Source of the DNA: a virus
Virus record (IMG/VR): IMGVR_UViG_3300025108_000047
Location: 1-60,318 of that record
Direction: 5' to 3' (one strand)
Length of the DNA stretch: 60,318 nucleotides
The notes beneath the pieces were generated by a model. That model was not told the origin of the DNA. It made no database searches and worked only from the letters and a program-made list of their open reading frames with translations. Position numbers and translations under genes: made by a program. This document shows, one piece after another, positions 1 to 60,318 of this stretch; position 1 is the first letter of the stretch; the number at the start of each line of letters is the position of its first letter.

Positions 1-143
1 TGAAAATGGATTAATTGTTAATAGCCCAATATCTGAAAAAAGAGTTATTGATATAATGGAAAAAGTTAAGAAAGAGCAAGGTAAGGGATACAATACTACA
101 AACCAAAGACTTACTGGTATGCACGCAACAAGTAGACTTTTAT
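1..143. repeat. Terminal direct repeat, left copy
   Basis: These 143 bases recur at 60176-60318 with two differences, C25 versus T60200 and T133 versus C60308. Both differences fall on third codon positions of serine codons in the giant gene. The repeat shows that the sequence is circular or terminally redundant with a unit of 60,175 bp. The mismatches suggest strain variation in the assembled population or an assembly overlap joined from different reads. Confidence 0.95.
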
Positions 144-508
144 TCCAATTTAAAAAATACTTACCTACTTTAGTTGCTGAAAGATTTGGTAAAGAAAGAG
201 TTAATAGACTTGGACAATATCAAGTAGGTTCTGTAAGGGCTGTCAAGGATGTAGTTACTGATTACATGACTGGCAAAATAACTTACGAAGAGTTAAAAAA
301 CCAACCTAAGCACGTTAGAGAAGGTGTGAGAAAGTTTAGAAACGGAGTCTTTTTAAGTCTTGCTATTGCGTTAATGTCTGGATGGGATGATGATGAAGAT
401 TGGAAAGACAAGTTGAGCAGAGACACGCAACTTCTTTACGACACTGATAAATATAAGTATAGATTAGCTCCCTCTGCATACTGGAACATTAAATCTATGG
501 TAGATTAA
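1..508 (+). CDS. C-terminal end of the giant virion protein (continues from 49020-60318)
   Basis: The reading frame is open from base 2 and joins in frame to the gene that runs off the right edge, through the 143-bp overlap. On the circle the gene is 11,664 nt and encodes 3,887 residues. The visible tail is basic and helical, contains a hydrophobic stretch (LSLAIALM) followed by the acidic WDDDEDW, and ends in SMVD. An ATG at 56 is internal and would give a 150-residue fragment; it should not be taken as a separate gene. See the entry at 49020 for the rest of the protein. Confidence 0.92.
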   Translation, partial: ENGLIVNSPISEKRVIDIMEKVKKEQGKGYNTTNQRLTGMHATSRLLFQFKKYLPTLVAERFGKERVNRLGQYQVGSVRAVKDVVTDYMTGKITYEELKNQPKHVREGVRKFRNGVFLSLAIALMSGWDDDEDWKDKLSRDTQLLYDTDKYKYRLAPSAYWNIKSMVD

Positions 509-532
509 TTTTATTAAATTTACAAAAAAAAC

Positions 533-808
533 ATGGCTAATATTAATGACCACCATAATCAATCATTTGCTAGAAAAGGCACAAAGTTTTTATCTGGAGC
601 AGAACTTTCCAGTGTAAATATAGGGACGTATGTCGCTGTACAGTTTATTACTGATTGTACTCCAGGCTACCTAACGACTCATTTTGAGCCAGGGGTAGAA
701 TACGGAACTATTAAATATCTTGCTGGAACAATAATATATATTGATGTAGCTTCTATTAGACTTAATAGTGGAGAGGTTGCAATATTATATGAAAGAATAC
801 CATGTTAG
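533..808 (+). CDS. Small protein of unknown function, probable virion or tail component
   Basis: A 91-residue protein starting MANINDHHNQSF. I do not recognise a family. It is rich in beta-prone residues (GTIIYIDVASIRL, VAVQFITD), has no signal peptide or membrane helix, and looks like a compact beta-sandwich. It is the first gene after the giant virion gene (24-nt gap). It overlaps the following LamG-like gene by 7 nt, so the two are probably translated together. Its position between virion and fibre genes suggests a small structural role, which is inference. Confidence 0.75.
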   Translation: MANINDHHNQSFARKGTKFLSGAELSSVNIGTYVAVQFITDCTPGYLTTHFEPGVEYGTIKYLAGTIIYIDVASIRLNSGEVAILYERIPC

Positions 809-1509
809 GATTAGGACTTAGTTTAGCTAAGCCATATAGAATATCTAAGTCATTTAACGTATTAGATATAGATTCTTTGGTTATATATAATGAGTATCAG
901 ACTTGGACTTACAGCTCTGGAAGCGTAGTAAATGCTTGGCCTAATCATTCAAGTTTATCAAGTAATTATAATTTGTCACAATCAAACAAAAGTTTTTCTC
1001 CAGTAGAAGAAAGTGGAAAACTTAACTTTAACAATCAATCTATTAATGGACAGCTAAATTATGCTACACAAATAGATGTAACTGACTTTACTTTAATTAT
1101 GTCTATTAATCTTAACGAAGCAGTAAACCTTACAAACGAAGGCCTTATCGGTAGGGGTTTAAATGATTTGGTAAAATTATATAGAGGTGCTGGAAATAAA
1201 AGAATAAACTTAAGGCTTGAGGGAAACAATTATGATGAAAACAATTTAAGCATTCCATACCCAACGGGAGACTTTATTTTGACTATAACCAGAGACACAA
1301 GCGGTAATGTTTTGTTTTACTTTGACACAACAGAGGTTGGAGACTTAACTTCAGACCCACAATATGATTTAAGAATAAGTCAAATAGGTTCTGGTCAATT
1401 AAGCAGCGTTAAATATGATGGATTTATTAATGAAGTCTATTTATTTAATGAAGTTATTTCTGATGAAGAAAGAGAAAATGTAATTAACTTTGCTTTAAAT
1501 AAATTATAA
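802..1509 (+). CDS. LamG/concanavalin-like lectin-fold protein, probable receptor-binding component
   Basis: A 235-residue protein. Residues from about 95 to the end read like a laminin-G/concanavalin A-like jelly roll. There is a strand pattern around FTLIMSINL, then FILTITRDTSGNVLFYFD, and the typical closing segment DGFINEVYLFNEVISDEE before a C-terminal helix. Such domains bind glycans in phage tail fibres and in surface proteins. It lies between a small structural gene and the main fibre gene and overlaps the first. Host glycan recognition is inferred; fold recognition is fairly good, ligand unknown. Confidence 0.72.
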   Translation: MLGLGLSLAKPYRISKSFNVLDIDSLVIYNEYQTWTYSSGSVVNAWPNHSSLSSNYNLSQSNKSFSPVEESGKLNFNNQSINGQLNYATQIDVTDFTLIMSINLNEAVNLTNEGLIGRGLNDLVKLYRGAGNKRINLRLEGNNYDENNLSIPYPTGDFILTITRDTSGNVLFYFDTTEVGDLTSDPQYDLRISQIGSGQLSSVKYDGFINEVYLFNEVISDEERENVINFALNKL

Positions 1510-2739
1510 ATGAAGTGGATAGGACAACATATATGGGACTTTGTTTCAAGATTTAGAAACGATGTATACTTTGAAAACTTACAAGGTAGTTCAGAAACTA
1601 CTGCACTTGTTGTTGACTCAGATGGTAAAGTTACTACCAATAGTATGAGTGGTGGTAGTGGTAATGGAGAAGCTAGCAAAGTAAGACTTCCAGTTAGATT
1701 TAAAGAAGCTGTTGTTAAAGGTGACCCAGTATATATATCAGGATATAACAGCGGTCAAGACAGAGCTGAGGTACAAAAAGCTGATTGTAATGATGCTAAT
1801 AAAATGCCATCATTTGGTTTGGCAGATGCTGATTATTCTAATAACGATAATGGTTTTGTAATATCTATAGGTAATTTAGAAGATGTAGATACTCAAGCCT
1901 ATTCTGTAGGAGACACTCTTTATGTAGCTTCTGGTGGTGGGCTTACAAATATCAAGCCAGCAACTGAATTAAATTTAATACAGAATGTTGGTGTAGTTAC
2001 AAGGTCTCAACAAAACAGTGGTATGATTGAGGTAGTTGCTACAGGTCGTAGTAATGATGTTCCTAACCTAGATGAAAATGCTATATTTCTTGGAGACTCT
2101 AACCATAAGTCTGTTCAGACTGACGCACCTATGATTGGACTTGTGACTGCTGCTGATTCTGCTGCTGCAAGAACTGTATTAAATGTAGACGTGTCTGGTA
2201 CTGACAACTCAACAAATGTAACGTTGGCTGGTACGCCTGATTATATTACAATATCAGGACAGGAGATAACTAGAAATCAAATAGACTTAACAGCAGACGT
2301 CACGGGAGTTTTGCCGTCTAATCAGGTTAAGCAAATAAGTATGAGTCATCATCACTTTTTTATGAACAGTGCAAGTACTACAGCTGACTTCTTTTTTCCA
2401 TATAATAACTTAAACGAAGCTAGCAGCACAAGCCAATACTATACAAGAACAATAGCTCCTTATGCTGGGAAGATTGTAAAAGTAATTATAAGACCTAGTG
2501 CAGCTATTGGAACAGCTTGCAAACTACAGTTCCATAAAATAACAGACACAACATTAAACTTTGGAACAGCAGCAGAAGAAGTTACAAATGTAAATTTAAA
2601 CACGGCACAGACATCAGTGTCTACGGCATTTAGCTCTGCAACATTTGCAGCAGGAGATGTAGTAAATGTTTCTTTAATTAAATCAGCATCAGGAACAGCT
2701 AACATCCAAGCAGTTATTGTTTGGGAATACACAATATAA
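1510..2739 (+). CDS. Tail fibre protein with a WIGQHIWDF N-terminal module
   Basis: A 409-residue protein. Residues 2-21 (core WIGQHIWDFVSRFRNDVYF) match an N-terminal segment I know from many marine phage fibre proteins, where it probably anchors the fibre to the particle. The middle is a series of beta-rich stretches with Gly, Ser and Asn (about residues 55-270). The C-terminal ~130 residues, beginning near SMSHHHFFMNS, form a second beta domain ending VIVWEYTI, probably the distal tip. The start directly abuts the LamG-like gene. Fibre function is inferred from composition, the N-terminal module and neighbours. Confidence 0.78.
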   Translation: MKWIGQHIWDFVSRFRNDVYFENLQGSSETTALVVDSDGKVTTNSMSGGSGNGEASKVRLPVRFKEAVVKGDPVYISGYNSGQDRAEVQKADCNDANKMPSFGLADADYSNNDNGFVISIGNLEDVDTQAYSVGDTLYVASGGGLTNIKPATELNLIQNVGVVTRSQQNSGMIEVVATGRSNDVPNLDENAIFLGDSNHKSVQTDAPMIGLVTAADSAAARTVLNVDVSGTDNSTNVTLAGTPDYITISGQEITRNQIDLTADVTGVLPSNQVKQISMSHHHFFMNSASTTADFFFPYNNLNEASSTSQYYTRTIAPYAGKIVKVIIRPSAAIGTACKLQFHKITDTTLNFGTAAEEVTNVNLNTAQTSVSTAFSSATFAAGDVVNVSLIKSASGTANIQAVIVWEYTI

Positions 2740-2740
2740 T

Positions 2741-3463
2741 ATGGCACTAGCAGACAGGAAATCACAAGATATATTTAATAAAAGAACTGGAGGGGATAGA
2801 GACTCTAAAAGTATAGACACGTCTAAAGAAACTGAAATAAAAAGTAAGTTTGATAATGGTGAGCATATACTAGACCAGGGTATGTTTGAAAACTTAGCTC
2901 CAGCCCTATACGCAGTACAACAAGTTGCAGAAGACATAGAGGAATTAAGAAGATTTGTTTCTTCTGAAATAACAAGCATAACAACTAGTCAGTCTAACGC
3001 CATAACAGCTAACACAGCTAAAAGAGACGCTCAACATATATTTATACCAGTTATTTGTAACTTTTATGGAGACATTAACACAGAGTCTTATGTTCCTTTT
3101 TCTGACGGAGAAACAGAAAGCACCTCAAGCTCAAACAGAAGAAATCAATTTATAGCTCCATTTGACGGCCAGTTTTACAAGGCTGTATTTAGAAGTAATC
3201 AAAGTCTGTTAGAAAGAGGTGCTGGAGTTACCCTTACTGTAAAGTCTAAAAGAGCTACAAATAGAAGTTCAAGAGTAGATGATTTAGAAACAGAAACAGT
3301 AACAACTACAGCAGGAGAAAACTTCATGGAAGTAACATTTTCTTCTAAGTCTTCATTTAGCAAGGGAGACAGGCTTTTAATGTCTATGGACTTGCCTGGA
3401 AATCCAAGAGGAAATAAAAACTGGTTTGTAACTGTTATATTTAAAATAGACCAAACTACATAA
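2741..3463 (+). CDS. Probable tail fibre or fibre-associated protein
   Basis: A 240-residue protein, with the start taken at ATG 2741 one base after the fibre stop codon; a TTG 24 nt upstream would overlap the fibre gene. Residues 1-75 are charged and helical. The rest (from about QHIFIPVICNFYGDINTESYVPF) is beta-rich and resembles the C-terminal tip domain of the preceding fibre in length and style (FDGQFYKAVFRS compared with YAGKIVKVIIRP). A second fibre tip or fibre cap is the likeliest role. The similarity was judged by eye only. Confidence 0.7.
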   Translation: MALADRKSQDIFNKRTGGDRDSKSIDTSKETEIKSKFDNGEHILDQGMFENLAPALYAVQQVAEDIEELRRFVSSEITSITTSQSNAITANTAKRDAQHIFIPVICNFYGDINTESYVPFSDGETESTSSSNRRNQFIAPFDGQFYKAVFRSNQSLLERGAGVTLTVKSKRATNRSSRVDDLETETVTTTAGENFMEVTFSSKSSFSKGDRLLMSMDLPGNPRGNKNWFVTVIFKIDQTT

Positions 3464-3472
3464 TAACTTTAT

Positions 3473-3480
3473 TATCTTTG
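3473..3480 (+). promoter_or_regulatory. Bacteroidetes -7 promoter box (TATCTTTG)
   Basis: TATCTTTG matches the Bacteroidetes -7 consensus TAnnTTTG and lies in a 21-nt gap. Only 4 nt (CAAT) separate it from the ATG at 3485, so transcription would start at or next to the start codon. No clear -33 TTTG element is seen. Confidence 0.6.
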
Positions 3481-3484
3481 CAAT

Positions 3485-3754
3485 ATGTATAAGACATACG
3501 TTATAAAAAATCTTCAAACTACAGACACTACTTTAAGAGATGGTGAAGAGTTGCTTTCTGTTTACGTATCAAACACGTCTACAGCAGACCAAGCATTTAA
3601 TTTAAAAGTAGATGAAGTTTACGTTTACGAAGGTATTGTTATACCTCCTAGCGTAACTTTAGTTTTAGACAACCCAATTATTTTTGACACTAATAGAATT
3701 ACAGTTTCAGCAGGAGCAGCAGATAAACTTGACATAACATATACGGTGAAATAA
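3485..3754 (+). CDS. Small beta-rich protein, probable virion decoration or fibre accessory
   Basis: An 89-residue protein without a recognised family. It consists almost wholly of predicted beta strands (VYVYEGIVIPPSVTLVLDNPI, KLDITYTVK), as in small phage decoration or head-fibre proteins. It has its own -7 box 4 nt upstream of the ATG. Its stop overlaps the next start as TAATG, so it is transcriptionally separable but translationally coupled to the outer-membrane protein gene that follows. Confidence 0.65.
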   Translation: MYKTYVIKNLQTTDTTLRDGEELLSVYVSNTSTADQAFNLKVDEVYVYEGIVIPPSVTLVLDNPIIFDTNRITVSAGAADKLDITYTVK

Positions 3755-4791
3755 TGAAAACAAAAATTTATTTATTTTTAATTTTAGCGTTTTTCACATA
3801 TACATCAGACGCTCAATTTAAAAAACCATTTAAGTTTTCTACATTTTATATTGCAGCCAACGGCGGAACTTCTTTAGCTGACGAAAACATTTACTCAGTA
3901 AATAACAGCTTTCTTTCTACAGACACAATAACAATACCTTTTGACTACTCTTTAACTATGGGTATTCGTAAAATTAAAAGATTTGGCTACGAATCCGTTA
4001 GCAAGTTTAAAGACGGTACTGAGTCTGCATACGGAGACGCTGCTACTATTGGCTTATCTCCTTTTGAATATTTATTTGAAGTAGATTATAGAAGACAAGA
4101 GGGAATAGAATATTTAGACCAACATCATTTTCTTAGATACGTAAAGCCTTTGTGGATGACTAAAGTGTCATACATTAAAGAGGGTTTTGCAGACATTGAA
4201 TATTACGAGGCTACACAAAGATTTAGAATTAATGGCAAAAAGAAATTATCTTTTAATATAGGAGGAGTGCAAAGACTTGCAGAGCCTTATGGATATGACC
4301 CATTAGAAGAATGGTTAATAGCTTCAGGACAGCTACACTATACTTGTTTAGCGATTGAAGAAGGTTACAGCGTAGATGTATACGAATCTGAATATAGAGA
4401 CCCAAATGGTAATTTAGTAGCGCAGAACGCAACTATATGGAATGAGGTTGTTATACCTGAAATGCTGAATGATTACGTAGAAAAGAAAAAGAATGAGTTA
4501 GACAATCAATGGCAATACTCTTTGGTAGTAGGATTTGACTTTTATCATTATAAGAAAAACTTCTGGTTACACTCTTGGGGTAACTTAATGCCTTATCATT
4601 ATAATGGTGGAGGTGAATATTCATATCACAACTTTAATGACGGAGAACAATGGTATGACTACTCAGGAGGATTAATCTTTGGATACAACCTAAACAGAAA
4701 TGTTGGTTGCTTTATAGAAGGTAAGTACAACAAGTATTGGAACAGAGAATGGTACGACTTTAAATTTGGTATTAATTATAGAATATTTTAA
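3754..4791 (+). CDS. Secreted outer-membrane beta-barrel-like protein
   Basis: A 345-residue protein with a clear signal peptide (MKTKIYLFLILAFFTYTSDAQ, cleavage after about residue 20). The mature part is rich in aromatic residues alternating with polar ones (FDFYHYKKNFWLHSW, YSGGLIFGYNL) and ends FKFGINYRIF. A terminal aromatic residue after a beta strand is the usual outer-membrane barrel signature. It probably inserts in the host outer membrane. By analogy with Lom-type and Cor-type phage proteins it could alter the surface or block superinfection; that role is inference. It starts in a TAATG overlap with the previous gene. Confidence 0.65.
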   Translation: MKTKIYLFLILAFFTYTSDAQFKKPFKFSTFYIAANGGTSLADENIYSVNNSFLSTDTITIPFDYSLTMGIRKIKRFGYESVSKFKDGTESAYGDAATIGLSPFEYLFEVDYRRQEGIEYLDQHHFLRYVKPLWMTKVSYIKEGFADIEYYEATQRFRINGKKKLSFNIGGVQRLAEPYGYDPLEEWLIASGQLHYTCLAIEEGYSVDVYESEYRDPNGNLVAQNATIWNEVVIPEMLNDYVEKKKNELDNQWQYSLVVGFDFYHYKKNFWLHSWGNLMPYHYNGGGEYSYHNFNDGEQWYDYSGGLIFGYNLNRNVGCFIEGKYNKYWNREWYDFKFGINYRIF

Positions 4792-4792
4792 A

Positions 4793-5068
4793 ATGGCAAA
4801 AGAACTTAACGAAGAAACAGGGTTCAACATAAGTGTAAAAACATTAATAGGTATAGGCTTTGCAATGGCAACCTTAATAGGTATGTGGTTTACATTACAA
4901 GCAGACATAGCAGAAGCTAAAGAACTTCCTAAACCAGAAATTTCTAAGATGGAGTTTAATATGAAAGATGTTAATATACGTCAGTCTATTAAAAATACAG
5001 AGAAAAATGTGGAAAAGTTAGAAGAGCGTATGATTAGAATGGAAGACAAAATTGATGCACTAAGATAA
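4793..5068 (+). CDS. Single-TM protein with C-terminal coiled coil (possible inner-membrane spanin)
   Basis: A 91-residue protein starting MAKELNEETG. One transmembrane helix lies near residues 19-38 (LIGIGFAMATLIGMWFTLQA). It is followed by a charged coiled coil to the end (SIKNTEKNVEKLEERMIRMEDKIDAL). This N-in, periplasmic-coil topology is that of i-spanins, and the gene lies 3 kb upstream of the holin. It could also be a small virion or envelope scaffold protein. No matching lipoprotein (o-spanin) is obvious. The end overlaps the next start as TAATG. Confidence 0.6.
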   Translation: MAKELNEETGFNISVKTLIGIGFAMATLIGMWFTLQADIAEAKELPKPEISKMEFNMKDVNIRQSIKNTEKNVEKLEERMIRMEDKIDALR

Positions 5069-5421
5069 TGAAAAAGATAGCAGAATGGAAGATGTTTGGA
5101 ATGTACTTGTTAGTATTATTTTTATTGGTAGCCTCACATACTGCTTTCTCTCAGGTAAAAGTGATACACTTTAATGCTGATTTTAATTCAGCTAATGATG
5201 TTATTTGGTTTTCAAAATTAAAAGAATGTGATAGACAAACACTTTTGATAGAGCAAAACGATAATCAAGCTAAATACGAAATAGCTATTGTACCAACAAT
5301 AGTAGTGTTTGATGATGGTGAAGAAGTAAAAAGATTTCAAGCAGACATAAGCTTTAAAATGGCTGCTACAAGAAAAGAAGTACAAGAATATATTGATGAA
5401 TTAATAATAAGCAAATTCTAA
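5068..5421 (+). CDS. Exported thioredoxin-fold protein lacking the CxxC pair
   Basis: A 117-residue protein with a signal peptide (hydrophobic YLLVLFLLVASHTAFSQ, cleaved after about residue 28). The mature domain has the thioredoxin pattern: strand VKVIHFNADF, strand TLLIEQNDN, then IAIVPTIVVFDDGEEVKRF, where the VPT proline matches the conserved cis-proline before the edge strand. The CxxC active site is absent, so redox activity is unlikely. A periplasmic binding or chaperone role, possibly for its coupled neighbour, is inference. The neighbouring genes overlap at both ends by TAATG. Confidence 0.65.
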   Translation: MKKIAEWKMFGMYLLVLFLLVASHTAFSQVKVIHFNADFNSANDVIWFSKLKECDRQTLLIEQNDNQAKYEIAIVPTIVVFDDGEEVKRFQADISFKMAATRKEVQEYIDELIISKF

Positions 5422-7250
5422 TGAACAGATTTACTAAATTTTTATATGCGTTTATTATGGTTGTAGTGTTTACACTTTCAACTGCTTTTTCACAATGTCC
5501 TAACGGAACTTACTTAAATGTAGTTATTAATCCCGACCAATACCCACAAGAAACATCTTGGGTTATCACCAATGCTTACGGAGACACTATAGTCACAGGA
5601 GGGCCTTATACTGATATAATAGATTATTCACCTCAAGTAACACAGCTTTGTGTTCCTAATGGTGACTACTACTTTGACATATACGACACCTATGGAGATG
5701 GAATACAAGGAAGTTTATGGGGAGGACAAGATGGTTCATACTACTTAATAAGATGTAATGATACTATAGTTGAAATGGATTCAGCTAACTTTGGCACGTA
5801 TACATACCATGAATTTACAGTAGAAGACTGCCCTCCTCCGCCACCTATATATGGTTGTATGAATAACAACTTTGTAGAGTTTTTACCAACAGCAACAGTA
5901 GACACAGGGATGTGTTTTACTGATAAAGTTTTCGGCTGCACAGAAGAAGACGCTTTTAATTACGATAGTCTAGCTAACACAAATATATTGGTAGACAGCT
6001 GTTTACACACCTTAGAGCTTACAGACTTAGCTGGTAATGGCTGGGCTGGAGCTTTTCTACAGGTATTTCAAGGTGACAACTTTTTAGGTATATTTACTTT
6101 AGAAGAAGGCTTTGACACTACTTTTACTTTTGAATTAAGTATATCAGAGCCTGTAGAGATAAAATTTAACACTACACAACAATCACAATTTACATCAGTA
6201 CAATGTGGTTATAGCTTATATTCAGAAGAACACTTAACAATAAGCGAACCAGGAGGTTTTGCAAATCCTTTAATTCCTTTTGCAATAAATACAGGTATGC
6301 CTTATTGTGGCAATAGTTGTGTAGAAAAAACATTTGGCTGTACAGATGATACAGCTTTAAATTATAACGAGAGTGTTAATACAGATGACGAAAGTTGCTA
6401 CTACGTTGCTGGGTGTACTAATCCAATATACTTAGAATATAGCGAAGAAGCTGACTTTGATAACGGAAGCTGTGAAACTCTTGTTGTTCTAGGCTGTATG
6501 GATGAAGCAGCCTTGAATTATAACCCTGAAGCAAACACACAACTAGAAGGTTCATGTGTTGATGTAGTTTTAGGATGTATGAATGAATTGGCGTTTAATT
6601 ATAACCCAAATGCTAACGTAGATGACGAAAGCTGTATACCTTTGTTGTATGGCTGCATAGACCCTGCGGCATTTAACTATTGCGATACTTGTAATACAGA
6701 CAACGAAAGCTGTATAGAATATTATTATGGATGTACAGACAGCACAGCAATTAATTATGACGATAACGCAAACTCTGATAATGGGTCTTGTGTTTATCCT
6801 TTGTCTGGCTGCACAGATGCGACTGCTATTAATTATAATGTCGAAGCTAACATATCAGACAGTAGTTGCTATTACTCTGCTGGTTGTAGCGTTGGTGATG
6901 TATACTACATTCCTAATGCGTGTTTTAGCTGGGTTATCCAAGTAGACCCGTATTGTTGCAACTCAACATGGGACGATGGTTGTGATGGGCTTTACGAATA
7001 TTGCGTAGACGGATGGACAGGGCCAGTAAGCGTTGAGACTTTTGACAGACTTGGAATAAACCCTTACCCAAATCCAACTAAAAATACTATTAATTTTAAT
7101 AACTTTGTAGACGTTGAGGTATATGATACAAAAGGAATTTTGGTAAACAGACACAAAAACATTAATGTTTTAAACTTGCCAAAAGGTATGTATCACTTAT
7201 TAATAACATTTGATGAATTAATTTTCAACAAAACAATAGTTAAATTATAA
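5421..7250 (+). CDS. Cysteine-repeat surface protein with T9SS-type C-terminal sorting domain
   Basis: A 609-residue protein. Residues 1-24 are a signal peptide ending AFSQ. A beta domain follows (about 25-140), then nine copies of a ~22-residue GC(T/M)DxxAxNYNxxAN...DxSC module: two at about 144-195 and seven at about 305-483, separated by another beta domain. After a cysteine-rich stretch, the last ~65 residues (from INPYPNPTKNTINF, through VEVYDTKGILV, to LPKGMYHLLITF...KTIVKL) have the form of a type A sorting domain of the Bacteroidetes type IX secretion system. Such proteins are exported by Sec and then displayed at the cell surface. This is unusual cargo for a phage. It is the last of four TAATG-coupled envelope genes. 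Confidence 0.85.
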   Translation: MNRFTKFLYAFIMVVVFTLSTAFSQCPNGTYLNVVINPDQYPQETSWVITNAYGDTIVTGGPYTDIIDYSPQVTQLCVPNGDYYFDIYDTYGDGIQGSLWGGQDGSYYLIRCNDTIVEMDSANFGTYTYHEFTVEDCPPPPPIYGCMNNNFVEFLPTATVDTGMCFTDKVFGCTEEDAFNYDSLANTNILVDSCLHTLELTDLAGNGWAGAFLQVFQGDNFLGIFTLEEGFDTTFTFELSISEPVEIKFNTTQQSQFTSVQCGYSLYSEEHLTISEPGGFANPLIPFAINTGMPYCGNSCVEKTFGCTDDTALNYNESVNTDDESCYYVAGCTNPIYLEYSEEADFDNGSCETLVVLGCMDEAALNYNPEANTQLEGSCVDVVLGCMNELAFNYNPNANVDDESCIPLLYGCIDPAAFNYCDTCNTDNESCIEYYYGCTDSTAINYDDNANSDNGSCVYPLSGCTDATAINYNVEANISDSSCYYSAGCSVGDVYYIPNACFSWVIQVDPYCCNSTWDDGCDGLYEYCVDGWTGPVSVETFDRLGINPYPNPTKNTINFNNFVDVEVYDTKGILVNRHKNINVLNLPKGMYHLLITFDELIFNKTIVKL

Positions 7251-7555
7251 TGGCTGAAAAAAGAAAAAAGTCTAAAGCAATTAGAAAAACCACTAAAGGC
7301 AAAGGAGCTAATTATAGGTCTACAAAGTCTGGAGCTGGTATGACTCGTAAAGGAGTTAAAGCGTATAGAAAAGCAAACCCTGGTAGTAAATTAAAAACTG
7401 CCGTAACGGGAAAAGTTAAAGCTGGGAGTAAGTCTGCAAAAAGAAGAAAGTCTTATTGCGCAAGAAGTTTAGGACAACTAAAAAAGAGTAGTGCTAAGAC
7501 TAGGAATAATCCTAAATCAAGAATAAGAGCCGCTCGTAGGCGGTGGAAATGTTAA
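7250..7555 (+). CDS. Very basic 101-residue protein (GAGxTRKGVxAYRxxNPGSKLKTAV family)
   Basis: About a third of the residues are Lys or Arg. The core, near residues 23-70, has GAGMTRKGVKAYRKANPGSK, LKTAVTGKVKAGSKSAKRRKSYCAR and then an SRIRAARRRWKC end. I know this layout from marine phages and algal viruses as a domain of unknown function. Nucleic-acid binding is the simplest guess from charge. It starts within the stop of the T9SS cargo gene (TAATG), and begins a run of small basic proteins next to the holin. Confidence 0.75.
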   Translation: MAEKRKKSKAIRKTTKGKGANYRSTKSGAGMTRKGVKAYRKANPGSKLKTAVTGKVKAGSKSAKRRKSYCARSLGQLKKSSAKTRNNPKSRIRAARRRWKC

Positions 7556-7561
7556 TTATTA

Positions 7562-7684
7562 ATGAAAAAATGTAAGTGTATGTACGGAAGTAAAAGTTAT
7601 GGCAAAAGTAAAATGAAAGCTGCAATGCCTAAAAAGAAAAAAACTACAGCTAAAAAAAAGAAGGTTGTTAAAAAGAAAAAGTAA
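7562..7684 (+). CDS. Tiny lysine-rich protein (40 aa)
   Basis: An ATG at 7562, 6 nt after the previous stop, opens a 40-residue frame: MKKCKCMYGSKSYGKSKMKA then a lysine tail KKKKTTAKKKKVVKKKK. The tail resembles that of the other tiny protein at 7927-8037 (TTA...KKKKVVKKKK), which suggests duplication. Lysine tails of this kind can bind DNA, RNA or membranes. Coding status rests on tight packing, the start position and the shared tail. Confidence 0.6.
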   Translation: MKKCKCMYGSKSYGKSKMKAAMPKKKKTTAKKKKVVKKKK

Positions 7685-7709
7685 ATATTATTACGATTAT
7701 ACTAGAAAT

Positions 7710-7916
7710 ATGAGTGACTACAAACAACAAACTAGTTGTGATTGCGATAGAAACTTGGTTGCCTGCGTTTGCATTATGTCTGAAGCTGTCCAAAAAGAAT
7801 TAAAGAAAAAAGAAGACGAAGCTTTTTTTGATGCTTGGACTGAAAGCTTAGAAAAGATGGAGCAGCCTAAGGCTTGTAATATAGATAATCCTGACTGCGA
7901 AAACTGCGGTAGTTAA
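7710..7916 (+). CDS. Cysteine-containing small protein of unknown function
   Basis: A 68-residue protein starting MSDYKQQTSCDCDRN. The ATG at 7710 is preferred to a TTG at 7665, which would overlap the previous gene. Cysteines occur as CDC (about residues 10-12) and CVC in the N-terminal half and as C...CENCGS at the end, so metal binding is possible. The centre is an acidic and basic helix (VQKELKKKEDEAFFDAWTESLEK). It breaks the run of lysine-rich proteins. No family recognised. Confidence 0.6.
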   Translation: MSDYKQQTSCDCDRNLVACVCIMSEAVQKELKKKEDEAFFDAWTESLEKMEQPKACNIDNPDCENCGS

Positions 7917-7926
7917 ATAAATAATT

Positions 7927-8037
7927 ATGAACCCAACAAATAACAATCCTTTATACAAAAACAGTGTAAAGAAAAAGAAAAAAACAACTGCTTCAAAGAA
8001 AAAAAAGAAAGTAGTTAAAAAGAAAAAAAAGTGTTAA
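7927..8037 (+). CDS. Tiny lysine-rich protein (36 aa)
   Basis: An ATG at 7927 gives 36 residues: MNPTNNNPLYKNSVK followed by KKKKTTASKKKKKVVKKKKK and C. The tail is almost the same as that of the protein encoded at 7562-7684, so the two are probably paralogues with different heads. It ends one base before the holin start at 8039, which supports its being a real gene in the operon. Function unknown. Confidence 0.55.
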   Translation: MNPTNNNPLYKNSVKKKKKTTASKKKKKVVKKKKKC

Positions 8038-8038
8038 T

Positions 8039-8449
8039 ATGCTAAATAATATATTAGGAGGAATACTTGGTAAGGTAGTAGACAACGCTGAGGGTATACT
8101 CGACAAAGTAATTACTACTGACAAAGAAAGAGACGAAGCTAAACTACAGCTACGTAAAGTTTTGTTAGACGCAGAGAAGGAAGCTTTTAACAAAGAGGTG
8201 GAAGACAGAAAGGACGCTAGAAGCTTGTACAAAGATGATGCGATTATACAGAAAGTATTAGCAACATTGTTTACCGTAGCTTACTTTGGCATAAGCTTTG
8301 TTATGTTTCAGCACTTTGTTAATGGCAGCATTGATATGGGAGAGTTTGAGATAAGCTTTATATCTACTATATTTGGAGCTATGTCTGCAAAGGTTAATAC
8401 AATAATAGACTTCTTCTTTGGAGGAAGTTCTAATAAAGATAAAAAGTAA
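8039..8449 (+). CDS. Probable holin (GTA 3-TM holin type)
   Basis: A 136-residue protein. Residues 1-75 form an amphipathic, charged helical region (DKVITTDKERDEAKLQLRKV). Hydrophobic segments lie at about 77-98 (VLATLFTVAYFGISFVMFQHF) and 105-127 (ISFISTIFGAMSAKVNTIIDFFF). It ends FGGSSNKDKK. This layout, with the C-terminal FFxGSS...K, matches the three-TM holin family described from gene-transfer agents. It would form the inner-membrane lesion at lysis. It sits 440 nt upstream of a candidate cell-wall enzyme. Confidence 0.75.
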   Translation: MLNNILGGILGKVVDNAEGILDKVITTDKERDEAKLQLRKVLLDAEKEAFNKEVEDRKDARSLYKDDAIIQKVLATLFTVAYFGISFVMFQHFVNGSIDMGEFEISFISTIFGAMSAKVNTIIDFFFGGSSNKDKK

Positions 8450-8450
8450 T

Positions 8451-8645
8451 ATGCCAGCTAAAAAGAAAAAATCAACAGTTAACGCTAGTGGTAACTATAC
8501 TAAACCTACAATGCGTAAAAGACTTTTTAATTCTATAAAAGCAGGAAGCAAAGGAGGTAAGCCTGGACAGTGGTCTGCACGTAAAGCTCAGATGCTTGCT
8601 AAAAAATACAAAGCTGCTGGTGGTGGATACAGAAGTAAAAAATAA
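8451..8645 (+). CDS. Small basic protein with GGKPGQWSARKAQ motif
   Basis: A 64-residue protein; the ATG at 8451 is used because the longer frame would begin within the holin gene. After a lysine-rich head it contains GSKGGKPGQWSARKAQMLAK and ends AAGGGYRSKK. I recall this as a conserved domain of unknown function in many phages and in large DNA viruses. Net charge is strongly positive, and the WSARKAQ core suggests a folded domain, not a disordered tail. It overlaps the next gene by one base (TAATG). Confidence 0.72.
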   Translation: MPAKKKKSTVNASGNYTKPTMRKRLFNSIKAGSKGGKPGQWSARKAQMLAKKYKAAGGGYRSKK

Positions 8646-8887
8646 TGGCGCTAACTAAAAGACAAAAAAGTTTAAAGAAATGGACTAAACAAAAGTGGAG
8701 AACTGCTTCTGGTAAAAAGTCTAGTAAAACTGGTGAAGTCTATGCTCCATCAAAAACTATTGCACAGCTTAAAAAAACAAAAGCTGGTAAAAAAAAGTTA
8801 GCAGCAGCTAATGCTAAAAAAAGAGCTGCAACAAAAAAAGGTAAGCAGCACGCTAAACACGGATTGCATAAAGGCAAAAAAAGATAA
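8645..8887 (+). CDS. Small basic protein with WTKQKWRTASGKKSS motif
   Basis: An 80-residue, Lys-rich protein. The segment from residue 12 (KWTKQKWRTASGKKSS, then KTGEVYAPSKTIAQLK) matches a conserved motif I know from cyanophages and other aquatic viruses. The rest (KKRAATKKGKQHAKHG) is a basic tail. Function unknown; nucleic-acid or virion DNA association is a guess based on charge. It sits in TAATG overlaps with genes on both sides. Confidence 0.72.
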   Translation: MALTKRQKSLKKWTKQKWRTASGKKSSKTGEVYAPSKTIAQLKKTKAGKKKLAAANAKKRAATKKGKQHAKHGLHKGKKR

Positions 8888-9363
8888 TGAATTTACAAGT
8901 ATTAAGATTTAGTAGCGGTGAAGACTCAACGTCTGGATTATTGTTTGAAACAAACTTAGACATGAAGTCTTTTTTATGCTACACGTTAGAAGACGAAGCT
9001 AGAGACATAAAAATAAAAGGTGAAACTAGAGTCCCTGCTGGCACGTATAAAATAGAATTAAGAACCGAAGGAGGATTTCATGGAAGATACGCTAAAAAAT
9101 ATTCTGGTATGCACATTGGTATGTTGCATATCGTTGACGTTCCTGGGTTTGAGTATATTCTTATTCATACTGGAAACACTGATGAACATACTGCTGGCTG
9201 TCTTATCGTTGGAGATAGTCAAGAAAACAATAACATTCTTAAAGATGGTTTTATTGGAAAGAGTGTTAATGCCTATAAAAGAATCTATCCGAAAATAGCA
9301 AACGCTATTAAGTCTGGAGAAGATGTTACTATAACCTATATAGATTACGATATAAAACTATAA
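8887..9363 (+). CDS. DUF5675-family protein, candidate cell-wall lysis enzyme
   Basis: A 158-residue protein. Conserved features are TLEDEAR (about 33-39), RVPAGTYKIELR (about 48-59), MLHIVDVPGFEYILIHTGN (79-97) and TAGCLIVG (102-109). His94, Asn97 and Cys105 are the candidate active-site residues, reminiscent of the H...GC layout of L,D-transpeptidase-like enzymes. Members of DUF5675 are common in Bacteroidetes phages near holins. The position four genes after the T9SS cargo and just after the holin block supports a role in lysis, but no biochemistry can be claimed from sequence. Confidence 0.7.
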   Translation: MNLQVLRFSSGEDSTSGLLFETNLDMKSFLCYTLEDEARDIKIKGETRVPAGTYKIELRTEGGFHGRYAKKYSGMHIGMLHIVDVPGFEYILIHTGNTDEHTAGCLIVGDSQENNNILKDGFIGKSVNAYKRIYPKIANAIKSGEDVTITYIDYDIKL

Positions 9364-9375
9364 GTATTAATTTAA

Positions 9376-9383
9376 TATATTTG
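9376..9383 (+). promoter_or_regulatory. Bacteroidetes -7 promoter box (TATATTTG)
   Basis: TATATTTG lies in the 25-nt gap after the DUF5675 gene. Five nt (CATAT) separate it from the ATG at 9389. It would give a leaderless or near-leaderless transcript for the small structural genes. Confidence 0.6.
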
Positions 9384-9388
9384 CATAT

Positions 9389-9772
9389 ATGGCTAAATCT
9401 ATAACTCTCAACTCAACAACAGCATTTAAGGCAACCGACAACGGACTTTCTAAAATACTTTTTGACTTTCAAAAAAACTTTACAAACACCGTTGATAGTG
9501 ACTCTGTTCAATATGGAGAAATAACCATTCCTACAGTATCACTTATTACCTTAAACTTAGCCACTCCAGGAGCAGGTGTTTTTCTTTACGTAGAAAACAT
9601 TGAAGATGAAGATGATTCGGAAGTTCAAGTTCATTATGGTTCTGTAACTTTTGCTACATTACGACAAGGAGAGTTTCTTTTTGTTAAATTAAGAACTAGA
9701 GATGACATTAAGTTAAGGCTTAACAATGATGCAGGACAAGCTACTTGTAAATATTTTTTAATAGAATTTTAA
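9389..9772 (+). CDS. Small beta-sandwich protein, probable virion decoration protein
   Basis: A 127-residue protein (MAKSITLNSTTAFKATDNG). It is almost entirely beta-prone with acidic loops (ENIEDEDDSEVQVHYG) and has LRQGEFLFVKLRTRDDIKLRL near the end. The next protein has a matching place, YGEWLFMPVDAAGTNINVK, so the two look like divergent tandem paralogues. No signal peptide. A role as head decoration or fibre-tip subunit is inferred from size, fold and its own promoter. Confidence 0.65.
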   Translation: MAKSITLNSTTAFKATDNGLSKILFDFQKNFTNTVDSDSVQYGEITIPTVSLITLNLATPGAGVFLYVENIEDEDDSEVQVHYGSVTFATLRQGEFLFVKLRTRDDIKLRLNNDAGQATCKYFLIEF

Positions 9773-9774
9773 TC

Positions 9775-10155
9775 ATGGCAAAAACTTACACTTTAAAAGC
9801 AGATGCAGATATTACTATAACAGACAGTGCAAGCAACACGATAAATACTATTTCTGTTACAGAAACATTTGCAGCAATTAACTCAGACACAGTTGTTACT
9901 GGTACAGTATCTATAGCTAGTGGAGCTACGGAGCAGATTAACGTTACTACAATAGGAACTAGAGCTTTAATTCTTTTAAAAAACGACAACACTACTGGAG
10001 CTGCGGAGGCCAGACTTTTAAATAACGCAACCATAGTCACAGACTTAGCTTACGGTGAATGGTTATTTATGCCTGTAGATGCCGCTGGAACAAACATAAA
10101 CGTTAAAGCTGAAGGTGGTGCAGTAGAAATTACATACGTTATAGTTGAGCAATAA
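9775..10155 (+). CDS. Small beta-sandwich protein, paralogue of the preceding gene
   Basis: A 126-residue protein starting MAKTYTLKADADITITD. It is rich in Thr, Ala, Val and Ile, with repeated strands (VTGTVSIASGATEQINVTT, RALILLKNDN) and a C-terminal YGEWLFMPV...VEITYVIVEQ. It resembles the product of 9389-9772 in length, strand pattern and the G-E-(F/W)-L-F motif. It starts 2 nt after that gene. Probably a decoration or fibre subunit expressed with its partner. Confidence 0.65.
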   Translation: MAKTYTLKADADITITDSASNTINTISVTETFAAINSDTVVTGTVSIASGATEQINVTTIGTRALILLKNDNTTGAAEARLLNNATIVTDLAYGEWLFMPVDAAGTNINVKAEGGAVEITYVIVEQ

Positions 10156-10402
10156 GATTCCTATTTGGCTAAGTGATTGGACTTTTAAAGATTCCAAAGG
10201 TTACACTATAATCGTAAGAGACGTTTTCATTAAAGGAGAGTCTGATAATCAGTTTATTAACAATCCTATGTTGGTAAAAAAAGCATTAAGTAAGTATGGT
10301 AAAGTAAAAAAATCGCAAACTTACAAACCAATTAATGTCGTTTTAAAGTCTCAACACGGCTATGGGCCGAGATATGAAGACGAAAAACTTTTTACAAAAT
10401 GA
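10145..10402 (+). CDS. Small protein of unknown function (TTG start)
   Basis: An 85-residue protein beginning at TTG 10145 (MSNKIPIWLSDWTFKDSKGY), which overlaps the previous gene by 11 nt. No ATG occurs before position 10268, and the region between is well conserved in character, so the TTG start is likely. It ends GYGPRYEDEKLFTK and overlaps the phosphoesterase start by 4 nt (ATGA). It is basic and possibly DNA-binding. Its coupling suggests it works with the phosphoesterase. No family recognised. Confidence 0.6.
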   Translation: MSNKIPIWLSDWTFKDSKGYTIIVRDVFIKGESDNQFINNPMLVKKALSKYGKVKKSQTYKPINVVLKSQHGYGPRYEDEKLFTK

Positions 10403-11688
10403 AACCAAAACAAGATACCGAAGGTATAAAAAAATATCTTTTAGCGAATCCAGAACTACTTAACTCTAAATATGCGCATACAGCAAAGCTATTTGATACT
10501 AACTATGAAGTTGTAAGAAGTATAGCAAGGAAGCTAAGAGAAAAAATAAACCCACAACATAGTAAAGAAACTACAAACTTTGAAGAAAATAAAGACGGAG
10601 CTATAGTCACTTGTGAAGACAGCAAACGAGTTAAGTCTTTAGATGACCTTTTAGAAGCTTGTAATGTAGACTTAGATGTTTGGGAAGTAAATAAGTACGA
10701 TATAGGTACTTATGAGGTTACAGGCTTTGATAAAGCTAAAAGACCTATAACAGTTCCAATGTTTAGGACGAAAGCTTGGTTAAAGAAAATAAACCCATTA
10801 CAAAACATAAAAAAAATAAGAGAGGAGCTAATAGAAGATTTAACTCCTCTTTTTTATTCTAAGCCTAAATGGATAATAAGGCCAGACAGCTATAAAGAAG
10901 ACGACCCACACCTTTTAGAAATTAATGCCTTTGACTTACACTTAGGTAAGATAGGAATAAAAGGTGACGAGTACAGCCTTGAAATAGCTAGAGAAAGAAT
11001 GATTAACGCATTAACACACTTAGTAAAGAGAGCAAGTGGTTATTGTGTAGATGAAATTCTTTTTGTTGTAGGTAATGATTTTTTAAACTCAGACGGAGAC
11101 TTTCCGTTAGCAGCAACAACAAAAGGAACGCCACAATCTAATACAAATACGGGAATGCAAATGTATAGAGCTGGACGTAAACTAATTGTTGAGTGCGTTG
11201 AAATGTTAGTTGAGTATGCTAATGTTCATATTGTTGTAATTCCAGGTAATCACGACAGAGAGTCTATGATGCACATAGGAGACGCTTTAGAGATGTTTTA
11301 TGAAAACAACGAAAATGTCTCTGTAGATAATAGCGACAGCATGATGAAGGCGTACAGGTACGGTAGATGTCTTATTGTTAATGACCACGGAGATGGTGCA
11401 AAACTTATAAACTTACCAGGTATAGTGTCTCAAAGATATAGAGACGTGTGGAGTGAAGTAAAGTATGTGGAGGTTCATAGAGGACATCTACACACTAATA
11501 AGTCTTATAAGATGCAAGCCGTTGAAGAACTTAACGGACTTACAGTAAGAAATCTATCATCAATGTCTGCTACTGACGACTGGCATGATATGAAAGGTTA
11601 CGTTGGTAACGTAAAGAAAGCTTCCGCTTTTGTTTGGAGCAAGTACAATGGAGTACAGGCTAAGTTAAACTACAATGTAGAGGTTTAA
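10399..11688 (+). CDS. Calcineurin-like metallophosphoesterase with N-terminal helical domain
   Basis: A 429-residue protein. Residues 1-55 look like a helical, HTH-like head (KLFDTNYEVVRSIARKLREK). The metallophosphatase core follows: D179-x-H181 (DLHLGK), G225-N-D227, G283-N-H-D286, H330 (NDHGD) and H360...G362-H-L-H365. All metal ligands of the two-metal centre are present. The enzyme could be a nuclease or phosphodiesterase; similar proteins occur in many phages without known substrate. Its stop codon overlaps the convergent PhoH stop. Confidence 0.85.
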   Translation: MKPKQDTEGIKKYLLANPELLNSKYAHTAKLFDTNYEVVRSIARKLREKINPQHSKETTNFEENKDGAIVTCEDSKRVKSLDDLLEACNVDLDVWEVNKYDIGTYEVTGFDKAKRPITVPMFRTKAWLKKINPLQNIKKIREELIEDLTPLFYSKPKWIIRPDSYKEDDPHLLEINAFDLHLGKIGIKGDEYSLEIARERMINALTHLVKRASGYCVDEILFVVGNDFLNSDGDFPLAATTKGTPQSNTNTGMQMYRAGRKLIVECVEMLVEYANVHIVVIPGNHDRESMMHIGDALEMFYENNENVSVDNSDSMMKAYRYGRCLIVNDHGDGAKLINLPGIVSQRYRDVWSEVKYVEVHRGHLHTNKSYKMQAVEELNGLTVRNLSSMSATDDWHDMKGYVGNVKKASAFVWSKYNGVQAKLNYNVEV

Positions 11689-12344
11689 TTTTTAGACAAC
11701 AACTCTAAAACTTCTGTTAAAGATTCGTGTCTATGATTGTCTTCAAGTACAATTCTATATACATATTTAGAAGCGGTTATTTTTGATACTTCATGTATTG
11801 CAGAATAATTTCTGTCCTTTAAGTCTATTTGTTGTTTATCTCCACAAAAAATCATCATAGAGTTTTTTCCAAGTCTACTTAAAGCCATTTGAAACTGAGA
11901 CCTTGTTAGGTTTTGAAACTCATCTACAATTACAACAGCATTATCAAAAGTCCTACCTCTGAAGTGAGCTAAACTTACCAGCTCTATGTCTTCATCGTTA
12001 GTCATTTTATCAAGCTTATCTGGTTTGTTGTAGACTTTACGCATATTAGACATGATAGGCACTAACCACGGCTCCATTTTTTCTTTTTCAGAACCAGGTA
12101 AAAAACCATTATCTTCAGTAGAAACAGTAGGACGAGTTATAATTATTTTATTATACTCTCTTTTAAAGAACATATCAAGAGCGGTTTGTACGGCCAACAA
12201 AGTTTTACCTGAGCCAGCTTTGCCAATAACAAAACTAAATGGATGCTTGAGTATTTCTGATTTAGCAAGCTTTTGCTCGTCAGACAGCTTAATAGCAAAC
12301 CTTATAGCTCCTTTTGGAGAAGGTTTACCTTTATTTTCTTTCAT
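11685..12344 (-). CDS. phoH: PhoH-like P-loop ATPase
   Basis: A 219-residue protein from the ATG at 12344; a TTG at 12374 would add 10 residues. Walker A is GKAGSGKT (residues 41-48). TRPTVSTEDNGFLPGS is the PhoH-specific loop. VVIVDEFQNLT is Walker B, followed by GDKQQID and a basic EDNHRHES. It matches the PhoH family, predicted RNA/DNA-dependent ATPases or helicases common in marine phages. Its role in infection is unproved. Its start lies inside the end of a 39-residue gene, suggesting coupled translation, and its stop overlaps the opposing phosphoesterase stop. Confidence 0.9.
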   Translation of the reverse strand: MKENKGKPSPKGAIRFAIKLSDEQKLAKSEILKHPFSFVIGKAGSGKTLLAVQTALDMFFKREYNKIIITRPTVSTEDNGFLPGSEKEKMEPWLVPIMSNMRKVYNKPDKLDKMTNDEDIELVSLAHFRGRTFDNAVVIVDEFQNLTRSQFQMALSRLGKNSMMIFCGDKQQIDLKDRNYSAIHEVSKITASKYVYRIVLEDNHRHESLTEVLELLSKN

Positions 12345-12450
12345 ATTTGTATGGAGGTTTATTATATTCTGCAATCAATAAAGAATCAATCTTTTTTATC
12401 ATTGCAACGTAATACCTTCTTAGTCTCTGTAGCTTGTCTTTTTTTGTCAT
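12331..12450 (-). CDS. Tiny basic protein (39 aa) overlapping the phoH start
   Basis: The frame reads MTKKDKLQRLRRYYVAMIKK then IDSLLIAEYNKPPYKYERK and stops 11 nt inside phoH. It fills an otherwise empty gap between phoH and the next gene and is amphipathic and helical. A real but small gene is more likely than chance, because genes in this strand are packed end to end and the overlap would couple its translation to phoH. No family is recognisable. Confidence 0.5.
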   Translation of the reverse strand: MTKKDKLQRLRRYYVAMIKKIDSLLIAEYNKPPYKYERK

Positions 12451-12470
12451 TATTTTTGATTTAGTAATTT

Positions 12471-12677
12471 TTAGTTTTTAAAATAATCGTCTTGGAATTT
12501 TCCATGAAAAGGTTTTGATTTTACACCAGTCCTTTCATTAAATGAAGCTGTAGGATACTTAAATCCAAACATCATTTGAAACCCGTAATCTTCTGTGATT
12601 ACTTTAGGCAAGTCTACATATCTACTCGCTGGGTCTTTTGGGTCTTTATACTTAATTATGTTTTTTATTTTACTCAT
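12471..12677 (-). CDS. Small protein of unknown function
   Basis: A 68-residue protein starting MSKIKNIIKYKDPKDPASRY; the start at 12677 forms an ATGA overlap with the upstream stop. An ATG 9 nt upstream (MAR) is also possible. The protein is polar and aromatic (FGFKYPTASFNERTGVKSKPFHG) with no helix-rich or membrane segment. Nothing indicates its function beyond its place in the minus-strand early-type operon. Confidence 0.65.
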   Translation of the reverse strand: MSKIKNIIKYKDPKDPASRYVDLPKVITEDYGFQMMFGFKYPTASFNERTGVKSKPFHGKFQDDYFKN

Positions 12678-12886
12678 GCGTGCCATTCTTCATCAAAATA
12701 CATTCCTTTTACATCTATATCATCTTCTATTTCAAATAAGATGTGAGGAGGTTTATCGTTATTAATCCAATCATCACAAAGATTATAAATTTCTGAAATA
12801 CCAAACTGCATAGACTCTTCGTCATCTAATCCGACCCCAGGCTTAACATAGTATTCTAATTCTAATCTTACTTTTATTATTGGCAT
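12674..12886 (-). CDS. Small acidic protein of unknown function
   Basis: A 70-residue protein starting MPIIKVRLELEYYVKPGVGL. It is acidic (DDEESMQFG, EIEDDIDVKG) and appears to be one small alpha/beta domain. It follows the zinc-ribbon gene by 1 nt and overlaps the next gene by ATGA, so it is translated as part of a coupled set. No family recognised. Confidence 0.65.
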   Translation of the reverse strand: MPIIKVRLELEYYVKPGVGLDDEESMQFGISEIYNLCDDWINNDKPPHILFEIEDDIDVKGMYFDEEWHA

Positions 12887-12887
12887 A

Positions 12888-13094
12888 TTATTCCCAAGGT
12901 CTAGGTTTTCTTTTTACAGAACCGTCTGGCCCTTTCCTAATAGTTGCAAACCCAGTTCCTTTTTCTCTTTGTTGTTGCATATAGTTTTCACAACACATTG
13001 CTTCTGGAACAACCACCTTGTCCTCTACAACTTTTACTGTGTATTCAGCTATATATTTAGATTTTTTGCACAGCTTACATTTAAACTTACCCAT
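12888..13094 (-). CDS. Small zinc-ribbon-like protein
   Basis: A 68-residue protein. An N-terminal CKLCKK knuckle (residues 5-10) is followed about 24 residues later by CCEN, a plausible four-cysteine zinc site. The C-terminal half is basic (TIRKGPDGSVKRKPRPWE). Small zinc ribbons of this type are common in phage early regions and may bind nucleic acid or RNA polymerase. It overlaps the previous gene by one base. Confidence 0.65.
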   Translation of the reverse strand: MGKFKCKLCKKSKYIAEYTVKVVEDKVVVPEAMCCENYMQQQREKGTGFATIRKGPDGSVKRKPRPWE

Positions 13095-13279
13095 TAAAAA
13101 TCTTCTTTTAAAATGTTATAAACTGCTAAGTCAAGACTTTTTATTTCTTTATAAATTTTCTTAGCCTCACGTTTAGCTTCTGCTAACTTATACTTAGGAA
13201 CGTCAGTTCCAGTTGCGTTGTTAATTAAAATGTGTGCCTTTTTTAAAAGTTCACTAGTTTTACTATTCATTTTCTTCAT
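13094..13279 (-). CDS. Small helical basic protein of unknown function
   Basis: A 61-residue protein (MKKMNSKTSELLKKAHILIN), predicted wholly helical with many Lys and Glu residues (KLAEAKREAKKIYKEIKSLD). A second ATG 9 nt downstream could also be the start. It overlaps the end of the DUF1599-like gene and the start of the zinc-ribbon gene. It may be a small helical partner protein. Function unknown. Confidence 0.6.
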   Translation of the reverse strand: MKKMNSKTSELLKKAHILINNATGTDVPKYKLAEAKREAKKIYKEIKSLDLAVYNILKEDF

Positions 13280-13550
13280 CTTGTATTGCTATTTTTAAAA
13301 GTACTAAATATCCTATTAAATCATCTATAGTATCTAAAGTATTTTCAGTTATACCCTTGTTTTTAATTCTCATCATCTTGTCGTCTATACGACAACAAAT
13401 AGATTCTACAGCTCCCAATTTACTAAAAATTTTAGCAGGTTTTGTTGCTGAGTCTCCATATTGAGCATTTTTTTTAATTAAAAGTTTCTGTATGTCAGAC
13501 ATTGTTTTTTCAATTCTGTACTTAGTGTCTCCAGCGTGTTTACTTTGCAT
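13263..13550 (-). CDS. DUF1599/Nmad1-like protein
   Basis: A 95-residue protein from ATG 13550, which has a good AAGGAGA ribosome-binding site; an ATG at 13568 lacks one. The pattern KKNAQYGDSATKPAKIF, then CRIDDKMMRIKN and DTIDDLIGYLVLLKIA, is that of DUF1599 (nucleotide-modification-associated domain 1), found in phages and related in shape to all-alpha NTP pyrophosphatases. A role in nucleotide metabolism or DNA modification is predicted for the family but not shown. No modification methylase or hydroxylase is seen nearby. Confidence 0.72.
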   Translation of the reverse strand: MQSKHAGDTKYRIEKTMSDIQKLLIKKNAQYGDSATKPAKIFSKLGAVESICCRIDDKMMRIKNKGITENTLDTIDDLIGYLVLLKIAIQDEENE

Positions 13551-13830
13551 CTTCTCCTTTTTTAACATTTTTTTCTAATTCTAATTTAACATCATTTATA
13601 ACATCCATCATTACATCTACCACGCCATCTAAGTCTTCAACAGAATCACCCATGTTTTTTATCATCTCATCTTCGTATTGTCTAGCAAGCTTTATAAGTC
13701 TATTAAACTTTAGTTTTACTACTTTTGAATGACTACCCTTTAATAAGTATAATTGTTCGTTAAAACACCTAAAGGTGGCAAATGCAAGTGTCAAATCTAT
13801 TTGATGCTCCCTTGTTATTTCATATTTCAT
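13540..13830 (-). CDS. Helical protein of unknown function
   Basis: A 96-residue, mainly helical protein (HQIDLTLAFATFRCFNEQLY, then KLKFNRLIKLARQYEDEM) with an acidic middle (GDSVEDLDGVVDVMMDVIND) and a Lys-rich end. It overlaps the DUF1599-like gene by 11 nt and encodes part of its ribosome-binding site, so the pair is probably co-translated. No family recognised. Confidence 0.62.
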   Translation of the reverse strand: MKYEITREHQIDLTLAFATFRCFNEQLYLLKGSHSKVVKLKFNRLIKLARQYEDEMIKNMGDSVEDLDGVVDVMMDVINDVKLELEKNVKKGEDAK

Positions 13831-13832
13831 AA

Positions 13833-14057
13833 CTATAAAAGTTTAAATAATTTATTAATGTTTTCATCCATATTGTCAATTACATTAAAATAAGCAACAA
13901 TATTGTTATCAATACTTTTTATTTTAACTGGAGATATTGTTTTTTTAGAAAGAGCTAAGTCTTTTATTTCTTTTTCTTTCTTCCAGTTTGCTGATTTTTT
14001 TTGATAGTAACCAGGATACTTTGCCCTGATTTTATCTAAGCTTCCTTTTTTCTGCAT
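13833..14057 (-). CDS. Small basic protein of unknown function
   Basis: A 74-residue protein. The N-terminal half is basic (SLDKIRAKYPGYYQKKSANWKKEKE); the second half is more hydrophobic and acidic (NNIVAYFNVIDNMDENINKLFKLL). It overlaps the upstream gene by one base. The head resembles a short nucleic-acid-binding helix, but no family can be named. Confidence 0.6.
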   Translation of the reverse strand: MQKKGSLDKIRAKYPGYYQKKSANWKKEKEIKDLALSKKTISPVKIKSIDNNIVAYFNVIDNMDENINKLFKLL

Positions 14058-14446
14058 TAGTCTAATTTTGTTTTTAAATGTTCTATAATGTTATTCATCT
14101 TACGTCTGTAATATAAATCAAACTCAACGTATTGTGTGCTGCCATCAGGGCCTACTTCAGTTGGCTGTTCTTTTTCCCAAAGTCTGTAAAGTACATTTCT
14201 CATTCTTTGACTTGGCGTTTTAGTTTCAAACTCAGCTTCTTGACCTGCTGTTTCAACTAAGTCTACCATTTCTTTTTGCACGGGTGAGGTAGATATTACC
14301 ACGTATCCTGGTTGTTTTAAAAGTCCAAAAAGTCTAGCCATTGTTTCTGCTGACAATTCAGGAGTTCCTAATACTACTTTTAACGATGAGTCTGCCATAG
14401 TTCTTATGCCATCTATTCCCCCTTCAAATACAACTGTGTTTTTCAT
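14057..14446 (-). CDS. Conserved phage protein of unknown function
   Basis: A 129-residue protein. It begins with a two-part alpha/beta domain (VFEGGIDGIRTMADSSLKVVL, TPELSAETMARLFGLLKQPGYVVIS). It ends with a helical tail with KTPSQRMRNVLYRLWE and FDLYYRRKMNNIIEHLKTKL. I have seen this arrangement in other Bacteroidetes phages beside recombination genes, but without an assigned role. Here it lies one HTH gene downstream of the RecE-like exonuclease. A DNA-repair accessory role is inference. Confidence 0.65.
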   Translation of the reverse strand: MKNTVVFEGGIDGIRTMADSSLKVVLGTPELSAETMARLFGLLKQPGYVVISTSPVQKEMVDLVETAGQEAEFETKTPSQRMRNVLYRLWEKEQPTEVGPDGSTQYVEFDLYYRRKMNNIIEHLKTKLD

Positions 14447-14448
14447 AA

Positions 14449-14667
14449 TTATTTAGTTTTTAATGTTAAGTAAATTAAGTCTTCAAATTGCAGTCCAGCT
14501 TCTACAAACTTAGGATGCTTAGATAAAAGCTCTATATGTTTAATTCTTAATTCTTTTGGATTTTTAATGTACTTGCTTCTTGTTGTGCCAGCAACATTTA
14601 TAATTTTTCCAAACTCTTCTTGCGTTATGCTAAGAGCTTTAACAGTCATTTTAAAATTTAATTTCAT
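14449..14667 (-). CDS. Small Cro/XRE-like HTH protein
   Basis: A 72-residue protein. The segment SITQEEFGKIINVAGTTRSK (about residues 13-32) fits a Cro/CI-type helix-turn-helix: TQEEF as the first helix, the Gly turn and TTRSKYIKNP as the recognition helix. The rest is a short dimerisation-like helix. With no other repressor present it may adjust expression within the early operon rather than control lysogeny. Confidence 0.6.
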   Translation of the reverse strand: MKLNFKMTVKALSITQEEFGKIINVAGTTRSKYIKNPKELRIKHIELLSKHPKFVEAGLQFEDLIYLTLKTK

Positions 14668-14685
14668 TTTTTTTTAATTAATATG

Positions 14686-15507
14686 TTAATACAAGTCTTC
14701 GGCAGTTAATGTTACTAAGTTTAATTTACCATCAAATCTTTCGTAACGTTTTGGATAAGAATCTTCAGCTAAACACTTTTGATATATTCTAAGTAAATGG
14801 TCTATCTTTTCGTTGGCAACCTCCATAACAGAAGCGTCTAACTCAAACATAGCTATTTCAAAAGGAGGTTGTTTTTCTACAACAGCAAACACAAACCTTG
14901 CGTTTGGACTTACAAGCTTGTTAGCTATAAGACCTCTTAGGTAATACGCAGCCTGTCTGTCATATCCAAACTTTTTAATACTAGAAGTAAACGCTTTAAC
15001 TGAAGTAGTAGTTTTTAAGTCTACTACCAAATCGTCAGAGTCTCTTCTTAAGTCTATTAAACTTTTGCAGTTAATTATATGAGTCTCATCGTTATCGTCT
15101 CTAATACTTTCTGTCCATGCGTTTACAGACTCTGTAACAGCTTTATTACATGAAAACAACTCTTTCATTGTTTCGTTGTTATTGACAGCCTCTTCCATTC
15201 CTAGAATTTTAGAGTATTGTTCTGTCGTAAGTATTATTTTATTTCCAGCATTAAGCAAATGTTCAGCAAAAGCTTCTTTACCAGCTTTAGTTCTTTTGTC
15301 AATTTTTGGAATAATATAATATAAGTCATCAAACTTTTCTGGTTCTAAGACTTTACAGTGAAAAGCAGAGCCAAACACCATTGCTTCCGTAGAAGTAGAT
15401 TGTGATTCTATTTGTGATTTAAAGTAAGCAGGACTTTCGTTTAGCCAACCTAACATAGAATTTGTAATGTGTGATTTGTCTTCGTAATAATTATCTTGAT
15501 TTATCAT
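14686..15507 (-). CDS. RecE-like PD-(D/E)XK exonuclease
   Basis: A 273-residue protein. GSAFHCKVLEPEKF (46-59) is the helix typical of the RecE C-terminal/DUF3799 family. The nuclease core is SLIDLRRDSDDLVVDLKTTT, with D152, D163 and K165 as metal and catalytic residues, and YDRQAAYYL is the Q-motif. A 5'-3' double-strand exonuclease would supply 3' single strands to the Rad52-like annealing protein encoded 2.4 kb upstream, as in RecET. It probably acts in replication-linked recombination and concatemer formation. Confidence 0.85.
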   Translation of the reverse strand: MINQDNYYEDKSHITNSMLGWLNESPAYFKSQIESQSTSTEAMVFGSAFHCKVLEPEKFDDLYYIIPKIDKRTKAGKEAFAEHLLNAGNKIILTTEQYSKILGMEEAVNNNETMKELFSCNKAVTESVNAWTESIRDDNDETHIINCKSLIDLRRDSDDLVVDLKTTTSVKAFTSSIKKFGYDRQAAYYLRGLIANKLVSPNARFVFAVVEKQPPFEIAMFELDASVMEVANEKIDHLLRIYQKCLAEDSYPKRYERFDGKLNLVTLTAEDLY

Positions 15508-15511
15508 AGTT

Positions 15512-15709
15512 TTATATATTATCTTCTTCTGTTTCTTGATTTTGTTTAAAGTATTCTCTTATCCTACTTTCAGAAAGACTAAATCTATCAGCTATTTCTT
15601 TTACACTGTAACCTTCTTTAAAATGTAAAATAGAAGCTAACTCAGCTTTTTTTCTTATGTCTAAGTCTTGAATAGGAGTCCATTCGTTTTTATGACTATT
15701 TCTGTTCAT
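15512..15709 (-). CDS. Small sigma-region-4-like HTH protein
   Basis: A 65-residue protein. KAELASILHFKEGYSVKEIA then DRFSLSESRIREYFKQ is a classic helix-turn-helix of the sigma-70 region 4/LuxR style. The flanks are polar and disordered. It could be a DNA-binding regulator or a terminase-like DNA recogniser. It lies 4 nt upstream of the exonuclease and overlaps its upstream neighbour by 14 nt. Confidence 0.65.
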   Translation of the reverse strand: MNRNSHKNEWTPIQDLDIRKKAELASILHFKEGYSVKEIADRFSLSESRIREYFKQNQETEEDNI

Positions 15710-15953
15710 CTTTTTTAGGCTCTAAGTCTTGTTTTAAAAATTCTTTTTTATACAATTTGTAATTAGGCAAATGCTTTGCTGCTTCATATACATCATTGTG
15801 AAGTTTTTTTGCTGTGCCATAAAGCTCATCGTAATGTTCTTTAGTTACATAAACATCTTTCATTTGCTGCAACACGTGTTCTACAACCATTATAGTATAT
15901 TCTTGGTTTGCTAAAGCATCTAAATAAGCTTTCTCTTTTTTCTTATTAAACAT
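15696..15953 (-). CDS. Helical protein of unknown function
   Basis: An 85-residue helical protein (FNKKKEKAYLDALANQEYTI, VVEHVLQQMKDVYVTKEHYDEL) with a Lys-rich C-terminus. It overlaps the DnaA-like gene by 8 nt and the HTH gene by 14 nt. No family is recognised. Tight coupling to the DnaA-like gene hints at a role in replication initiation. Confidence 0.6.
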   Translation of the reverse strand: MFNKKKEKAYLDALANQEYTIMVVEHVLQQMKDVYVTKEHYDELYGTAKKLHNDVYEAAKHLPNYKLYKKEFLKQDLEPKKDEQK

Positions 15954-16419
15954 AATCTAATTCTTTTTTTAATTGTTTTTTTAATTGTTCTATTTGTAGT
16001 TTAAGGCCTACGTTTTCTGCCTGTAAGTTTTCTATAATTCTACCTTTGTTTAAAAGCTTATCTCTGAGCTTGCTATTGCTTGTAAGGATAGAAGAAACAA
16101 AATCATTTGTAACTTCGTCTTGTATGTATATGTTAGCAAGACCTACCGCTTGCATATATGACGTATTGTATTCTTTGTATATACCACACAAGTCATCAAA
16201 CTTTTTACAATGATGTATAATTGAAGAGTGGTCTCGGTTTATAAGTCTACCACAGTCAACAAGTCCTAAGTCAAACATTTTAACTAAGACTACGCTAATT
16301 ATTGTTCTATGATAAACCAACTGTCTTTCTCTACATTTACCCATAAACTCATCATAATTAACATGATTGTAATTTAGGTAGTGTTTTATAAATTCTTTTG
16401 CATTATCTAATTCTTTCAT
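15946..16419 (-). CDS. DnaA domain IV-like replication initiator
   Basis: A 157-residue protein. Residues 36-75 carry the DnaA C-terminal DNA-binding signature: YHRTIISVVLVKMFDLGLVD then CGRLINRDHSSIIHHCKKF, where R62-D63-H64-S65 matches the RDHST motif that reads DnaA boxes. The AAA+ domain of DnaA is missing. The C-terminus is a leucine-rich coiled coil (ENVGLKLQIEQLKKQLKKEL) that could dimerise or recruit a helicase. It could bind the perfect DnaA box at 26027-26035. It overlaps rusA by ATGA. Confidence 0.8.
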   Translation of the reverse strand: MKELDNAKEFIKHYLNYNHVNYDEFMGKCRERQLVYHRTIISVVLVKMFDLGLVDCGRLINRDHSSIIHHCKKFDDLCGIYKEYNTSYMQAVGLANIYIQDEVTNDFVSSILTSNSKLRDKLLNKGRIIENLQAENVGLKLQIEQLKKQLKKELDYV

Positions 16420-16781
16420 AATACTCTTATTATTACACCTGCTTCTTCTTTATTATAAGTATATGGCTCAAAAAAAGGAATGATAAACTCACAGTTATCA
16501 TCTTCTATCCAGCCGTACTTAACCATTAAGTCTTGTACAGTCTGACAGGGATTTATGTAATCAAACCTGTGTCTTGAGCCTCTTATAAATTCAAAAGATA
16601 TTTTATAGGGAGCTTCCTTACCTACAAGCATAGCTTTAAACTTCTCCTTGTTCGACAAGTAGTCAGCTTTTGTAGCGCTTATGTAAGTCATTACAGTCTT
16701 AGAGTGGATTAGCATTTTGCCAGTCCATCTCTTTCCGTTCTTGCTTGAAGGTACGTTACCCCCTATAAATATCTCATTCAT
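16416..16781 (-). CDS. rusA: RusA-like Holliday junction resolvase
   Basis: A 121-residue protein, the usual RusA length. It starts IGGNVPSSKNGK as many RusA proteins do. The signature D74-YINPCQTVQD84-LMVKYGWIED94-D95-N carries the acidic residues that hold the catalytic metal. It would cut four-way junctions made by recombination and replication, trimming branches before packaging. It overlaps the DnaA-like gene and follows the SSB-like gene. Confidence 0.82.
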   Translation of the reverse strand: MNEIFIGGNVPSSKNGKRWTGKMLIHSKTVMTYISATKADYLSNKEKFKAMLVGKEAPYKISFEFIRGSRHRFDYINPCQTVQDLMVKYGWIEDDNCEFIIPFFEPYTYNKEEAGVIIRVL

Positions 16782-16800
16782 AACAGATGTTATTGGTTAA

Positions 16801-17400
16801 TTAAAATGGTAAGTCTGTATCCTCTGGCGTAGATGCAACAGGCTCAGTATCAAACTTGTTTTTTAATGCGTCCATGCCGTCTAATAATTGCTGGTCGTCA
16901 GCAGACAGCACTTTGTTGTATTTAGAATTATAAGTAAGTTTCTTACCTACCTTAGAAGACCATAAGTATTTTACAGCAGTTCTTTTAACTAAAGTTCCAG
17001 TCTCTTTATCTTTACCTACATACTCTTCAGAAACAAGAGCTACCTGAACGCGTCTGTTTAAAGCAGACTTACAAGCTTCAGCGTCTGAGTTAAACTCAGT
17101 AACACCACAGTTCATTAAGAAATCTTTTAGTTGTTTCTTTTTCCATTCTTTAGTGCTGTCTTTGTCGGTTTGTTTTACAACCCAAAATCTTGCACTTGCT
17201 TGTTTACCATCTTCTGTTAAAAGATAAAACTCAATAAAAGGTGAGCTTGTGTAGCCTTCTATCTCAGAAGAGTTTTTAAGTCCTGTCACAGTACATAAGT
17301 ATCCTCCTGGAGTAGCTCTTTCTGGGTATTTACCATCAGAACCTTTAGGGTTAGTTTGTCCTCCTTTGAAATTTGCTAAGTTGAATGCTTCCATTGTCAT
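16801..17400 (-). CDS. SSB-like single-stranded DNA-binding protein
   Basis: A 199-residue protein. The main domain has the strand layout of phage OB-fold-type DNA-binding proteins (YLCTVTGLKNSSEI, FIEFYLLTEDGKQASARFWV, RVQVALVSEEYVG). It ends in an acidic tail with the SSB-type tip PEDTDLPF, the kind of end that docks replication and repair partners. It lies directly between rusA and the Rad52-like gene. Protection of single strands for annealing and DnaB loading is the likely role. The exact family was not named from sequence. Confidence 0.75.
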   Translation of the reverse strand: MTMEAFNLANFKGGQTNPKGSDGKYPERATPGGYLCTVTGLKNSSEIEGYTSSPFIEFYLLTEDGKQASARFWVVKQTDKDSTKEWKKKQLKDFLMNCGVTEFNSDAEACKSALNRRVQVALVSEEYVGKDKETGTLVKRTAVKYLWSSKVGKKLTYNSKYNKVLSADDQQLLDGMDALKNKFDTEPVASTPEDTDLPF

Positions 17401-17427
17401 AATTTTAATGTTTTAATAATTTATTAA

Positions 17428-17961
17428 TTAGTTTTTTTTCCAGTTAAATCTTACCTTACCATTTTGGTCTTTAGCAGCTAACTGAACAAGCTGTCCATTT
17501 TCATCTCTTTTGTCTCCCCAAGTCCACTCTTTGAGTTTTAATCCCCAAGTAGCTTTAGGTCTACCGCCTACTTCTTGAAACTCGCTTGAGTCAAGTTTAG
17601 CTTGTATAAGAGGAAAGTCGTAAAGCTCACGACCTATTCCCCAATTAAAGCAAGCACGTTTAAATGCGTCTGAAGCTTGACCTTTTTCTGCTTCTGTATT
17701 AGACTCAGTACCTACGTCTTGTTTCCAAACCCATTCTTTTGTTTCTGGGTTGTAAATACCAACAGAACAATAAAGTCTGTTGTCTATTACCTCATAGCGT
17801 TTAGACCAATTCTCAGGGCCTACAGCTTTGTCTAGGACATTCATGTCATACCTTGCGTCTTTATACGCTAAGATGGTCGCATAACCTCCTTTGTTGATTG
17901 ATTGTACTCTAAAGTCTATTTGACTTAATTCTACTGGTTGATTTAATTTTTTAAAATCCAT
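17428..17961 (-). CDS. Rad52-like single-strand annealing protein
   Basis: A 177-residue protein. GGYATILAYKDARYDMNVLD, then GPENWSKRYEVIDNRLYCSV, and the later QASDAFKRACFNWGIGRELYD, are the Rad52/Rad22 family blocks: the beta sheet and then the AFKRA...GIG helix that binds DNA. The protein would form rings and pair single strands generated by the RecE-like exonuclease. This gives a complete phage recombination pair with SSB-like and RusA partners in one operon. Confidence 0.85.
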   Translation of the reverse strand: MDFKKLNQPVELSQIDFRVQSINKGGYATILAYKDARYDMNVLDKAVGPENWSKRYEVIDNRLYCSVGIYNPETKEWVWKQDVGTESNTEAEKGQASDAFKRACFNWGIGRELYDFPLIQAKLDSSEFQEVGGRPKATWGLKLKEWTWGDKRDENGQLVQLAAKDQNGKVRFNWKKN

Positions 17962-17976
17962 AATTTTAATTTTGTT

Positions 17977-18201
17977 TTATTTGTTTCTTGTTTCATAACT
18001 TTTAATATCTCTGTCTAACTTTTTTAGAACAACAGCAGCCATAACTATTTTAATAAATCTTCTTATTAAGATTGGTGATTTACTTGTAATAAGTATAAAT
18101 CCTATTTCTTTAAAGATTCTGTGTAAAATAGAACGGACAGTTGATTTACTAAAGCCAGTTCGTTGAGATACTTTAGCTATTATTTTTTCATAATTTGACA
18201 T
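17977..18201 (-). CDS. Small HU/HTH-like DNA-binding protein
   Basis: A 74-residue basic protein. MSNYEKIIAKVSQRTGFSKS then TVRSILHRIFKEIGFIL resembles the first two helices of HU/IHF proteins (K(I/V)xxKTGxSKxxVxxIL). PILIRRFIKIV stands where HU has its RGFG arm base, but the DNA-clamping arm is missing. It may be a reduced HU-like protein or a simple HTH. Placed just before the recombination genes, a DNA-architectural role is plausible. Confidence 0.55.
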   Translation of the reverse strand: MSNYEKIIAKVSQRTGFSKSTVRSILHRIFKEIGFILITSKSPILIRRFIKIVMAAVVLKKLDRDIKSYETRNK

Positions 18202-18241
18202 AAATTATTTTTAAATACTTTGCTAAAATAATAAATAACTT

Positions 18242-18391
18242 TTATTTATTAAAGAATTTTTTTAATTTAATTACAGAAAAACCTATAATAAATAACGCTA
18301 TAAATGGTAGTAAATTTACTGCCAAAACAGCGCAAACAACTAAGGCTAATACACCTAAGAATGCTCCTCCGATAATATCTATTTCGTTCAT
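18242..18391 (-). CDS. Small membrane protein (49 aa)
   Basis: The frame starts MNEIDIIGGAFLGVLALVVC and ends FSVIKLKKFFNK. It is almost completely hydrophobic, giving one or two membrane helices with a positive C-terminus. It fills the gap between the helicase and the HU-like gene, with only 4 nt from the dnaB stop. Small membrane proteins in early operons often target host envelope or transport functions; here that is inference. Confidence 0.6.
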   Translation of the reverse strand: MNEIDIIGGAFLGVLALVVCAVLAVNLLPFIALFIIGFSVIKLKKFFNK

Positions 18392-18395
18392 AATT

Positions 18396-19682
18396 TTAAA
18401 TTAATGATGTGAATTTAGTTCTACTTGAGTCAAAGCTCATATTAATTTCTCCTACACCTATGTTACGACCTTTTGCAAATATTATTTGCGCAAGTCCAGC
18501 AGCGTCAGTTCCGTCTTCAAGTGATGGGATGTTGTAGTATTCTGGTCTAAATAGTAGACAAACTATATCCGCTGCTTGTTCGATTTCGCCTGATTCTCTC
18601 AAGTCTGACATTGTAGGTTTTGGATTGCCTCTAAACGAGACACCTCTGTTTAATTGCGATAAAGCTATAACAGAGATATTAAGTTCTTTTGCAAGATTTT
18701 TGAGCGTTCTCGCAACCATTGATACTTCTTGTTCTCTTGTTCCGTTCTTTTTTCCTTGGACGGAAACGAGTTGGAGGTAGTCGATAAATACCACCTGCAC
18801 ATTGTCATTAATAGCATATTTTCTAATTTTTGCGGTTAAATAACTTAATGATGTTCTTTTACAGTCATCAATCTTTAATGGTAAGTCTTCAATAACGCCT
18901 ATAGCTTTGTTGATTAATTTCAACTGCTCTTTATCTATTGCGCCTTGATTTAATTCTCTTAAAGATATTCCTGACTCTATACTTATAATTCTTTGTAATA
19001 ATTGTGGAGCAGACATTTCATAACTAAATACTGCAACTGGGTGTTTAGCACGTACAGCGTTATACGCTACGTTTAGAGCAAAGCTCGTTTTACCCATAGA
19101 TGAAGCAGCACCTATTATTGTTAAGTCTGTTGGTTGTAAACCATTAGTGAAATTGTCAAGACAAGAATAACCAGTTGTTACACCAGTTATCCCGTCCGTA
19201 GACATACGTGTTGTTAAGGTTGTATAATAATCTTTTAATTGACCTCCGATGTTTTCGTCATTAGACGACTCATCAGTCTGTATAATTTCTATGCCTTTCT
19301 TAAGCTCGTCAGAAATTGTATCCAACGGTTCGTTTTTTTGCATTAAATTATTTATGTTCAACAAAAGATTGCCCATAGTTTGATATTTACTTCTATACGA
19401 TAGGTCTTCTATCAATGAATTAAAATCAAAACTTGTATAACCATAAGATTCACAGTCAAACAAAACACTAAGAGAGTTTTTATCCATGCCTATTTCTTTG
19501 CCTATAGTAACCATATCTATCTTAGTCCCAGACTTGTGAACTTTCTTTATAGCTTCCCAAAGAAAACTATAGTTAGGTTCGTTTAACTTAATTTTCATAA
19601 GTCTGTCTTCGTCTTTGATAAAAAGCTCAGGGCTTACTAAAACTTTGCCTATTAAAAACTTTTCTCTTTCTGTATTTGTCAT
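18396..19682 (-). CDS. dnaB: Replicative DNA helicase, DnaB type
   Basis: A 428-residue protein, close to the size of cellular DnaB. The N-terminal helical domain spans about 1-105. The RecA-like domain has TGYSCLDNFTNGL, Walker A GAASSMGKT (191-199), SYEMSAPQLLQRI, Walker B VVFIDYLQLV (D301), SQLNRGVSFR and LRESGEIEQAAD. It unwinds DNA at the fork, moving 5'-3'. No primase or polymerase is fused or nearby, so host primase and polymerase III are probably recruited, perhaps with the DnaA-like protein as loader. Confidence 0.95.
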   Translation of the reverse strand: MTNTEREKFLIGKVLVSPELFIKDEDRLMKIKLNEPNYSFLWEAIKKVHKSGTKIDMVTIGKEIGMDKNSLSVLFDCESYGYTSFDFNSLIEDLSYRSKYQTMGNLLLNINNLMQKNEPLDTISDELKKGIEIIQTDESSNDENIGGQLKDYYTTLTTRMSTDGITGVTTGYSCLDNFTNGLQPTDLTIIGAASSMGKTSFALNVAYNAVRAKHPVAVFSYEMSAPQLLQRIISIESGISLRELNQGAIDKEQLKLINKAIGVIEDLPLKIDDCKRTSLSYLTAKIRKYAINDNVQVVFIDYLQLVSVQGKKNGTREQEVSMVARTLKNLAKELNISVIALSQLNRGVSFRGNPKPTMSDLRESGEIEQAADIVCLLFRPEYYNIPSLEDGTDAAGLAQIIFAKGRNIGVGEINMSFDSSRTKFTSLI

Positions 19683-19696
19683 AATGTTTTATTTAT

Positions 19697-20212
19697 TTAA
19701 TTATATAAATGTTTATCTTGTGACTCGCAAGGCTCTTTACACTTACTGCAAGACGATTCATAATCATCGTCCCAATCAACTTCTTCTTCACAGCAGTCAG
19801 AAACGTATATAATTTCTCCCTGACTATGGTCAATGTCTCCGTCTGAATAATGAATAATACCACAAAAAGCCATTCCTGGTTCTTCGTATTCCATTTCCAT
19901 TGTTAAATTTGGAAACATTTTTGCAAGACTTTCAAAAAATTGTATAGGAGGAGACCAAGCGGTGTCAAAAGTAACACTAAATATTGAATTTTCCATATAT
20001 AATTCAGCATCATATATTTCCCACTTAGTACCCCAGTTTTCTACATTCCAACCATACCAGTTTTTTTCTTCATGTTCTGGTCTTGGGACAAACCAACCCA
20101 TTTTAAAATCATCACAAGTTCTGTGGTCGTTTACTTTAAATGAAGTATAAAATTTAATCATGTCTTTTTTAGTTCCTTGAACTTCAAGACGATTCCAACA
20201 CCAATTTGGCAT
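19697..20212 (-). CDS. Api92/YubB-like ferredoxin-fold protein with cysteine-rich tail
   Basis: A 171-residue protein. It begins MPNWCWNRLEVQG and has WYGWNVENWGTKWEIYDAEL, FDTAWSPPIQFFESLAKMFP and EEPGMAFCGII, the motif order of the Api92-like/YubB family found on phages and plasmids. A C-terminal addition with SDCCEEEVDWDDD and SCSKCKEPCE looks like a small zinc site. The family's function is unknown. It is not essential to any module seen here. Confidence 0.75.
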   Translation of the reverse strand: MPNWCWNRLEVQGTKKDMIKFYTSFKVNDHRTCDDFKMGWFVPRPEHEEKNWYGWNVENWGTKWEIYDAELYMENSIFSVTFDTAWSPPIQFFESLAKMFPNLTMEMEYEEPGMAFCGIIHYSDGDIDHSQGEIIYVSDCCEEEVDWDDDYESSCSKCKEPCESQDKHLYN

Positions 20213-20214
20213 AG

Positions 20215-20478
20215 TTAATCTAATAAAATCATATAGGCTTCTGGATTGGCGCGCCTAAACCATTGCAGTCCTTCTGCGTGTTCATTAAGAATTTTGTTAT
20301 CATCTAAGAACATTCCTTTTTCAAATAAAATACTACAACCCATAACAAAATCATACATGGAAAGTTCCACGGCAGTTAGCCGTGTCTCTTCTCCAGTAAA
20401 TCTATTTGCTACAACGTCTCCCTCTTTATAGAGTTCTCCGTCAAACCATTTTGGTAATTCTTGCATTTTCTTTTTCAT
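20215..20478 (-). CDS. Conserved marine phage protein of unknown function
   Basis: An 87-residue protein. LPKWFDGELYKEGDVVANRF, then GEETRLTAVELSMYDFVMG, and the end GLQWFRRANPEAYMILLD form a layout I have met in cyanophages and pelagic phages, without a known role. The regular pattern suggests a folded domain, and the gene stands alone between an Api92-like gene and an acidic protein gene. Confidence 0.65.
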   Translation of the reverse strand: MKKKMQELPKWFDGELYKEGDVVANRFTGEETRLTAVELSMYDFVMGCSILFEKGMFLDDNKILNEHAEGLQWFRRANPEAYMILLD

Positions 20479-20482
20479 AATA

Positions 20483-20743
20483 TTATCCTATTAATTTTTC
20501 GTGAGCTTCATGTTCTATATCTTCATAGAAGTCAGCTTCTATAAAGTGCCAAAACAAATCTGTAATGTCTGTGGTAATCCACAATCCATTTTTATCTTTG
20601 GACTGTAAATGTACTTCTGTGACCTCTACTTCTTTATGTTCGGGAAGCTCATGTGTGGCTGACTCATAACGATAAGTATATGATATAATCATTTCGTAAT
20701 TCTCATCTGAGACTAAAAAGTCTCCTGATATTTCTCTATTCAT
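20483..20743 (-). CDS. Small acidic protein of unknown function
   Basis: An 86-residue protein with beta strands in the first half (YEMIISYTYRYESATHELPE, VEVTEVHLQSKDKNGLWITT) and an acidic helical end (FIEADFYEDIEHEAHEKLIG). Glu and Asp far exceed Lys and Arg, a composition seen in DNA-mimic inhibitors, but nothing more specific supports that. It overlaps its upstream neighbour by 8 nt. Confidence 0.6.
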   Translation of the reverse strand: MNREISGDFLVSDENYEMIISYTYRYESATHELPEHKEVEVTEVHLQSKDKNGLWITTDITDLFWHFIEADFYEDIEHEAHEKLIG

Positions 20744-21002
20744 TATCTTCTTGATTTAAAGTTTCTTTTAATTTAATGAAAGCTGAATCAATCATTTTAT
20801 GTGTAATGTCTACAGCTGCTAATGTTTTATCCTTTAGATTTCTTTTAGGTTTTATTTTATCACCTATTTCTGGATAAGTTTTAAGCACAGACAGCACAAT
20901 ATGTGTTGCTTTGTTTTCATTTTCTTCGTCTTTAAAAACGTTGTTTGCGGTTAAGTTGTCAACAATTTCTAATGCAATGCTGATGTTTGTGATTTTTTTC
21001 AT
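20736..21002 (-). CDS. Small helical protein of unknown function
   Basis: An 88-residue protein (MKKITNISIALEIVDNLTAN). It is mostly helical, with no membrane segment or clear motif. The following 87 bases upstream hold a hairpin at 21060-21091, so this gene may head a new transcript. No promoter of the TAnnTTTG type is visible on this strand. Confidence 0.6.
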   Translation of the reverse strand: MKKITNISIALEIVDNLTANNVFKDEENENKATHIVLSVLKTYPEIGDKIKPKRNLKDKTLAAVDITHKMIDSAFIKLKETLNQEDNE

Positions 21003-21059
21003 AATTTTGTATTGATTTTGTTTTAATCTATTTTGATAATTGATTCGATTAGTTTTTAG

Positions 21060-21091
21060 AAAGAGAGGTGTGATTCCCTCTCTTTTTTTTT
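21060..21091. terminator. Intrinsic terminator hairpin, stronger on the plus strand
   Basis: A 9-bp perfect stem AAAGAGAGG/CCTCTCTTT (21060-21068 and 21077-21085) with an 8-nt loop, followed on the plus strand by a T run to 21091. On the minus strand it directly follows the stop of the gene at 21090-21407 but has only TTTCT after the stem. It may stop transcription both ways. Confidence 0.65.
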
Positions 21092-21407
21092 AATAATTTG
21101 GTTTAAGATGTGCAGTTCTTTGCTCTCTTTCTAAGTCTTCCAACTCGCATTCTATAAATGGTGTTCTAACTTTTGGTGCTTTAACTTTTTCAAACATCAC
21201 CTCTTTAATCTTGTTAGACTTTCTTACATGATTAGCTAATGTGTTAACTACTTTATAAACATGATTGCACAATTCTTTTTGCTTATCATCTAAATTGTCT
21301 CCAGGTTCTATTTCCCAGACTTCTCCGTAATTAATTTTTTGATTTTCAAAGTTACCAGTGTTAATGGTAACAGATTGATTGCTAATAATTTCTTTTACTT
21401 TAGACAT
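21090..21407 (-). CDS. Protein of unknown function
   Basis: A 105-residue protein. The middle has DDKQKELCNHVYKVVNTLAN then HVRKSNKIKEVMFEKVKAPK, helical and basic, and the end ECELEDLEREQRTAHLKPNY is charged. No family recognised. It is followed by a terminator-like hairpin at its stop codon and separated from its upstream neighbour by 10 nt. Confidence 0.6.
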   Translation of the reverse strand: MSKVKEIISNQSVTINTGNFENQKINYGEVWEIEPGDNLDDKQKELCNHVYKVVNTLANHVRKSNKIKEVMFEKVKAPKVRTPFIECELEDLEREQRTAHLKPNY

Positions 21408-21417
21408 AATTTTTACT

Positions 21418-21816
21418 TTAATATATTGTTAAAAATTTTTTTGGAGTTCCTTCAAAGATTACTTTTTCACTATAAGTGTCATAAACTTTAATTGTTATGT
21501 CATCATGATGAACATATATATAATATATATATTCTTCTCCGCAATCATCTGCATCTGGATGCATCAAATAAATACCTCCAGGCCCATTTTTAAAGTGGGC
21601 AAACATTTGTGCTGCTAAACAATCTGTCCCGTTTGCAACTTGTATTTCTTCGTCTAAGCTTATACCATTTACAACACTAAACTTAGATAGCCATTCTGCT
21701 AAGTCTACTCCGTGTCCTGACATATACCCATCGTATTGACGATACATAGTTGTTAATACTTGTTCTTCGTTATCATCATATTTTTCTATGATTTTTGTTA
21801 AACTTCTTGTTCCCAT
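21418..21816 (-). CDS. Conserved MGTRSLT-family protein of unknown function
   Basis: A 132-residue protein starting MGTRSLTKIIEKYDD. Conserved-looking features are TTMYRQYDGYMSGHGVDLAE, VANGTDCLAAQMFAHFKNGP and GGIYLMHPDADDCGEEYIY. I know this family from phages and assorted bacteria, always without a proven function. Its many conserved Asp, His and Gly residues would fit an enzyme or ligand-binding protein. It stands in the early-type operon. Confidence 0.68.
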   Translation of the reverse strand: MGTRSLTKIIEKYDDNEEQVLTTMYRQYDGYMSGHGVDLAEWLSKFSVVNGISLDEEIQVANGTDCLAAQMFAHFKNGPGGIYLMHPDADDCGEEYIYYIYVHHDDITIKVYDTYSEKVIFEGTPKKFLTIY

Positions 21817-21835
21817 AATATTTTATTTTTATATA

Positions 21836-22264
21836 TTAAAATGTTTGTTCTATTAATTTATGAAAATCCTCTACTGAAGCAACAGCTTCTTTCCAGTCAT
21901 TGTTTTTCTGACAAGCCTTAACCATTTGCAACATTGTGTATGAGCCTAGCTTAACTAATGCTGTGTCTGAATTGTCACCTTTATTAAGTTGACTATACTC
22001 AAAAGCTCCAACCATATTTCCTATAGTCATAACCTCTAGTAAATTTTGTGGGTCTAAATGGTATAAAGCACCAACCCAAATGTCTGAACGTTTCGTCATT
22101 TTTTTACCCTCTAAAGAATCTAAAACGTATTTTTTAAAGTTATCTGCAAGTTCAGATAATCTTTTGTTATCAATACCTATAGCTTCTGATAGGCTATCGC
22201 TTTCAGAGCTTGGTTTAAATTCAGATAATGTTTCTTGATAAAATTTCTTAAATTGATTTTTCAT
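21836..22264 (-). CDS. Helical protein of unknown function
   Basis: A 142-residue protein, helical throughout (LSELADNFKKYVLDSLEGKK, DPQNLLEVMTIGNMVGAFEY). It lies 13 nt downstream of the vWA-like gene and may be part of the MoxR/vWA module as a substrate or adaptor, an idea based only on position. No motif identifies it. Confidence 0.6.
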   Translation of the reverse strand: MKNQFKKFYQETLSEFKPSSESDSLSEAIGIDNKRLSELADNFKKYVLDSLEGKKMTKRSDIWVGALYHLDPQNLLEVMTIGNMVGAFEYSQLNKGDNSDTALVKLGSYTMLQMVKACQKNNDWKEAVASVEDFHKLIEQTF

Positions 22265-22277
22265 AATAATTTATTTT

Positions 22278-23255
22278 TTAATTAGTTTCTAATAATTGAT
22301 TTTGTGTAACAGACTTTAAAAGTTTAGAAAGAAAAGCTTTTTCTTTTCCATTTTTAACCCACTTAACCTCTAATAAGTTTTTAATGTTTAATAAGTCTTT
22401 AAGGTTTTGAGTTGTTTCTAGTCCTGAACCTAGTCCACTTGAGGCGTTGCCATCTAAAAAGTTAATCCAGTTTGTAAAGCCATAAGACCTGTAGAGTCCA
22501 GGGATACCAATACAGGCAACCCTAGACACGTCAAGTTTTTCACTAGCAGACTTTAACTTAAAGGTAAAGCCTTGCTCGTAACTTCCAACTTCAACTCGTT
22601 TATCTTTATGTTCAAATGTTCTTGTAACATTATGAGCAACACAAAGAGCCAAGACTTCTACAGACAAACCACAACGTTGTAACATATCTACTGCAACAGT
22701 AGTTAATGCCGCAAGTCGATTGAGTTGTTTTTCTGTATGACCACAAGAAACAGAAAAGTTGACAGCAAGTCTGACTACATTTTCTTTCTTACCTTTAGTC
22801 ATGGACTGCCAGTGTTCAGGGTCTCCTGAAAGAACTCTATCTATATCAAGCTCTGAGCCTGAGTCTGAAAACTTTCTTCTACGTTTAAATGACACAGCTC
22901 TACGCATTGATTCCTCTATTCCATCCATGCTTAATAATATATCTCTGTATTTAGATATTTGTTTAAGAGTTTTGTTGGAACATTCACCACTACGCAAAGC
23001 TTCTGTTGTAGAATCTAAGTCTGGAAACTCTGTACCAAAAGTCCAGTCGTCTCCGTCCCTATCTTCTAAGTATTTTTTAGACTTGCCCGTAAGAGAGTGA
23101 CTAATCATTTCGCTTGCATTATCATAGTGTATGATTTCTGCACCGCATATATTATGAGATTTATCTCCTTTCTTTTTTTCAAATATAACCTTGTCATATT
23201 CGTATGGTACGTTTTTATCTTTATCTAATCTTTTCTTTATCATGCTATATTGCAT
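22278..23255 (-). CDS. vWA-like partner of the MoxR-type ATPase, degenerate MIDAS
   Basis: A 325-residue protein, or 321 if ATG 23243, one base after the upstream stop, is used. Residues 160-210 have the layout of a von Willebrand A first strand and helix: VRLAVNFSVSC then HTEKQLNRLAALTTVAVDML and GLSVEVLAL. In the metal site DxSxS is replaced by N166-F-S-V-S170, so metal binding may be weakened. It sits directly downstream of a MoxR-like AAA+ gene, the usual partner order for MoxR-vWA and CobS-CobT pairs. The rest is helical and basic (about 115-130). Confidence 0.6.
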   Translation of the reverse strand: MQYSMIKKRLDKDKNVPYEYDKVIFEKKKGDKSHNICGAEIIHYDNASEMISHSLTGKSKKYLEDRDGDDWTFGTEFPDLDSTTEALRSGECSNKTLKQISKYRDILLSMDGIEESMRRAVSFKRRRKFSDSGSELDIDRVLSGDPEHWQSMTKGKKENVVRLAVNFSVSCGHTEKQLNRLAALTTVAVDMLQRCGLSVEVLALCVAHNVTRTFEHKDKRVEVGSYEQGFTFKLKSASEKLDVSRVACIGIPGLYRSYGFTNWINFLDGNASSGLGSGLETTQNLKDLLNIKNLLEVKWVKNGKEKAFLSKLLKSVTQNQLLETN

Positions 23256-24447
23256 TAATTATTTCATCCATTTTTATTTTAGACTTTTCTTCAGAAGACC
23301 AGTCTATCATTAGATTGTTTATAAAATCTTTAATAGACTTTCCAGAAGACACTTGTCTTTGACCAGATATAAATACACGAGTACTTATTACTCTACGTAT
23401 CTTCTTATCTAATACAGCTTTTCTTAATTTATTAAGAGCAGTGTATAGAAAGTCGTCAGTACATATCTTCTTTTCTAGCTTTTCGTCATAGTTAACTACA
23501 ACTTTAGAGGCTGAAAATCTGTCCATGAAGGCTGCGTCCATGTAGTTTCTACCCGCGTATTCTATAGAGCCAGAACCCCACGTGTTACCAGCACATATAC
23601 ACATAAAGTCTTTGTGTCTTTTTGCTGATGGGTTATCTTTCCTATTAGGTACAGACATAGAACCATTGGCTAGTGCAGAGTTAACGACTAACAAAGTGTT
23701 AGCGTCTGCCGCATCTATCTCGTCAAACAAGAATATGCCACCATTCTCGTAGCAGTCTACAAAGTCTGACATAACGTAAGTGCCGTCAAACAGCATACGT
23801 CCCAACAAGTGAGCTTCTGAAAGACCAGCAGAACATGAGATATGTTTGAACTGAAGCCCTAATGCTTTAGCCACTTGTGATGCCATGTGTGTTTTTCCTG
23901 AACCTGACGGGCCAGCCACAAATACTTGTCTCTCCATTTCACAGAAATATAGCACGTCTTTAAAAGCCTTGTGTAAGCTTTCTTCTAATACAACTTCTTT
24001 TCTGCTAGGAATGCGTACTAGAGTAGGCTTTAATTTAGCCACCTCTTTCTCAACCTTAGCATTAATCTGCTTATTGATGAGTTCTTCGCGTTGTCCTTCT
24101 AGTAAGTTTTGGACAGCGTTACTTATTACAGCTCCCAGGTCAAGACCTAAGTCGATTTTCATTTGATTTCCTTCCATTGATTGTGTTTGTTTAGGTGTTG
24201 TTAATTCTTCAGTTTTTGCAGGAGGGTTTGTTTCTTCAAACAAATCTTCTACAGTTAAAGGCTCAGTATCTTTAATATGCTTGTGTATATCTTCTTCTGA
24301 TGTAAAGCTTTCTATTGCATATATTAAACCTGCTTTACTAGCCCTATTAACTGCTTGATAATTGTCAATTAGATAGTCTATTGCGTGAGATTCTCTTCTT
24401 GCAATTTTTCTAAGTCTGTCTACTGATAATTCTTTTAATTCTTTCAT
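23245..24447 (-). CDS. MoxR/CobS-like AAA+ ATPase
   Basis: A 400-residue protein. Residues 1-140 are helical and partly disordered. The AAA+ core has Walker A GPSGSGKT (179-186), Walker B GGIFLFDEIDAAD (D242-E243), a sensor-1-like CICAGNTWG and DAAFMDRFSA with the arginine finger. It belongs to the MoxR/CbbQ/CobS type, which remodel partner proteins through vWA adaptors. The adjacent vWA-like gene fits. Its phage substrate is unknown; it may act on host complexes early or on phage assembly. Confidence 0.82.
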   Translation of the reverse strand: MKELKELSVDRLRKIARRESHAIDYLIDNYQAVNRASKAGLIYAIESFTSEEDIHKHIKDTEPLTVEDLFEETNPPAKTEELTTPKQTQSMEGNQMKIDLGLDLGAVISNAVQNLLEGQREELINKQINAKVEKEVAKLKPTLVRIPSRKEVVLEESLHKAFKDVLYFCEMERQVFVAGPSGSGKTHMASQVAKALGLQFKHISCSAGLSEAHLLGRMLFDGTYVMSDFVDCYENGGIFLFDEIDAADANTLLVVNSALANGSMSVPNRKDNPSAKRHKDFMCICAGNTWGSGSIEYAGRNYMDAAFMDRFSASKVVVNYDEKLEKKICTDDFLYTALNKLRKAVLDKKIRRVISTRVFISGQRQVSSGKSIKDFINNLMIDWSSEEKSKIKMDEIINAI

Positions 24448-24452
24448 AATTT

Positions 24453-24746
24453 TTATTTATATATTTTAGCGAATGATTTGAATAAGTCTCCTAGAACAGA
24501 TGTCTGTTCTTCTTCAGAGTCTTGTTTTGTAACCAGGGTATACTTAGCGTATGAAACTGGTTCGTCAAACTTATTCTTAGACGTAATTGATTCTGACTTT
24601 ATATTGTGTCCCTCTTCTTTTAGATTGAAGATGACAGCGGCAAGTCTCATAATGCTGTAGTCAAAGTAAGCCTGACGTGGGTCAATGCTTCCGTAAGTTT
24701 CTAGGTGTCTTAACACTCTGTCCTTTTGATTTAATTTCTTAGCCAT
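24453..24746 (-). CDS. Winged-helix HTH protein (HTH_39 type)
   Basis: A 97-residue protein. DRVLRHLETYGSIDPRQAYF then DYSIMRLAAVIFNLKEEGHN and IKSESI follow the pattern of the phage HTH_39 winged helix (LxxLxxxGSITxxxAxxxxxxxRLAxxIxxLRxxGxxI). The wing and a polar tail complete it. Such proteins are small phage DNA binders or replication accessories. It is 5 nt upstream of the MoxR-like gene. Confidence 0.75.
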   Translation of the reverse strand: MAKKLNQKDRVLRHLETYGSIDPRQAYFDYSIMRLAAVIFNLKEEGHNIKSESITSKNKFDEPVSYAKYTLVTKQDSEEEQTSVLGDLFKSFAKIYK

Positions 24747-24750
24747 AATA

Positions 24751-25014
24751 TTATTTTTTAAGATTATATTCTAAATTTCTAGTTTCATCTATGAATGTTG
24801 TAATATTTTCAAACAGCTCTTCTTCTGTCTCGCCATACTCTTTGTATAGTTCTATATACTTGAGTGTTTGAACAAGTAGCATATTAGCACTGTCTGCAAT
24901 ATTACCTATTGCATTTATGTATGATTGTTGCATCTCTTCGATTTCAACAAGTTGTTGTTTATGAGCCACCTCAATTTCTTTGAGGAGTTGCTCAAGCCTG
25001 ATAATTGATTCCAT
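24751..25014 (-). CDS. Helical coiled-coil protein of unknown function
   Basis: An 87-residue protein from ATG 25014 (MESIIRLEQLLKEIEVAHKQ), one base after the preceding stop; a start at 25044 or TTG 25068 would overlap that gene. It is a long acidic coiled coil (QQLVEIEEMQQSYINAIGNI, EYGETEEELFENITTFIDE). It may be a small assembly or regulatory partner. No family recognised. Confidence 0.6.
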   Translation of the reverse strand: MESIIRLEQLLKEIEVAHKQQLVEIEEMQQSYINAIGNIADSANMLLVQTLKYIELYKEYGETEEELFENITTFIDETRNLEYNLKK

Positions 25015-25015
25015 A

Positions 25016-25258
25016 TTATTTAGTTGTTTTTTTGCTGTACGCATATTTATTAATTGTTGTAAATACAAATCCTGATATTAAGCCGACAAACAAAGCACCT
25101 TGTGTGCCAGTTGTTGATGTCAGAGCTATAATACCCATTGTATATAGTATATCTACGATTAGTCTCATAGTTGGATTACGTAAAGCCCATTCTGCTTTAG
25201 TGTCCTTAAGCATCCAGTATGCACCGAATGCCGTTCCGATAGCTGATAATAATATCAT
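25016..25258 (-). CDS. Small multi-pass membrane protein
   Basis: An 80-residue protein from ATG 25258 (MILLSAIGTAFGAYWMLKDT). A start at 25306 would add MSLKKRNVQPIKKLTN and overlap the upstream gene by 47 nt. Hydrophobic segments lie at about 1-17, 32-50 (LIVDILYTMGIIALTST) and 55-70 (ALFVGLISGFVFTTI). Three membrane helices suggest a holin-like or envelope-modifying role, but lysis is already covered at 8039, so host takeover is more likely. Confidence 0.6.
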   Translation of the reverse strand: MILLSAIGTAFGAYWMLKDTKAEWALRNPTMRLIVDILYTMGIIALTSTTGTQGALFVGLISGFVFTTINKYAYSKKTTK

Positions 25259-25259
25259 A

Positions 25260-25436
25260 TTAGTTAACTTTTTTATTGGTTGAACGTTTCTTTTTTTGAG
25301 AGACATCGAAATTCTTAAGTCTTTCTTTTTGTCTCCTCCACATCTTCTCTTTATGTATTTCTGATAACATTAAGATTAGAAACCATATCGCACATATAAG
25401 TACGAATGTTGCAATAATTGATTGTAATTGTGACAT
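25260..25436 (-). CDS. Single-TM basic membrane protein (58 aa)
   Basis: The frame starts MSQLQSIIATFVLICAIWFL with a strong membrane helix (about 7-25). A highly basic cytoplasmic tail follows (HKEKMWRRQKERLKN, SQKKKRSTNKKVN). Its stop is one base before the next ATG, in the same TAAtATG arrangement as the following pair, which supports both starts. Probably an early inner-membrane protein. Function unknown. Confidence 0.6.
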   Translation of the reverse strand: MSQLQSIIATFVLICAIWFLILMLSEIHKEKMWRRQKERLKNFDVSQKKKRSTNKKVN

Positions 25437-25505
25437 AATGATATTCCCTGTTCTTAGTTATTGTATACTCAAGGGTGATGTATTTAGGTATACTATTAGT
25501 TTGCT

Positions 25506-25537
25506 CCCACACTCAATATTCTCTACGTGAATGTGGG
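25506..25537. other. Imperfect hairpin in a 117-nt gene-free gap
   Basis: CCCACA (25506-25511) pairs with TGTGGG (25532-25537), extendable by TCA/TGA across one mismatch. The gap 25437-25553 holds no gene. The hairpin lies just after the stop region of the minus-strand gene upstream and before the next one's transcript end. No T run follows on either strand, so an RNA-processing or regulatory element is more likely than a terminator. Confidence 0.4.
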
Positions 25538-25553
25538 TTAATTTGACAGTAGG

Positions 25554-25790
25554 TTATGCAAAGTAATTGTTAACCTGTATGTCTAATACTTGATTGACGT
25601 GTTCGTCAAACTTGTTATCGTCTATTGACAATAGTGTTGAGGCTGGTGTCATTCTCGTTGAGAGGTCTTTGACGTTAGCCTTGACGTAGTTAAAGTTGTT
25701 AAACTTTGGCTCAAAGTCTGTTGCCTTGAGAATCTTGTATGTCCACGTACCTGGTACGTTAATGACATGGTATCCGAAGATTGTTTTCAT
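25554..25790 (-). CDS. Small protein of unknown function
   Basis: A 78-residue protein (MKTIFGYHVINVPGTWTYKI). It is a small alpha/beta protein with basic middle and acidic end (SIDDNKFDEHVNQVLDIQVN). It is isolated between two gene-free gaps, 117 nt downstream and 279 nt upstream, the latter with the candidate origin. It would be the first gene read leftwards from that region. Confidence 0.6.
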   Translation of the reverse strand: MKTIFGYHVINVPGTWTYKILKATDFEPKFNNFNYVKANVKDLSTRMTPASTLLSIDDNKFDEHVNQVLDIQVNNYFA

Positions 25791-25883
25791 AATTATTTAA
25801 TTGATTGATTTAGTTACTATTTATTTAGATGATTGATAATTTATTTGTTATTAAGTTTATTAACATAGACTTGTTTTTGTCAC

Positions 25884-25907
25884 AAAAAACCCCGAACTTT
25901 GGTGGGT
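25884..25907 (-). terminator. Possible weak terminator for leftward transcription
   Basis: On the minus strand ACCC (25907-25904) and GGGT (25892-25889) can pair around an 11-nt loop, followed by TTTTTT (25889-25884). The stem is only 4-5 bp, but it is one of few GC-rich spots in this AT-rich gap. It would end transcripts coming from 26070 and beyond. Confidence 0.35.
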
Positions 25908-25929
25908 AAGAGGTCTAGTATTACTTATT

Positions 25930-26035
25930 ATGTAGTGAACTTCTAAATAACATAACGACAGTTATATTCTTGTTATTACACTACATTTTTATTATAAGTC
26001 TCTGATAATTAGACAGTTATATGTTATTATCCACA
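25930..26035. other. Candidate replication origin: nested inverted repeats, direct repeats and a DnaA box
   Basis: In the 279-nt gene-free gap 25791-26069 there is an 8-bp inverted repeat ATGTAGTG/CACTACAT (25930-25937 and 25979-25986). It encloses AATAAC/GTTATT (25946-25951 and 25972-25977), which encloses ATAAC/GTTAT around GACA. GACAGTTATAT occurs twice as a direct repeat (25957-25967 and 26012-26022). A perfect DnaA box TTATCCACA lies at 26027-26035. The phage encodes a DnaA domain IV-like protein and DnaB. An origin is the best reading; a structured RNA is the alternative. Confidence 0.5.
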
Positions 26036-26069
26036 TAAAACGTATTAGATTATATGATAATATAGGTGA

Positions 26070-26318
26070 TTATAGAGTATCACTCGCTGTCTTAAACAGA
26101 TTAAATTCTATATTATAGTAGTTATCTACTAGTTTATTTGGGATAAATCTGTCTATTAATGAGATGTTATTAGATTTATTAGGTAGAACAGTATAGCCGA
26201 CAGACTCAAGTTGTCGTTTTCTATAGTTAAATACACGTCTCATCTTCATTCTTTGTTCGTTAATAGCTTGTACCTCGTACGTAGTATTAACTTTCTTGTA
26301 GTTGATTCTTGTTCTCAT
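26070..26318 (-). CDS. Basic protein of unknown function
   Basis: An 82-residue protein rich in Arg, Lys and Asn (MRTRINYKKVNTTYEVQAIN, EQRMKMRRVFNYRKRQLESV). The charge suggests nucleic-acid binding. It lies next to the candidate origin and is 2 nt from its upstream neighbour. No family recognised. Confidence 0.6.
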   Translation of the reverse strand: MRTRINYKKVNTTYEVQAINEQRMKMRRVFNYRKRQLESVGYTVLPNKSNNISLIDRFIPNKLVDNYYNIEFNLFKTASDTL

Positions 26319-26320
26319 AG

Positions 26321-26740
26321 TTATATAGTCTCAATAGAGTATTGTGAGTAAGTACTTCTATAGTTATTGTACTTAGCTCTGGTTGTTATTGTGAAGTATC
26401 TGTTGCCTTGGGCTGATAGCTTCGTGAGTATTAGTATTGGATTGTCTGGTGTTCCCATTGACTTGATATAATCTATCATTGTATTTAGATTACGTTTCTG
26501 CATGGAGTTCCAGATGTCTTCCATTCTCCTTGGTAGGTGAGAGTAGAAGTGTACTGGTAGTTCTTCCCAGTCTCCTTTGCCGTTGAACTTGTGGTTAACG
26601 TCTAGGTTTGCTTGGATGTACCTTTCTCCTTGGTTGTCATAGGCCACCTTAGTGGTTGATTTACTAAAGCTTTCGCTGTAGTTGTTTAGTACTTGGCTTC
26701 TTACGATAGCCTTTACTGGTTGATACTTTTTAGTATACAT
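26321..26740 (-). CDS. Protein of unknown function
   Basis: A 139-residue basic protein (MYTKKYQPVKAIVRSQVLNN). It contains ELPVHFYSHLPRRMEDIWNS and ILTKLSAQGNRYFTITTRAK, suggesting an alpha/beta fold. It heads a two-gene unit with the basic protein downstream. Upstream lies a structured 122-nt gap. No motif assigns a function. Confidence 0.6.
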   Translation of the reverse strand: MYTKKYQPVKAIVRSQVLNNYSESFSKSTTKVAYDNQGERYIQANLDVNHKFNGKGDWEELPVHFYSHLPRRMEDIWNSMQKRNLNTMIDYIKSMGTPDNPILILTKLSAQGNRYFTITTRAKYNNYRSTYSQYSIETI

Positions 26741-26776
26741 AGTTTACTTTATTAAGTTACTGTTTCGTTCTTTTGA

Positions 26777-26813
26777 ACTCATCAGATAAGATACTCATCT
26801 TATTACAGTGAGT
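26777..26813. other. Nested hairpin in a 122-nt gene-free gap
   Basis: ATAAGAT/ATCTTAT (26786-26792 and 26797-26803) around an ACTC loop is enclosed by ACTCA/TGAGT (26777-26781 and 26809-26813). The pairing is perfect in both stems. There is no T run on either side, so it looks like an operator, RNA-stability or recombination element. The gap 26741-26862 has no gene. Confidence 0.45.
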
Positions 26814-26862
26814 AGTTTTGAATCTTACTCAGGATTATTGATTTACTTTTAGTATTATCAAT

Positions 26863-27072
26863 TTACTTTTTGATTTTACTTATAGTATGTTTAGTTAGTA
26901 TTTCTACGTTTGCTAATAGGTTTCCTATGGTGTAACCTGCTTGTCTTCTACCTGATTTATGTTTTAGGTAGTAAGCTGCTGAGTGGGTCATACCGTCTAT
27001 GAACCCTTTAGTTTTGTTGCCTCCTTCTTGATACATTTTTGCCAAGAGGATAGCTTTTTCTTGATTTGTCAT
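26863..27072 (-). CDS. Small basic protein of unknown function
   Basis: A 69-residue protein (MTNQEKAILLAKMYQEGGNK, GFIDGMTHSAAYYLKHKSGR) that is helical and basic with a central GMTHSAAYYLKHKSG. It is among the first genes read from the divergent region, so it is probably an early protein. No family recognised. Confidence 0.6.
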   Translation of the reverse strand: MTNQEKAILLAKMYQEGGNKTKGFIDGMTHSAAYYLKHKSGRRQAGYTIGNLLANVEILTKHTISKIKK

Positions 27073-27083
27073 AATAGTTTTAG

Positions 27084-27260
27084 TTATTTAGTTTTGTTTA
27101 TTACTTCGTTAATAATTGGTTTTAGTTCTTTAAGTATGTTTAGTATTAGTATTCCATTTTCTTTTAGATATTCTGGAGTTACTTCTACGTTTACCTTGAT
27201 GTTTTCTATTTTAACCTCTTCTGAGATTTGTAGATTTGATAATTCGAATGATGTTTTCAT
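27084..27260 (-). CDS. Small protein of unknown function (58 aa)
   Basis: The frame reads MKTSFELSNLQISEEVKIEN, IKVNVEVTPEYLKENGILIL and ends INEVINKTK. It begins with beta strands and ends with an amphipathic helix. The gene fits the gap between its neighbours with 11 and 26 nt spacing and has an ordinary ATG. Its real coding status rests on packing. No family recognised. Confidence 0.58.
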   Translation of the reverse strand: MKTSFELSNLQISEEVKIENIKVNVEVTPEYLKENGILILNILKELKPIINEVINKTK

Positions 27261-27286
27261 AATAGTTTAATTTGATTTGGTTTTAT

Positions 27287-27487
27287 TTATTTAATTAGTG
27301 ATTTATAATAGTGATAAGCTTTTACTATTGGTATAGTTATTAGTGCTTCTATTGTTTGTAATATAAATGGGATTGGTGTTAATATTAGTAAGAGTAGTTC
27401 TCCTAATAGTTTTAACAATGTTTTTAATGTGTTTGTGAATCTGACTTGTGTTGATGAAGTCATTTGTTGTAGTGCAATTTTAAGCAT
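27287..27487 (-). CDS. Small hydrophobic membrane protein, first gene of the leftward unit
   Basis: A 66-residue protein (MLKIALQQMTSSTQVRFTNT). Residues about 21-57 are very hydrophobic (LKTLLKLLGELLLLILTPIP, FILQTIEALITIPIV), giving one or two membrane helices with a Pro break. It is transcribed away from the late genes starting at the control region 27488-27604. As the first leftward gene it may be expressed immediately on entry and act on the host membrane. Confidence 0.62.
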   Translation of the reverse strand: MLKIALQQMTSSTQVRFTNTLKTLLKLLGELLLLILTPIPFILQTIEALITIPIVKAYHYYKSLIK

Positions 27488-27512
27488 AATGTTGTTATTA
27501 AGTTAATTAGTA

Positions 27513-27557
27513 CCCCCCGTTCGGGTTAAGTGTATGTGTAGGGGGGATTGACACATA
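27513..27557. promoter_or_regulatory. GC-rich potential pseudoknot in the divergent control region
   Basis: Four segments lie in the order CCCCCC (27513-27518), TATGTGT (27533-27539), GGGGGG (27541-27546) and ACACATA (27551-27557). The first pairs with the third and the second with the fourth, the topology of an H-type pseudoknot, with perfect 6-bp and 7-bp stems. Within the first loop, CCCG can also pair with CGGG around TT. It lies in the 117-nt gap between the two transcription territories. It could regulate transcription or be an RNA or DNA recognition site. Confidence 0.5.
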
Positions 27558-27592
27558 TAGCATCCCTCAACCTCAAACCAAAAAATTTTTTT

Positions 27593-27600
27593 TAACTTTG
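27593..27600 (+). promoter_or_regulatory. Bacteroidetes -7 promoter box (TAACTTTG) for the late unit
   Basis: TAACTTTG lies after a run of Ts, with 4 nt (GCAA) before the ATG at 27605. It is the likely promoter of the packaging and structural genes. No -33 element is obvious; a TTGACA at 27548 is too far upstream. Confidence 0.6.
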
Positions 27601-27604
27601 GCAA

Positions 27605-27880
27605 ATGATGGAAATGGAAAATGGAAAGATAAACTGCGTTGATGACGTTTGCGTGGTAGACAAATATTACCGTGAGTATAGCGAGCTAATGGCTGACGCT
27701 AATAAAATAAGAGAAAGGTTTAAGGAGGAAGACTTTAAGTTGGTAGAAAAGAAGGAGTACATAATGGACGAACTAATGTTAGAAGATGACTTTAGAAGAA
27801 AGTATGTAAACGTAGCTCAAATATCTTGTATTCCTGGCTATAGATTTATGACTAGACTTATATTAAAACAAATAAGTTAA
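27605..27880 (+). CDS. Small protein of unknown function, first late gene
   Basis: A 91-residue protein (MMEMENGKINCVDDVCVVDK) of charged helices (NKIRERFKEEDFKLVEKKEY) with two nearby cysteines (C11, C16). It starts 4 nt after a -7 box. It precedes the terminase genes by one gene. A small packaging or head-related factor is possible. No family recognised. Confidence 0.62.
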   Translation: MMEMENGKINCVDDVCVVDKYYREYSELMADANKIRERFKEEDFKLVEKKEYIMDELMLEDDFRRKYVNVAQISCIPGYRFMTRLILKQIS

Positions 27881-27885
27881 ATTTG
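27878..27885 (+). promoter_or_regulatory. Bacteroidetes -7 promoter box (TAAATTTG)
   Basis: TAAATTTG, whose first three bases are the stop codon of the preceding gene, stands 5 nt (CATAT) before the ATG at 27891. The spacer is identical to that at 9384-9388. Confidence 0.58.
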
Positions 27886-27890
27886 CATAT

Positions 27891-28424
27891 ATGTATTTAT
27901 TAAAGGTGAGCAAAAAGGGTAGCATCCACAAGGACGCTGACTCGATTATGGTAATTCCAGAGTTCGTAAATCTTATGAAAGCTGAAGGTATGGGTGAAAC
28001 TGCAATGAAATGGGTTGCGCTTATGCACGACTACGAAAGTCCATACAGATATTTAAGTGTAGACGAAAGGTCGAAGGCAGTTAGTAAGGACTTGTTTGAC
28101 ACGTATGACTGGAACGGCAAAAAAAAATCCGTGCTGCAAGCAGCAGTAGATAAATACAAGAAACTACAATTCGACCCACTAGACGAACAGTTAATAGCAT
28201 TCAATGCTAAAATAGACCAGTTCACTAAGTATATGAATAGTATGATTATTAATGATGATAATGCTGAAAGCTTACAGAAGTTAATGATTGGTATCGAAAA
28301 GATATTAAAGACACGACAGACTTTAGTAGACGTTATTGAAAGGAGGGGTGAGCGTCAAAAGATTGTAGGTGATAAACAACTTAGCTTTTTAGAAAGCAAG
28401 TTAAATAGAGATAATGATAAATAA
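27891..28424 (+). CDS. Probable packaging-associated protein (small terminase candidate)
   Basis: A 177-residue protein. The N-terminal part (KGSIHKDADSIMVIPEFVNL, then ALMHDYESPYRYLSVDERSK) recalls the protein encoded immediately before the large terminase in crAss-like phages. The rest is helical (LQKLMIGIEKILKTRQTLVD). It overlaps terL by 11 nt. Position and size fit a small terminase subunit, but no DNA-binding motif is clear. Confidence 0.6.
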   Translation: MYLLKVSKKGSIHKDADSIMVIPEFVNLMKAEGMGETAMKWVALMHDYESPYRYLSVDERSKAVSKDLFDTYDWNGKKKSVLQAAVDKYKKLQFDPLDEQLIAFNAKIDQFTKYMNSMIINDDNAESLQKLMIGIEKILKTRQTLVDVIERRGERQKIVGDKQLSFLESKLNRDNDK

Positions 28425-30228
28425 AGACGTACAAAGATACAGACCTGTTGTTAATAATGGACATCCTGATTTAAGTCCAGACTCTATTTCTTATCAAGAA
28501 TATTGGGAACAAGAAAGAGACAGATGTATTAATGGATACAAGCCAAGAGGAATGGATAAGATTTCTGGCAAGTATTACTTCTACTTAAATTACTTTAAAA
28601 TATTAGGTAACTCTGGAGCTGCTGGAAACAGAAAGACTCTTATTAGTCCTTGGTACAGAGAAATGGATAAAGAGTACTTTGAAACTTTTGAGACTTGCAA
28701 AGACGAAGGAAAAGGTATGATTGTTATTAAAGCCAGAGACAAAGGGTTTAGTTATATGAACTCAGGACTTCTAGCACACGAATTTACATTCTTTCCCTTT
28801 AATGATGTAGGGGTAGCGGCAGGACTTCAGTCTTCAGCAACATCATTCTTTAACAAAGTAAAAAATGGACTTAATAATATACATCCTAACTTTAGGCACT
28901 CATCACTCAAAGATACTGATGAGATTTATAAAGCTGGATACAAGCTTAAAAATAAAGACGGCAAGTGGGAAACTGGGGGATACCAGTCTCAGATTATCTG
29001 TAGAACAATGGATAACCCAGAAGTATTCAAAGGGGAAAGGCTCGGTGTTATGGTTTTTGAAGAAGCAGGGGAATTTAAAAGATTAAAGAACGCATATATG
29101 TCTTCTAAAGCCTGTTTCATGGATGGTGACATTCAATATGGTGTTCCTGTTATTGGTGGAACGGGTGGTGACATTACTAAGTCTTCTAAAGATTTTATGG
29201 AGATGTATTATAATGCAGACGCATTCAACCTTATACCTTCCTTTATACCTGCTAGTAGAGCGTATTACGGATTTTACGACATTGAGTCGGGCATAGAGGA
29301 TGAAGTGGGAGCTAGAAAAAAATTAGAGTCAGACAGAAAAAAGGTCGAGGCCGACCAAAAAGCGTACAACCTTCACTTACAAAACTACCCTATGACTGTG
29401 GAAGAGGCTTTTTTAAATACAAAGTCTAGTAGATTTAATATCTCACTTATTAACCAACAACGTGGTAAAATAATGACTGATACTAAATTAAAAGGTCAAA
29501 TACAAAAAGGAGACTTACACTGGGTGTCTGACGACAACGGAACACTTTCCGTGGAGTTTGAACCTCATCAACACGGGAAATTCAAGATTCTCCACCACCC
29601 GCGAACCAACTTCGTTGGTTTAGACATTGGAGGTGTGGATAGCTATGACCAAGACCAAGCAGGAGCTAGTACGTCTGAGGGGTGCGCGATGATATATAGA
29701 AGATTTTATAATGTAGATGAGCCAGGCGATATGCTTGTAGCTGAGTATACAGACAGGCCAGACAGAAAGGAAGACTTCTACGATGGCGTTTTAAAGTTAG
29801 CAGTATACTATAATGCAAAAATGTTAATAGAATATACAAAAATTGCTATTATAGACTACTTTAAGAAAGAAGGTATGCAAAGTTTGCTAAAAGAAAAGCC
29901 TGCATCAGCACATAATATTAGAACATTAACGCGAAACACCTACGGTGTTCACATGAATAAACAAGTTAAATCTTATATGGAGGATTTAATGGATGATTAT
30001 ATTAAGTCATCTATAAACGACATTTGGTTCTACGACTTACTTGAAGAATTATCACTATATGGACAAAGAAATACTGACCGAGCAATAGCGTTTGGACTAT
30101 GTCTTTTACATAATAATGACAATTATAGAAGGAAAGTTTTGGATGCTGAAGAAAAAATTAGTAAAGAATCGCTAGGATTTCGTAAATTTGCAATGAATAG
30201 CCAAGGTATACCAAAAAAAATACGATAG
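28414..30228 (+). CDS. terL: Terminase large subunit
   Basis: A 604-residue protein. The ATPase half has a variant Walker A IKARDKGFS (about 105-113), where GK(S/T) is replaced by KGFS as in some crAss-like terminases. Walker B is LGVMVFEEAGEF (E216-E217), followed by the motif III-like VIGGTGGD. The RNase H-like nuclease half begins FVGLDIGGVDSYDQDQ (D404) and has MLIEYTKIAIIDYF as its middle acidic motif. It cuts concatemers and drives DNA into the prohead. The sequence cannot tell whether it makes headful or cohesive ends. Confidence 0.92.
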   Translation: MINKDVQRYRPVVNNGHPDLSPDSISYQEYWEQERDRCINGYKPRGMDKISGKYYFYLNYFKILGNSGAAGNRKTLISPWYREMDKEYFETFETCKDEGKGMIVIKARDKGFSYMNSGLLAHEFTFFPFNDVGVAAGLQSSATSFFNKVKNGLNNIHPNFRHSSLKDTDEIYKAGYKLKNKDGKWETGGYQSQIICRTMDNPEVFKGERLGVMVFEEAGEFKRLKNAYMSSKACFMDGDIQYGVPVIGGTGGDITKSSKDFMEMYYNADAFNLIPSFIPASRAYYGFYDIESGIEDEVGARKKLESDRKKVEADQKAYNLHLQNYPMTVEEAFLNTKSSRFNISLINQQRGKIMTDTKLKGQIQKGDLHWVSDDNGTLSVEFEPHQHGKFKILHHPRTNFVGLDIGGVDSYDQDQAGASTSEGCAMIYRRFYNVDEPGDMLVAEYTDRPDRKEDFYDGVLKLAVYYNAKMLIEYTKIAIIDYFKKEGMQSLLKEKPASAHNIRTLTRNTYGVHMNKQVKSYMEDLMDDYIKSSINDIWFYDLLEELSLYGQRNTDRAIAFGLCLLHNNDNYRRKVLDAEEKISKESLGFRKFAMNSQGIPKKIR

Positions 30229-32493
30229 ATGTACAACACAATTACGTTTCCTAAACAACTACTTAAAGATAGCGAAAAAGACGACCAGTGGTGCGATGCT
30301 ATGATTGACGCAATCATTAGTACCATAAACACTGATGACTCGCCATTGATTCACTCAAGACTTGATGATATAAGAAATTATAACATATACAATGGACACG
30401 TAGACGTAGATGAGTACAGATATGTTACGGAACAATATGGCGCTGCTTACCCAGCTAAACTAGTAAACTACCCTATCATAAGCCCTAAAATAGATTTATT
30501 GATGGGTGAAGATATATCAAGACCTTTACAAAAAAGGGTTACTACTATAAACAAGTCTGCTACTATTAGAAAGATTGACCATAAGATTGCTATTGAACTA
30601 AAGAAATATATTAATGAGCAGCTTGAGGAAATGAAATCAAAAGCTCCAGCAGACATAGACTTAAAGATTGACCAAATACCAATGCCAGATGATGTAGAAA
30701 GATACATGATGTATACCTACAAAGAAGCTGTTGAAGAAGTTGTAGAAGATGGATTAGAGTATGTTATTAATAAGTATAATATGAAAGATGTGTTTAAGTC
30801 TGGATTTAGAGATATGCTTGTTACGTCTAAACAATTTTATAAAGTATACATTAAAAACGGAGACCCATTCCTTAGAAGAGTAGACCCAAGAAATGTAATA
30901 TATGATACAAACTCTGAGTCAGACTTTTTAGATGACGCTCAATGGATTGGTGAAGAAAGATGGCTTTCTGTAAACGAAATACTAGACGAGTACTCTGAGG
31001 TTTTAAAAAGAGATGATATTGCTTTAATAGAGGATATGAGTAGAGTAAACTCATTAAACGCTGCTAACGTATACAATCAAGACTTTGAATGGCTAGACTG
31101 GAACGAAACTACAGGAAGTAGAGTTAGAGTTGTTTCTTGTGAGTGGAAATCTATCAAGCCTATAAAATACAAGGTATCAGAAAACAAATATAATCCAGAA
31201 AAACCTTTTAAGAAGATTGTACCAGATGGATACAAAAGAAGAAAGGGAGACCAAATAGAAACTAGATACATAGATGATATATGGGAAGGAACTAAAGTTG
31301 GTGGTGTTGTTTTAGTTAACTGTAGAAGAAGACCTAACCAAGTACGTTCAGTTGATGACTATGGTTCTACTCCATTATCTTATGTAGGTGTAATTAGAAA
31401 TAATAGTACGGGTAGACCTCAGTCTCTTGTAGACTTACTACACAACATACAAATGTTATATAATATTACTATGTACAACATCGAACTTGCTATGGCTCGT
31501 TCAGGTGGTAAAGCTGTAGTATATGATGTAGCTCAACTACCTACTAATATAGGTATGGACATACAGGATGTAATGTATCACCTTAAAAATGATGGTATTA
31601 TTCCTATAAACTCTAAGGATGAAGGTAATCAAATGGCTACATTTAATCAGTTCCAACAAATAGACTTTACTATTTCTCAGTCTATATCTCAGTTGTTTAA
31701 TCTAAAATTAATGTTAGAAGAAACAGCAGGACAGATTTCTGGTATTAGTAGACAAAGAGCTGGAGCTATTAACACAAGTGAGTATGTAGGTAACGTACAA
31801 AGGTCTGTTCAGCAGTCTGCACTAACTACAGAAACTTGGTTCTTTATGCACAATGAAACTAAAAAAAGATGTTTTGAAAGACTTGCTAACTTAATGAAGC
31901 TTGCTTGGAAAGATGGACATAAAGCTGCTACTATATTAGGTGATGGCGCTCATAAAATTTTAAGTGTAATGCCAGGAGAAATAAATCTTAACGACTACGG
32001 AGTATTTGTAGGAGACACTGGTAAAGAGCAGTCTGACAAACAAATAATAAATCAAGTTGCTCAAGCTGCTATGCAGTCTGGTAAAGCTGGTTTGTTAGAC
32101 GTTCTTAAAGTCTTAAAAGCTGACACAGCTACTGAAGCAGAACATACCTTAGAAAGAGCTATGAAAGTTATGGCTGAACAACAGCAACAACAAATGGCTA
32201 TGCAACAGCAACAAGCTCAAATGCAAGAACAAGCAAGAAGCGCTGAACACGCTAGAAACTTAGAGCTTGAACAAGTTAGAGTTGGAGGTAAGGTTAAAGT
32301 TGCTGAACTTGAAACTGAAGCTAAAAAGAAAATAGCAGATATAAGAGATGATGGAAATAGAGATATTTCTGACATGAAAGAGAAAGCAAAGCTGGCTGGT
32401 ATGCAAGATAGCGGAAAATATCAATTAGGCACACAAGTCCCAAATACTAAACTTCCTAGTGAAACTAAGAGCTTAGACGAGTTATTAGGATAA
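30229..32493 (+). CDS. Portal protein, crAss-like
   Basis: A 754-residue protein. NYPIISPKIDLLMGEDISRP is a strong portal signature in crAss-like phages. Later blocks include VDPRNVIYDTNSES and ISGISRQRAGAINTSEYVGN, near the tunnel loop and stem. The C-terminus is a Gln-rich coiled coil (MAEQQQQQMAMQQQQAQ) then a charged helix. Twelve copies would form the DNA gate at one capsid vertex. It starts directly at the terL stop. Confidence 0.9.
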   Translation: MYNTITFPKQLLKDSEKDDQWCDAMIDAIISTINTDDSPLIHSRLDDIRNYNIYNGHVDVDEYRYVTEQYGAAYPAKLVNYPIISPKIDLLMGEDISRPLQKRVTTINKSATIRKIDHKIAIELKKYINEQLEEMKSKAPADIDLKIDQIPMPDDVERYMMYTYKEAVEEVVEDGLEYVINKYNMKDVFKSGFRDMLVTSKQFYKVYIKNGDPFLRRVDPRNVIYDTNSESDFLDDAQWIGEERWLSVNEILDEYSEVLKRDDIALIEDMSRVNSLNAANVYNQDFEWLDWNETTGSRVRVVSCEWKSIKPIKYKVSENKYNPEKPFKKIVPDGYKRRKGDQIETRYIDDIWEGTKVGGVVLVNCRRRPNQVRSVDDYGSTPLSYVGVIRNNSTGRPQSLVDLLHNIQMLYNITMYNIELAMARSGGKAVVYDVAQLPTNIGMDIQDVMYHLKNDGIIPINSKDEGNQMATFNQFQQIDFTISQSISQLFNLKLMLEETAGQISGISRQRAGAINTSEYVGNVQRSVQQSALTTETWFFMHNETKKRCFERLANLMKLAWKDGHKAATILGDGAHKILSVMPGEINLNDYGVFVGDTGKEQSDKQIINQVAQAAMQSGKAGLLDVLKVLKADTATEAEHTLERAMKVMAEQQQQQMAMQQQQAQMQEQARSAEHARNLELEQVRVGGKVKVAELETEAKKKIADIRDDGNRDISDMKEKAKLAGMQDSGKYQLGTQVPNTKLPSETKSLDELLG

Positions 32494-32497
32494 ATTG

Positions 32498-32505
32498 TAT
32501 ATTTG
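32498..32505 (+). promoter_or_regulatory. Bacteroidetes -7 promoter box (TATATTTG)
   Basis: TATATTTG lies just after the portal stop, followed by CAACGGAGTAAC and a 27-nt distance to the ATG at 32533. Unlike the other boxes it would give a short leader with a GGAG-like site. It would raise expression of the scaffold-like and capsid genes. Confidence 0.55.
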
Positions 32506-32532
32506 CAACGGAGTAACAAAAAAAATTATATT

Positions 32533-33471
32533 ATGAGCGAAGAAAATAAAAGTGCAATAGTAGATAATTCTGAGACAAGTGAAAAGTCTTTTAACCCTAT
32601 TGCTTTTGGAGACAATTTTGTTTCTGAGGAAGCTACGGCTACTGAAGCTGTTGACGGTGAAGTCACTGAAGAAGCGAAAGCTACGGAAGAAAATGCAGAC
32701 GATTGGTCTTTTGAAGAGCAAGAAATTGTTGAAGAATCAAGACCTGGAGACGATGCTGCAAGAGACGATGTTAACTGGGGAGCGATTGCAACACAGCTTG
32801 GACTTGATGGAAAAAGCACTAAAGAAGAAATACAAGCAGCCTTAAAAGGAGTGCAAGACGCTAAAGAAGAGAAGGAAGATAATGCTCCTGAACAAGAATT
32901 TGAGCAGTTCGAGTCTTTGTTAAAGCTAGACGACAGGGGTATAATGGTTGAAGAATTAAAAGCTAGAGGTTTTGGTGAAGGAGAAATAGAAGACTATATA
33001 GATAGACTTGATGACTCTGGAACATTAAAGTATGAAGCTTTAAAAATTCGCAACGATGTTAGAAAGCATATTGTAGAGAAAGAATCTCAAGCAAAAGCTC
33101 AAGTTAAGCTAGAAAAAGAACAACAAGCTGCAAAGGTTGAGGAAAATAAAATTCAACTACAAAAAACTATTAAAGACCGTGAGGACTTTTATGGTTATAG
33201 CTTAGGGAAGGAACAAAAGAAAGAAGTATATAAATACATCACTAGTGGTGATTTTTATAAAGAGTTGAGTTCTTCGCATGAAGAAGTGTTTGAACAAGCG
33301 ATGTTTAAACTGTTCAAAGAACGTGTTATGTCGCTACAGTCTAAAAAAGGATACGAAGACGGTAAGTCCCAAATCCTAGACAACATCACTTCTCCAGACT
33401 TAGGGAGAACTTCAAAACCGAGACCTGTGTCGTCAAAAGCATTTGACCCATCGCAGTTCTCAAGAAAATAG
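32533..33471 (+). CDS. Probable capsid scaffolding protein
   Basis: A 312-residue protein from ATG 32533; a TTG at 32503 lies inside the promoter box. Residues 1-90 are very acidic and disordered (EEATATEAVDGEVTEEAKAT). The middle is a coiled coil (EKESQAKAQVKLEKEQQAAK). The last ~30 residues are basic and polar (LGRTSKPRPVSSKAFDPSQF). Acidic head, coil and basic tail between portal and capsid genes are the features of a scaffold that is expelled or cut after prohead assembly. Confidence 0.72.
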   Translation: MSEENKSAIVDNSETSEKSFNPIAFGDNFVSEEATATEAVDGEVTEEAKATEENADDWSFEEQEIVEESRPGDDAARDDVNWGAIATQLGLDGKSTKEEIQAALKGVQDAKEEKEDNAPEQEFEQFESLLKLDDRGIMVEELKARGFGEGEIEDYIDRLDDSGTLKYEALKIRNDVRKHIVEKESQAKAQVKLEKEQQAAKVEENKIQLQKTIKDREDFYGYSLGKEQKKEVYKYITSGDFYKELSSSHEEVFEQAMFKLFKERVMSLQSKKGYEDGKSQILDNITSPDLGRTSKPRPVSSKAFDPSQFSRK

Positions 33472-33600
33472 TCGGGTATGTATGAAGCCCGAATGAGATG
33501 ATGCTTAGTCCGAAACAAAGTTTCACTAACAAGTAAAGTCAAGAGTAATTCATGCAAGAGATTTTTAATAATAATAATAATAATATTTAATTCATTTACT
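33472..33600 (+). promoter_or_regulatory. Structured 129-nt leader of the major capsid gene with a (TAA)6 repeat
   Basis: Two hairpins, TCGGG/CCCGA (33472-33476 and 33488-33492) and GAAAC-AAA-GTTTC (33512-33524), are followed by six TAA repeats (33566-33583) and an AT-rich run to the ATG. No TAnnTTTG box is seen here. The long unpaired A/T stretch before the start should favour strong ribosome loading, as in Bacteroidetes high-expression leaders. Confidence 0.5.
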
Positions 33601-35100
33601 ATGAAAACATTTAATGGTACTTATGGGGTAAATACTGAAAAAAGCAACTCTCTTGTAGATAATCTTTTGAAGTACCCAGAAATTTCAAAAACATTGGTTC
33701 GTCAGCACCAACGTTATTCTTTAACATATTTATTAGAGCGTGCTGGCCGTTTCTCTAACGCTAAAGTATTAGCTGACAACTCTTACGAGTGGAAAGTATT
33801 AGGTAGAACTAACAAGCCTCTAGTAGGTCATGGTTTCTTTGACTTAAACGATGCGGATGCATATACAGCAACTACAGACAACGCTCAAGATGTTGCAGAC
33901 ACTGCTAATGAAATTTTTTACGCTACGTTTAAAGACAACTCAACAAATGGTCACTATGTTCTTTGTAACAGAAATGATGTTGTAAGATTTAAAGGTGGAG
34001 CTACTGCTTTAGTTTTGGCTGTTATTAATAGCGGTGATGAAAGTGGTTCTGGTATTACTGCTGGTGCTGGTTACAAAGTAGTTAAGTTTAGACTTATTTC
34101 TGGTGACGTTAACGGTTCTGACATCCACGGTGATGTTGTTGCTGGTACTATCGCTTCTGCTTATGGTGAGGCTTCTTTAGGTTCAACTGTAGGTCAAAAC
34201 CAAGTTTACCCAGATACATACAAAAACTGGTTAACTATTTCTCGTAAGAAGAAAAAAGTTACTGGTGGACAATTATCTGACGTTACTTGGATTGAAAACA
34301 ATGGACAAGCTTTATGGTACTTTACTGCTGAAGAATTAATGATTCAAGAGTTTATGTATCAATTAGAGCTTCAAAGATGGTACGGTGTACGTTCTGCTGG
34401 TTTAGGTGGTTCTGTAGGCGCTCCTGGTGAGAACACTGCTTCTACACTTACTGACGCTGACTCTTCTGTTGTACAGACTGGAGACGGTATCTTAGCTCAA
34501 ATTTCTGGTTCTAACGATGGTTCTTATAATAATTCTTTAACTGAAGAGGCTTTAGTAGACTATATGGCTGACCTTTCTAAAAACGCTACTACTGCTGAAG
34601 GTATGGAGTACGTTGTAATGACTGGTACTGAAGGGCGTAAGCAATTCCACAGAGCTATGAAAGATTTATTAGTAGGCCCTGGAACTTCGTCTAACGGAGC
34701 AGGTGGCGCTATGATTTTTGATGCTCAAGCTGGACAAGATGTTGACTTAGGTGTAAACTTTACGTCTTACAACGCTTTAGGTAATAAAATTACTATGGCT
34801 TACTGCCCAGCATTTGACGACCCGAACTTGCACTCTAGTGCTTTAGAAGGTGGAAAAATGGCTTTCTTAGACTTTTCTTCTCAAGGTGATGGTTCAAACA
34901 TTGAACTAGTTGCTAAGGGTGCTGAAGGGTACAACAGAAACTACATCCGTAAGTATGTGCCAGGTATGGTTAATCCTTATGACTTTAAAGGTATGATGGC
35001 TGCTAATGGCGATGATGCTTTCGAATGTCACGTAATGTCTGAATCAGGAATTATTGTAAGAAACCCACTTTCTTGTGGAATCTTTACAAAAGCTTCGTAA
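33601..35100 (+). CDS. Major capsid protein, HK97-fold crAss-like type
   Basis: A 499-residue protein. The N-terminal region (YPEISKTLVRQHQRYSLTYL) and the long low-Lys beta-rich body (NEIFYATFKDNSTNGHYVLC, YKNWLTISRKKKKVTGGQLS, FMYQLELQRWYGVRS) fit crAss-like capsid proteins. Codons and order (portal, scaffold, capsid, terminator) also fit. It forms the icosahedral shell, and no decoration domain insert is obvious. An intrinsic terminator follows the stop codon, and a structured leader precedes it. Confidence 0.88.
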   Translation: MKTFNGTYGVNTEKSNSLVDNLLKYPEISKTLVRQHQRYSLTYLLERAGRFSNAKVLADNSYEWKVLGRTNKPLVGHGFFDLNDADAYTATTDNAQDVADTANEIFYATFKDNSTNGHYVLCNRNDVVRFKGGATALVLAVINSGDESGSGITAGAGYKVVKFRLISGDVNGSDIHGDVVAGTIASAYGEASLGSTVGQNQVYPDTYKNWLTISRKKKKVTGGQLSDVTWIENNGQALWYFTAEELMIQEFMYQLELQRWYGVRSAGLGGSVGAPGENTASTLTDADSSVVQTGDGILAQISGSNDGSYNNSLTEEALVDYMADLSKNATTAEGMEYVVMTGTEGRKQFHRAMKDLLVGPGTSSNGAGGAMIFDAQAGQDVDLGVNFTSYNALGNKITMAYCPAFDDPNLHSSALEGGKMAFLDFSSQGDGSNIELVAKGAEGYNRNYIRKYVPGMVNPYDFKGMMAANGDDAFECHVMSESGIIVRNPLSCGIFTKAS

Positions 35101-35122
35101 TTCATATTACACACTAATTTGG

Positions 35123-35148
35123 GGGAGATTAATTTCTCCCTCAATTTT
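35123..35148 (+). terminator. Intrinsic terminator after the major capsid gene
   Basis: GGGAGA (35123-35128) pairs with TCTCCC (35135-35140) around TTAATT, followed by TCAATTTT. It should uncouple high capsid transcription from the downstream connector genes. Confidence 0.75.
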
Positions 35149-35179
35149 AGAACAGGTATTAACAAATTTTTAATTAATT

Positions 35180-35851
35180 ATGAAACATAGAGTACAATTA
35201 TTAGTAGCAGAGCCTAAAAGATTTTCTTCTTTAACGTTGTCTGACTACAAAGACGAAAAAGGAAGGTATGTTAAGTATGAGGACATTAATGGAGAAACTC
35301 CAGGATTGTACAAGATTACAAAAACTAGCTTAGAGTTTGATTATGTTGATGAGCATGATAAAAAACTAGTAGACTTTTTAAGAAATCATCCTTTAAAAAA
35401 TTCTTATCATTTACACGACCTAAAAGTAAACGAAGAAAAAGAAGTGGAAGCTTTATTATCTTCAGCAGACGCCATACTAATTGCTTCTAAAATGGGAATG
35501 GTTGAGACTAACGATTTTGCTAGACTTTGCGGTATACCTTTAGACGCAGACACAGACATTATAAAAGCTAGACTTATTAAAATGGCTAGCATAAGTGCAG
35601 ATAAATTTATGGAGCTTTACACGCATCCAGAAAAAGAAGACATTGTTTTTATTCGTAAAGCTTTAGATAAAGGTGTTATAAGTAAAGATAGAGGTTCTTA
35701 CAAGCATAACAGAGTAGTTATGGGCTTAACAGAAGAAGCTACTATTGTGTGGTTGAAGGAAAATGCCGATATTTACGCTTTAATGAAACAAGAGCTTAGA
35801 GGCAACGTAAGTGTTAAAGTAAAACCAACTAAAAAAAGTAAAGTTAAATAA
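35180..35851 (+). CDS. Probable structural or head-completion protein
   Basis: A 223-residue protein (MKHRVQLLVAEPKRFSSLTL). The first 70 residues are beta-rich, the rest helical (EVEALLSSADAILIASKMGM, DIIKARLIKMASISADKFME). The end is basic (SVKVKPTKKSKVK). Its place between capsid and ring genes is usual for a minor head protein in crAss-like phages. It overlaps the next gene (TAATG). No family named. Confidence 0.65.
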   Translation: MKHRVQLLVAEPKRFSSLTLSDYKDEKGRYVKYEDINGETPGLYKITKTSLEFDYVDEHDKKLVDFLRNHPLKNSYHLHDLKVNEEKEVEALLSSADAILIASKMGMVETNDFARLCGIPLDADTDIIKARLIKMASISADKFMELYTHPEKEDIVFIRKALDKGVISKDRGSYKHNRVVMGLTEEATIVWLKENADIYALMKQELRGNVSVKVKPTKKSKVK

Positions 35852-36864
35852 TGACGTTTTTAGAAGCTCACAACTTAATGGACTTACTGCTTGATAAAGC
35901 AGACCAAGCATATTTCACGACAGCCGAGAAAGATAAATTTCTTTCTATGGCTATCATGGAATGGTTTGAAGGATTAACTTCAGACTATTTAAAAAATGCA
36001 GGACATGAAAGTCATGAGGGCGGTAAATATGTTCAAAGCGAAGAAAGAACTTTTAAAGAAGATGGTGTAATAAACCTTGCTAATAATACAAAAGCAATTA
36101 CGCCACATCCACTTATTTGGGCAACTGGAACTGTTTATCCTTTTTACAAGTTAATTAATCTTAGAGTTAAGGCTGTTGATGGTAGTTGGGAAAAAGTAAA
36201 TCCCATGAATCCTGGAACTTTAGCTGTTGAAGGTGTTAAAGACCCTTTTAACACTCCTACTGTTGGAAATAGGGTTTATAATTATCACGAAAACAAACTT
36301 AAAATATTTCCAAACACAGATTTAGTTGCTAATGATGCTTTAGTTAGCTTTTCCATAAGTAGTGGAGCTGTGTCTTCAGTTTCAATAATTGATGGAGGAG
36401 CTGGATACACTTCACCACCAGCAGTAACATCTAGGGATAATAGTTCTACAGGAGCAACTTTTACAGCAACTATAAATGGTAGCGGAACCGTTACAAGCGT
36501 TGCTATTACCAGCGCTGGAGCTAATTCTGATATGTCTAGCGGTAGATTAAAAATTGATGAAAGTCCTACTTCTGCTAAATTTCAAATGAATTACTTTACA
36601 TATCCATTGCTTTCTAATGTAGCTGGAGGAAATAGTGGCGGAGTATCTGCTGAAACTATAGCAACCTCTAATGCTCAGTTAGGAGCAACAACAATGGCTT
36701 ACGCTCCATACGAGTGGTCTGATGGAGGAAGCTCTATATCAAACCTAGGAGCTGCACCAAGAGAAGCAGACAATATTGTAAAAATAGCTGTAAGAATGAT
36801 GACTGCAAACATAGAAAGTCCTCTTTACCAAACTAATTCAATCGAAGGGAAACGAAGTGAATAA
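35851..36864 (+). CDS. Connector/ring protein with an inserted beta-repeat domain
   Basis: A 337-residue protein. The N-terminal helical part (FLEAHNLMDLLLDKADQAYF, EKDKFLSMAIMEWFEGLTSD) is typical of head-tail connector proteins. About residues 168-232 carry a repeat module (SSVSIIDGGAGYTSPPAVTS, then GATFTATINGSGTVTSVAIT) of a kind seen in secreted and fibre proteins, probably an exposed insertion. The tail, KIAVRMMTANIESPLYQTNS, returns to the connector. It most likely forms a ring under the portal. Confidence 0.65.
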   Translation: MTFLEAHNLMDLLLDKADQAYFTTAEKDKFLSMAIMEWFEGLTSDYLKNAGHESHEGGKYVQSEERTFKEDGVINLANNTKAITPHPLIWATGTVYPFYKLINLRVKAVDGSWEKVNPMNPGTLAVEGVKDPFNTPTVGNRVYNYHENKLKIFPNTDLVANDALVSFSISSGAVSSVSIIDGGAGYTSPPAVTSRDNSSTGATFTATINGSGTVTSVAITSAGANSDMSSGRLKIDESPTSAKFQMNYFTYPLLSNVAGGNSGGVSAETIATSNAQLGATTMAYAPYEWSDGGSSISNLGAAPREADNIVKIAVRMMTANIESPLYQTNSIEGKRSE

Positions 36865-36905
36865 AAATATTAAAGAGGCTCTTTTTGTTTCTCCTTGTTC
36901 GAAAG

Positions 36906-36941
36906 TAGGTGGATTCACTATTAGTGATGAAGCCTATTTTC
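36906..36941 (+). terminator. Probable intrinsic terminator after the first connector gene
   Basis: TCACTA (36915-36920) pairs with TAGTGA (36922-36927), enclosed by TAGG/CCTA (36906-36909 and 36933-36936) and followed by TTTT. An additional AGGCT/AGCCT pairing (36876-36880 and 36931-36935) would compete with the outer stem. It lies just upstream of the next promoter box. Confidence 0.55.
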
Positions 36942-36953
36942 ATTTAATTTAAT

Positions 36954-36961
36954 TAACTTTG
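36954..36961 (+). promoter_or_regulatory. Bacteroidetes -7 promoter box (TAACTTTG)
   Basis: TAACTTTG lies 4 nt (CAAC) before the ATG at 36966, directly after a probable terminator. The pair would start a new transcript for the ring, nozzle and internal virion genes. Confidence 0.62.
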
Positions 36962-36965
36962 CAAC

Positions 36966-37625
36966 ATGGCAACTTTACGTGAAATAGTATATAATATAAA
37001 AAACATAGCTGAAGGAGGCTCTTCTCTTACTGAAGACTCTAAAATTTCAGACTCTCAAGTAGAATTTTTAGTTAATGTATATAGAGCTAAAACTCTTATG
37101 CAATACACTAATTCTGGTAGAAGTGTACACCCTCAGACTTTACAGACTTTTAAACACGTAGCGACTACAAACAACAATACATTTATAGACTTTCCTTCTG
37201 TAATTAATTTTAATGAAAACAGAGCTGTTAAATCAATACTTTTTTACGACAGTAGTGCGTCTACATCAGAATATATAGAGATTGGAACAAAAGGTTCTAC
37301 AGTTTATTTAAGTGGTAATAGATTTACTTCTGCAAAAAAATCTGCACGAATACAAGATGGTAGAATTTATTTTACAAATTTTGATTTAGATGATGGAGAC
37401 TATTTAGAAGTTTCTGCTATATTTTCTAATCCAACAGAAATTACTACAGACGCAGGGTTGTTTGATAAAGACACAAGTATATATCCTTTGCCTACTGAAT
37501 TAATTACAACTTTAAGTCAGGAAATATTAGCTAAAGAGTATAGAGTGGTAATGTCAACACCAAGAGATAAAGAAATAGATGGAGAAGCACCAACGGAAGT
37601 ACAAGGACAAGTACGTAAGCGTTAA
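36966..37625 (+). CDS. Ring/connector protein, crAss-like
   Basis: A 219-residue protein. REIVYNIKNIAEGGSSLTED then SKISDSQVEFLVNVYRAKTL is the N-terminal block of a crAss-like ring or head-tail connector protein. A beta domain follows (NTFIDFPSVINFNENRAVKS, SARIQDGRIYFTNFDLDDGD), and IYPLPTELITTLSQEILAKE forms the C-terminal helix. It starts 4 nt after a promoter box and overlaps the next gene by 47 nt. Confidence 0.72.
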   Translation: MATLREIVYNIKNIAEGGSSLTEDSKISDSQVEFLVNVYRAKTLMQYTNSGRSVHPQTLQTFKHVATTNNNTFIDFPSVINFNENRAVKSILFYDSSASTSEYIEIGTKGSTVYLSGNRFTSAKKSARIQDGRIYFTNFDLDDGDYLEVSAIFSNPTEITTDAGLFDKDTSIYPLPTELITTLSQEILAKEYRVVMSTPRDKEIDGEAPTEVQGQVRKR

Positions 37626-37998
37626 GGATATTTATAACGCTACAAAAGGAGATGTAGAAAAGATTAACTATAGTGGTTTTTATAATATAGTTAAAACGTT
37701 TTTTGAAGAGTTAATACACGAGCTTGTTGTTGAAAAAGCAACAGTTACATTACCAGCAAAGTTTGGTAAAGTATATATAAAGAAAATGCTACATAAAAGA
37801 GCTTTTCACTATAGGTGCAACATCAATGAAGTTGATGAACAAGGAAACAGAGTAACATATAAAGTGCCAATACTAAATGACTACTATTATAAGTTAGTTT
37901 GGTTAAGGCCTAAAAAATATAAGATGGCAAAAATTAATCCAATGGGATTTTTTAAAAAAGCTATTAATAATGAATTAAACAAAGGTAACGACTTTTAA
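37579..37998 (+). CDS. HU/IHF-like structural protein of the connector region
   Basis: A 139-residue basic protein. NYSGFYNIVKTFFEELIHEL then VVEKATVTLPAKFGKVYIKK resembles the second helix and the (L)PxxGxxxIxK turn of HU/IHF proteins, and crAss-like phages place IHF-like genes here. A basic end (WLRPKKYKMAKINPMGFFKK) follows. It starts inside the previous gene, with no later start available. It may bind DNA at the portal or serve as a ring subunit; the sequence does not separate these. Confidence 0.62.
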   Translation: MEKHQRKYKDKYVSVKDIYNATKGDVEKINYSGFYNIVKTFFEELIHELVVEKATVTLPAKFGKVYIKKMLHKRAFHYRCNINEVDEQGNRVTYKVPILNDYYYKLVWLRPKKYKMAKINPMGFFKKAINNELNKGNDF

Positions 37999-38000
37999 AT

Positions 38001-38657
38001 ATGAATTTTGTATCTATCAAACGAGTATTGGCTTCAGTAACTAGAAATCTAGGTATTGATGTTTTAGACAAAGAACAGAGTATAATAGAATGGGCTTTTG
38101 AAGCAGAAAAGTTTATTGGAGGCTTAAAGTCTTTTATACAGACAGAAGAAAATGTAACTATAGCTTCTAATAGAGCTGCACTACCTTCTAATATAGTTAA
38201 GGTTCTTTCTGTTTCTAATAGCAGTTCTATACTAAAACCAACACACGCTCACTTTAGAGGAAACCCTGTTGGAGTAGACGCAGATTCAGATAATATGGTA
38301 ACTGGAGACAGATACTATATACAAGATGGATATATAAATGCAAAGCTTGATGACGGAGTAGTTCTTACTTTATCTGTGCTAACAATACCTTTAGATGCTG
38401 ACGGATACCCTAAAATTAATGACGCACACATTGAAGCAGTTACAGCTTATTGTATGTGGATGATTAAAAATATAGACTACTATAATGGTAAAGTTCCTCA
38501 ATATGTTATAAACGATTTGCAAAAAAGATGGTTCTTTCTATGTGGTCAAGCAAGAGGTATTGATGGAATGCCAAGCTCTCAGGAACTTTCTGAGATAGGT
38601 AAGTATTGGAACACTTTAATTCCAATAAAGTCTTCTAACGGTCTTAAAAATCACTAA
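38001..38657 (+). CDS. Tail adaptor/ring protein
   Basis: A 218-residue protein. The N-terminal helices (MNFVSIKRVLASVTRNLGID, EQSIIEWAFEAEKFIGGLKS) then beta blocks (NVTIASNRAALPSNIVKVLS, YYIQDGYINAKLDDGVVLTL) and a helical end (HIEAVTAYCMWMIKNIDYYN) match the crAss-like gene placed just before the nozzle. It is comparable to the tail tubular A-type adaptor. It starts 2 nt after the HU/IHF-like gene and ends 2 nt before the nozzle gene. Confidence 0.7.
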   Translation: MNFVSIKRVLASVTRNLGIDVLDKEQSIIEWAFEAEKFIGGLKSFIQTEENVTIASNRAALPSNIVKVLSVSNSSSILKPTHAHFRGNPVGVDADSDNMVTGDRYYIQDGYINAKLDDGVVLTLSVLTIPLDADGYPKINDAHIEAVTAYCMWMIKNIDYYNGKVPQYVINDLQKRWFFLCGQARGIDGMPSSQELSEIGKYWNTLIPIKSSNGLKNH

Positions 38658-38659
38658 TA

Positions 38660-41600
38660 ATGCCAAAAGCAAAACCAAATACATTTCAGGCTGGACTTAA
38701 TATGGATGTAGACCCAAGAATGCAGCCTCCAGGCACATACAGGGACGCAAACAACATTAAAATAGTTGGACTTGAAGGAAATACATTTTCTGTAGAAAAC
38801 TATAAAGGTCAAACAGAAAGAATTGATACTGGACTTGCAGATGGTAATATTGTAGGTTATTGTTCTTTTGCAGATAAAATTGTTTTAATTCACGTAAACG
38901 GAATTACAGCATCAACTTCTACTACAAAGATTTTTATGTTCACTAAAAATGATGATGACACTTTTTCTAGTGAAACTGATTCAAACGGTGCTGCAACCCA
39001 CTTGTATTCTGCTGCTTTAAATATGACAGAAACACAGCCAGTAAAAGTTGTAGGTTCTTATGAAAATAAATCAACAAGAAGAATTTACTGGACTGACAAT
39101 ATAAACCCAGTAAGGTCTATGAACCTAGAGCTTCTGGTATATGATTTAGAAAGCTATCCAATAACAATTAATCAGTTACCTGTAAATAATTTAGAACTGT
39201 TGCCTTCTGTGAGACCACAAAGCCCATATTTATCAGGCGTTATAGGAGGCTCTTTAAGGGTTGGTACTTATCAGTATTGCGCAAAGTACGTAACTCAAGA
39301 TGGTGCAGAAACAGCAGCCTTACCTTTGTCTGGACTTTATCATACCACGGCTAACACAGGCTCTTATAAAAACTTTATGGGTTCTCCTCAAGGAGTAGAC
39401 TCTGCGATGGGTTTTACTTTAAAGCTTGACAATGTAGATTCAAGTTTTGAAAGAGTAAAACTTTTTGCTATTTTTTACGAACAACTTAATGGCACACAAA
39501 AAGTGTATCTTGTTTCTGACAGGATTACAGATGGCTCTAGCTCTTTAACATTTACCCATAGTAGAAATGAAAGTGATAATGAAGTTTCTATTAACGAAAT
39601 ACTTGAGCCTAAAAACACTTTTGATATAGCAAAAGACTTAGCAATTAAAGATAATATTTTATTTGCTGTAAACACAAGAAAAAGAGATGCTTTTGTAAGT
39701 GCTGATGAGTTTAATCCTACCTTAGAAAGGTGGAATAATACTTTAATGGAGAAAAAACCTACAAGGTATTTACAAAATGGCGCTTACGTAAGAGCTAATC
39801 AAGATATAAATAATTATAGATTTTTGCCTTCAAGTTTTAGTGTTAACTATTCTAAAAATTTAAGCTCTTCTGTTCCTACTACTAGTAATGTTATGTATGA
39901 GCCAAAAACAAACGGATGGACGCTTGGAACAGCTGTTGAAGAAACTTTTGCAACTGGAGTTGATTTTACTGATATAAACATAACTTCTTCTGCTAATTAT
40001 ATAAACGCAGGAGGTAATGATAGCGTAAAACATTATGAAAGTTCAGATAAATTTAAGTATCACTGGAGAATAAAAGTAGATACAACTGGAGATGGAAATT
40101 ATAATAAATTTTATAATTCTAATGGAGTCTGGCAAGACACATCAACCACACACGTTATAAATGGAGCAGAAGTAGGTGAAGGTTTTGCTAATTATCAAAA
40201 TGGTACTGGATATATGACTTCCTGGGATAATATTGGACTTACAATTACAAATGTTCCCACTGGAGTTAGAAAATTATTTATAGAGCTAGACGAGGTTAAT
40301 ATTATAACAAGCGACAACATTGCTCTTAATCTTGTTACATCTCACACTTACTCTTGGTATGGAAATGATATTGTAATTACTGCTGATGAATTAAGTTCTG
40401 AGGGAGGCTACAGTTATACCATTATTGAAACTGTCAATCCTAGTGAAACAAATCAAGTAAGCGATACGTCAAGAGTTTTAGGCGCAATGTCTCCTGGTTA
40501 TAATTCTGGAGCTGGAGTAAGGCTTTCTTTTAAAACAATACCTAAAGTTTCCGATGAAGTAAAGTCTAATCCTAGTGAAGCACCATACATACAAACAAAC
40601 GACAGCATAACTTCTGTTGACATAAGCAATGTAGACGCTAAGGTTTTTTCTAGCACCGCATCTTCTAGCAATAAAGACCCTCAAATGCTGACTTTAAAAG
40701 GCTACAAAAGAGGAGAAATATATAGGCTAGGTGTATTGTTTTATGATAAAAAAGGAAATCCAATAAACACATTATGGATGGGAGATGTTCAAATGCCTGA
40801 ACATGGAGATAGAAATTTACAACTAGAAAAAGGAGTTATAAAATCAACAAAAGGAGGAACTCCAGTGGACATAATTACAACTGTTGCTTCTCCACCAAAA
40901 ATAAATGGTAATGTTTGCGCAGAAGACTATAGACTTGATGTAGTAGATGGCATAGCTGTCCCTGGACACGTTGTATTACCTAATTTTGCTACTAACGGTG
41001 TTTCTAATTATAACTTAACAAATAATAACGCAAGAAATTTTTTATATCCAATTACAGACACGGACTCAGCTTCACAGCGTACTTTTAAACACTACACTAT
41101 GGATTTAGCTATAGTGTGTGAGTTTAGATTTCCTCAGTCTGTTTTAGATAAAATATCAGGATTTCAAGTAGTAAGAGCTGAAAGAAGTATGCAGGACGCG
41201 TCTGTAATGCAGTCTGGACTTTTTAGAGAAGGAGCGCAATTTATATTTAATGATGAAGGAACTGCTAACAGTCTTAAAAATGAAGCAGAAGGAAATATAG
41301 GTGGTACTAATGAGGCTAATAGAATTTTAGTTAATGAAAAGCTAGAAGACTTTAGGGCAAAGTTTGGAGTTTCAGAACACATATTTTATGATGAGATTAA
41401 TGAATCGAATCATGAAGAGCCTACTTCTTTTATTTTTGGTTCTTCATACTCGCAAAACTATTCAGACACAAGCGCTGTAAGAAATAGATTTTGGGGTGTA
41501 CCAAATATAGGTGTAGTGTATAGCCCAGATAGTCTTTTTGGTGTATATCCATACAAATTCTCATCAACAGATAGAATAAAAACTGTATCAACGATAAGTC

Positions 41601-43831
41601 TTAAAGACAACATTCAATTTCAATCAACAGAGGCTTATACGTTTGGAAATTCAACTCCTTATGAACATAGATTTTATGGATTCAAAGTTGTTAATGAAGC
41701 AGATGGTCAGCATAAATATTTTGGAAAAACATATACTGTAGACACGCAGTTTTCAATTTTAGCAGAAGAAACATTTTCAAATGGAGACTCTGCAATCAAA
41801 GCTTATAATAATAACACCTCTTTTGGTAGTTACTTTTTTGATATACAAAACGACCAAAATCAACCAAATTACAATCCTACTGGTAGTCGTGACGCAAATG
41901 AACTTTTCGTTAGAAGCATTCTTTTAGACCAAGCAGAGGAGGTTTTTGAAGGAGATACTACTAGAGTTAATAAATACAATAGGAATTTTATTAACATGAC
42001 TTATGGTAACGTAAGGTCAGCGGGATTAACTCCAGAAGGGTCTCCTGATGATGACGCGACCACATACACAAGTTATTTTGAATCTTATTTAGTTGACTCA
42101 ACATCAACCAATTATTGGAAAGTAAAAAGTGTACAAAAAGGTAATAAAGGAATATTTGTTTCTCCTGCTGGTATGCCAAGAATACCTAATCTTAATAGAC
42201 TTATTTTGGGTGATGGTAATTTACTGTGGCCTAACTCTTATAGACACAAAAAGAATCCTTATATGTTACTTGTAGACATAGTTAAAAGTAGCTCTGAAAG
42301 AGAATCTATGTATGGTGGAGTATCAAACGACTCTTTATTTAGCACACGATACATTAAAGCTGGAGAATTTACCAAAGTAGTTATTCCTGGACATACTCCA
42401 GACACAAACTTTAAAGTGAATGTTCATGGTGGAGATGTATTTACATCTATTTTTTCTCATCAATTAACAATGTCTCATTATCATCCAGACGGTTCTGCTG
42501 CTAAGTTTATAACTTTTCCTGTAGAGTCAAGAGTTAATCCAGACATGAGAAGTGGATTTCATTTACAAGCAGGTAAAGCTGAAGCTGGATTTTTTCCTGA
42601 TGTAATACCAAATAAAAACGACTTAATGTATAATCCCGTTTACAGTCAAGAGCCAAACTTTAAAGGTTATATATCTGTAGACGAATCAAAAAAAGCTATA
42701 GACTTAGACCAACCTGTTCAAGTTGCATACAGCAAAAGCAAAGTCTCTGGAGAATTAGAAGATTCTTATAGACAATTTCCTATTGTGCAGTTTCACGATT
42801 TAGATAATGATGCTGGTGAAATAAACTCTATAGTTAATTTTAGAGATAATTTATACTGTTTACAAGACTCAGGATTTGCAAAATTATTTATTAATAGTAG
42901 GGCTTTAGTTGGAGGAGCAGAAGGAATTTTAATTGGCTCTGCTAATACTATTGAAAATCACTCTTATATATCAAAACAATACGGAAGCATACATAGAGAA
43001 GGGGTTTTATCTACAGATAATGCTTTGTATTTTATAGATGCAAAAAACTCGAAGATACATAGGTTTACCGATAGACTTGAAAGCATTTCTGACAAAGGAG
43101 TGATGAAGTTTATGAACGACACAATTTCTTCTACGTCTACCTTTAAGTCTAAAAAACCTAATACTACATACTCAAGAATACAAGATTCACAACAGCATTT
43201 TGCTAGTGAGGCTAGAGGCGTAAGTATTGGCTATGACCAAAAAGAAAAAAGAGTAATATTCACTTTTAGCGATAGAACTGGAAGTAATATAAATAAAATA
43301 TCTATTGCTTACAACGAGTACATGAATGCTTTTGAAAGCAAGCTAAGCGCAACTCCTCCTTTGTGGATTATGCACCAAGGTAACTTGTATTGTCATGGTA
43401 GAATACTACCTACAATGGGTAATGGTAATATTGCTTGTAACAAAGTTTCTGAATTTAACGTTAATGAAAGCGCTTACGGAATGAATGCTAACGCAGTTGT
43501 TTTACAAGATATAGAGATTATAGTAAATGATGGAGCTGTAAAAAATAAAAAGTTTGATACTGTTGAAGTTATAGGTGATACTGATATTAACGGGACTGTA
43601 ACTTTAAGTTCAGCAGATTTTAGCACAGACAAAACAGCACAACAAACCACTAATTTTGCTATTGATTTAATACACACAATTAGAGAAGGTGTACTTAGCT
43701 TTCCATTAAGAGGAAAAACGGCTGCTAAAAGGCTTGTAGGTACATACGCTAAAATAAAACTTAAAAATAACAATAACACTAAATTTAGTATCTTTGCGAT
43801 AGTAGCTAAAATTAGACAATCTTTAAAATAA
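38660..43831 (+). CDS. Giant tail nozzle (muzzle) protein
   Basis: A 1,723-residue protein. The start (NTFQAGLNMDVDPRMQPPGT, then YRDANNIKIVGLEGNTFSVE) is typical of crAss-like muzzle and T7 gp12-like nozzle proteins. SPYLSGVIGGSLRVGTYQYC begins a Fn3-like or beta-propeller unit. Large insertions of beta domains fill the middle (about 380-600 and 850-1250). The propeller closes near FRDNLYCLQDSGFAKLFINS and YISKQYGSIHREGVLSTDNALYFIDA (about 1390-1470). It forms the short tail's tube end and gate. Confidence 0.85.
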   Translation: MPKAKPNTFQAGLNMDVDPRMQPPGTYRDANNIKIVGLEGNTFSVENYKGQTERIDTGLADGNIVGYCSFADKIVLIHVNGITASTSTTKIFMFTKNDDDTFSSETDSNGAATHLYSAALNMTETQPVKVVGSYENKSTRRIYWTDNINPVRSMNLELLVYDLESYPITINQLPVNNLELLPSVRPQSPYLSGVIGGSLRVGTYQYCAKYVTQDGAETAALPLSGLYHTTANTGSYKNFMGSPQGVDSAMGFTLKLDNVDSSFERVKLFAIFYEQLNGTQKVYLVSDRITDGSSSLTFTHSRNESDNEVSINEILEPKNTFDIAKDLAIKDNILFAVNTRKRDAFVSADEFNPTLERWNNTLMEKKPTRYLQNGAYVRANQDINNYRFLPSSFSVNYSKNLSSSVPTTSNVMYEPKTNGWTLGTAVEETFATGVDFTDINITSSANYINAGGNDSVKHYESSDKFKYHWRIKVDTTGDGNYNKFYNSNGVWQDTSTTHVINGAEVGEGFANYQNGTGYMTSWDNIGLTITNVPTGVRKLFIELDEVNIITSDNIALNLVTSHTYSWYGNDIVITADELSSEGGYSYTIIETVNPSETNQVSDTSRVLGAMSPGYNSGAGVRLSFKTIPKVSDEVKSNPSEAPYIQTNDSITSVDISNVDAKVFSSTASSSNKDPQMLTLKGYKRGEIYRLGVLFYDKKGNPINTLWMGDVQMPEHGDRNLQLEKGVIKSTKGGTPVDIITTVASPPKINGNVCAEDYRLDVVDGIAVPGHVVLPNFATNGVSNYNLTNNNARNFLYPITDTDSASQRTFKHYTMDLAIVCEFRFPQSVLDKISGFQVVRAERSMQDASVMQSGLFREGAQFIFNDEGTANSLKNEAEGNIGGTNEANRILVNEKLEDFRAKFGVSEHIFYDEINESNHEEPTSFIFGSSYSQNYSDTSAVRNRFWGVPNIGVVYSPDSLFGVYPYKFSSTDRIKTVSTISLKDNIQFQSTEAYTFGNSTPYEHRFYGFKVVNEADGQHKYFGKTYTVDTQFSILAEETFSNGDSAIKAYNNNTSFGSYFFDIQNDQNQPNYNPTGSRDANELFVRSILLDQAEEVFEGDTTRVNKYNRNFINMTYGNVRSAGLTPEGSPDDDATTYTSYFESYLVDSTSTNYWKVKSVQKGNKGIFVSPAGMPRIPNLNRLILGDGNLLWPNSYRHKKNPYMLLVDIVKSSSERESMYGGVSNDSLFSTRYIKAGEFTKVVIPGHTPDTNFKVNVHGGDVFTSIFSHQLTMSHYHPDGSAAKFITFPVESRVNPDMRSGFHLQAGKAEAGFFPDVIPNKNDLMYNPVYSQEPNFKGYISVDESKKAIDLDQPVQVAYSKSKVSGELEDSYRQFPIVQFHDLDNDAGEINSIVNFRDNLYCLQDSGFAKLFINSRALVGGAEGILIGSANTIENHSYISKQYGSIHREGVLSTDNALYFIDAKNSKIHRFTDRLESISDKGVMKFMNDTISSTSTFKSKKPNTTYSRIQDSQQHFASEARGVSIGYDQKEKRVIFTFSDRTGSNINKISIAYNEYMNAFESKLSATPPLWIMHQGNLYCHGRILPTMGNGNIACNKVSEFNVNESAYGMNANAVVLQDIEIIVNDGAVKNKKFDTVEVIGDTDINGTVTLSSADFSTDKTAQQTTNFAIDLIHTIREGVLSFPLRGKTAAKRLVGTYAKIKLKNNNNTKFSIFAIVAKIRQSLK

Positions 43832-44661
43832 TGATAGACGGTATAGACGAGTTTGCAGAACTTAGAGCTAATCCAGCTCTTGCTGGTATGACTGACGAGC
43901 AAATAAGGCAAATGATTAACTCACCATCAGCTGTTGTTAATGGTAATTCATCACAAGACCCTTACGCATACAACTCAATGACTTTAGCTCCTGGCGCTTC
44001 TACAGACTACGGAGTGCAAGCTCCTAATCCATATATGTCTCCAGCGGGAAATCAATTTGACTTCTTTAACGTTCAGGAACTTGCAACACCTAACTCATAT
44101 AATTCAATGAGTCTAGCTCCTGGTTCTAACATAGAAGGAAGCACTGGCCCTAATCAATATCAAAGTGCTGCTGATGGAACTTTTACAAATTCTTACCAAG
44201 AAGCTCCAACTACAGTACAACAACTTACAACAACTGGCCCTAGCAAAGTAATGAATACTGTTTCACAAGGAGTTAATCTTTATAATCAAGTTAAGCCAAT
44301 AATAGCTAGTGCTAAAGCAGCGTTAGCAGGAGGAGCAGGTGCAGCAGCAGCAGGTAGTGCAGCAGCAGCAGGTGCAGGTGCAGCAGCAGGTGCAGGTGCA
44401 GCAGCAGGTAGTGCAGCAGCAGGTGCAGCAGGTGCAGGTGCAGGATTAGCTGCATTAGCTCCATTAGCTCCTGTAGCTTTAGGTGTTGGAGCTTTACTAT
44501 ACATGAAGAATAAAAAGAAAAAGAAAAGAGAGAGGCAAAAAGCAAAAGAAGAAGCTCAATACAAGAGTAGAAAGTTAGAACAAAAACAAGACTTGATTGA
44601 CGCCAATCAGGATTACATGGAAATGGCTTCTAAATATAACAATACTTACGACATATCATAA
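43831..44661 (+). CDS. Ala/Gly-rich internal virion or pore-like protein
   Basis: A 276-residue protein. The N-terminal half has two copies of a YNSMxLAPGxx module (about residues 48-58 and 90-100). Residues about 155-220 are an almost pure Ala/Gly track ending in a hydrophobic stretch (LAALAPLAPVALGVGALLYM). A basic KNKKKKKRERQKAK and a coiled coil to the end follow. Membrane-inserting glycine/alanine helices beside other internal proteins suggest an ejected channel part, as for T7 gp14. It overlaps the lysozyme gene by TAATG. Confidence 0.65.
   Translation: MIDGIDEFAELRANPALAGMTDEQIRQMINSPSAVVNGNSSQDPYAYNSMTLAPGASTDYGVQAPNPYMSPAGNQFDFFNVQELATPNSYNSMSLAPGSNIEGSTGPNQYQSAADGTFTNSYQEAPTTVQQLTTTGPSKVMNTVSQGVNLYNQVKPIIASAKAALAGGAGAAAAGSAAAAGAGAAAGAGAAAGSAAAGAAGAGAGLAALAPLAPVALGVGALLYMKNKKKKKRERQKAKEEAQYKSRKLEQKQDLIDANQDYMEMASKYNNTYDIS
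44326..44445 (+). repeat. GCAGCAGGTGCAGGT-type minisatellite coding Ala/Gly
   Basis: About 120 bases are built from GCAGCA and GGTGCA units in varying order (core GCAGCAGCAGGTGCAGGT). The patch is much richer in G and C than the rest of the window. The repeats stay in frame in the internal virion gene. Slippage here would change the length of the Ala/Gly track. Confidence 0.85.
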
Positions 44662-47222
44662 TGGCAAAACCATCAGAACAAGAAATATATAATTACTTAA
44701 GAAATAAGCCAGGTGTTTCTCATGAACACGCTATGGGAATAATAGCTAACATTAAAGCTGAAAGCGCATTTGACTCTGGTGTAAGGGGAGATTTTATGAT
44801 ACCTGACCCAACAGGTAAATTAAAAAACAAAGAAAAGCTAGTTAATAAAAAAGGAAGTGGTTATGTTTATAGTAAACATCATCCTACAAAAGCTGGTCAA
44901 GAAGTAGAACAGAATTTAATAGCAGACATTAAGCCATCAGCTGGAGGCTTATTTCAACATCAAGGAAGTAGATTTAAAGATATGGTTGATGCAGCTGGTA
45001 AAGACTGGGAAACCAACTGGAAAGGACAAATAGACTTTGCGCTACAAGAACAAGATGGAAAAAATTATTTAAAACAAGACTTTACTTCTGTTGCAGATTC
45101 TACAAAGTCATTTATGATAAATTTTGAAAGACCTGCTGACCAATCTCAAGAAAAAATACAATCAAGAATAGCTGGAGTTAATAATTTAGACTTAGAGACA
45201 AACTATACTCCAGGGAAAAACACCTCTAATAATACTACAGCTAAAGAAGTTACTATAGAAGATATAGAAGCTAAGTACGGGCCAACCGCTAGATTAACTG
45301 AAGTAAATGGACAACAAAAAATAACATATACAGATAAAGATGGTGTTTTTCAACAAATAGATAGAGATACATTTTTTACAAACAATGAAGAGCTTACTGT
45401 TGATGAACAAATACAACAAAACAACAATGAAGAAGTAGACTCAAATAATGAAGAAGAGGTAAATAATGATACTGAATCTAATACAACTCAAACTAAACTA
45501 GAAAGGTCTTACAGAGTTTATGACAATAAAACTGAAAAGTATATTAGCATTAACTCTAACTACAATACGGAAACTAAGTCTTGGGAACATACTGCTAGCG
45601 GAGAAACAAGTTTAACCGAAGAAGAGGTTAATCAAATTGGAGGAATGTATACAGACCCTCTTGGAAAAACACCAGCAGGAGCAAGCTCTAATTTTAAAGA
45701 AGAAAAACTAGAAGATGGCACTACTTATTATAGGCCGTATTTTGGAGATAGTAATGAACAAACTTCTTTTCAAAAAAGATTTTCGTTTTTTGATTCTGCT
45801 CCTATACAAAAAGAAACTGACGTAAAAATACTACAGCAACTTTCTGATGCAGAAAGCGAAAAAAATATTAATAAAGCGAAAGCACTAAAAATAAAAGAAA
45901 ACGAAAAACAAAAAGCAGAAGACATTAAAAAAATTAATGCAGCTAATTCTAATATTGCTAAGTTAAAATTAAGATACGAAAAGACTAAAGACCCTAAAGA
46001 CAAAGTTGCCTACGAAAAAGCTAAACAAGAATTAAATAATATAAATAATAGCATAAAACAAAGAGATGCAAGTAAAAACTTAAACAAGCTAGTACAGCAA
46101 GAAAAAGATTTAAGAAAGCAACTTGCTGAAATGCAAAAAAATCCAGACAACTTTTCTTTAGAAGATATTAATTCTATTAAAGCAAAAATAGACAAAGTTG
46201 CTATTGATTTATCTGCTGGCACTAATAATGTTAGAACGGAAGGCCCGTTTGGAAACACTATTGAAGACGTGCAAAATGTAGTTATTGAAGATAAAGATTT
46301 AATTTTAAACTACAATAGCAAAGAAATAGCTAAAGAAGGTGAGTCTGCAATTATATCTCCTAAAATAGAATATACTGATGATGGAGAAGAAAAAATAGTT
46401 AAAGCTAATGAGTTAGACGAAGTTGTAATAGATGGGACAGACCCAGTCGTTGGAAACATAGATGGTGATGCAGACGATTTAGCTAATACAGAAGGAGGAG
46501 GAGGACTTCCTGAAATGACTGTTCAAAAAGGACTGTTAGACAGTATAGGAGGTATAGGTACTGTTGCTTCTGCATTAGTAGGAGCTAAAGCATTAAAAGC
46601 TGCTAACGAGCCTAAAGCTGAAATAGATATGCCTGAGCTGTCTGATGCTTTTAACGCAGAGTTATATCAGCAAGAGCAGTTATCAAAAAGAGGTTTTAGT
46701 CCTGACCAAGAAGCTGCTGCTAGAAAACAAATTAGCGACTCTTATGCTTTAGGTATAGAAAACGCTGTAAGAGGAACTGCTGGAGACAGAGCTAAGTTGT
46801 TAGCTATGAGTGGAGTGTTAGACTCGCAAAGACAAGCTGCGTTATTAGACTTTGCTGCAAAAGACGATGCTGCAATGCAAGCCAACAAAGAGCAGTTTAA
46901 CAGAACGTTAATGTTTAAAGAAAAGTTTGACATTAATAACGCTCAACAGATGAGGAATGAGAAAATGCAGGAAATTAACAATCGGTATAGCACAAATCAA
47001 CAATTAGCTGCATCAGCTTTTAAGTATGCTATGGACAATGTTAATAATGCAAAAGCAGACGCAATGCAAAATCAACTTACACAAGTTATGATAAATGATG
47101 CTAGCGCAGGTTATGATGTAAAAGAGAAATATTCTTCTGGACTTCTAGGTAAGTTTGCCTCAAGGCTTTTACCTAACTTGTTCGGTGAAAACAATACAAA
47201 CGATACAGAAACAGAACAATAA
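44661..47222 (+). CDS. Internal virion protein with phage tail lysozyme domain
   Basis: An 853-residue protein. Residues 5-150 match the phage tail lysozyme family: EIYNYLRNKPGVSHEHAMGI, then IANIKAESAFD with the probable catalytic Glu34, and later AGGLFQHQGSRF. It would open the cell wall during DNA entry. An acidic linker (TVDEQIQQNNNEEVDSNNEE) follows, then coiled coils (about 420-510), a GGGGLPEM-like hinge, and a hydrophobic and helical C-terminus (LLDSIGGIGTVASALVGAKA). It is the counterpart of T7 gp16's lysozyme domain. Confidence 0.82.
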   Translation: MAKPSEQEIYNYLRNKPGVSHEHAMGIIANIKAESAFDSGVRGDFMIPDPTGKLKNKEKLVNKKGSGYVYSKHHPTKAGQEVEQNLIADIKPSAGGLFQHQGSRFKDMVDAAGKDWETNWKGQIDFALQEQDGKNYLKQDFTSVADSTKSFMINFERPADQSQEKIQSRIAGVNNLDLETNYTPGKNTSNNTTAKEVTIEDIEAKYGPTARLTEVNGQQKITYTDKDGVFQQIDRDTFFTNNEELTVDEQIQQNNNEEVDSNNEEEVNNDTESNTTQTKLERSYRVYDNKTEKYISINSNYNTETKSWEHTASGETSLTEEEVNQIGGMYTDPLGKTPAGASSNFKEEKLEDGTTYYRPYFGDSNEQTSFQKRFSFFDSAPIQKETDVKILQQLSDAESEKNINKAKALKIKENEKQKAEDIKKINAANSNIAKLKLRYEKTKDPKDKVAYEKAKQELNNINNSIKQRDASKNLNKLVQQEKDLRKQLAEMQKNPDNFSLEDINSIKAKIDKVAIDLSAGTNNVRTEGPFGNTIEDVQNVVIEDKDLILNYNSKEIAKEGESAIISPKIEYTDDGEEKIVKANELDEVVIDGTDPVVGNIDGDADDLANTEGGGGLPEMTVQKGLLDSIGGIGTVASALVGAKALKAANEPKAEIDMPELSDAFNAELYQQEQLSKRGFSPDQEAAARKQISDSYALGIENAVRGTAGDRAKLLAMSGVLDSQRQAALLDFAAKDDAAMQANKEQFNRTLMFKEKFDINNAQQMRNEKMQEINNRYSTNQQLAASAFKYAMDNVNNAKADAMQNQLTQVMINDASAGYDVKEKYSSGLLGKFASRLLPNLFGENNTNDTETEQ

Positions 47223-49018
47223 TGGAAATAAATAAAGGTACATCAGCAGCTTTATTAGGTGTTTTTTCTTCAGACAGAAAAGCTGCTAAAGCAAGAGAAT
47301 TAAATATTGCACAAACGCAATATCAAATATCTCAAAAAAAACAACAACAGCAGTATCAACTGTCTCAGACTTTAGCTCAGAACAGACAGGCAGCACAAAA
47401 AATAGCTGCTAGTGTAACTACTAGAAAAGCTGACGCACAAAATTTAGTTACTAACATGGATAATGTTATTGACGAAATGAAAGCTGGTGTAGCTAAGTAT
47501 GGAGGTAATGTAATGAGATACATGACTGCTGAAGGTAACGACAAGTGGACTTCGGCTATAGGAGATTATGAAACTAAAATTGGTGAAATAAAAACTAACG
47601 AAGCAGAAATTGCTAAGTACTATGAATTAACTAATAGTGATAAAGCTCACTTAGTTATGGATAGAGATACAAAAGCTTTAGAAAGTTATATAGATGGAAC
47701 AACTAATTCTTTTAAATTTTCTGGACAAATACAAGATATAGAAAACTATCAAAGTGCAGTAAGTTCAGGTAGAGAAGTTTTACCTTCTGATGTATTAGCA
47801 GGAGGCGAAGGAAAAAATCAACAAATAATTATTTCTAATTATATGAGGGAGTATGGAATTACAGACCGCTCTCAAGTAACACAAGCCAACCTAGAACAAT
47901 ACGTTAGTCTTAAATACCTAAAAAATCAACCAGGATTAATGGGTACAAAAGAAGATGATAGAACTGTGGGAGGAGAAATACTTCAATCAGCTCAAACTTT
48001 ACAAAAAGTAAATCTTAATGATACTAATCCGTTTGACGCAAATGCTTCAGAAAATATATTTTCAGTTGTTGATAGTGAGCTTGGTAGACATGGTTATACT
48101 AAAAAAGCAAAACCTGAAACTAAAAATGGTGTAAGCGTAGTTGGTTCTGGTACAGTTTATGAAAACTATTCAGATAAAATTACTAAAAGTGTATTTGGTT
48201 CGGATAGCAAAATGCTAAAAAATGTAGAAGCCAAAGGATTATTTAAACAGTCTGATGGTTCTCAAATAGAAGACACTCAATGGTATGGAGAAACTTTAGG
48301 CGGAGAAAGCGAAACTTATGATTTAGAAGTAACAGGCTATCATTATGCTTACAAATACATAATAGACGGTAAAGAGCAGTTAGCTGTAATGACAGACGAC
48401 CCTGAAAAAAATGAAGAGTTAAGAAAAAATTACGAGGCTAGCGGAGCAAAGCCTTCTATGGTTATGGTTGCTCAGTTGAGAGAAGATGACCCTATTAGAG
48501 ACGATTATTATTATAAAGAAATACAAATGTCTCAAAGTTTAGCTTCTGAAATATCTAAAGAAGCTGATTTTAAAATTATTTCTAATGAAGCTAGTGATAG
48601 AAAAAATCAAACAGCTCATAAAGATAATAAGAGAAAAAATAAAGAACAAAGCATTCTAAACATCTCTACTAATCATTTTGATGGTAATGACGTTTTTGTT
48701 GAACAAACTCAATCAGAAGCAGCTAACACGCTTTTACCTGTATTTAAAAGACATGGCGTTCAAAACTCTATGTTTACTCCGTTACTTTCTAGTTTAATGG
48801 CTCAGTCGTCTAGCACATCAGATTTGTTTAGTAGAATAGACTTAATAGACCAAGCGTTATCAGACAAAAATAGTGAAGTGGGTAAAGCTTTATTAACAAA
48901 CAACATATCAGAGTTTAATAGTTTTGTAAAAAATAGCTTAAATTCGCAACAAGAAATAAATGAGTTCCAACAGTTACAAAACGACTGGAATCAACTAAAC
49001 GCAAATTCACAATATTAA
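47222..49018 (+). CDS. Internal virion or ejection protein
   Basis: A 598-residue protein with a Gln-rich coiled-coil head (ARELNIAQTQYQISQKKQQQ, then QQYQLSQTLAQNRQAAQKIA). A long helical body follows, with a polar middle (QSDGSQIEDTQWYGETLGGE) and basic coils (ASDRKNQTAHKDNKRKNKEQ). No catalytic motif is seen. Its place between the lysozyme protein and the giant protein fits an ejected core protein such as T7 gp15. It abuts both neighbours. Confidence 0.68.
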   Translation: MEINKGTSAALLGVFSSDRKAAKARELNIAQTQYQISQKKQQQQYQLSQTLAQNRQAAQKIAASVTTRKADAQNLVTNMDNVIDEMKAGVAKYGGNVMRYMTAEGNDKWTSAIGDYETKIGEIKTNEAEIAKYYELTNSDKAHLVMDRDTKALESYIDGTTNSFKFSGQIQDIENYQSAVSSGREVLPSDVLAGGEGKNQQIIISNYMREYGITDRSQVTQANLEQYVSLKYLKNQPGLMGTKEDDRTVGGEILQSAQTLQKVNLNDTNPFDANASENIFSVVDSELGRHGYTKKAKPETKNGVSVVGSGTVYENYSDKITKSVFGSDSKMLKNVEAKGLFKQSDGSQIEDTQWYGETLGGESETYDLEVTGYHYAYKYIIDGKEQLAVMTDDPEKNEELRKNYEASGAKPSMVMVAQLREDDPIRDDYYYKEIQMSQSLASEISKEADFKIISNEASDRKNQTAHKDNKRKNKEQSILNISTNHFDGNDVFVEQTQSEAANTLLPVFKRHGVQNSMFTPLLSSLMAQSSSTSDLFSRIDLIDQALSDKNSEVGKALLTNNISEFNSFVKNSLNSQQEINEFQQLQNDWNQLNANSQY

Positions 49019-49019
49019 G

Positions 49020-52000
49020 ATGGGAAAATTTTCTGACGCTGGTAGTTTTTTTAATTCAAGAAATCAAAAACCACAAGCTCCGCAACAGCCAGACTCACCT
49101 TCTGCTAACTTGCAGAATCAACTATTGAAAGAACAAGTTGATGCTACAACAAAAAAGAGTGAAGGAGGGTATGATGCTTTTCAGCAATATAAAGGTGGCT
49201 CTAACTTTGACGAACAAGGACAGCGTGTAGGAAATACTCAGGAAGATATTTTAATGAGTGGAGGCACAAAGCTTGGAAAAAGTTTAGTTGCTGGTACTGG
49301 AGACGTTATAGAACAAGTTGTAGACTTAACTCAATTAGTTTATAATTTTGGAACACCTCTTGGTGCAGCAGAAAGAGCTGTTGGATTAGACTTTAGCAAA
49401 AACTTTTTTGACTGGGTTAAAGAAAATACATCTCAAGAATTACAAGACTATGCTGTAACATATCAAAAGCCAGGGTCAGAAGACTTCAAGTGGTCAGACT
49501 TGGGGACATCAGACTTTTGGACAACAGACTTTGCAAGACAAGTCCCCAACTTATTATCAATGATGGCGGGGGGTGCAGGACTAGTTAAAGGAGCGGGAAC
49601 TCTTATGACTAAAATGGCAACTAAGTCTATTGCAAAAGGTGGAGCAAGATTAGCAAAAGCTGGCGCATTATCTTCTAAGGTTGTAGACCCAGCTGGAAGA
49701 ACTATTGGACAGATAGGCGGAAAAGGTATTGGTAAATTATTTACAAGGTCAGAAGGTGCTGTAGGATTAAGTACAAAAGGAAAGCTTGTAGCTGGTATTG
49801 GAGGTGGTGCAGGAATGAACTTAGTTGATGGTGGTATTGTTGCTGGTATGGCTTATGATAGAGCTTTAGAAGAGTTTGGAAGCGATGAAGAAGGAAGAAA
49901 GTTAGCTGGGCAAATAGCTGCTGATATATTTATAGACAACTCTAAGTGGATGGCTGTAGACGCATTGTCTTGGGGATTTACATTCGGAGGTGGTTCTAAA
50001 GTTATACTAGGTAAAGCAACACAAAAGCTAGGGCAAATAAAAAACGGATTTGGTAAAAGAGCTGCAAATATATTAGTTAATGCAAGTGCAGGTTCTGCTG
50101 CTGGTGCTGCTATTGGAGGAGCTGCTACGTTAGGAGAAGAAGGAATGGGTGACGCTATGAAGACAGGAGCGTTAGCTGGACTTGGAGCTGGACTTCTTAA
50201 AGGAACTAGAGGTGTAAAAGCTGCTGGTATGTTAGCTCCAGAAGGTATTGAAGAAATGTTTCAGGAAACTTATCAAGAGTGGATTGAGAAGAAAGCTTTT
50301 AACGAAGCTAGAGGTGAAGAAGAAAAAACACCTACTTACTGGGACTTTTATTCATCTGATGAAGCAAGAAAAACAAAAGCTATATCGCTTATATCTGGTA
50401 TGGCTGGCTCTACTGTAGGTGGATACACAAACTTAATTAATGACGTAGCGGACAGAAGTTTTGAAAACGACAAAAAGATAGACGCTATAAGCTCTATAAT
50501 GGATAGAGCCAATAATGCAGACAACACATACGACAAAACATCTGCAATGTATGACATGGTTTCTCAGTCTGTAGCTGACCAAAACGATGACAACTTATTA
50601 GCATGGATAAACGGAGAAGCAAGTAAAGAGGGTGGCGCTGTAGACGCAAAACTACAAACTGAGCTTGTTGCTTTTATGAATGAGCAAAAAAAGACTTACG
50701 AAAAAGTAGGTAGTGGTATGAAAAATATTACCGCTAATGAAAAGTCAAGATTATTTAGAATGCAAACTGGTATTTCTAAAAACGCTGCTGAATTTAGTGA
50801 GCAGTCTACAATATACAACGAACAAAAAGCTGATTTAACAAATCAACTTAAAGATATAGAAAGCAGCAACTTAAGTGATTCTGCTAAAAAACAAGCTGTA
50901 AGCAATCTTAACGAACGTATAGCAGAGCTAGACGCAGACTTTAATACATTACAAAATAATGTTAACAAAGCTAATAGCGAAATACAAGAAGAAATAAACA
51001 CCTATACTACTGGTTTAATTACTAAATCTAAAGTAAGAAAAGCGGCAAGCGTAGAGGGTATTAAAGATGCTGTTAAGTCTGCTACAAGTCAAATAGGTAA
51101 GTTTGGTAAAGGAGTAAAAGAATTTTCAGAAGGAGTTTTTGATGGTGTAAATAAAGCAAAAGCAGACTATACAAAAAGAAAACAAGAGGAGCAGGCACAA
51201 CAAGCTGAACAAGCACCAGAAGGGCAAGAGCCTACGTTAGGTGAAGATATTTTTGATATGCCTAAAGAAAATGTGTTTAACACAATGGTTCAGTTGTTTA
51301 GAACAAGTTACAAAGGCAGTGATATTGATACTGATATGTTCACAAACGAACAATTAGATAAAATAATCTCTGAAGCATTTACTGAAAACGGAATAGACGG
51401 AACAGCAAGTCAAGAAGAGTTTGCAGCTAAATTTGATGCAATAGAAAAATCTGTTAACGCAAAGCACAAAACTTTTGTAGAAAATAAAGCTAAAGCTGCT
51501 GAAGAGTCTGAGCCTACTAAAAAGTCTACTTTTCAAAAAGCAAAAGAAAAAACAACAGAAGTTGTTGGAAAAGTTGTAGATACTGTTAAAGAAGGAGCTG
51601 AATCTGTTAAAGAAGCTTTTACTAAAAAAGAGCCTGAAGCAGAAGTTGTTTCTAAAAAAGAGTCTGATACTCCTAAAGTTAAAGATGATGTTTCTTCTGA
51701 TGTTATAGAAGATATAGAGTTTGAAGAAGTTACAGAAAACTCTGAAAAAGATAATCCTTTAAAATCTAAAATTAACGAAGAGTTTGATAAAGAAATTGCT
51801 GAAATTCAAGTTGAAATAGATAAAGAAACTGATGAAGAAAGAATAAAAATACTTCAAAAAGCTTTGGCTGAAGTTAAAGAGTCTAAACTCAGAAAAGTAC
51901 AAGGAGAGCCGTCAAAGCCTATAGGTAAAAAAGAGTCTGTAAGAAAGGCTAAAAAAGATGCTAAAAAAGCTAAAGATAAATATAAATTTAGCTGGTATAA

Positions 52001-55000
52001 TCCTTTAGGAATATTAGAAAGAAGAAAGTTTAGAAAAGAAAGAAATAAAAAAGTAAAAGAAGCTATAGCTAAATTTGACGAAGCTAAAAAACAAAACTCA
52101 TTACATTACGTTTATGCTTTAAAAGACGCTAACTATCCAAACTCTGCTATTATTACTTTAGCTGAGATGTCTCAAATGTTTGGTGAAGCAGGTACTTCTG
52201 CTGTAGTAAACGCAACTATATATGCTTCTAACAGACCAGACTTTGCTAATATAGTTAAGCATGAGTTTGGACACGTACTTTACCCTTTGTTTCAGGACAC
52301 TCCTTTAATGCAAGATATTAAAAGACTAATTCTTGAAGATGGTAAAATAATTAAAAATATAACGCAGACTTATCCTGAGTTAATTTTATTTGACACAGAA
52401 CTAGGCCCACAAACTATTGAAGAAATAATAATAAATCCTAACATATATAAAAATATGTTAGACCACAATTCTACTATAGAGGGTGACATGAAAAGTATTG
52501 TAGAAAGTTTAAACACAGGCAGAATATTTACTAATGAAATAAACTCTTTACTTAGCAAGATAAAGGGCATGGACTCTATATCTATTGCTAAACCAGAAAA
52601 TCAAGAATTACTTATAGAAGAAGCTTTTGCTCATTACCTAGAAAAAGACAGCATTACTCTTGCAGACATAATAGCTAAAGACGTTAAGACTGAGCAAAGA
52701 CTTAAAAGAAAGGTTAATATTGTTGCAGAAAAAATTAAAGTTCCTTCCAAAACTACAGACGAACAAAAGTTTGAAATTATAAAAACAATGGACTCTCCTG
52801 CTAATAGAGCAGACACGCTAGAAGAAGCTTTAGATATTATAAGAAGAGACGCTGACAGAAGAAGTAAAATACATAAGCCTAAAAGAAGTTCTAGGGTTAT
52901 GAGAAAAAAGCCAAACAAATCATTAAATGATATAGCTCAAGCACATTATGAGAACTCAGAGCTTGTTAAAGCTATTCTTATAAACAATAGAGGAGCGTAT
53001 GAATCTATGATTATGTCTTCTATAGAAGAGCTGTCTGGTAAAGAATTGTCGCAAGAACAAATAAAAGAGGTTTTACAAAAAGAAGCGCGTATATTTTTAA
53101 ATGTTATTAATAAACAAGAATCCGCTACCTCTGGACTTATAAATAAAAACAAAAATTATCAATATGACGAAGCAAGTATAGACGACATATCTGGCTCAGT
53201 ACTAAGTGAGCTTATAGCAGAAGGTACTTTAGGTAATAATGAAATTACACAAGCTTTAGAGTTTGCTGGAGTATTAGACAAAAATGCCGAAAGAATACCT
53301 TTCTTGTTTGAAGAAGAGTTAGATGACTTTGTGATGACAAAAGACTCTAATGACAATGTCGCAATACAGAACGAAAGGTCTTCTACATCTAAATTTATAG
53401 ACGCTTTTGTTCTTTACTTAAATAGCGAAAGAGGTAAGTTTTTATTAGAAAGCGGAAAGCTAGAAGGAGAGTTAAATCTTTACAACGAAGGAGCTATCAG
53501 AAGAAATATTAGAAAAGAGTTTAGAAAAGCTTTAGTTCCTAAAGGAGAAAATGTATTTATAGCAGACTTTATGGACTCTATAATTAATCCTAAAACACCT
53601 TTATTAAAAGCATTTAAACAATTTACTTTAGACCTATATAAAGATAAGTACGGAAGTGTTGCTGGCTCTAATCAGTACTTGAATGCTATAGCAAGAGGAA
53701 TACATCACGAACAATCTTCTAATGTTGTTGAGTCCAGAGATATTTTATTTTACACAGAACAAGACTCTGATTATTTTATAGAGCCTAGTATAGCTGAGTT
53801 TGAACAATTTGTAATTGAAGACCTTATTACAGACAATGAAACCAATGTAAGCTTAGATAGACTTAACCTCTTAAAAGACTCTAAAAGAGTTAATATGCTT
53901 GAATTAATAGAGGCTATAGGTGATATTAAGTTTAAATCTAAATCTGCACAAGCATACTTAGACCAATTTGCAATACAAGAGTCTTTTACTTTTATGCACA
54001 AAGGTAAAACTCTTAAGGCTGTAGACGTAGTAAATGATATTATTAAGTCTAACGGTAAAATAGATTCTGAGTTATTAAAAAGCATAGCAACTGAAATAAC
54101 AATGCTTTCAAGAGACCTTAACCAAATTACGATGGTTGATATGGCTAGACTTGAAACTGGAACAAGTCTTTTAAACAAAACATCTTCTTTGTATGAGGGC
54201 TTTAAGTCTATGAAGCAATACCTTAATGACCAAACTACACCTACAAATGAAATAATTAAAGAGGTTTCTAATGGTTCTGTATTTGATTATTTAATAAACA
54301 AACTGGGAATAAGTCCTAAAATATCTGCTTCATCTGGAGTAAGGGTAACAGATATTGATGGAATGATAAAAGGTGATAGTTATGTAAACCTTTCTCCTGA
54401 CGAAATATTAATGAGTGACATTTTAAGAATGCTTACTGTAGACGAGGAGTCATATCAAATGCCTATAATGGTATTTAGTGAAAAGTCTAGAAGATATAAT
54501 GTTACTGTTCCTAAATATAAAAACCTAAGAACTACTAAAAACAATTTTGTAGAAGATTTAGCTAAAGAAATAGAAGGTGCAAGATATTCTAAAGGAGACA
54601 AAGTTTCTAATTTATTTCAAATCTCAAATAAAAATAATACTTTCGATAGCATTGTTAACAAAAAAGAACTTGCAAAACAAGTTAAGTTTTTAGAAAATTA
54701 TATTAAAGACAATCCTTATATAATTACCAACTTAATTCAAAACGGAGTTATAAAATCTACTGATGGTAAAGTTCCTAATTCATTACTGGAGGATTTAGTT
54801 GTGTCTACAGCACTAAACAAATACTCTGCTCAAAAAACTTTAGTAGCTAAACATAGTGATAGAAAGAATGCAGTAGACTATACTAAGCGTTCTGCTATGG
54901 CAATAGCTAGACGTAGACCTGTGTTTGAGCATATAGAATATATCATAACTCCTGACTTGTATTACAATCCTAACGCTGAAGAAGGACTTGAATATCTTAC

Positions 55001-58000
55001 AGATGAGGACTTAGAGTCTGGCGACTTTACTGCTGCTCAAAAAGCAGAATACAAACAAGTGGATGACGCACAGTCTTTAATGCTTCCTGAAGACGCAAGA
55101 CTTTTAAATAAAAACGCTGGTCTTGGTAACGAATATGGCTCTGTATATAAAACAGTACACTCTGGTAGAGACACAAGAGTTGATAGTTTATCTTATGAAG
55201 AAAAAGGTAAAAAATACGATACTGGAGATACATATTTAAAACACAACACTGTTGTTCTTAGTGATAAGTATGTAGCAATGTCTATTGAAAATGGTTATGT
55301 TGGGCTTGCAAAGCTTAGGGCTATTATGAAAAACAGAAAAGAACACTTGCTTAATAAGTTTGGAGCTAATGTTTCAATAGTTACTATGCCAAAGTCTGCT
55401 GTTAAATCTGATACAGAAAACAAATTTCTTACTCCTTTAGATGTAAAAGAAATAAAAATTACAGAAGACGAAATACTTTCTACTTTTAGTAATTTAAGTA
55501 GCAACAGCATAAATGCAACACAAGCAAAAATTAAACTATTAATTAAAAATGATAAATTTGGTGGTGGTATTTCAGAGCGTACATCTTTAACTGAACTTAA
55601 TGAGCAAAGAGACGGTTTGTTTGCTAAAAGCAACGAGGAAGGATTAAGGTACATAGGTTTTGATGCTTCTAAGTTTGGTGTACAAAATATATTAGAATCT
55701 AAAAGAAATGAAACTTCTTCTACGACACCTATACAGTTACTTAGTAATTACCTACAGTCAGTACCTACTGATGCTTTAAAGTCTGAAGTAATAGACTTAT
55801 TAGCTACATATGCTAAAGCCGTAGACCTTTATAGCAATGAGCAAATAGACAATTTGCCTCAAGACATTAAAGACATGATTGACCCAAGCTGGGCTGGTAG
55901 TCCAATGTCTTATCTTGTAAGCAGTGGATTAATAAATCTACCTGGAATACAACTAAAACTACAAGAGGTTCTTTCTAAAAATGTTATATCAGGAGCAACT
56001 AAGCTTAGAGGGCCAGGTGGTATAGCTTTTGAAACATCTCCTTATGGATTTAAATTAAAATCAAGAGTAAGAGCTTCTGAAATTAAATATATTAAAGGTA
56101 GCTTAAATCCTGACTCTATTGTTTCTGAAATTGTTTTACCAGAATCTATGTCAAAAAAGTTTGGCGTTGGAGATATTGTTACTGCTACCCGTATACCAGC
56201 AGATAAACTTTCTATGTCTCAGGTATATGTAATTAAAGACTTTTTTGATGGCGATGCTGGACAGGTTGTTGCTATACCAGAAGGCAACTCTGCAATTAAA
56301 GGCTCAGATAAAGATGGTGACTCATTGTTTATTGACGGTAGAATTAATAAAAAAGAATTAACTGAAGCTGAAAAAGCTTACAATAATTATATTTTTAAAT
56401 CTACAAGATTTATTTCCAATCCTGCAATGACTGATGTTACTGGGTTGTCGTTAGAAAACGTTGCAGAAAAAGCTGATGACTACATAAGTGCTTTAGAAAA
56501 ATCTGGAGTAAAAGTTCCTGAAGAACAAAAAGATATGCTCACAATGCAATTTGACAAATACTCTTTACAAAACAACTTAGAAATAAGAAATGTATTAGGA
56601 GAGCTTATTATTGCATTTAGAGACACAAACTATTTGTCTTTTTATAATCAAGAAATAAACGCAAACATAGAAATAGAAGGTAAAATTTTAAATAAATTTA
56701 AAGACTCTAAAAACGGCAAAGAAGTACAGTTTATATCTGAGCTTGTACAGCTTGTTTTAGATAACCCTTCTAAATTAAAAGCCTTTAGTTTAGGATTAAA
56801 TACTGTGGTAATAAAAGACTTAGTGTTGTTGTCGAGAATGGGTTTTGACGCTACAAGTGCTTTAAGTTATATAAATAGTCCAGAAATGCTTTCTGTTTAC
56901 AAATACACTAATCAAAGCAGAATATTAAAAGGTATAGACCCTAGCTTAGATTATTACTCTCCTGAGTTTATGGCTTGGCTAGAAATAAGCAATAATGGAA
57001 TAAAAGATGTTAGAGGTTTTGTAAACGACATTAATAATACAAAAAGAGTAGAAGAGTTAAAAACTGAATTTAATACTACTACATATCCTAAGTACAGAAA
57101 ACTTGAAAACTTTAAATTAGGAATTAGAATTTCTAAAAAGCCATCTACCGATTCTGACTCTTACGCAATAATTAAAGTTTTAAAAGCTGTTAAGTCTGAC
57201 TTATCTGCAATGAGTGATATATTAAATGTGTACAACACAAATCCACAAAGCAGTTTAGAAATTGAAACTAGGATTAATAACTGGAAAAATACTAAAGAAA
57301 ACCCTCTTATTATAAACTTTACAGATGCTCTTATAAACGACCCTATTATAAAAAATAGAGAGAATGCTCTAAACAATCTTAAAAGAGCATTAAAAGAAAA
57401 CACAGCTATATCAAATGACAAATTTGTTAATCTTTCTGAGTCTTTATCTAAAGTGTTTAAGTTTGATAAAGGTTATAAGTCTAAAAGTATTTCTAACGAA
57501 ATTATAGAGTCTGCTTACGATAAAGCTTTATTAGACATACTCAAAACAGACATTAGTCAAAGCGAACTAGAAAACATTAGAAAAGAAATACAGTCTGCTA
57601 TAGGCAATATGTCTGTAGATGCCCTTATTCCTTCTATGTTAAAAACTTTAGAAGATAGTATTTATGTTATACCTGGATACGTTTCAAGAGCTACGTCTCC
57701 TGAAATACTAAACAACATTAGAAGTCAATTTGAGATTGAGTCTAAGGATATAGAAATAATGGGAATGAGTTTTGCAGAAGCTTTACTTGTTTATAAATAT
57801 AACCAGCCAAGCAAAACAGGAAAAAAAGGTAGACTTATTAATGATAACTCATTATTGTCTGTTATGCCTACGTCTATAGTTAATAAAATTAACGAAAGCT
57901 TAACTGCTGAAAAAATAAATAAAGGACTTTCGCTTAGCAGGGCAGATGTTCTTAGTTCAGCTAGAAGCAATATTTATTCTGTTCCTAATGTATACTTTGG

Positions 58001-60318
58001 AAATGATGTTTTATCTCCTGAAATAAAAGAAGCTATACAAACAAATATAGACTTTTTAAAATTTACTGAATCTAACGGAGTTTTTAAACTTGCAAACATA
58101 CCGTATCAAAAATTAACATCAAGCAATAAAAACATTGTTGATATGTTATTTACAAGACAAGGAGATAATTTAGTTTTTGATATTGAAAAAGTTAAGTCTA
58201 TTATAGAAGGAGGTATTGATATTGCTCCAATAATGTTTAACAAGGAGTTGCACTATATTGATTTAAAGTCTATTGTTGATAATAACAATCCTTCTCAGTG
58301 GATTAAAAAAGCAGGCACAGTAGAAACTACACCAACACCTTTTAATGAAAAAAAAACTAAACTAGTTAATGCAGAAAATATAAACAGAACTTTAAACATA
58401 AAGAATGGTAGTAGAAAGAAACTTAGGAAAGTAATTAACGATTCTGCGTTAAGAAGCTTTAATCAAGACATGACTTTAGAAGAATACTTTGAAGCTAGAG
58501 GTTTGAAAAAGTCTTTAATGAAAAACGACACTATTTCTCAAGAAGTAGAGAAAGAATTTAGAAAACTTAAAAACTCTAAAAAGTTTATAGACTCTTTGCT
58601 TGATAACGCAAATGAATTTTCTCTTGCTAATATGTCTAAGTTTACTAAAGAAGAGCTTATGGGTACTGCTGTAGCTATTTCTACAGACGATTCTTTAGAA
58701 AAAGTAGGAAAGAACGCTATAACAAAAGAAATATCTATTCTTATTGCACAAAAAGCAAGAGACGAACAAATGGCTTTAAATCCTGAAGGATATGCAGGAG
58801 CTAACGAAGGCGATGTATCTTTCTTTAAAAAGTGGCTAATGTCTAATGACGTAGACACAAACAACCCAGACGTTCAGGCTATGACCAGAACTGTTGAAGA
58901 GCAGTACTTTAAGTTTACACAAGAATACTCTAAACAAGCTAGACCAATTAAGGTAATTGCTAAAAGCTTGAAAGCAGACTTTTATAAAAAAGTAGGAGCT
59001 GTAGAATATGTAAAGCTTTGGTTTAAAGGAGATTTAAATAAAGAGATTTACAAAAACGTTTACGAAATGAGAACCGATAAAGATGGTTCTGAATACATAG
59101 TTTTGAAAAAAGACACTACTACTCTTAGCAAAAACGAAAAAGCTTTTCACACAGAGTTTGGTAGAATAATGCAAACAGTTAGTGGTAATGAAGAATACAC
59201 TGGTTCTATACCTTATCATACAATTAACTCTAACGAAGCATTTATGAGACAAGGGCTTTATGGTATGTATTTAACTAGCGAAGGCATGGAGAATCACTTA
59301 AATAGTGTTCCTGTTTATTCTACTGACCCTATTTCTGGACAGCAAGTACAAAGAACATTTTTAGAGTGGAAAGAGTTGTATGCAAATAAAAACGTGTCTA
59401 AGTCTAAGTTTAAAAACTTAAAAGATTTTTCTGAAATAAAGAAAAGAGCAGAAGAACTTTTAAAGTCTGGAGTAGATGAAGATGGTACTGCTATTGAGTA
59501 CGACAGAGTAGCAATTAACTTACTGCTAGAGACAGATGAAACAAGTGGTTATATAGCTCAAGAGTCTGTAAACATGAAAGAGTTTGCGTCTTATGACTTA
59601 GAGTCTATAGCGTTAAAGACATTAAGAACACAGATGTTTAATTATGGCTCTAATGGCTTTATAGGATTTAAGAACTTAGGATTTATGATTGATGGTGTTT
59701 TAGAATATAACGAAGACAACCCAAATCTTAAAGAGTGGGTTCAGACTATATACAAAGAGTATTTAGCTAAACAAGGCCCTAAAAAGAAAACATCTAAATT
59801 AGGTAAGGCTGCTGATGCTTTTGTATTATTTACTACACTTAAAGTCTTAGGCCCTTGGAATATAGGAATACCTTTAGGAAATATAGCTATTGGAAAGTAT
59901 CAAGCTATGAGAGCTACTGGCATGAAGCAGTTTATAAAAGGTGAATCAAGATTTTTAAATCCTAAAAACTTTAAAAAGAACGCAGCCCTTATAAGAAACT
60001 ATGTGTCGTTTGATATGTCTATGTATGAAAACTTTTATTCAATGCAGGAAAAGACTCCATTTGACCAAATAGCAGACTTAATAATGTTACCGATGGAGCA
60101 GTCTGAAAAATATATACAAGGAGCTACTTTTTTAAGCTTTTTAACTGATGAAGAATACAATAACATTAATGTAGATGAAAATGGATTAATTGTTAATAGT
60201 CCAATATCTGAAAAAAGAGTTATTGATATAATGGAAAAAGTTAAGAAAGAGCAAGGTAAGGGATACAATACTACAAACCAAAGACTTACTGGTATGCACG
60301 CAACAAGCAGACTTTTAT
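49020..60318 (+). CDS. Giant virion protein: zincin protease motif plus double-psi-barrel RNA polymerase-like domain (3' end at 1-508)
   Basis: The frame opens at ATG 49020 (MGKFSDAGSFFNSRNQKPQA), one base after the previous stop, stays open to the window end and closes at 508 across the circle: 3,887 residues. Residues 150-400 are Gly/Ala-rich hydrophobic helices. About 400-1030 are charged coils (QKAKEKTTEVVGKVVDTVKE). HEFGH at 1081-1085, with EEAFAH at 1200-1205, is a zinc-peptidase pair. MPKSAVK (2123-2129), KFGVQ (2218-2222) and TRIPADKLSMSQ...GSDKDGD (D2430, D2432, D2434) resemble the two psi-barrels of crAss-like and YonO-type RNA polymerases. It probably enters the cell with the DNA. 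The polymerase role is strong inference, not proof. Confidence 0.8.
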   Translation, partial: MGKFSDAGSFFNSRNQKPQAPQQPDSPSANLQNQLLKEQVDATTKKSEGGYDAFQQYKGGSNFDEQGQRVGNTQEDILMSGGTKLGKSLVAGTGDVIEQVVDLTQLVYNFGTPLGAAERAVGLDFSKNFFDWVKENTSQELQDYAVTYQKPGSEDFKWSDLGTSDFWTTDFARQVPNLLSMMAGGAGLVKGAGTLMTKMATKSIAKGGARLAKAGALSSKVVDPAGRTIGQIGGKGIGKLFTRSEGAVGLSTKGKLVAGIGGGAGMNLVDGGIVAGMAYDRALEEFGSDEEGRKLAGQIAADIFIDNSKWMAVDALSWGFTFGGGSKVILGKATQKLGQIKNGFGKRAANILVNASAGSAAGAAIGGAATLGEEGMGDAMKTGALAGLGAGLLKGTRGVKAAGMLAPEGIEEMFQETYQEWIEKKAFNEARGEEEKTPTYWDFYSSDEARKTKAISLISGMAGSTVGGYTNLINDVADRSFENDKKIDAISSIMDRANNADNTYDKTSAMYDMVSQSVADQNDDNLLAWINGEASKEGGAVDAKLQTELVAFMNEQKKTYEKVGSGMKNITANEKSRLFRMQTGISKNAAEFSEQSTIYNEQKADLTNQLKDIESSNLSDSAKKQAVSNLNERIAELDADFNTLQNNVNKANSEIQEEINTYTTGLITKSKVRKAASVEGIKDAVKSATSQIGKFGKGVKEFSEGVFDGVNKAKADYTKRKQEEQAQQAEQAPEGQEPTLGEDIFDMPKENVFNTMVQLFRTSYKGSDIDTDMFTNEQLDKIISEAFTENGIDGTASQEEFAAKFDAIEKSVNAKHKTFVENKAKAAEESEPTKKSTFQKAKEKTTEVVGKVVDTVKEGAESVKEAFTKKEPEAEVVSKKESDTPKVKDDVSSDVIEDIEFEEVTENSEKDNPLKSKINEEFDKEIAEIQVEIDKETDEERIKILQKALAEVKESKLRKVQGEPSKPIGKKESVRKAKKDAKKAKDKYKFSWYNPLGILERRKFRKERNKKVKEAIAKFDEAKKQNSLHYVYALKDANYPNSAIITLAEMSQMFGEAGTSAVVNATIYASNRPDFANIVKHEFGHVLYPLFQDTPLMQDIKRLILEDGKIIKNITQTYPELILFDTELGPQTIEEIIINPNIYKNMLDHNSTIEGDMKSIVESLNTGRIFTNEINSLLSKIKGMDSISIAKPENQELLIEEAFAHYLEKDSITLADIIAKDVKTEQRLKRKVNIVAEKIKVPSKTTDEQKFEIIKTMDSPANRADTLEEALDIIRRDADRRSKIHKPKRSSRVMRKKPNKSLNDIAQAHYENSELVKAILINNRGAYESMIMSSIEELSGKELSQEQIKEVLQKEARIFLNVINKQESATSGLINKNKNYQYDEASIDDISGSVLSELIAEGTLGNNEITQALEFAGVLDKNAERIPFLFEEELDDFVMTKDSNDNVAIQNERSSTSKFIDAFVLYLNSERGKFLLESGKLEGELNLYNEGAIRRNIRKEFRKALVPKGENVFIADFMDSIINPKTPLLKAFKQFTLDLYKDKYGSVAGSNQYLNAIARGIHHEQSSNVVESRDILFYTEQDSDYFIEPSIAEFEQFVIEDLITDNETNVSLDRLNLLKDSKRVNMLELIEAIGDIKFKSKSAQAYLDQFAIQESFTFMHKGKTLKAVDVVNDIIKSNGKIDSELLKSIATEITMLSRDLNQITMVDMARLETGTSLLNKTSSLYEGFKSMKQYLNDQTTPTNEIIKEVSNGSVFDYLINKLGISPKISASSGVRVTDIDGMIKGDSYVNLSPDEILMSDILRMLTVDEESYQMPIMVFSEKSRRYNVTVPKYKNLRTTKNNFVEDLAKEIEGARYSKGDKVSNLFQISNKNNTFDSIVNKKELAKQVKFLENYIKDNPYIITNLIQNGVIKSTDGKVPNSLLEDLVVSTALNKYSAQKTLVAKHSDRKNAVDYTKRSAMAIARRRPVFEHIEYIITPDLYYNPNAEEGLEYLTDEDLESGDFTAAQKAEYKQVDDAQSLMLPEDARLLNKNAGLGNEYGSVYKTVHSGRDTRVDSLSYEEKGKKYDTGDTYLKHNTVVLSDKYVAMSIENGYVGLAKLRAIMKNRKEHLLNKFGANVSIVTMPKSAVKSDTENKFLTPLDVKEIKITEDEILSTFSNLSSNSINATQAKIKLLIKNDKFGGGISERTSLTELNEQRDGLFAKSNEEGLRYIGFDASKFGVQNILESKRNETSSTTPIQLLSNYLQSVPTDALKSEVIDLLATYAKAVDLYSNEQIDNLPQDIKDMIDPSWAGSPMSYLVSSGLINLPGIQLKLQEVLSKNVISGATKLRGPGGIAFETSPYGFKLKSRVRASEIKYIKGSLNPDSIVSEIVLPESMSKKFGVGDIVTATRIPADKLSMSQVYVIKDFFDGDAGQVVAIPEGNSAIKGSDKDGDSLFIDGRINKKELTEAEKAYNNYIFKSTRFISNPAMTDVTGLSLENVAEKADDYISALEKSGVKVPEEQKDMLTMQFDKYSLQNNLEIRNVLGELIIAFRDTNYLSFYNQEINANIEIEGKILNKFKDSKNGKEVQFISELVQLVLDNPSKLKAFSLGLNTVVIKDLVLLSRMGFDATSALSYINSPEMLSVYKYTNQSRILKGIDPSLDYYSPEFMAWLEISNNGIKDVRGFVNDINNTKRVEELKTEFNTTTYPKYRKLENFKLGIRISKKPSTDSDSYAIIKVLKAVKSDLSAMSDILNVYNTNPQSSLEIETRINNWKNTKENPLIINFTDALINDPIIKNRENALNNLKRALKENTAISNDKFVNLSESLSKVFKFDKGYKSKSISNEIIESAYDKALLDILKTDISQSELENIRKEIQSAIGNMSVDALIPSMLKTLEDSIYVIPGYVSRATSPEILNNIRSQFEIESKDIEIMGMSFAEALLVYKYNQPSKTGKKGRLINDNSLLSVMPTSIVNKINESLTAEKINKGLSLSRADVLSSARSNIYSVPNVYFGNDVLSPEIKEAIQTNIDFLKFTESNGVFKLANIPYQKLTSSNKNIVDMLFTRQGDNLVFDIEKVKSIIEGGIDIAPIMFNKELHYIDLKSIVDNNNPSQWIKKAGTVETTPTPFNEKKTKLVNAENINRTLNIKNGSRKKLRKVINDSALRSFNQDMTLEEYFEARGLKKSLMKNDTISQEVEKEFRKLKNSKKFIDSLLDNANEFSLANMSKFTKEELMGTAVAISTDDSLEKVGKNAITKEISILIAQKARDEQMALNPEGYAGANEGDVSFFKKWLMSNDVDTNNPDVQAMTRTVEEQYFKFTQEYSKQARPIKVIAKSLKADFYKKVGAVEYVKLWFKGDLNKEIYKNVYEMRTDKDGSEYIVLKKDTTTLSKNEKAFHTEFGRIMQTVSGNEEYTGSIPYHTINSNEAFMRQGLYGMYLTSEGMENHLNSVPVYSTDPISGQQVQRTFLEWKELYANKNVSKSKFKNLKDFSEIKKRAEELLKSGVDEDGTAIEYDRVAINLLLETDETSGYIAQESVNMKEFASYDLESIALKTLRTQMFNYGSNGFIGFKNLGFMIDGVLEYNEDNPNLKEWVQTIYKEYLAKQGPKKKTSKLGKAADAFVLFTTLKVLGPWNIGIPLGNIAIGKYQAMRATGMKQFIKGESRFLNPKNFKKNAALIRNYVSFDMSMYENFYSMQEKTPFDQIADLIMLPMEQSEKYIQGATFLSFLTDEEYNNINVDENGLIVNSPISEKRVIDIMEKVKKEQGKGYNTTNQRLTGMHATSRLL
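60176..60318. repeat. Terminal direct repeat, right copy
   Basis: Matches bases 1-143 except at 60200 and 60308 (both C/T transitions that leave serine codons unchanged). It is the overlap that closes the 60,175-bp circle and should be counted once when the genome is drawn. Confidence 0.95.

Follow-up and report, generated by a model that had tools for sequence, protein, structure and literature searches.

A phage cargo protein with a type IX secretion sorting domain belongs to a four-gene envelope cassette

The window analyzed here, the whole 60,318-nucleotide stretch of IMG/VR record IMGVR_UViG_3300025108_000047, is the genome of a marine phage, probably one of Bacteroidota, with end repeats of 143 nt (2 mismatches) and with phage-type terminase, portal, and head protein genes. 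These features, together with the occurrence of the genes described below in many viral contigs, rule out host contamination. Four consecutive plus-strand genes form the locus under study: OMP, an outer-membrane beta-barrel with a signal peptide (3754..4791, 345 aa); TM, with one N-terminal membrane helix followed by a coiled coil (4793..5068, 91 aa); TRX, a thioredoxin-like protein with a signal peptide (5068..5421, 117 aa); and the cargo of the type IX secretion system (T9SS) (5421..7250, 609 aa, ATG start). The sequence-only reading had described the cargo frame as we find it and had placed it in a TAATG-coupled set with the barrel and the thioredoxin-like protein; both neighbors hold, but TM, the inner-membrane coiled-coil member, had been overlooked, and the coupling applies to four of five junctions (TAATG at 3752, 5066, 5419, and 7248), the barrel/coiled-coil junction being TAA-A-ATG. 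Promoters and terminators showed no excess over shuffles. A holin-like gene (8039..8449, +; weak phrog_3427 holin match, 6.2e-4) and a DUF5675 gene (8887..9363, +; PF18925, 4.3e-27) lie near the set as context and are not members of it.

The cargo begins with a hydrophobic signal peptide (residues 1-24, 5421..5492, +), which is positive by a simple hydropathy rule and ends in a cleavage-like TAFS, with cleavage placed before Q25 by inspection, in line with the earlier reading. The same rule is positive for 95 of 96 distinct complete cargos when the start codons of relatives are picked with regard to hydropathy, for 52/56 with automatic starts, and for 0/37 other window genes, a control list drawn up by hand that leaves out TM and the holin-like genes. 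A first beta-sandwich (residues about 27-137, 5499..5831, +) is C2/PLAT-like, with VIA Z-scores of 5.4-6.4 to C2/PLAT domains, a size reachable by chance; so are the values for the second (residues about 192-295, 5994..6305, +), which is CBM60/PLAT-like (vCBM60 2xfd, Z 7.2; lipoxygenase PLAT, Z 6.8). A repeat scan and invariant G/C columns place nine GC...C units of two cysteines each at residues 145, 172, 306, 331, 358, 385, 411, 437, and 463, corresponding to repeats 1 and 2 (5853..6002, +) and repeats 3 to 9 (6336..6869, +). Their number agrees with the earlier count; of the pattern GCxDxxAxNYN then given for all of them, the GCxDxxAxNY spacing fits seven, and the other two are variants. 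There follows a cysteine module, CC..WD..C..Y..C (6885..7010, +), with invariant C501, C512, C513, C521, and C528, which is helical in the AlphaFold2 model (pLDDT 50-64). As the pTM of the cargo model is 0.42, the domain arrangement cannot be read from it; Foldseek returned no match to the model at 0.001 or better. Pfam detected no enzyme domain in the window cargo and PHROG no matching family, while distant cellular relatives of the cargo body occur in marine Flavobacteriales.

At its C-terminus, the window cargo carries a T9SS type A sorting domain (residues 549-607, 7065..7241, +). Scoring against type A profiles, as the sequence-only reading had proposed, passed both curated cut-offs over residues 549-608 (PF18962, 30.7 bits against 27, E 3.8e-7; TIGR04183, 28.7 bits against 23, E 9.9e-7). 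The AlphaFold2 model of residues 544-609 matches the T9SS tails of RgpB (Z 8.4 and 8.2), FspA (7.7), and NucA (7.5), among which DUF3244 proteins also rank (7.8 and 7.2), and the cargo family profile matches the NucA (2.8e-5) and FspA (7.3e-4) tails by sequence. The dN/dS of the tail against two relatives is 0.17 and 0.24, both values resting on few changes. A chance match is ruled out by the agreement of two curated models with the fold and by the recurrence of the tail in relatives. Export of the cargo by the host T9SS is, in our judgment, very probable.

Among 131 cargos, which include one record twice (L137 and L177), 107 match TIGR04183 at E 0.01 (39/53, 26/36, and 42/42 by set, the 53 members of set A1 remaining after duplicates, near-duplicates, and fragments were dropped by hand). 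The 24 others comprise 19 short-tailed cargos of sets A1 and A4, by our count, and five further ones below the threshold. The L137 tail lies just under the TIGR04183 cut-off (22.1 against 23 for its twin) and has no PF18962 match; since the local type A tail model for the second sampling described below had included L137, that sampling was rechecked with NCBIfam, covering 42 of 56 distinct complete cargos after 14 (near-duplicates and the short-tailed L245) were dropped by hand. The short tail type, present on 20/96 cargos, has no match to the NCBIfam models tried, which points to a sorting signal that these models miss. Cargo tails are thus of type A or of the short type, with no type B model among the matches listed, and tail matches number one per genome. 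In a separate observation, genome G052 gave 19 short-tail matches, some within frames of <40 residues.

OMP is positive by the signal-peptide rule in 52/52 aligned members, and its AlphaFold2 model (pLDDT 72.5) has 14 long strands. Its PDB matches are outer-membrane barrels, namely NanC by Foldseek and OmpG (Z 11.9) and CymA (Z 11.4) by VIA. No Pfam, NCBIfam, or PHROG family matched OMP at E 1, and our search for a named family found none; PorV also appears among the VIA matches (8gl6_F, Z 9.6) but ranks below unrelated barrels. TM is, by its sequence, a probable inner-membrane coiled-coil protein with spanin-like topology; 50 distinct relatives are listed, that of locus L002 being identical to the window protein, and its PHROG matches (best 9.6e-5) have no function assigned in PHROG. 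TRX resembles thioredoxin in its profile match (2vim_A, 2.1e-7) and in keeping the conserved proline among its invariant residues (N36, N40, N43, P76), and the signal-peptide rule is positive in 40/40 aligned members. The sequence-only description of a periplasmic thioredoxin-like protein is upheld to this extent, but TRX falls below Pfam and NCBIfam cut-offs and, unlike thioredoxin, has no active-site CxxC at that position in any of the 40. An NxxN in its place is hinted at by the invariant N40 and N43; we do not claim it, as HMMER puts a gap there.

To what extent the four genes occur together was evident from two samplings of OMP relatives (the best 80 of 572 and, for a second, divergent one, the best 80 of 429). 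In the pooled viral contigs with enough flank, the cargo is present at 82/82 loci and all four genes at 81/82, a count that holds the L137/L177 record twice. The first sampling (>5 kb on both sides) contributes 38/38 for the cargo and 37/38 for all four genes, the second 44/44. Only L121 is without TM and TRX; its cargo match ends with the stretch compared, so both may lie beyond. Across 80 long loci from both samplings and two genome contigs, the cargo was found in 80, TRX in 79, TM in 73, and OMP, by construction, in 80, followed by the next neighbor families in 48 and then 26. Of ten cellular genomes, nine gave no OMP match; the match in the tenth falls on the L147 contig, where the cassette is complete. 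We conclude that the cargo belongs to a four-gene envelope cassette of barrel, inner-membrane coiled coil, CxxC-less thioredoxin-like protein, and T9SS cargo.

The terminase relatives of the window come mostly from phages of Flavobacterium, Bacteroides, and Cellulophaga and from uncultured phages. SprA is present in 11/11 cellular genomes examined, none of which is known as a host, and a search of 299 Flavobacteriales genomes with the window tail gave a single match at 1e-7, which is uninformative on the host. Tblastn searches of 50,697 phage records with OMP and TRX gave no match and hence no cultured phage with the cassette.

DNA comparisons indicate that the cassette is exchanged between phages. 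The window and G014 have terminases of 28% identity, yet their DNA is 87% identical from the barrel start codon into the cargo; the window and L085 are 86.7% identical over 3753-6680, beginning at the OMP start codon, and a second block ends at 7076, about the start of the tail. Terminase and OMP identities correlate at 0.22 over 561 pairs, and the 389 pairs with terminases <35% identical have OMPs that are 52-95% identical; related sequences are counted more than once in these and all other pairwise figures. This low correlation rules out the cassette as a lineage-specific marker. It moves as a unit between deeply diverged phages. We dropped the idea that the second sampling came from unrelated phage orders, as PHROG gave the same distant terminase and portal families; with phrog_6681 in 42/49 records (the other seven, without a match, are perhaps fragments), we restrict the exchange claim to deeply diverged phages within a single broad group.

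Sorting tails, too, are swapped, yet kept as sorting types. Among 433 pairs with cargo bodies at least 70% identical, 191 have tails <40% identical, with switches between two tail types (the count excludes five of 96 cargos, which lack the CC..WD motif). OMP identity follows that of the cargo body (r 0.80) more closely than that of the tail (r 0.60). Because similar bodies carry exchanged tails, recognition of the tail by OMP is improbable; with an r of 0.60, the tail is not independent of OMP. TM identity hardly tracks the other three proteins (r 0.17-0.30), an argument against tight co-evolution of the four as one complex.

From the computed sorting tail, signal peptides, barrel fold, co-occurrence, horizontal exchange, and tail swapping, we tentatively arrive at a surface-masking reading, which we prefer while putting it, as a whole, at somewhat under even chances. 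The phage would make the cargo during infection and the host T9SS would carry it to the cell surface, so that each envelope layer receives one cassette product: the coiled coil in the inner membrane, the thioredoxin-like protein with its lost redox motif in the periplasm, the beta-barrel in the outer membrane, and the cargo outermost. The cargo body would dock on the phage barrel, and the sorting tail would serve export only and be exchanged to suit the host lineage. The carbohydrate-binding-like and cysteine-repeat domains may form a layer that masks or remodels surface receptors, after which the infected cell and its debris would stop adsorbing superinfecting phages or the phage's own progeny. 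That the four products assemble into one structure is slightly favored; masking as the purpose is a more doubtful proposal. We infer that infected cells receive a surface layer, with re-adsorption or superinfection as its likeliest target. Both the swap patterns and the location amid late and lysis genes agree with a role at the surface, and they make no choice among the superinfection block, altered attachment, and aggregation that the sequence-only reading had offered.

Several observations count against surface masking as the best explanation: the weak TM correlations; the tail/OMP correlation; the tblastn result for OMP and TRX; the phages phi38:1, phi14:2, elemoA, and ctfjg026, which are without both PF18962 and OMP; the annotation of a GC-repeat protein of cyanophage S-CAM3 as virion structural; and host PorV, which serves type A tails, so that export can do without a dedicated barrel (PMC12618676, as far as its accessible text goes).

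A cassette with a T9SS label travelling between very different phages suggests that such phages rebuild the outside of infected cells. In its most far-reaching form, which we regard as possible rather than probable, a mobile phage system would build an envelope-spanning structure from T9SS-exported cargo on a replaceable, host-matched tail, held by a phage barrel and linked via the redox-dead thioredoxin-like protein and the coiled coil. It would constitute a new class of machinery for superinfection exclusion or release, common among marine Bacteroidota phages. If true, many marine phages would exploit the host secretion system as well as its synthesis machinery in reshaping the exterior of the infected cell, and a conserved kit would pass between phages with barely related core genes. 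Bacteroidota phage control of adsorption, exclusion, and outer-membrane release becomes directly testable in a T9SS model strain, and the swapped tails amount to a naturally occurring set of sorting signals.

One product per envelope layer would equally suit a module for envelope lysis or release, with TM as inner spanin, the barrel as its outer-membrane partner, and TRX and the cargo helping to break or shed the outer membrane. The spanin-like topology predicted for TM favors this account, and a lysis role would also fit the holin-like (27/80) or DUF5675 (23/80) genes found in 31/80 long loci, some of them next to the cassette or within its span, and L189, where a phrog_3427 holin lies directly upstream of the cargo. 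However, neither family was seen in 49/80 loci, the TM coiled coil is only about 50 residues long, and a secreted carbohydrate-binding-like protein is, to our knowledge, no part of spanin systems, so that we consider a lysis module unlikely. Somewhat less likely still is that OMP is the phage counterpart of PorP/SprF, with TRX and TM replacing a PorE-like anchor and the cargo acting as a wall-linked adhesin that alters attachment or aggregates cells. Such a division of labor resembles five F. johnsoniae operons that combine a T9SS cargo, its cognate barrel shuttle, and a PorE homologue (PMC12618676, accessible text), and OMP does track the cargo body. Against it, the PorP/SprF profile TIGR03519 matched 0/15 cassette records at E 1; the type B tail expected on PorP/SprF partner cargo is absent, tails being short or of type A, which use PorV; and OMP probably does not recognize the swapped tails. 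It is improbable that the cargo is a virion component, a tail fibre or decoration with a tail fold borrowed for structure: it lies downstream of fibre-like genes (802-3463, by inspection) and shares GC repeats with the S-CAM3 protein, but its signal peptide, missing PHROG match, constant association with three proteins of the membrane or signal-peptide kind, and tails that stay sorting types despite swapping argue otherwise. Equally improbable is a host-fitness moron, such as an adhesin aiding infected or lysogenic cells with no exclusion or lysis role. The variable Cryophage cargo discussed below and the cellular relatives of the cargo body speak for it; against it, the cargo is not sporadic but was present at all sampled cassette loci with enough flank, and the one OMP match among ten cellular genomes lies with a whole cassette.

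The surface-masking reading has relatives among known systems, and the earlier expectation that phages do not normally encode T9SS cargo is corrected by two precedents. Cryophage carries genes with type A T9SS sorting domains and was proposed to hijack the host T9SS; the accessible text suggests competition or superinfection roles for a cargo that varies between variants (Bellas 2020, PMC7468147). Our cargo is likewise phage-encoded and type A-tailed. In contrast, Cryophage has three separate variable genes (endoglucanase, GH39, and PA14) in one phage (PMC7468147), whereas here each genome has one tail match, Pfam detects no enzyme domain in the window cargo, and three envelope genes constantly accompany the cargo in phages that are divergent. 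Gut phage cluster 2 encodes T9SS sorting domains upstream of the head section as well as BACON domains, and the accessible text describes no such cassette and proposes no role (de Jonge 2019, PMC6949934). The available portions of PMC9233685, PMC12618676, PMC10013915, PMC11928666, and PMC13269007 report no phage-encoded T9SS cargo. Cyanophage S-CAM3 and Marine virus AG-345-P14 encode cysteine repeats like these (43-55% identity over 58-65 residues); both records are cyanophages, with no PF18962 match in either. The F. johnsoniae operons also combine a surface cargo, an outer-membrane barrel, and one more protein that serves as anchor, but they are chromosomal, with type B tails and a barrel of another family (PMC12618676, accessible text). 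Phage T9SS cargo as such is therefore already known from Cryophage and gut phages; the mobile cassette with exchangeable sorting tails, for which the open-licence literature searched gave no precedent, appears to be the new part.

The open reading frame at 5421–7250 (+ strand) encodes a product of 609 residues. Its signal peptide is followed by a beta-sandwich and GC repeats 1 and 2, then by another beta-sandwich and GC repeats 3 to 9; a helical cysteine module and a C-terminal tail of roughly 70 residues complete the protein. This tail is a type A sorting domain of the type IX secretion system (T9SS), scoring 30.7 bits against PF18962 (cut-off 27) and 28.7 bits against TIGR04183 (cut-off 23); the latter model also matched 39/53, 26/36, and 42/42 members in three sets of these cargo proteins at E 0.01. 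In an AlphaFold2 model built from 53 sequences (pLDDT 78.5, pTM 0.42), the two best fold matches of the tail among the chains compared were T9SS tails, both from RgpB (Z 8.4, 80 aligned residues, rmsd 3.5; Z 8.2, 64 aligned, rmsd 2.2), followed by a DUF3244 protein (Z 7.8), FspA (7.7), NucA (7.5), and then many unrelated Ig-like domains (Z 5–7). At a threshold of E 0.001, Foldseek alone returned no match to the cargo model, NucA ranking second at 3.3e-3; the NucA and FspA tails were also recovered by sequence with the cargo family profile. Since the likeness of the two modelled sandwiches to C2/PLAT and CBM60 domains scores within reach of chance, carbohydrate binding is only a hint. Larger cargos of 1,053–1,325 residues occur at four loci (L053, L055, L061, and L128), and a MAM domain is present in 4 of the 53 members of the cargo alignment A1. 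A small basic DUF6321 protein (7250–7555) is TAATG-coupled to the cargo gene, and several of its PHROG matches correspond to the C-terminus of longer profiles.

Relatives of the cargo are encoded on 64 viral contigs, and their neighbours revealed three accompanying genes: an outer-membrane barrel (OMP, 3754–4791), an inner-membrane coiled-coil protein (TM, 4793–5068), and a thioredoxin-like protein (TRX, 5068–5421). To avoid bias towards the cargo, viral contigs were searched with an OMP alignment and the best 80 of 572 were taken. Where a locus had over 5 kb of sequence on each side, the cargo was present in 38/38 and all four genes in 37, ordered OMP-TM-TRX-cargo (33 loci), cargo-OMP-TM-TRX (three), or TM-TRX-cargo-OMP (one); the remaining locus, L121, had only OMP and cargo within the stretch fetched. 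The cassette genes found share one strand in all 80 loci of this sampling. A second sampling with a divergent OMP as query (best 80 of 429) yielded all four genes in 44/44 loci, 39 of them in the order cargo-OMP-TM-TRX; one record (L137 = L177) was counted in both samplings. Across 80 long loci from both samplings and two genome contigs, where OMP is present in all 80 by construction, we found the cargo in 80, TRX in 79, and TM in 73, the next commonest neighbour families reaching 48 and 26. Of 49 OMP-bearing records, 33 have a single PF18962 match each, which exceeds the cut-off in 29; the 16 records without a match include contigs truncated within the cargo gene as well as short-tailed cargos. 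A hydropathy-based signal-peptide rule selected 95/96 cargos, 52/52 OMPs, and 40/40 TRX proteins, and 0/37 hand-listed other genes of the window.

By motif and inspection, none of 96 distinct complete cargos lacks a tail: 73 show a [YF]PNP-type motif close to the C-terminus, another three a type A variant, and 20 a short C-terminal tail of about 38 residues (TDLLGR...FYIYDDGTVEKK; consensus KKLIxITDLLGRPTKxxKNKLLFYIYxDGTVERKLIK), as at loci L057, L064, and L120 in alignment A5. The short tail also has matches in marine Flavobacteriales genomes (19 in G052 and 15 in G051, some in very short frames), 7 of 10 tested carrying it (these two and five more). Its bacterial carriers are different proteins with signal-peptide-like starts, including an esterase-like and a leucine-rich-repeat-like one, and no NCBIfam model covers it in five such proteins or in the L057 cargo. 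SprA is encoded in 11/11 genomes examined, including the three of ten without the short tail, and type A tails occur in all 11 (15 to 130 each). In a phylum sample, 2/198 genomes carry the short tail, one being G052 itself. The short tail is a candidate new, lineage-specific sorting signal, and we infer that it uses the T9SS.

In a comparison of 91 of the 96 cargos, 433 pairs have bodies (cargos without their tails) at least 70% identical; the tails are less than 40% identical in 191 of these pairs, and tail type itself differs between L059 and L064 (body 88%, tail 24% identical). Fast drift could explain part of the type A divergence, but not the type switches. Against two close relatives, the tail has dN/dS values of 0.17 and 0.24 (17 and 21 changes), and the body 0.13 and 0.15. 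In the 68 of 86 loci with type A tails, OMP identity correlates with that of the cargo body (0.80), TRX (0.67), the tail (0.60), and TM (0.22); 0/999 shuffles reached the observed value for body, tail, or TRX. Such swapping points to the tail as an interchangeable address and to an OMP that travels with the cargo body. Lipobox-like starts (e.g. SCAAPKKCCSQ) occur on the OMPs of L008, L010, L023, L040, and L062 and on the cargos of L113 and L142; it looks as if signal peptides, too, were exchanged among cassettes.

The cassette is also exchanged between diverged phages. When the terminases of 33 cassette records were set against their OMPs (561 pairs, window included), the identities correlated at 0.22, and in the 389 pairs with terminases below 35% identity, the OMPs are 52–95% identical (median 64). 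For example, the window and G014, the record of locus L085, share 28% identity in the terminase, 89% in OMP, and 97% in TRX. Their DNA is 86.7% identical over 3753–6680, a block whose left end is the OMP start codon, and 80% identical over 6693–7076, a second block that stops about where the sorting tail starts. In L069, L071, and L072, which have low terminase identity to the window, the left alignment end lies at most 64 nt from the OMP-start block edge.

The OMP model (pLDDT 72.5, pTM 0.63) has 14 long strands and resembles outer-membrane barrels without singling one out (OmpG 11.9, CymA 11.4, PorV 9.6); a PorP/SprF profile had no match in 15 cassette records. TRX is a thioredoxin relative by profile (2vim, 2.1e-7), and the active-site CxxC is absent in 40/40 members. 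Marine Flavobacteriales encode cellular relatives of the cargo body (L149–L161) in long frames, most of at least 1,300 residues, with no OMP, TM, or TRX nearby. All four cassette genes occur on three MAG contigs (L146–L148), which are probably phage contigs that were placed in cellular bins; of ten cellular genomes, G051 alone gave an OMP match, at the site of L147.

The record ends in 143-nt direct repeats and encodes a terminase, a portal, and a major head protein. A related terminase is encoded in 203 phage records, the majority of them uncultured or named after Flavobacterium, Bacteroides, or Cellulophaga, from which we infer a host in the Bacteroidota; the 20 matches listed are gut phages, about 28–29% identical. 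The cargo gene is encoded on the same strand as the structural genes, with fibre-like genes on one side and a holin-like gene and DUF5675 on the other. If the record is treated as circular, a single open reading frame spanning about 3,887 residues extends from 49020 to about 60318, passes through the end repeat, and continues at 1–508; a first 827-residue piece of it has no PHROG match at 0.001.

Because the host shuttle PorV recognises type A tails, according to the available text of PMC12618676, a signal peptide and a tail alone should be enough for export of the phage cargo. Given a replaceable tail and an OMP that goes with the body, we propose that the host would export the cargo, which would dock on the phage OMP barrel, and that TRX and TM would link it to the inner membrane. 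The weak correlation of TM identity with that of OMP argues against this last link being tightly fitted. T9SS and gliding genes are important when phages infect Flavobacterium: F. columnare gld and spr mutants resist phage V156 (available text of PMC9233685). Late in infection, a phage-made surface layer may hide T9SS and gliding structures, and progeny would thereby be spared wasteful adsorption. Roles of the cassette in lysis or in adhesion are live rivals to such masking.

Among eight named phage records searched, PF18962 was found in two; these, a fragment of a gut phage and a phage of 642 kb, had been picked because they already showed a tail-like match. In these records (L288, MT836089, and L289, LR756502), the T9SS sorting domains exceed the Pfam cut-off, and no cassette OMP was found. 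GC repeats like those of the cargo occur in cyanophage records MH319765 and NC_031906; in S-CAM3, the protein is annotated as virion structural. Within the available text of the literature searched, we found no description of the four-gene cassette, of its exchange between diverged phages, or of tail swapping; phage-encoded T9SS cargo as such has precedents there, in Cryophage (PMC7468147) and in gut phages (PMC6949934).
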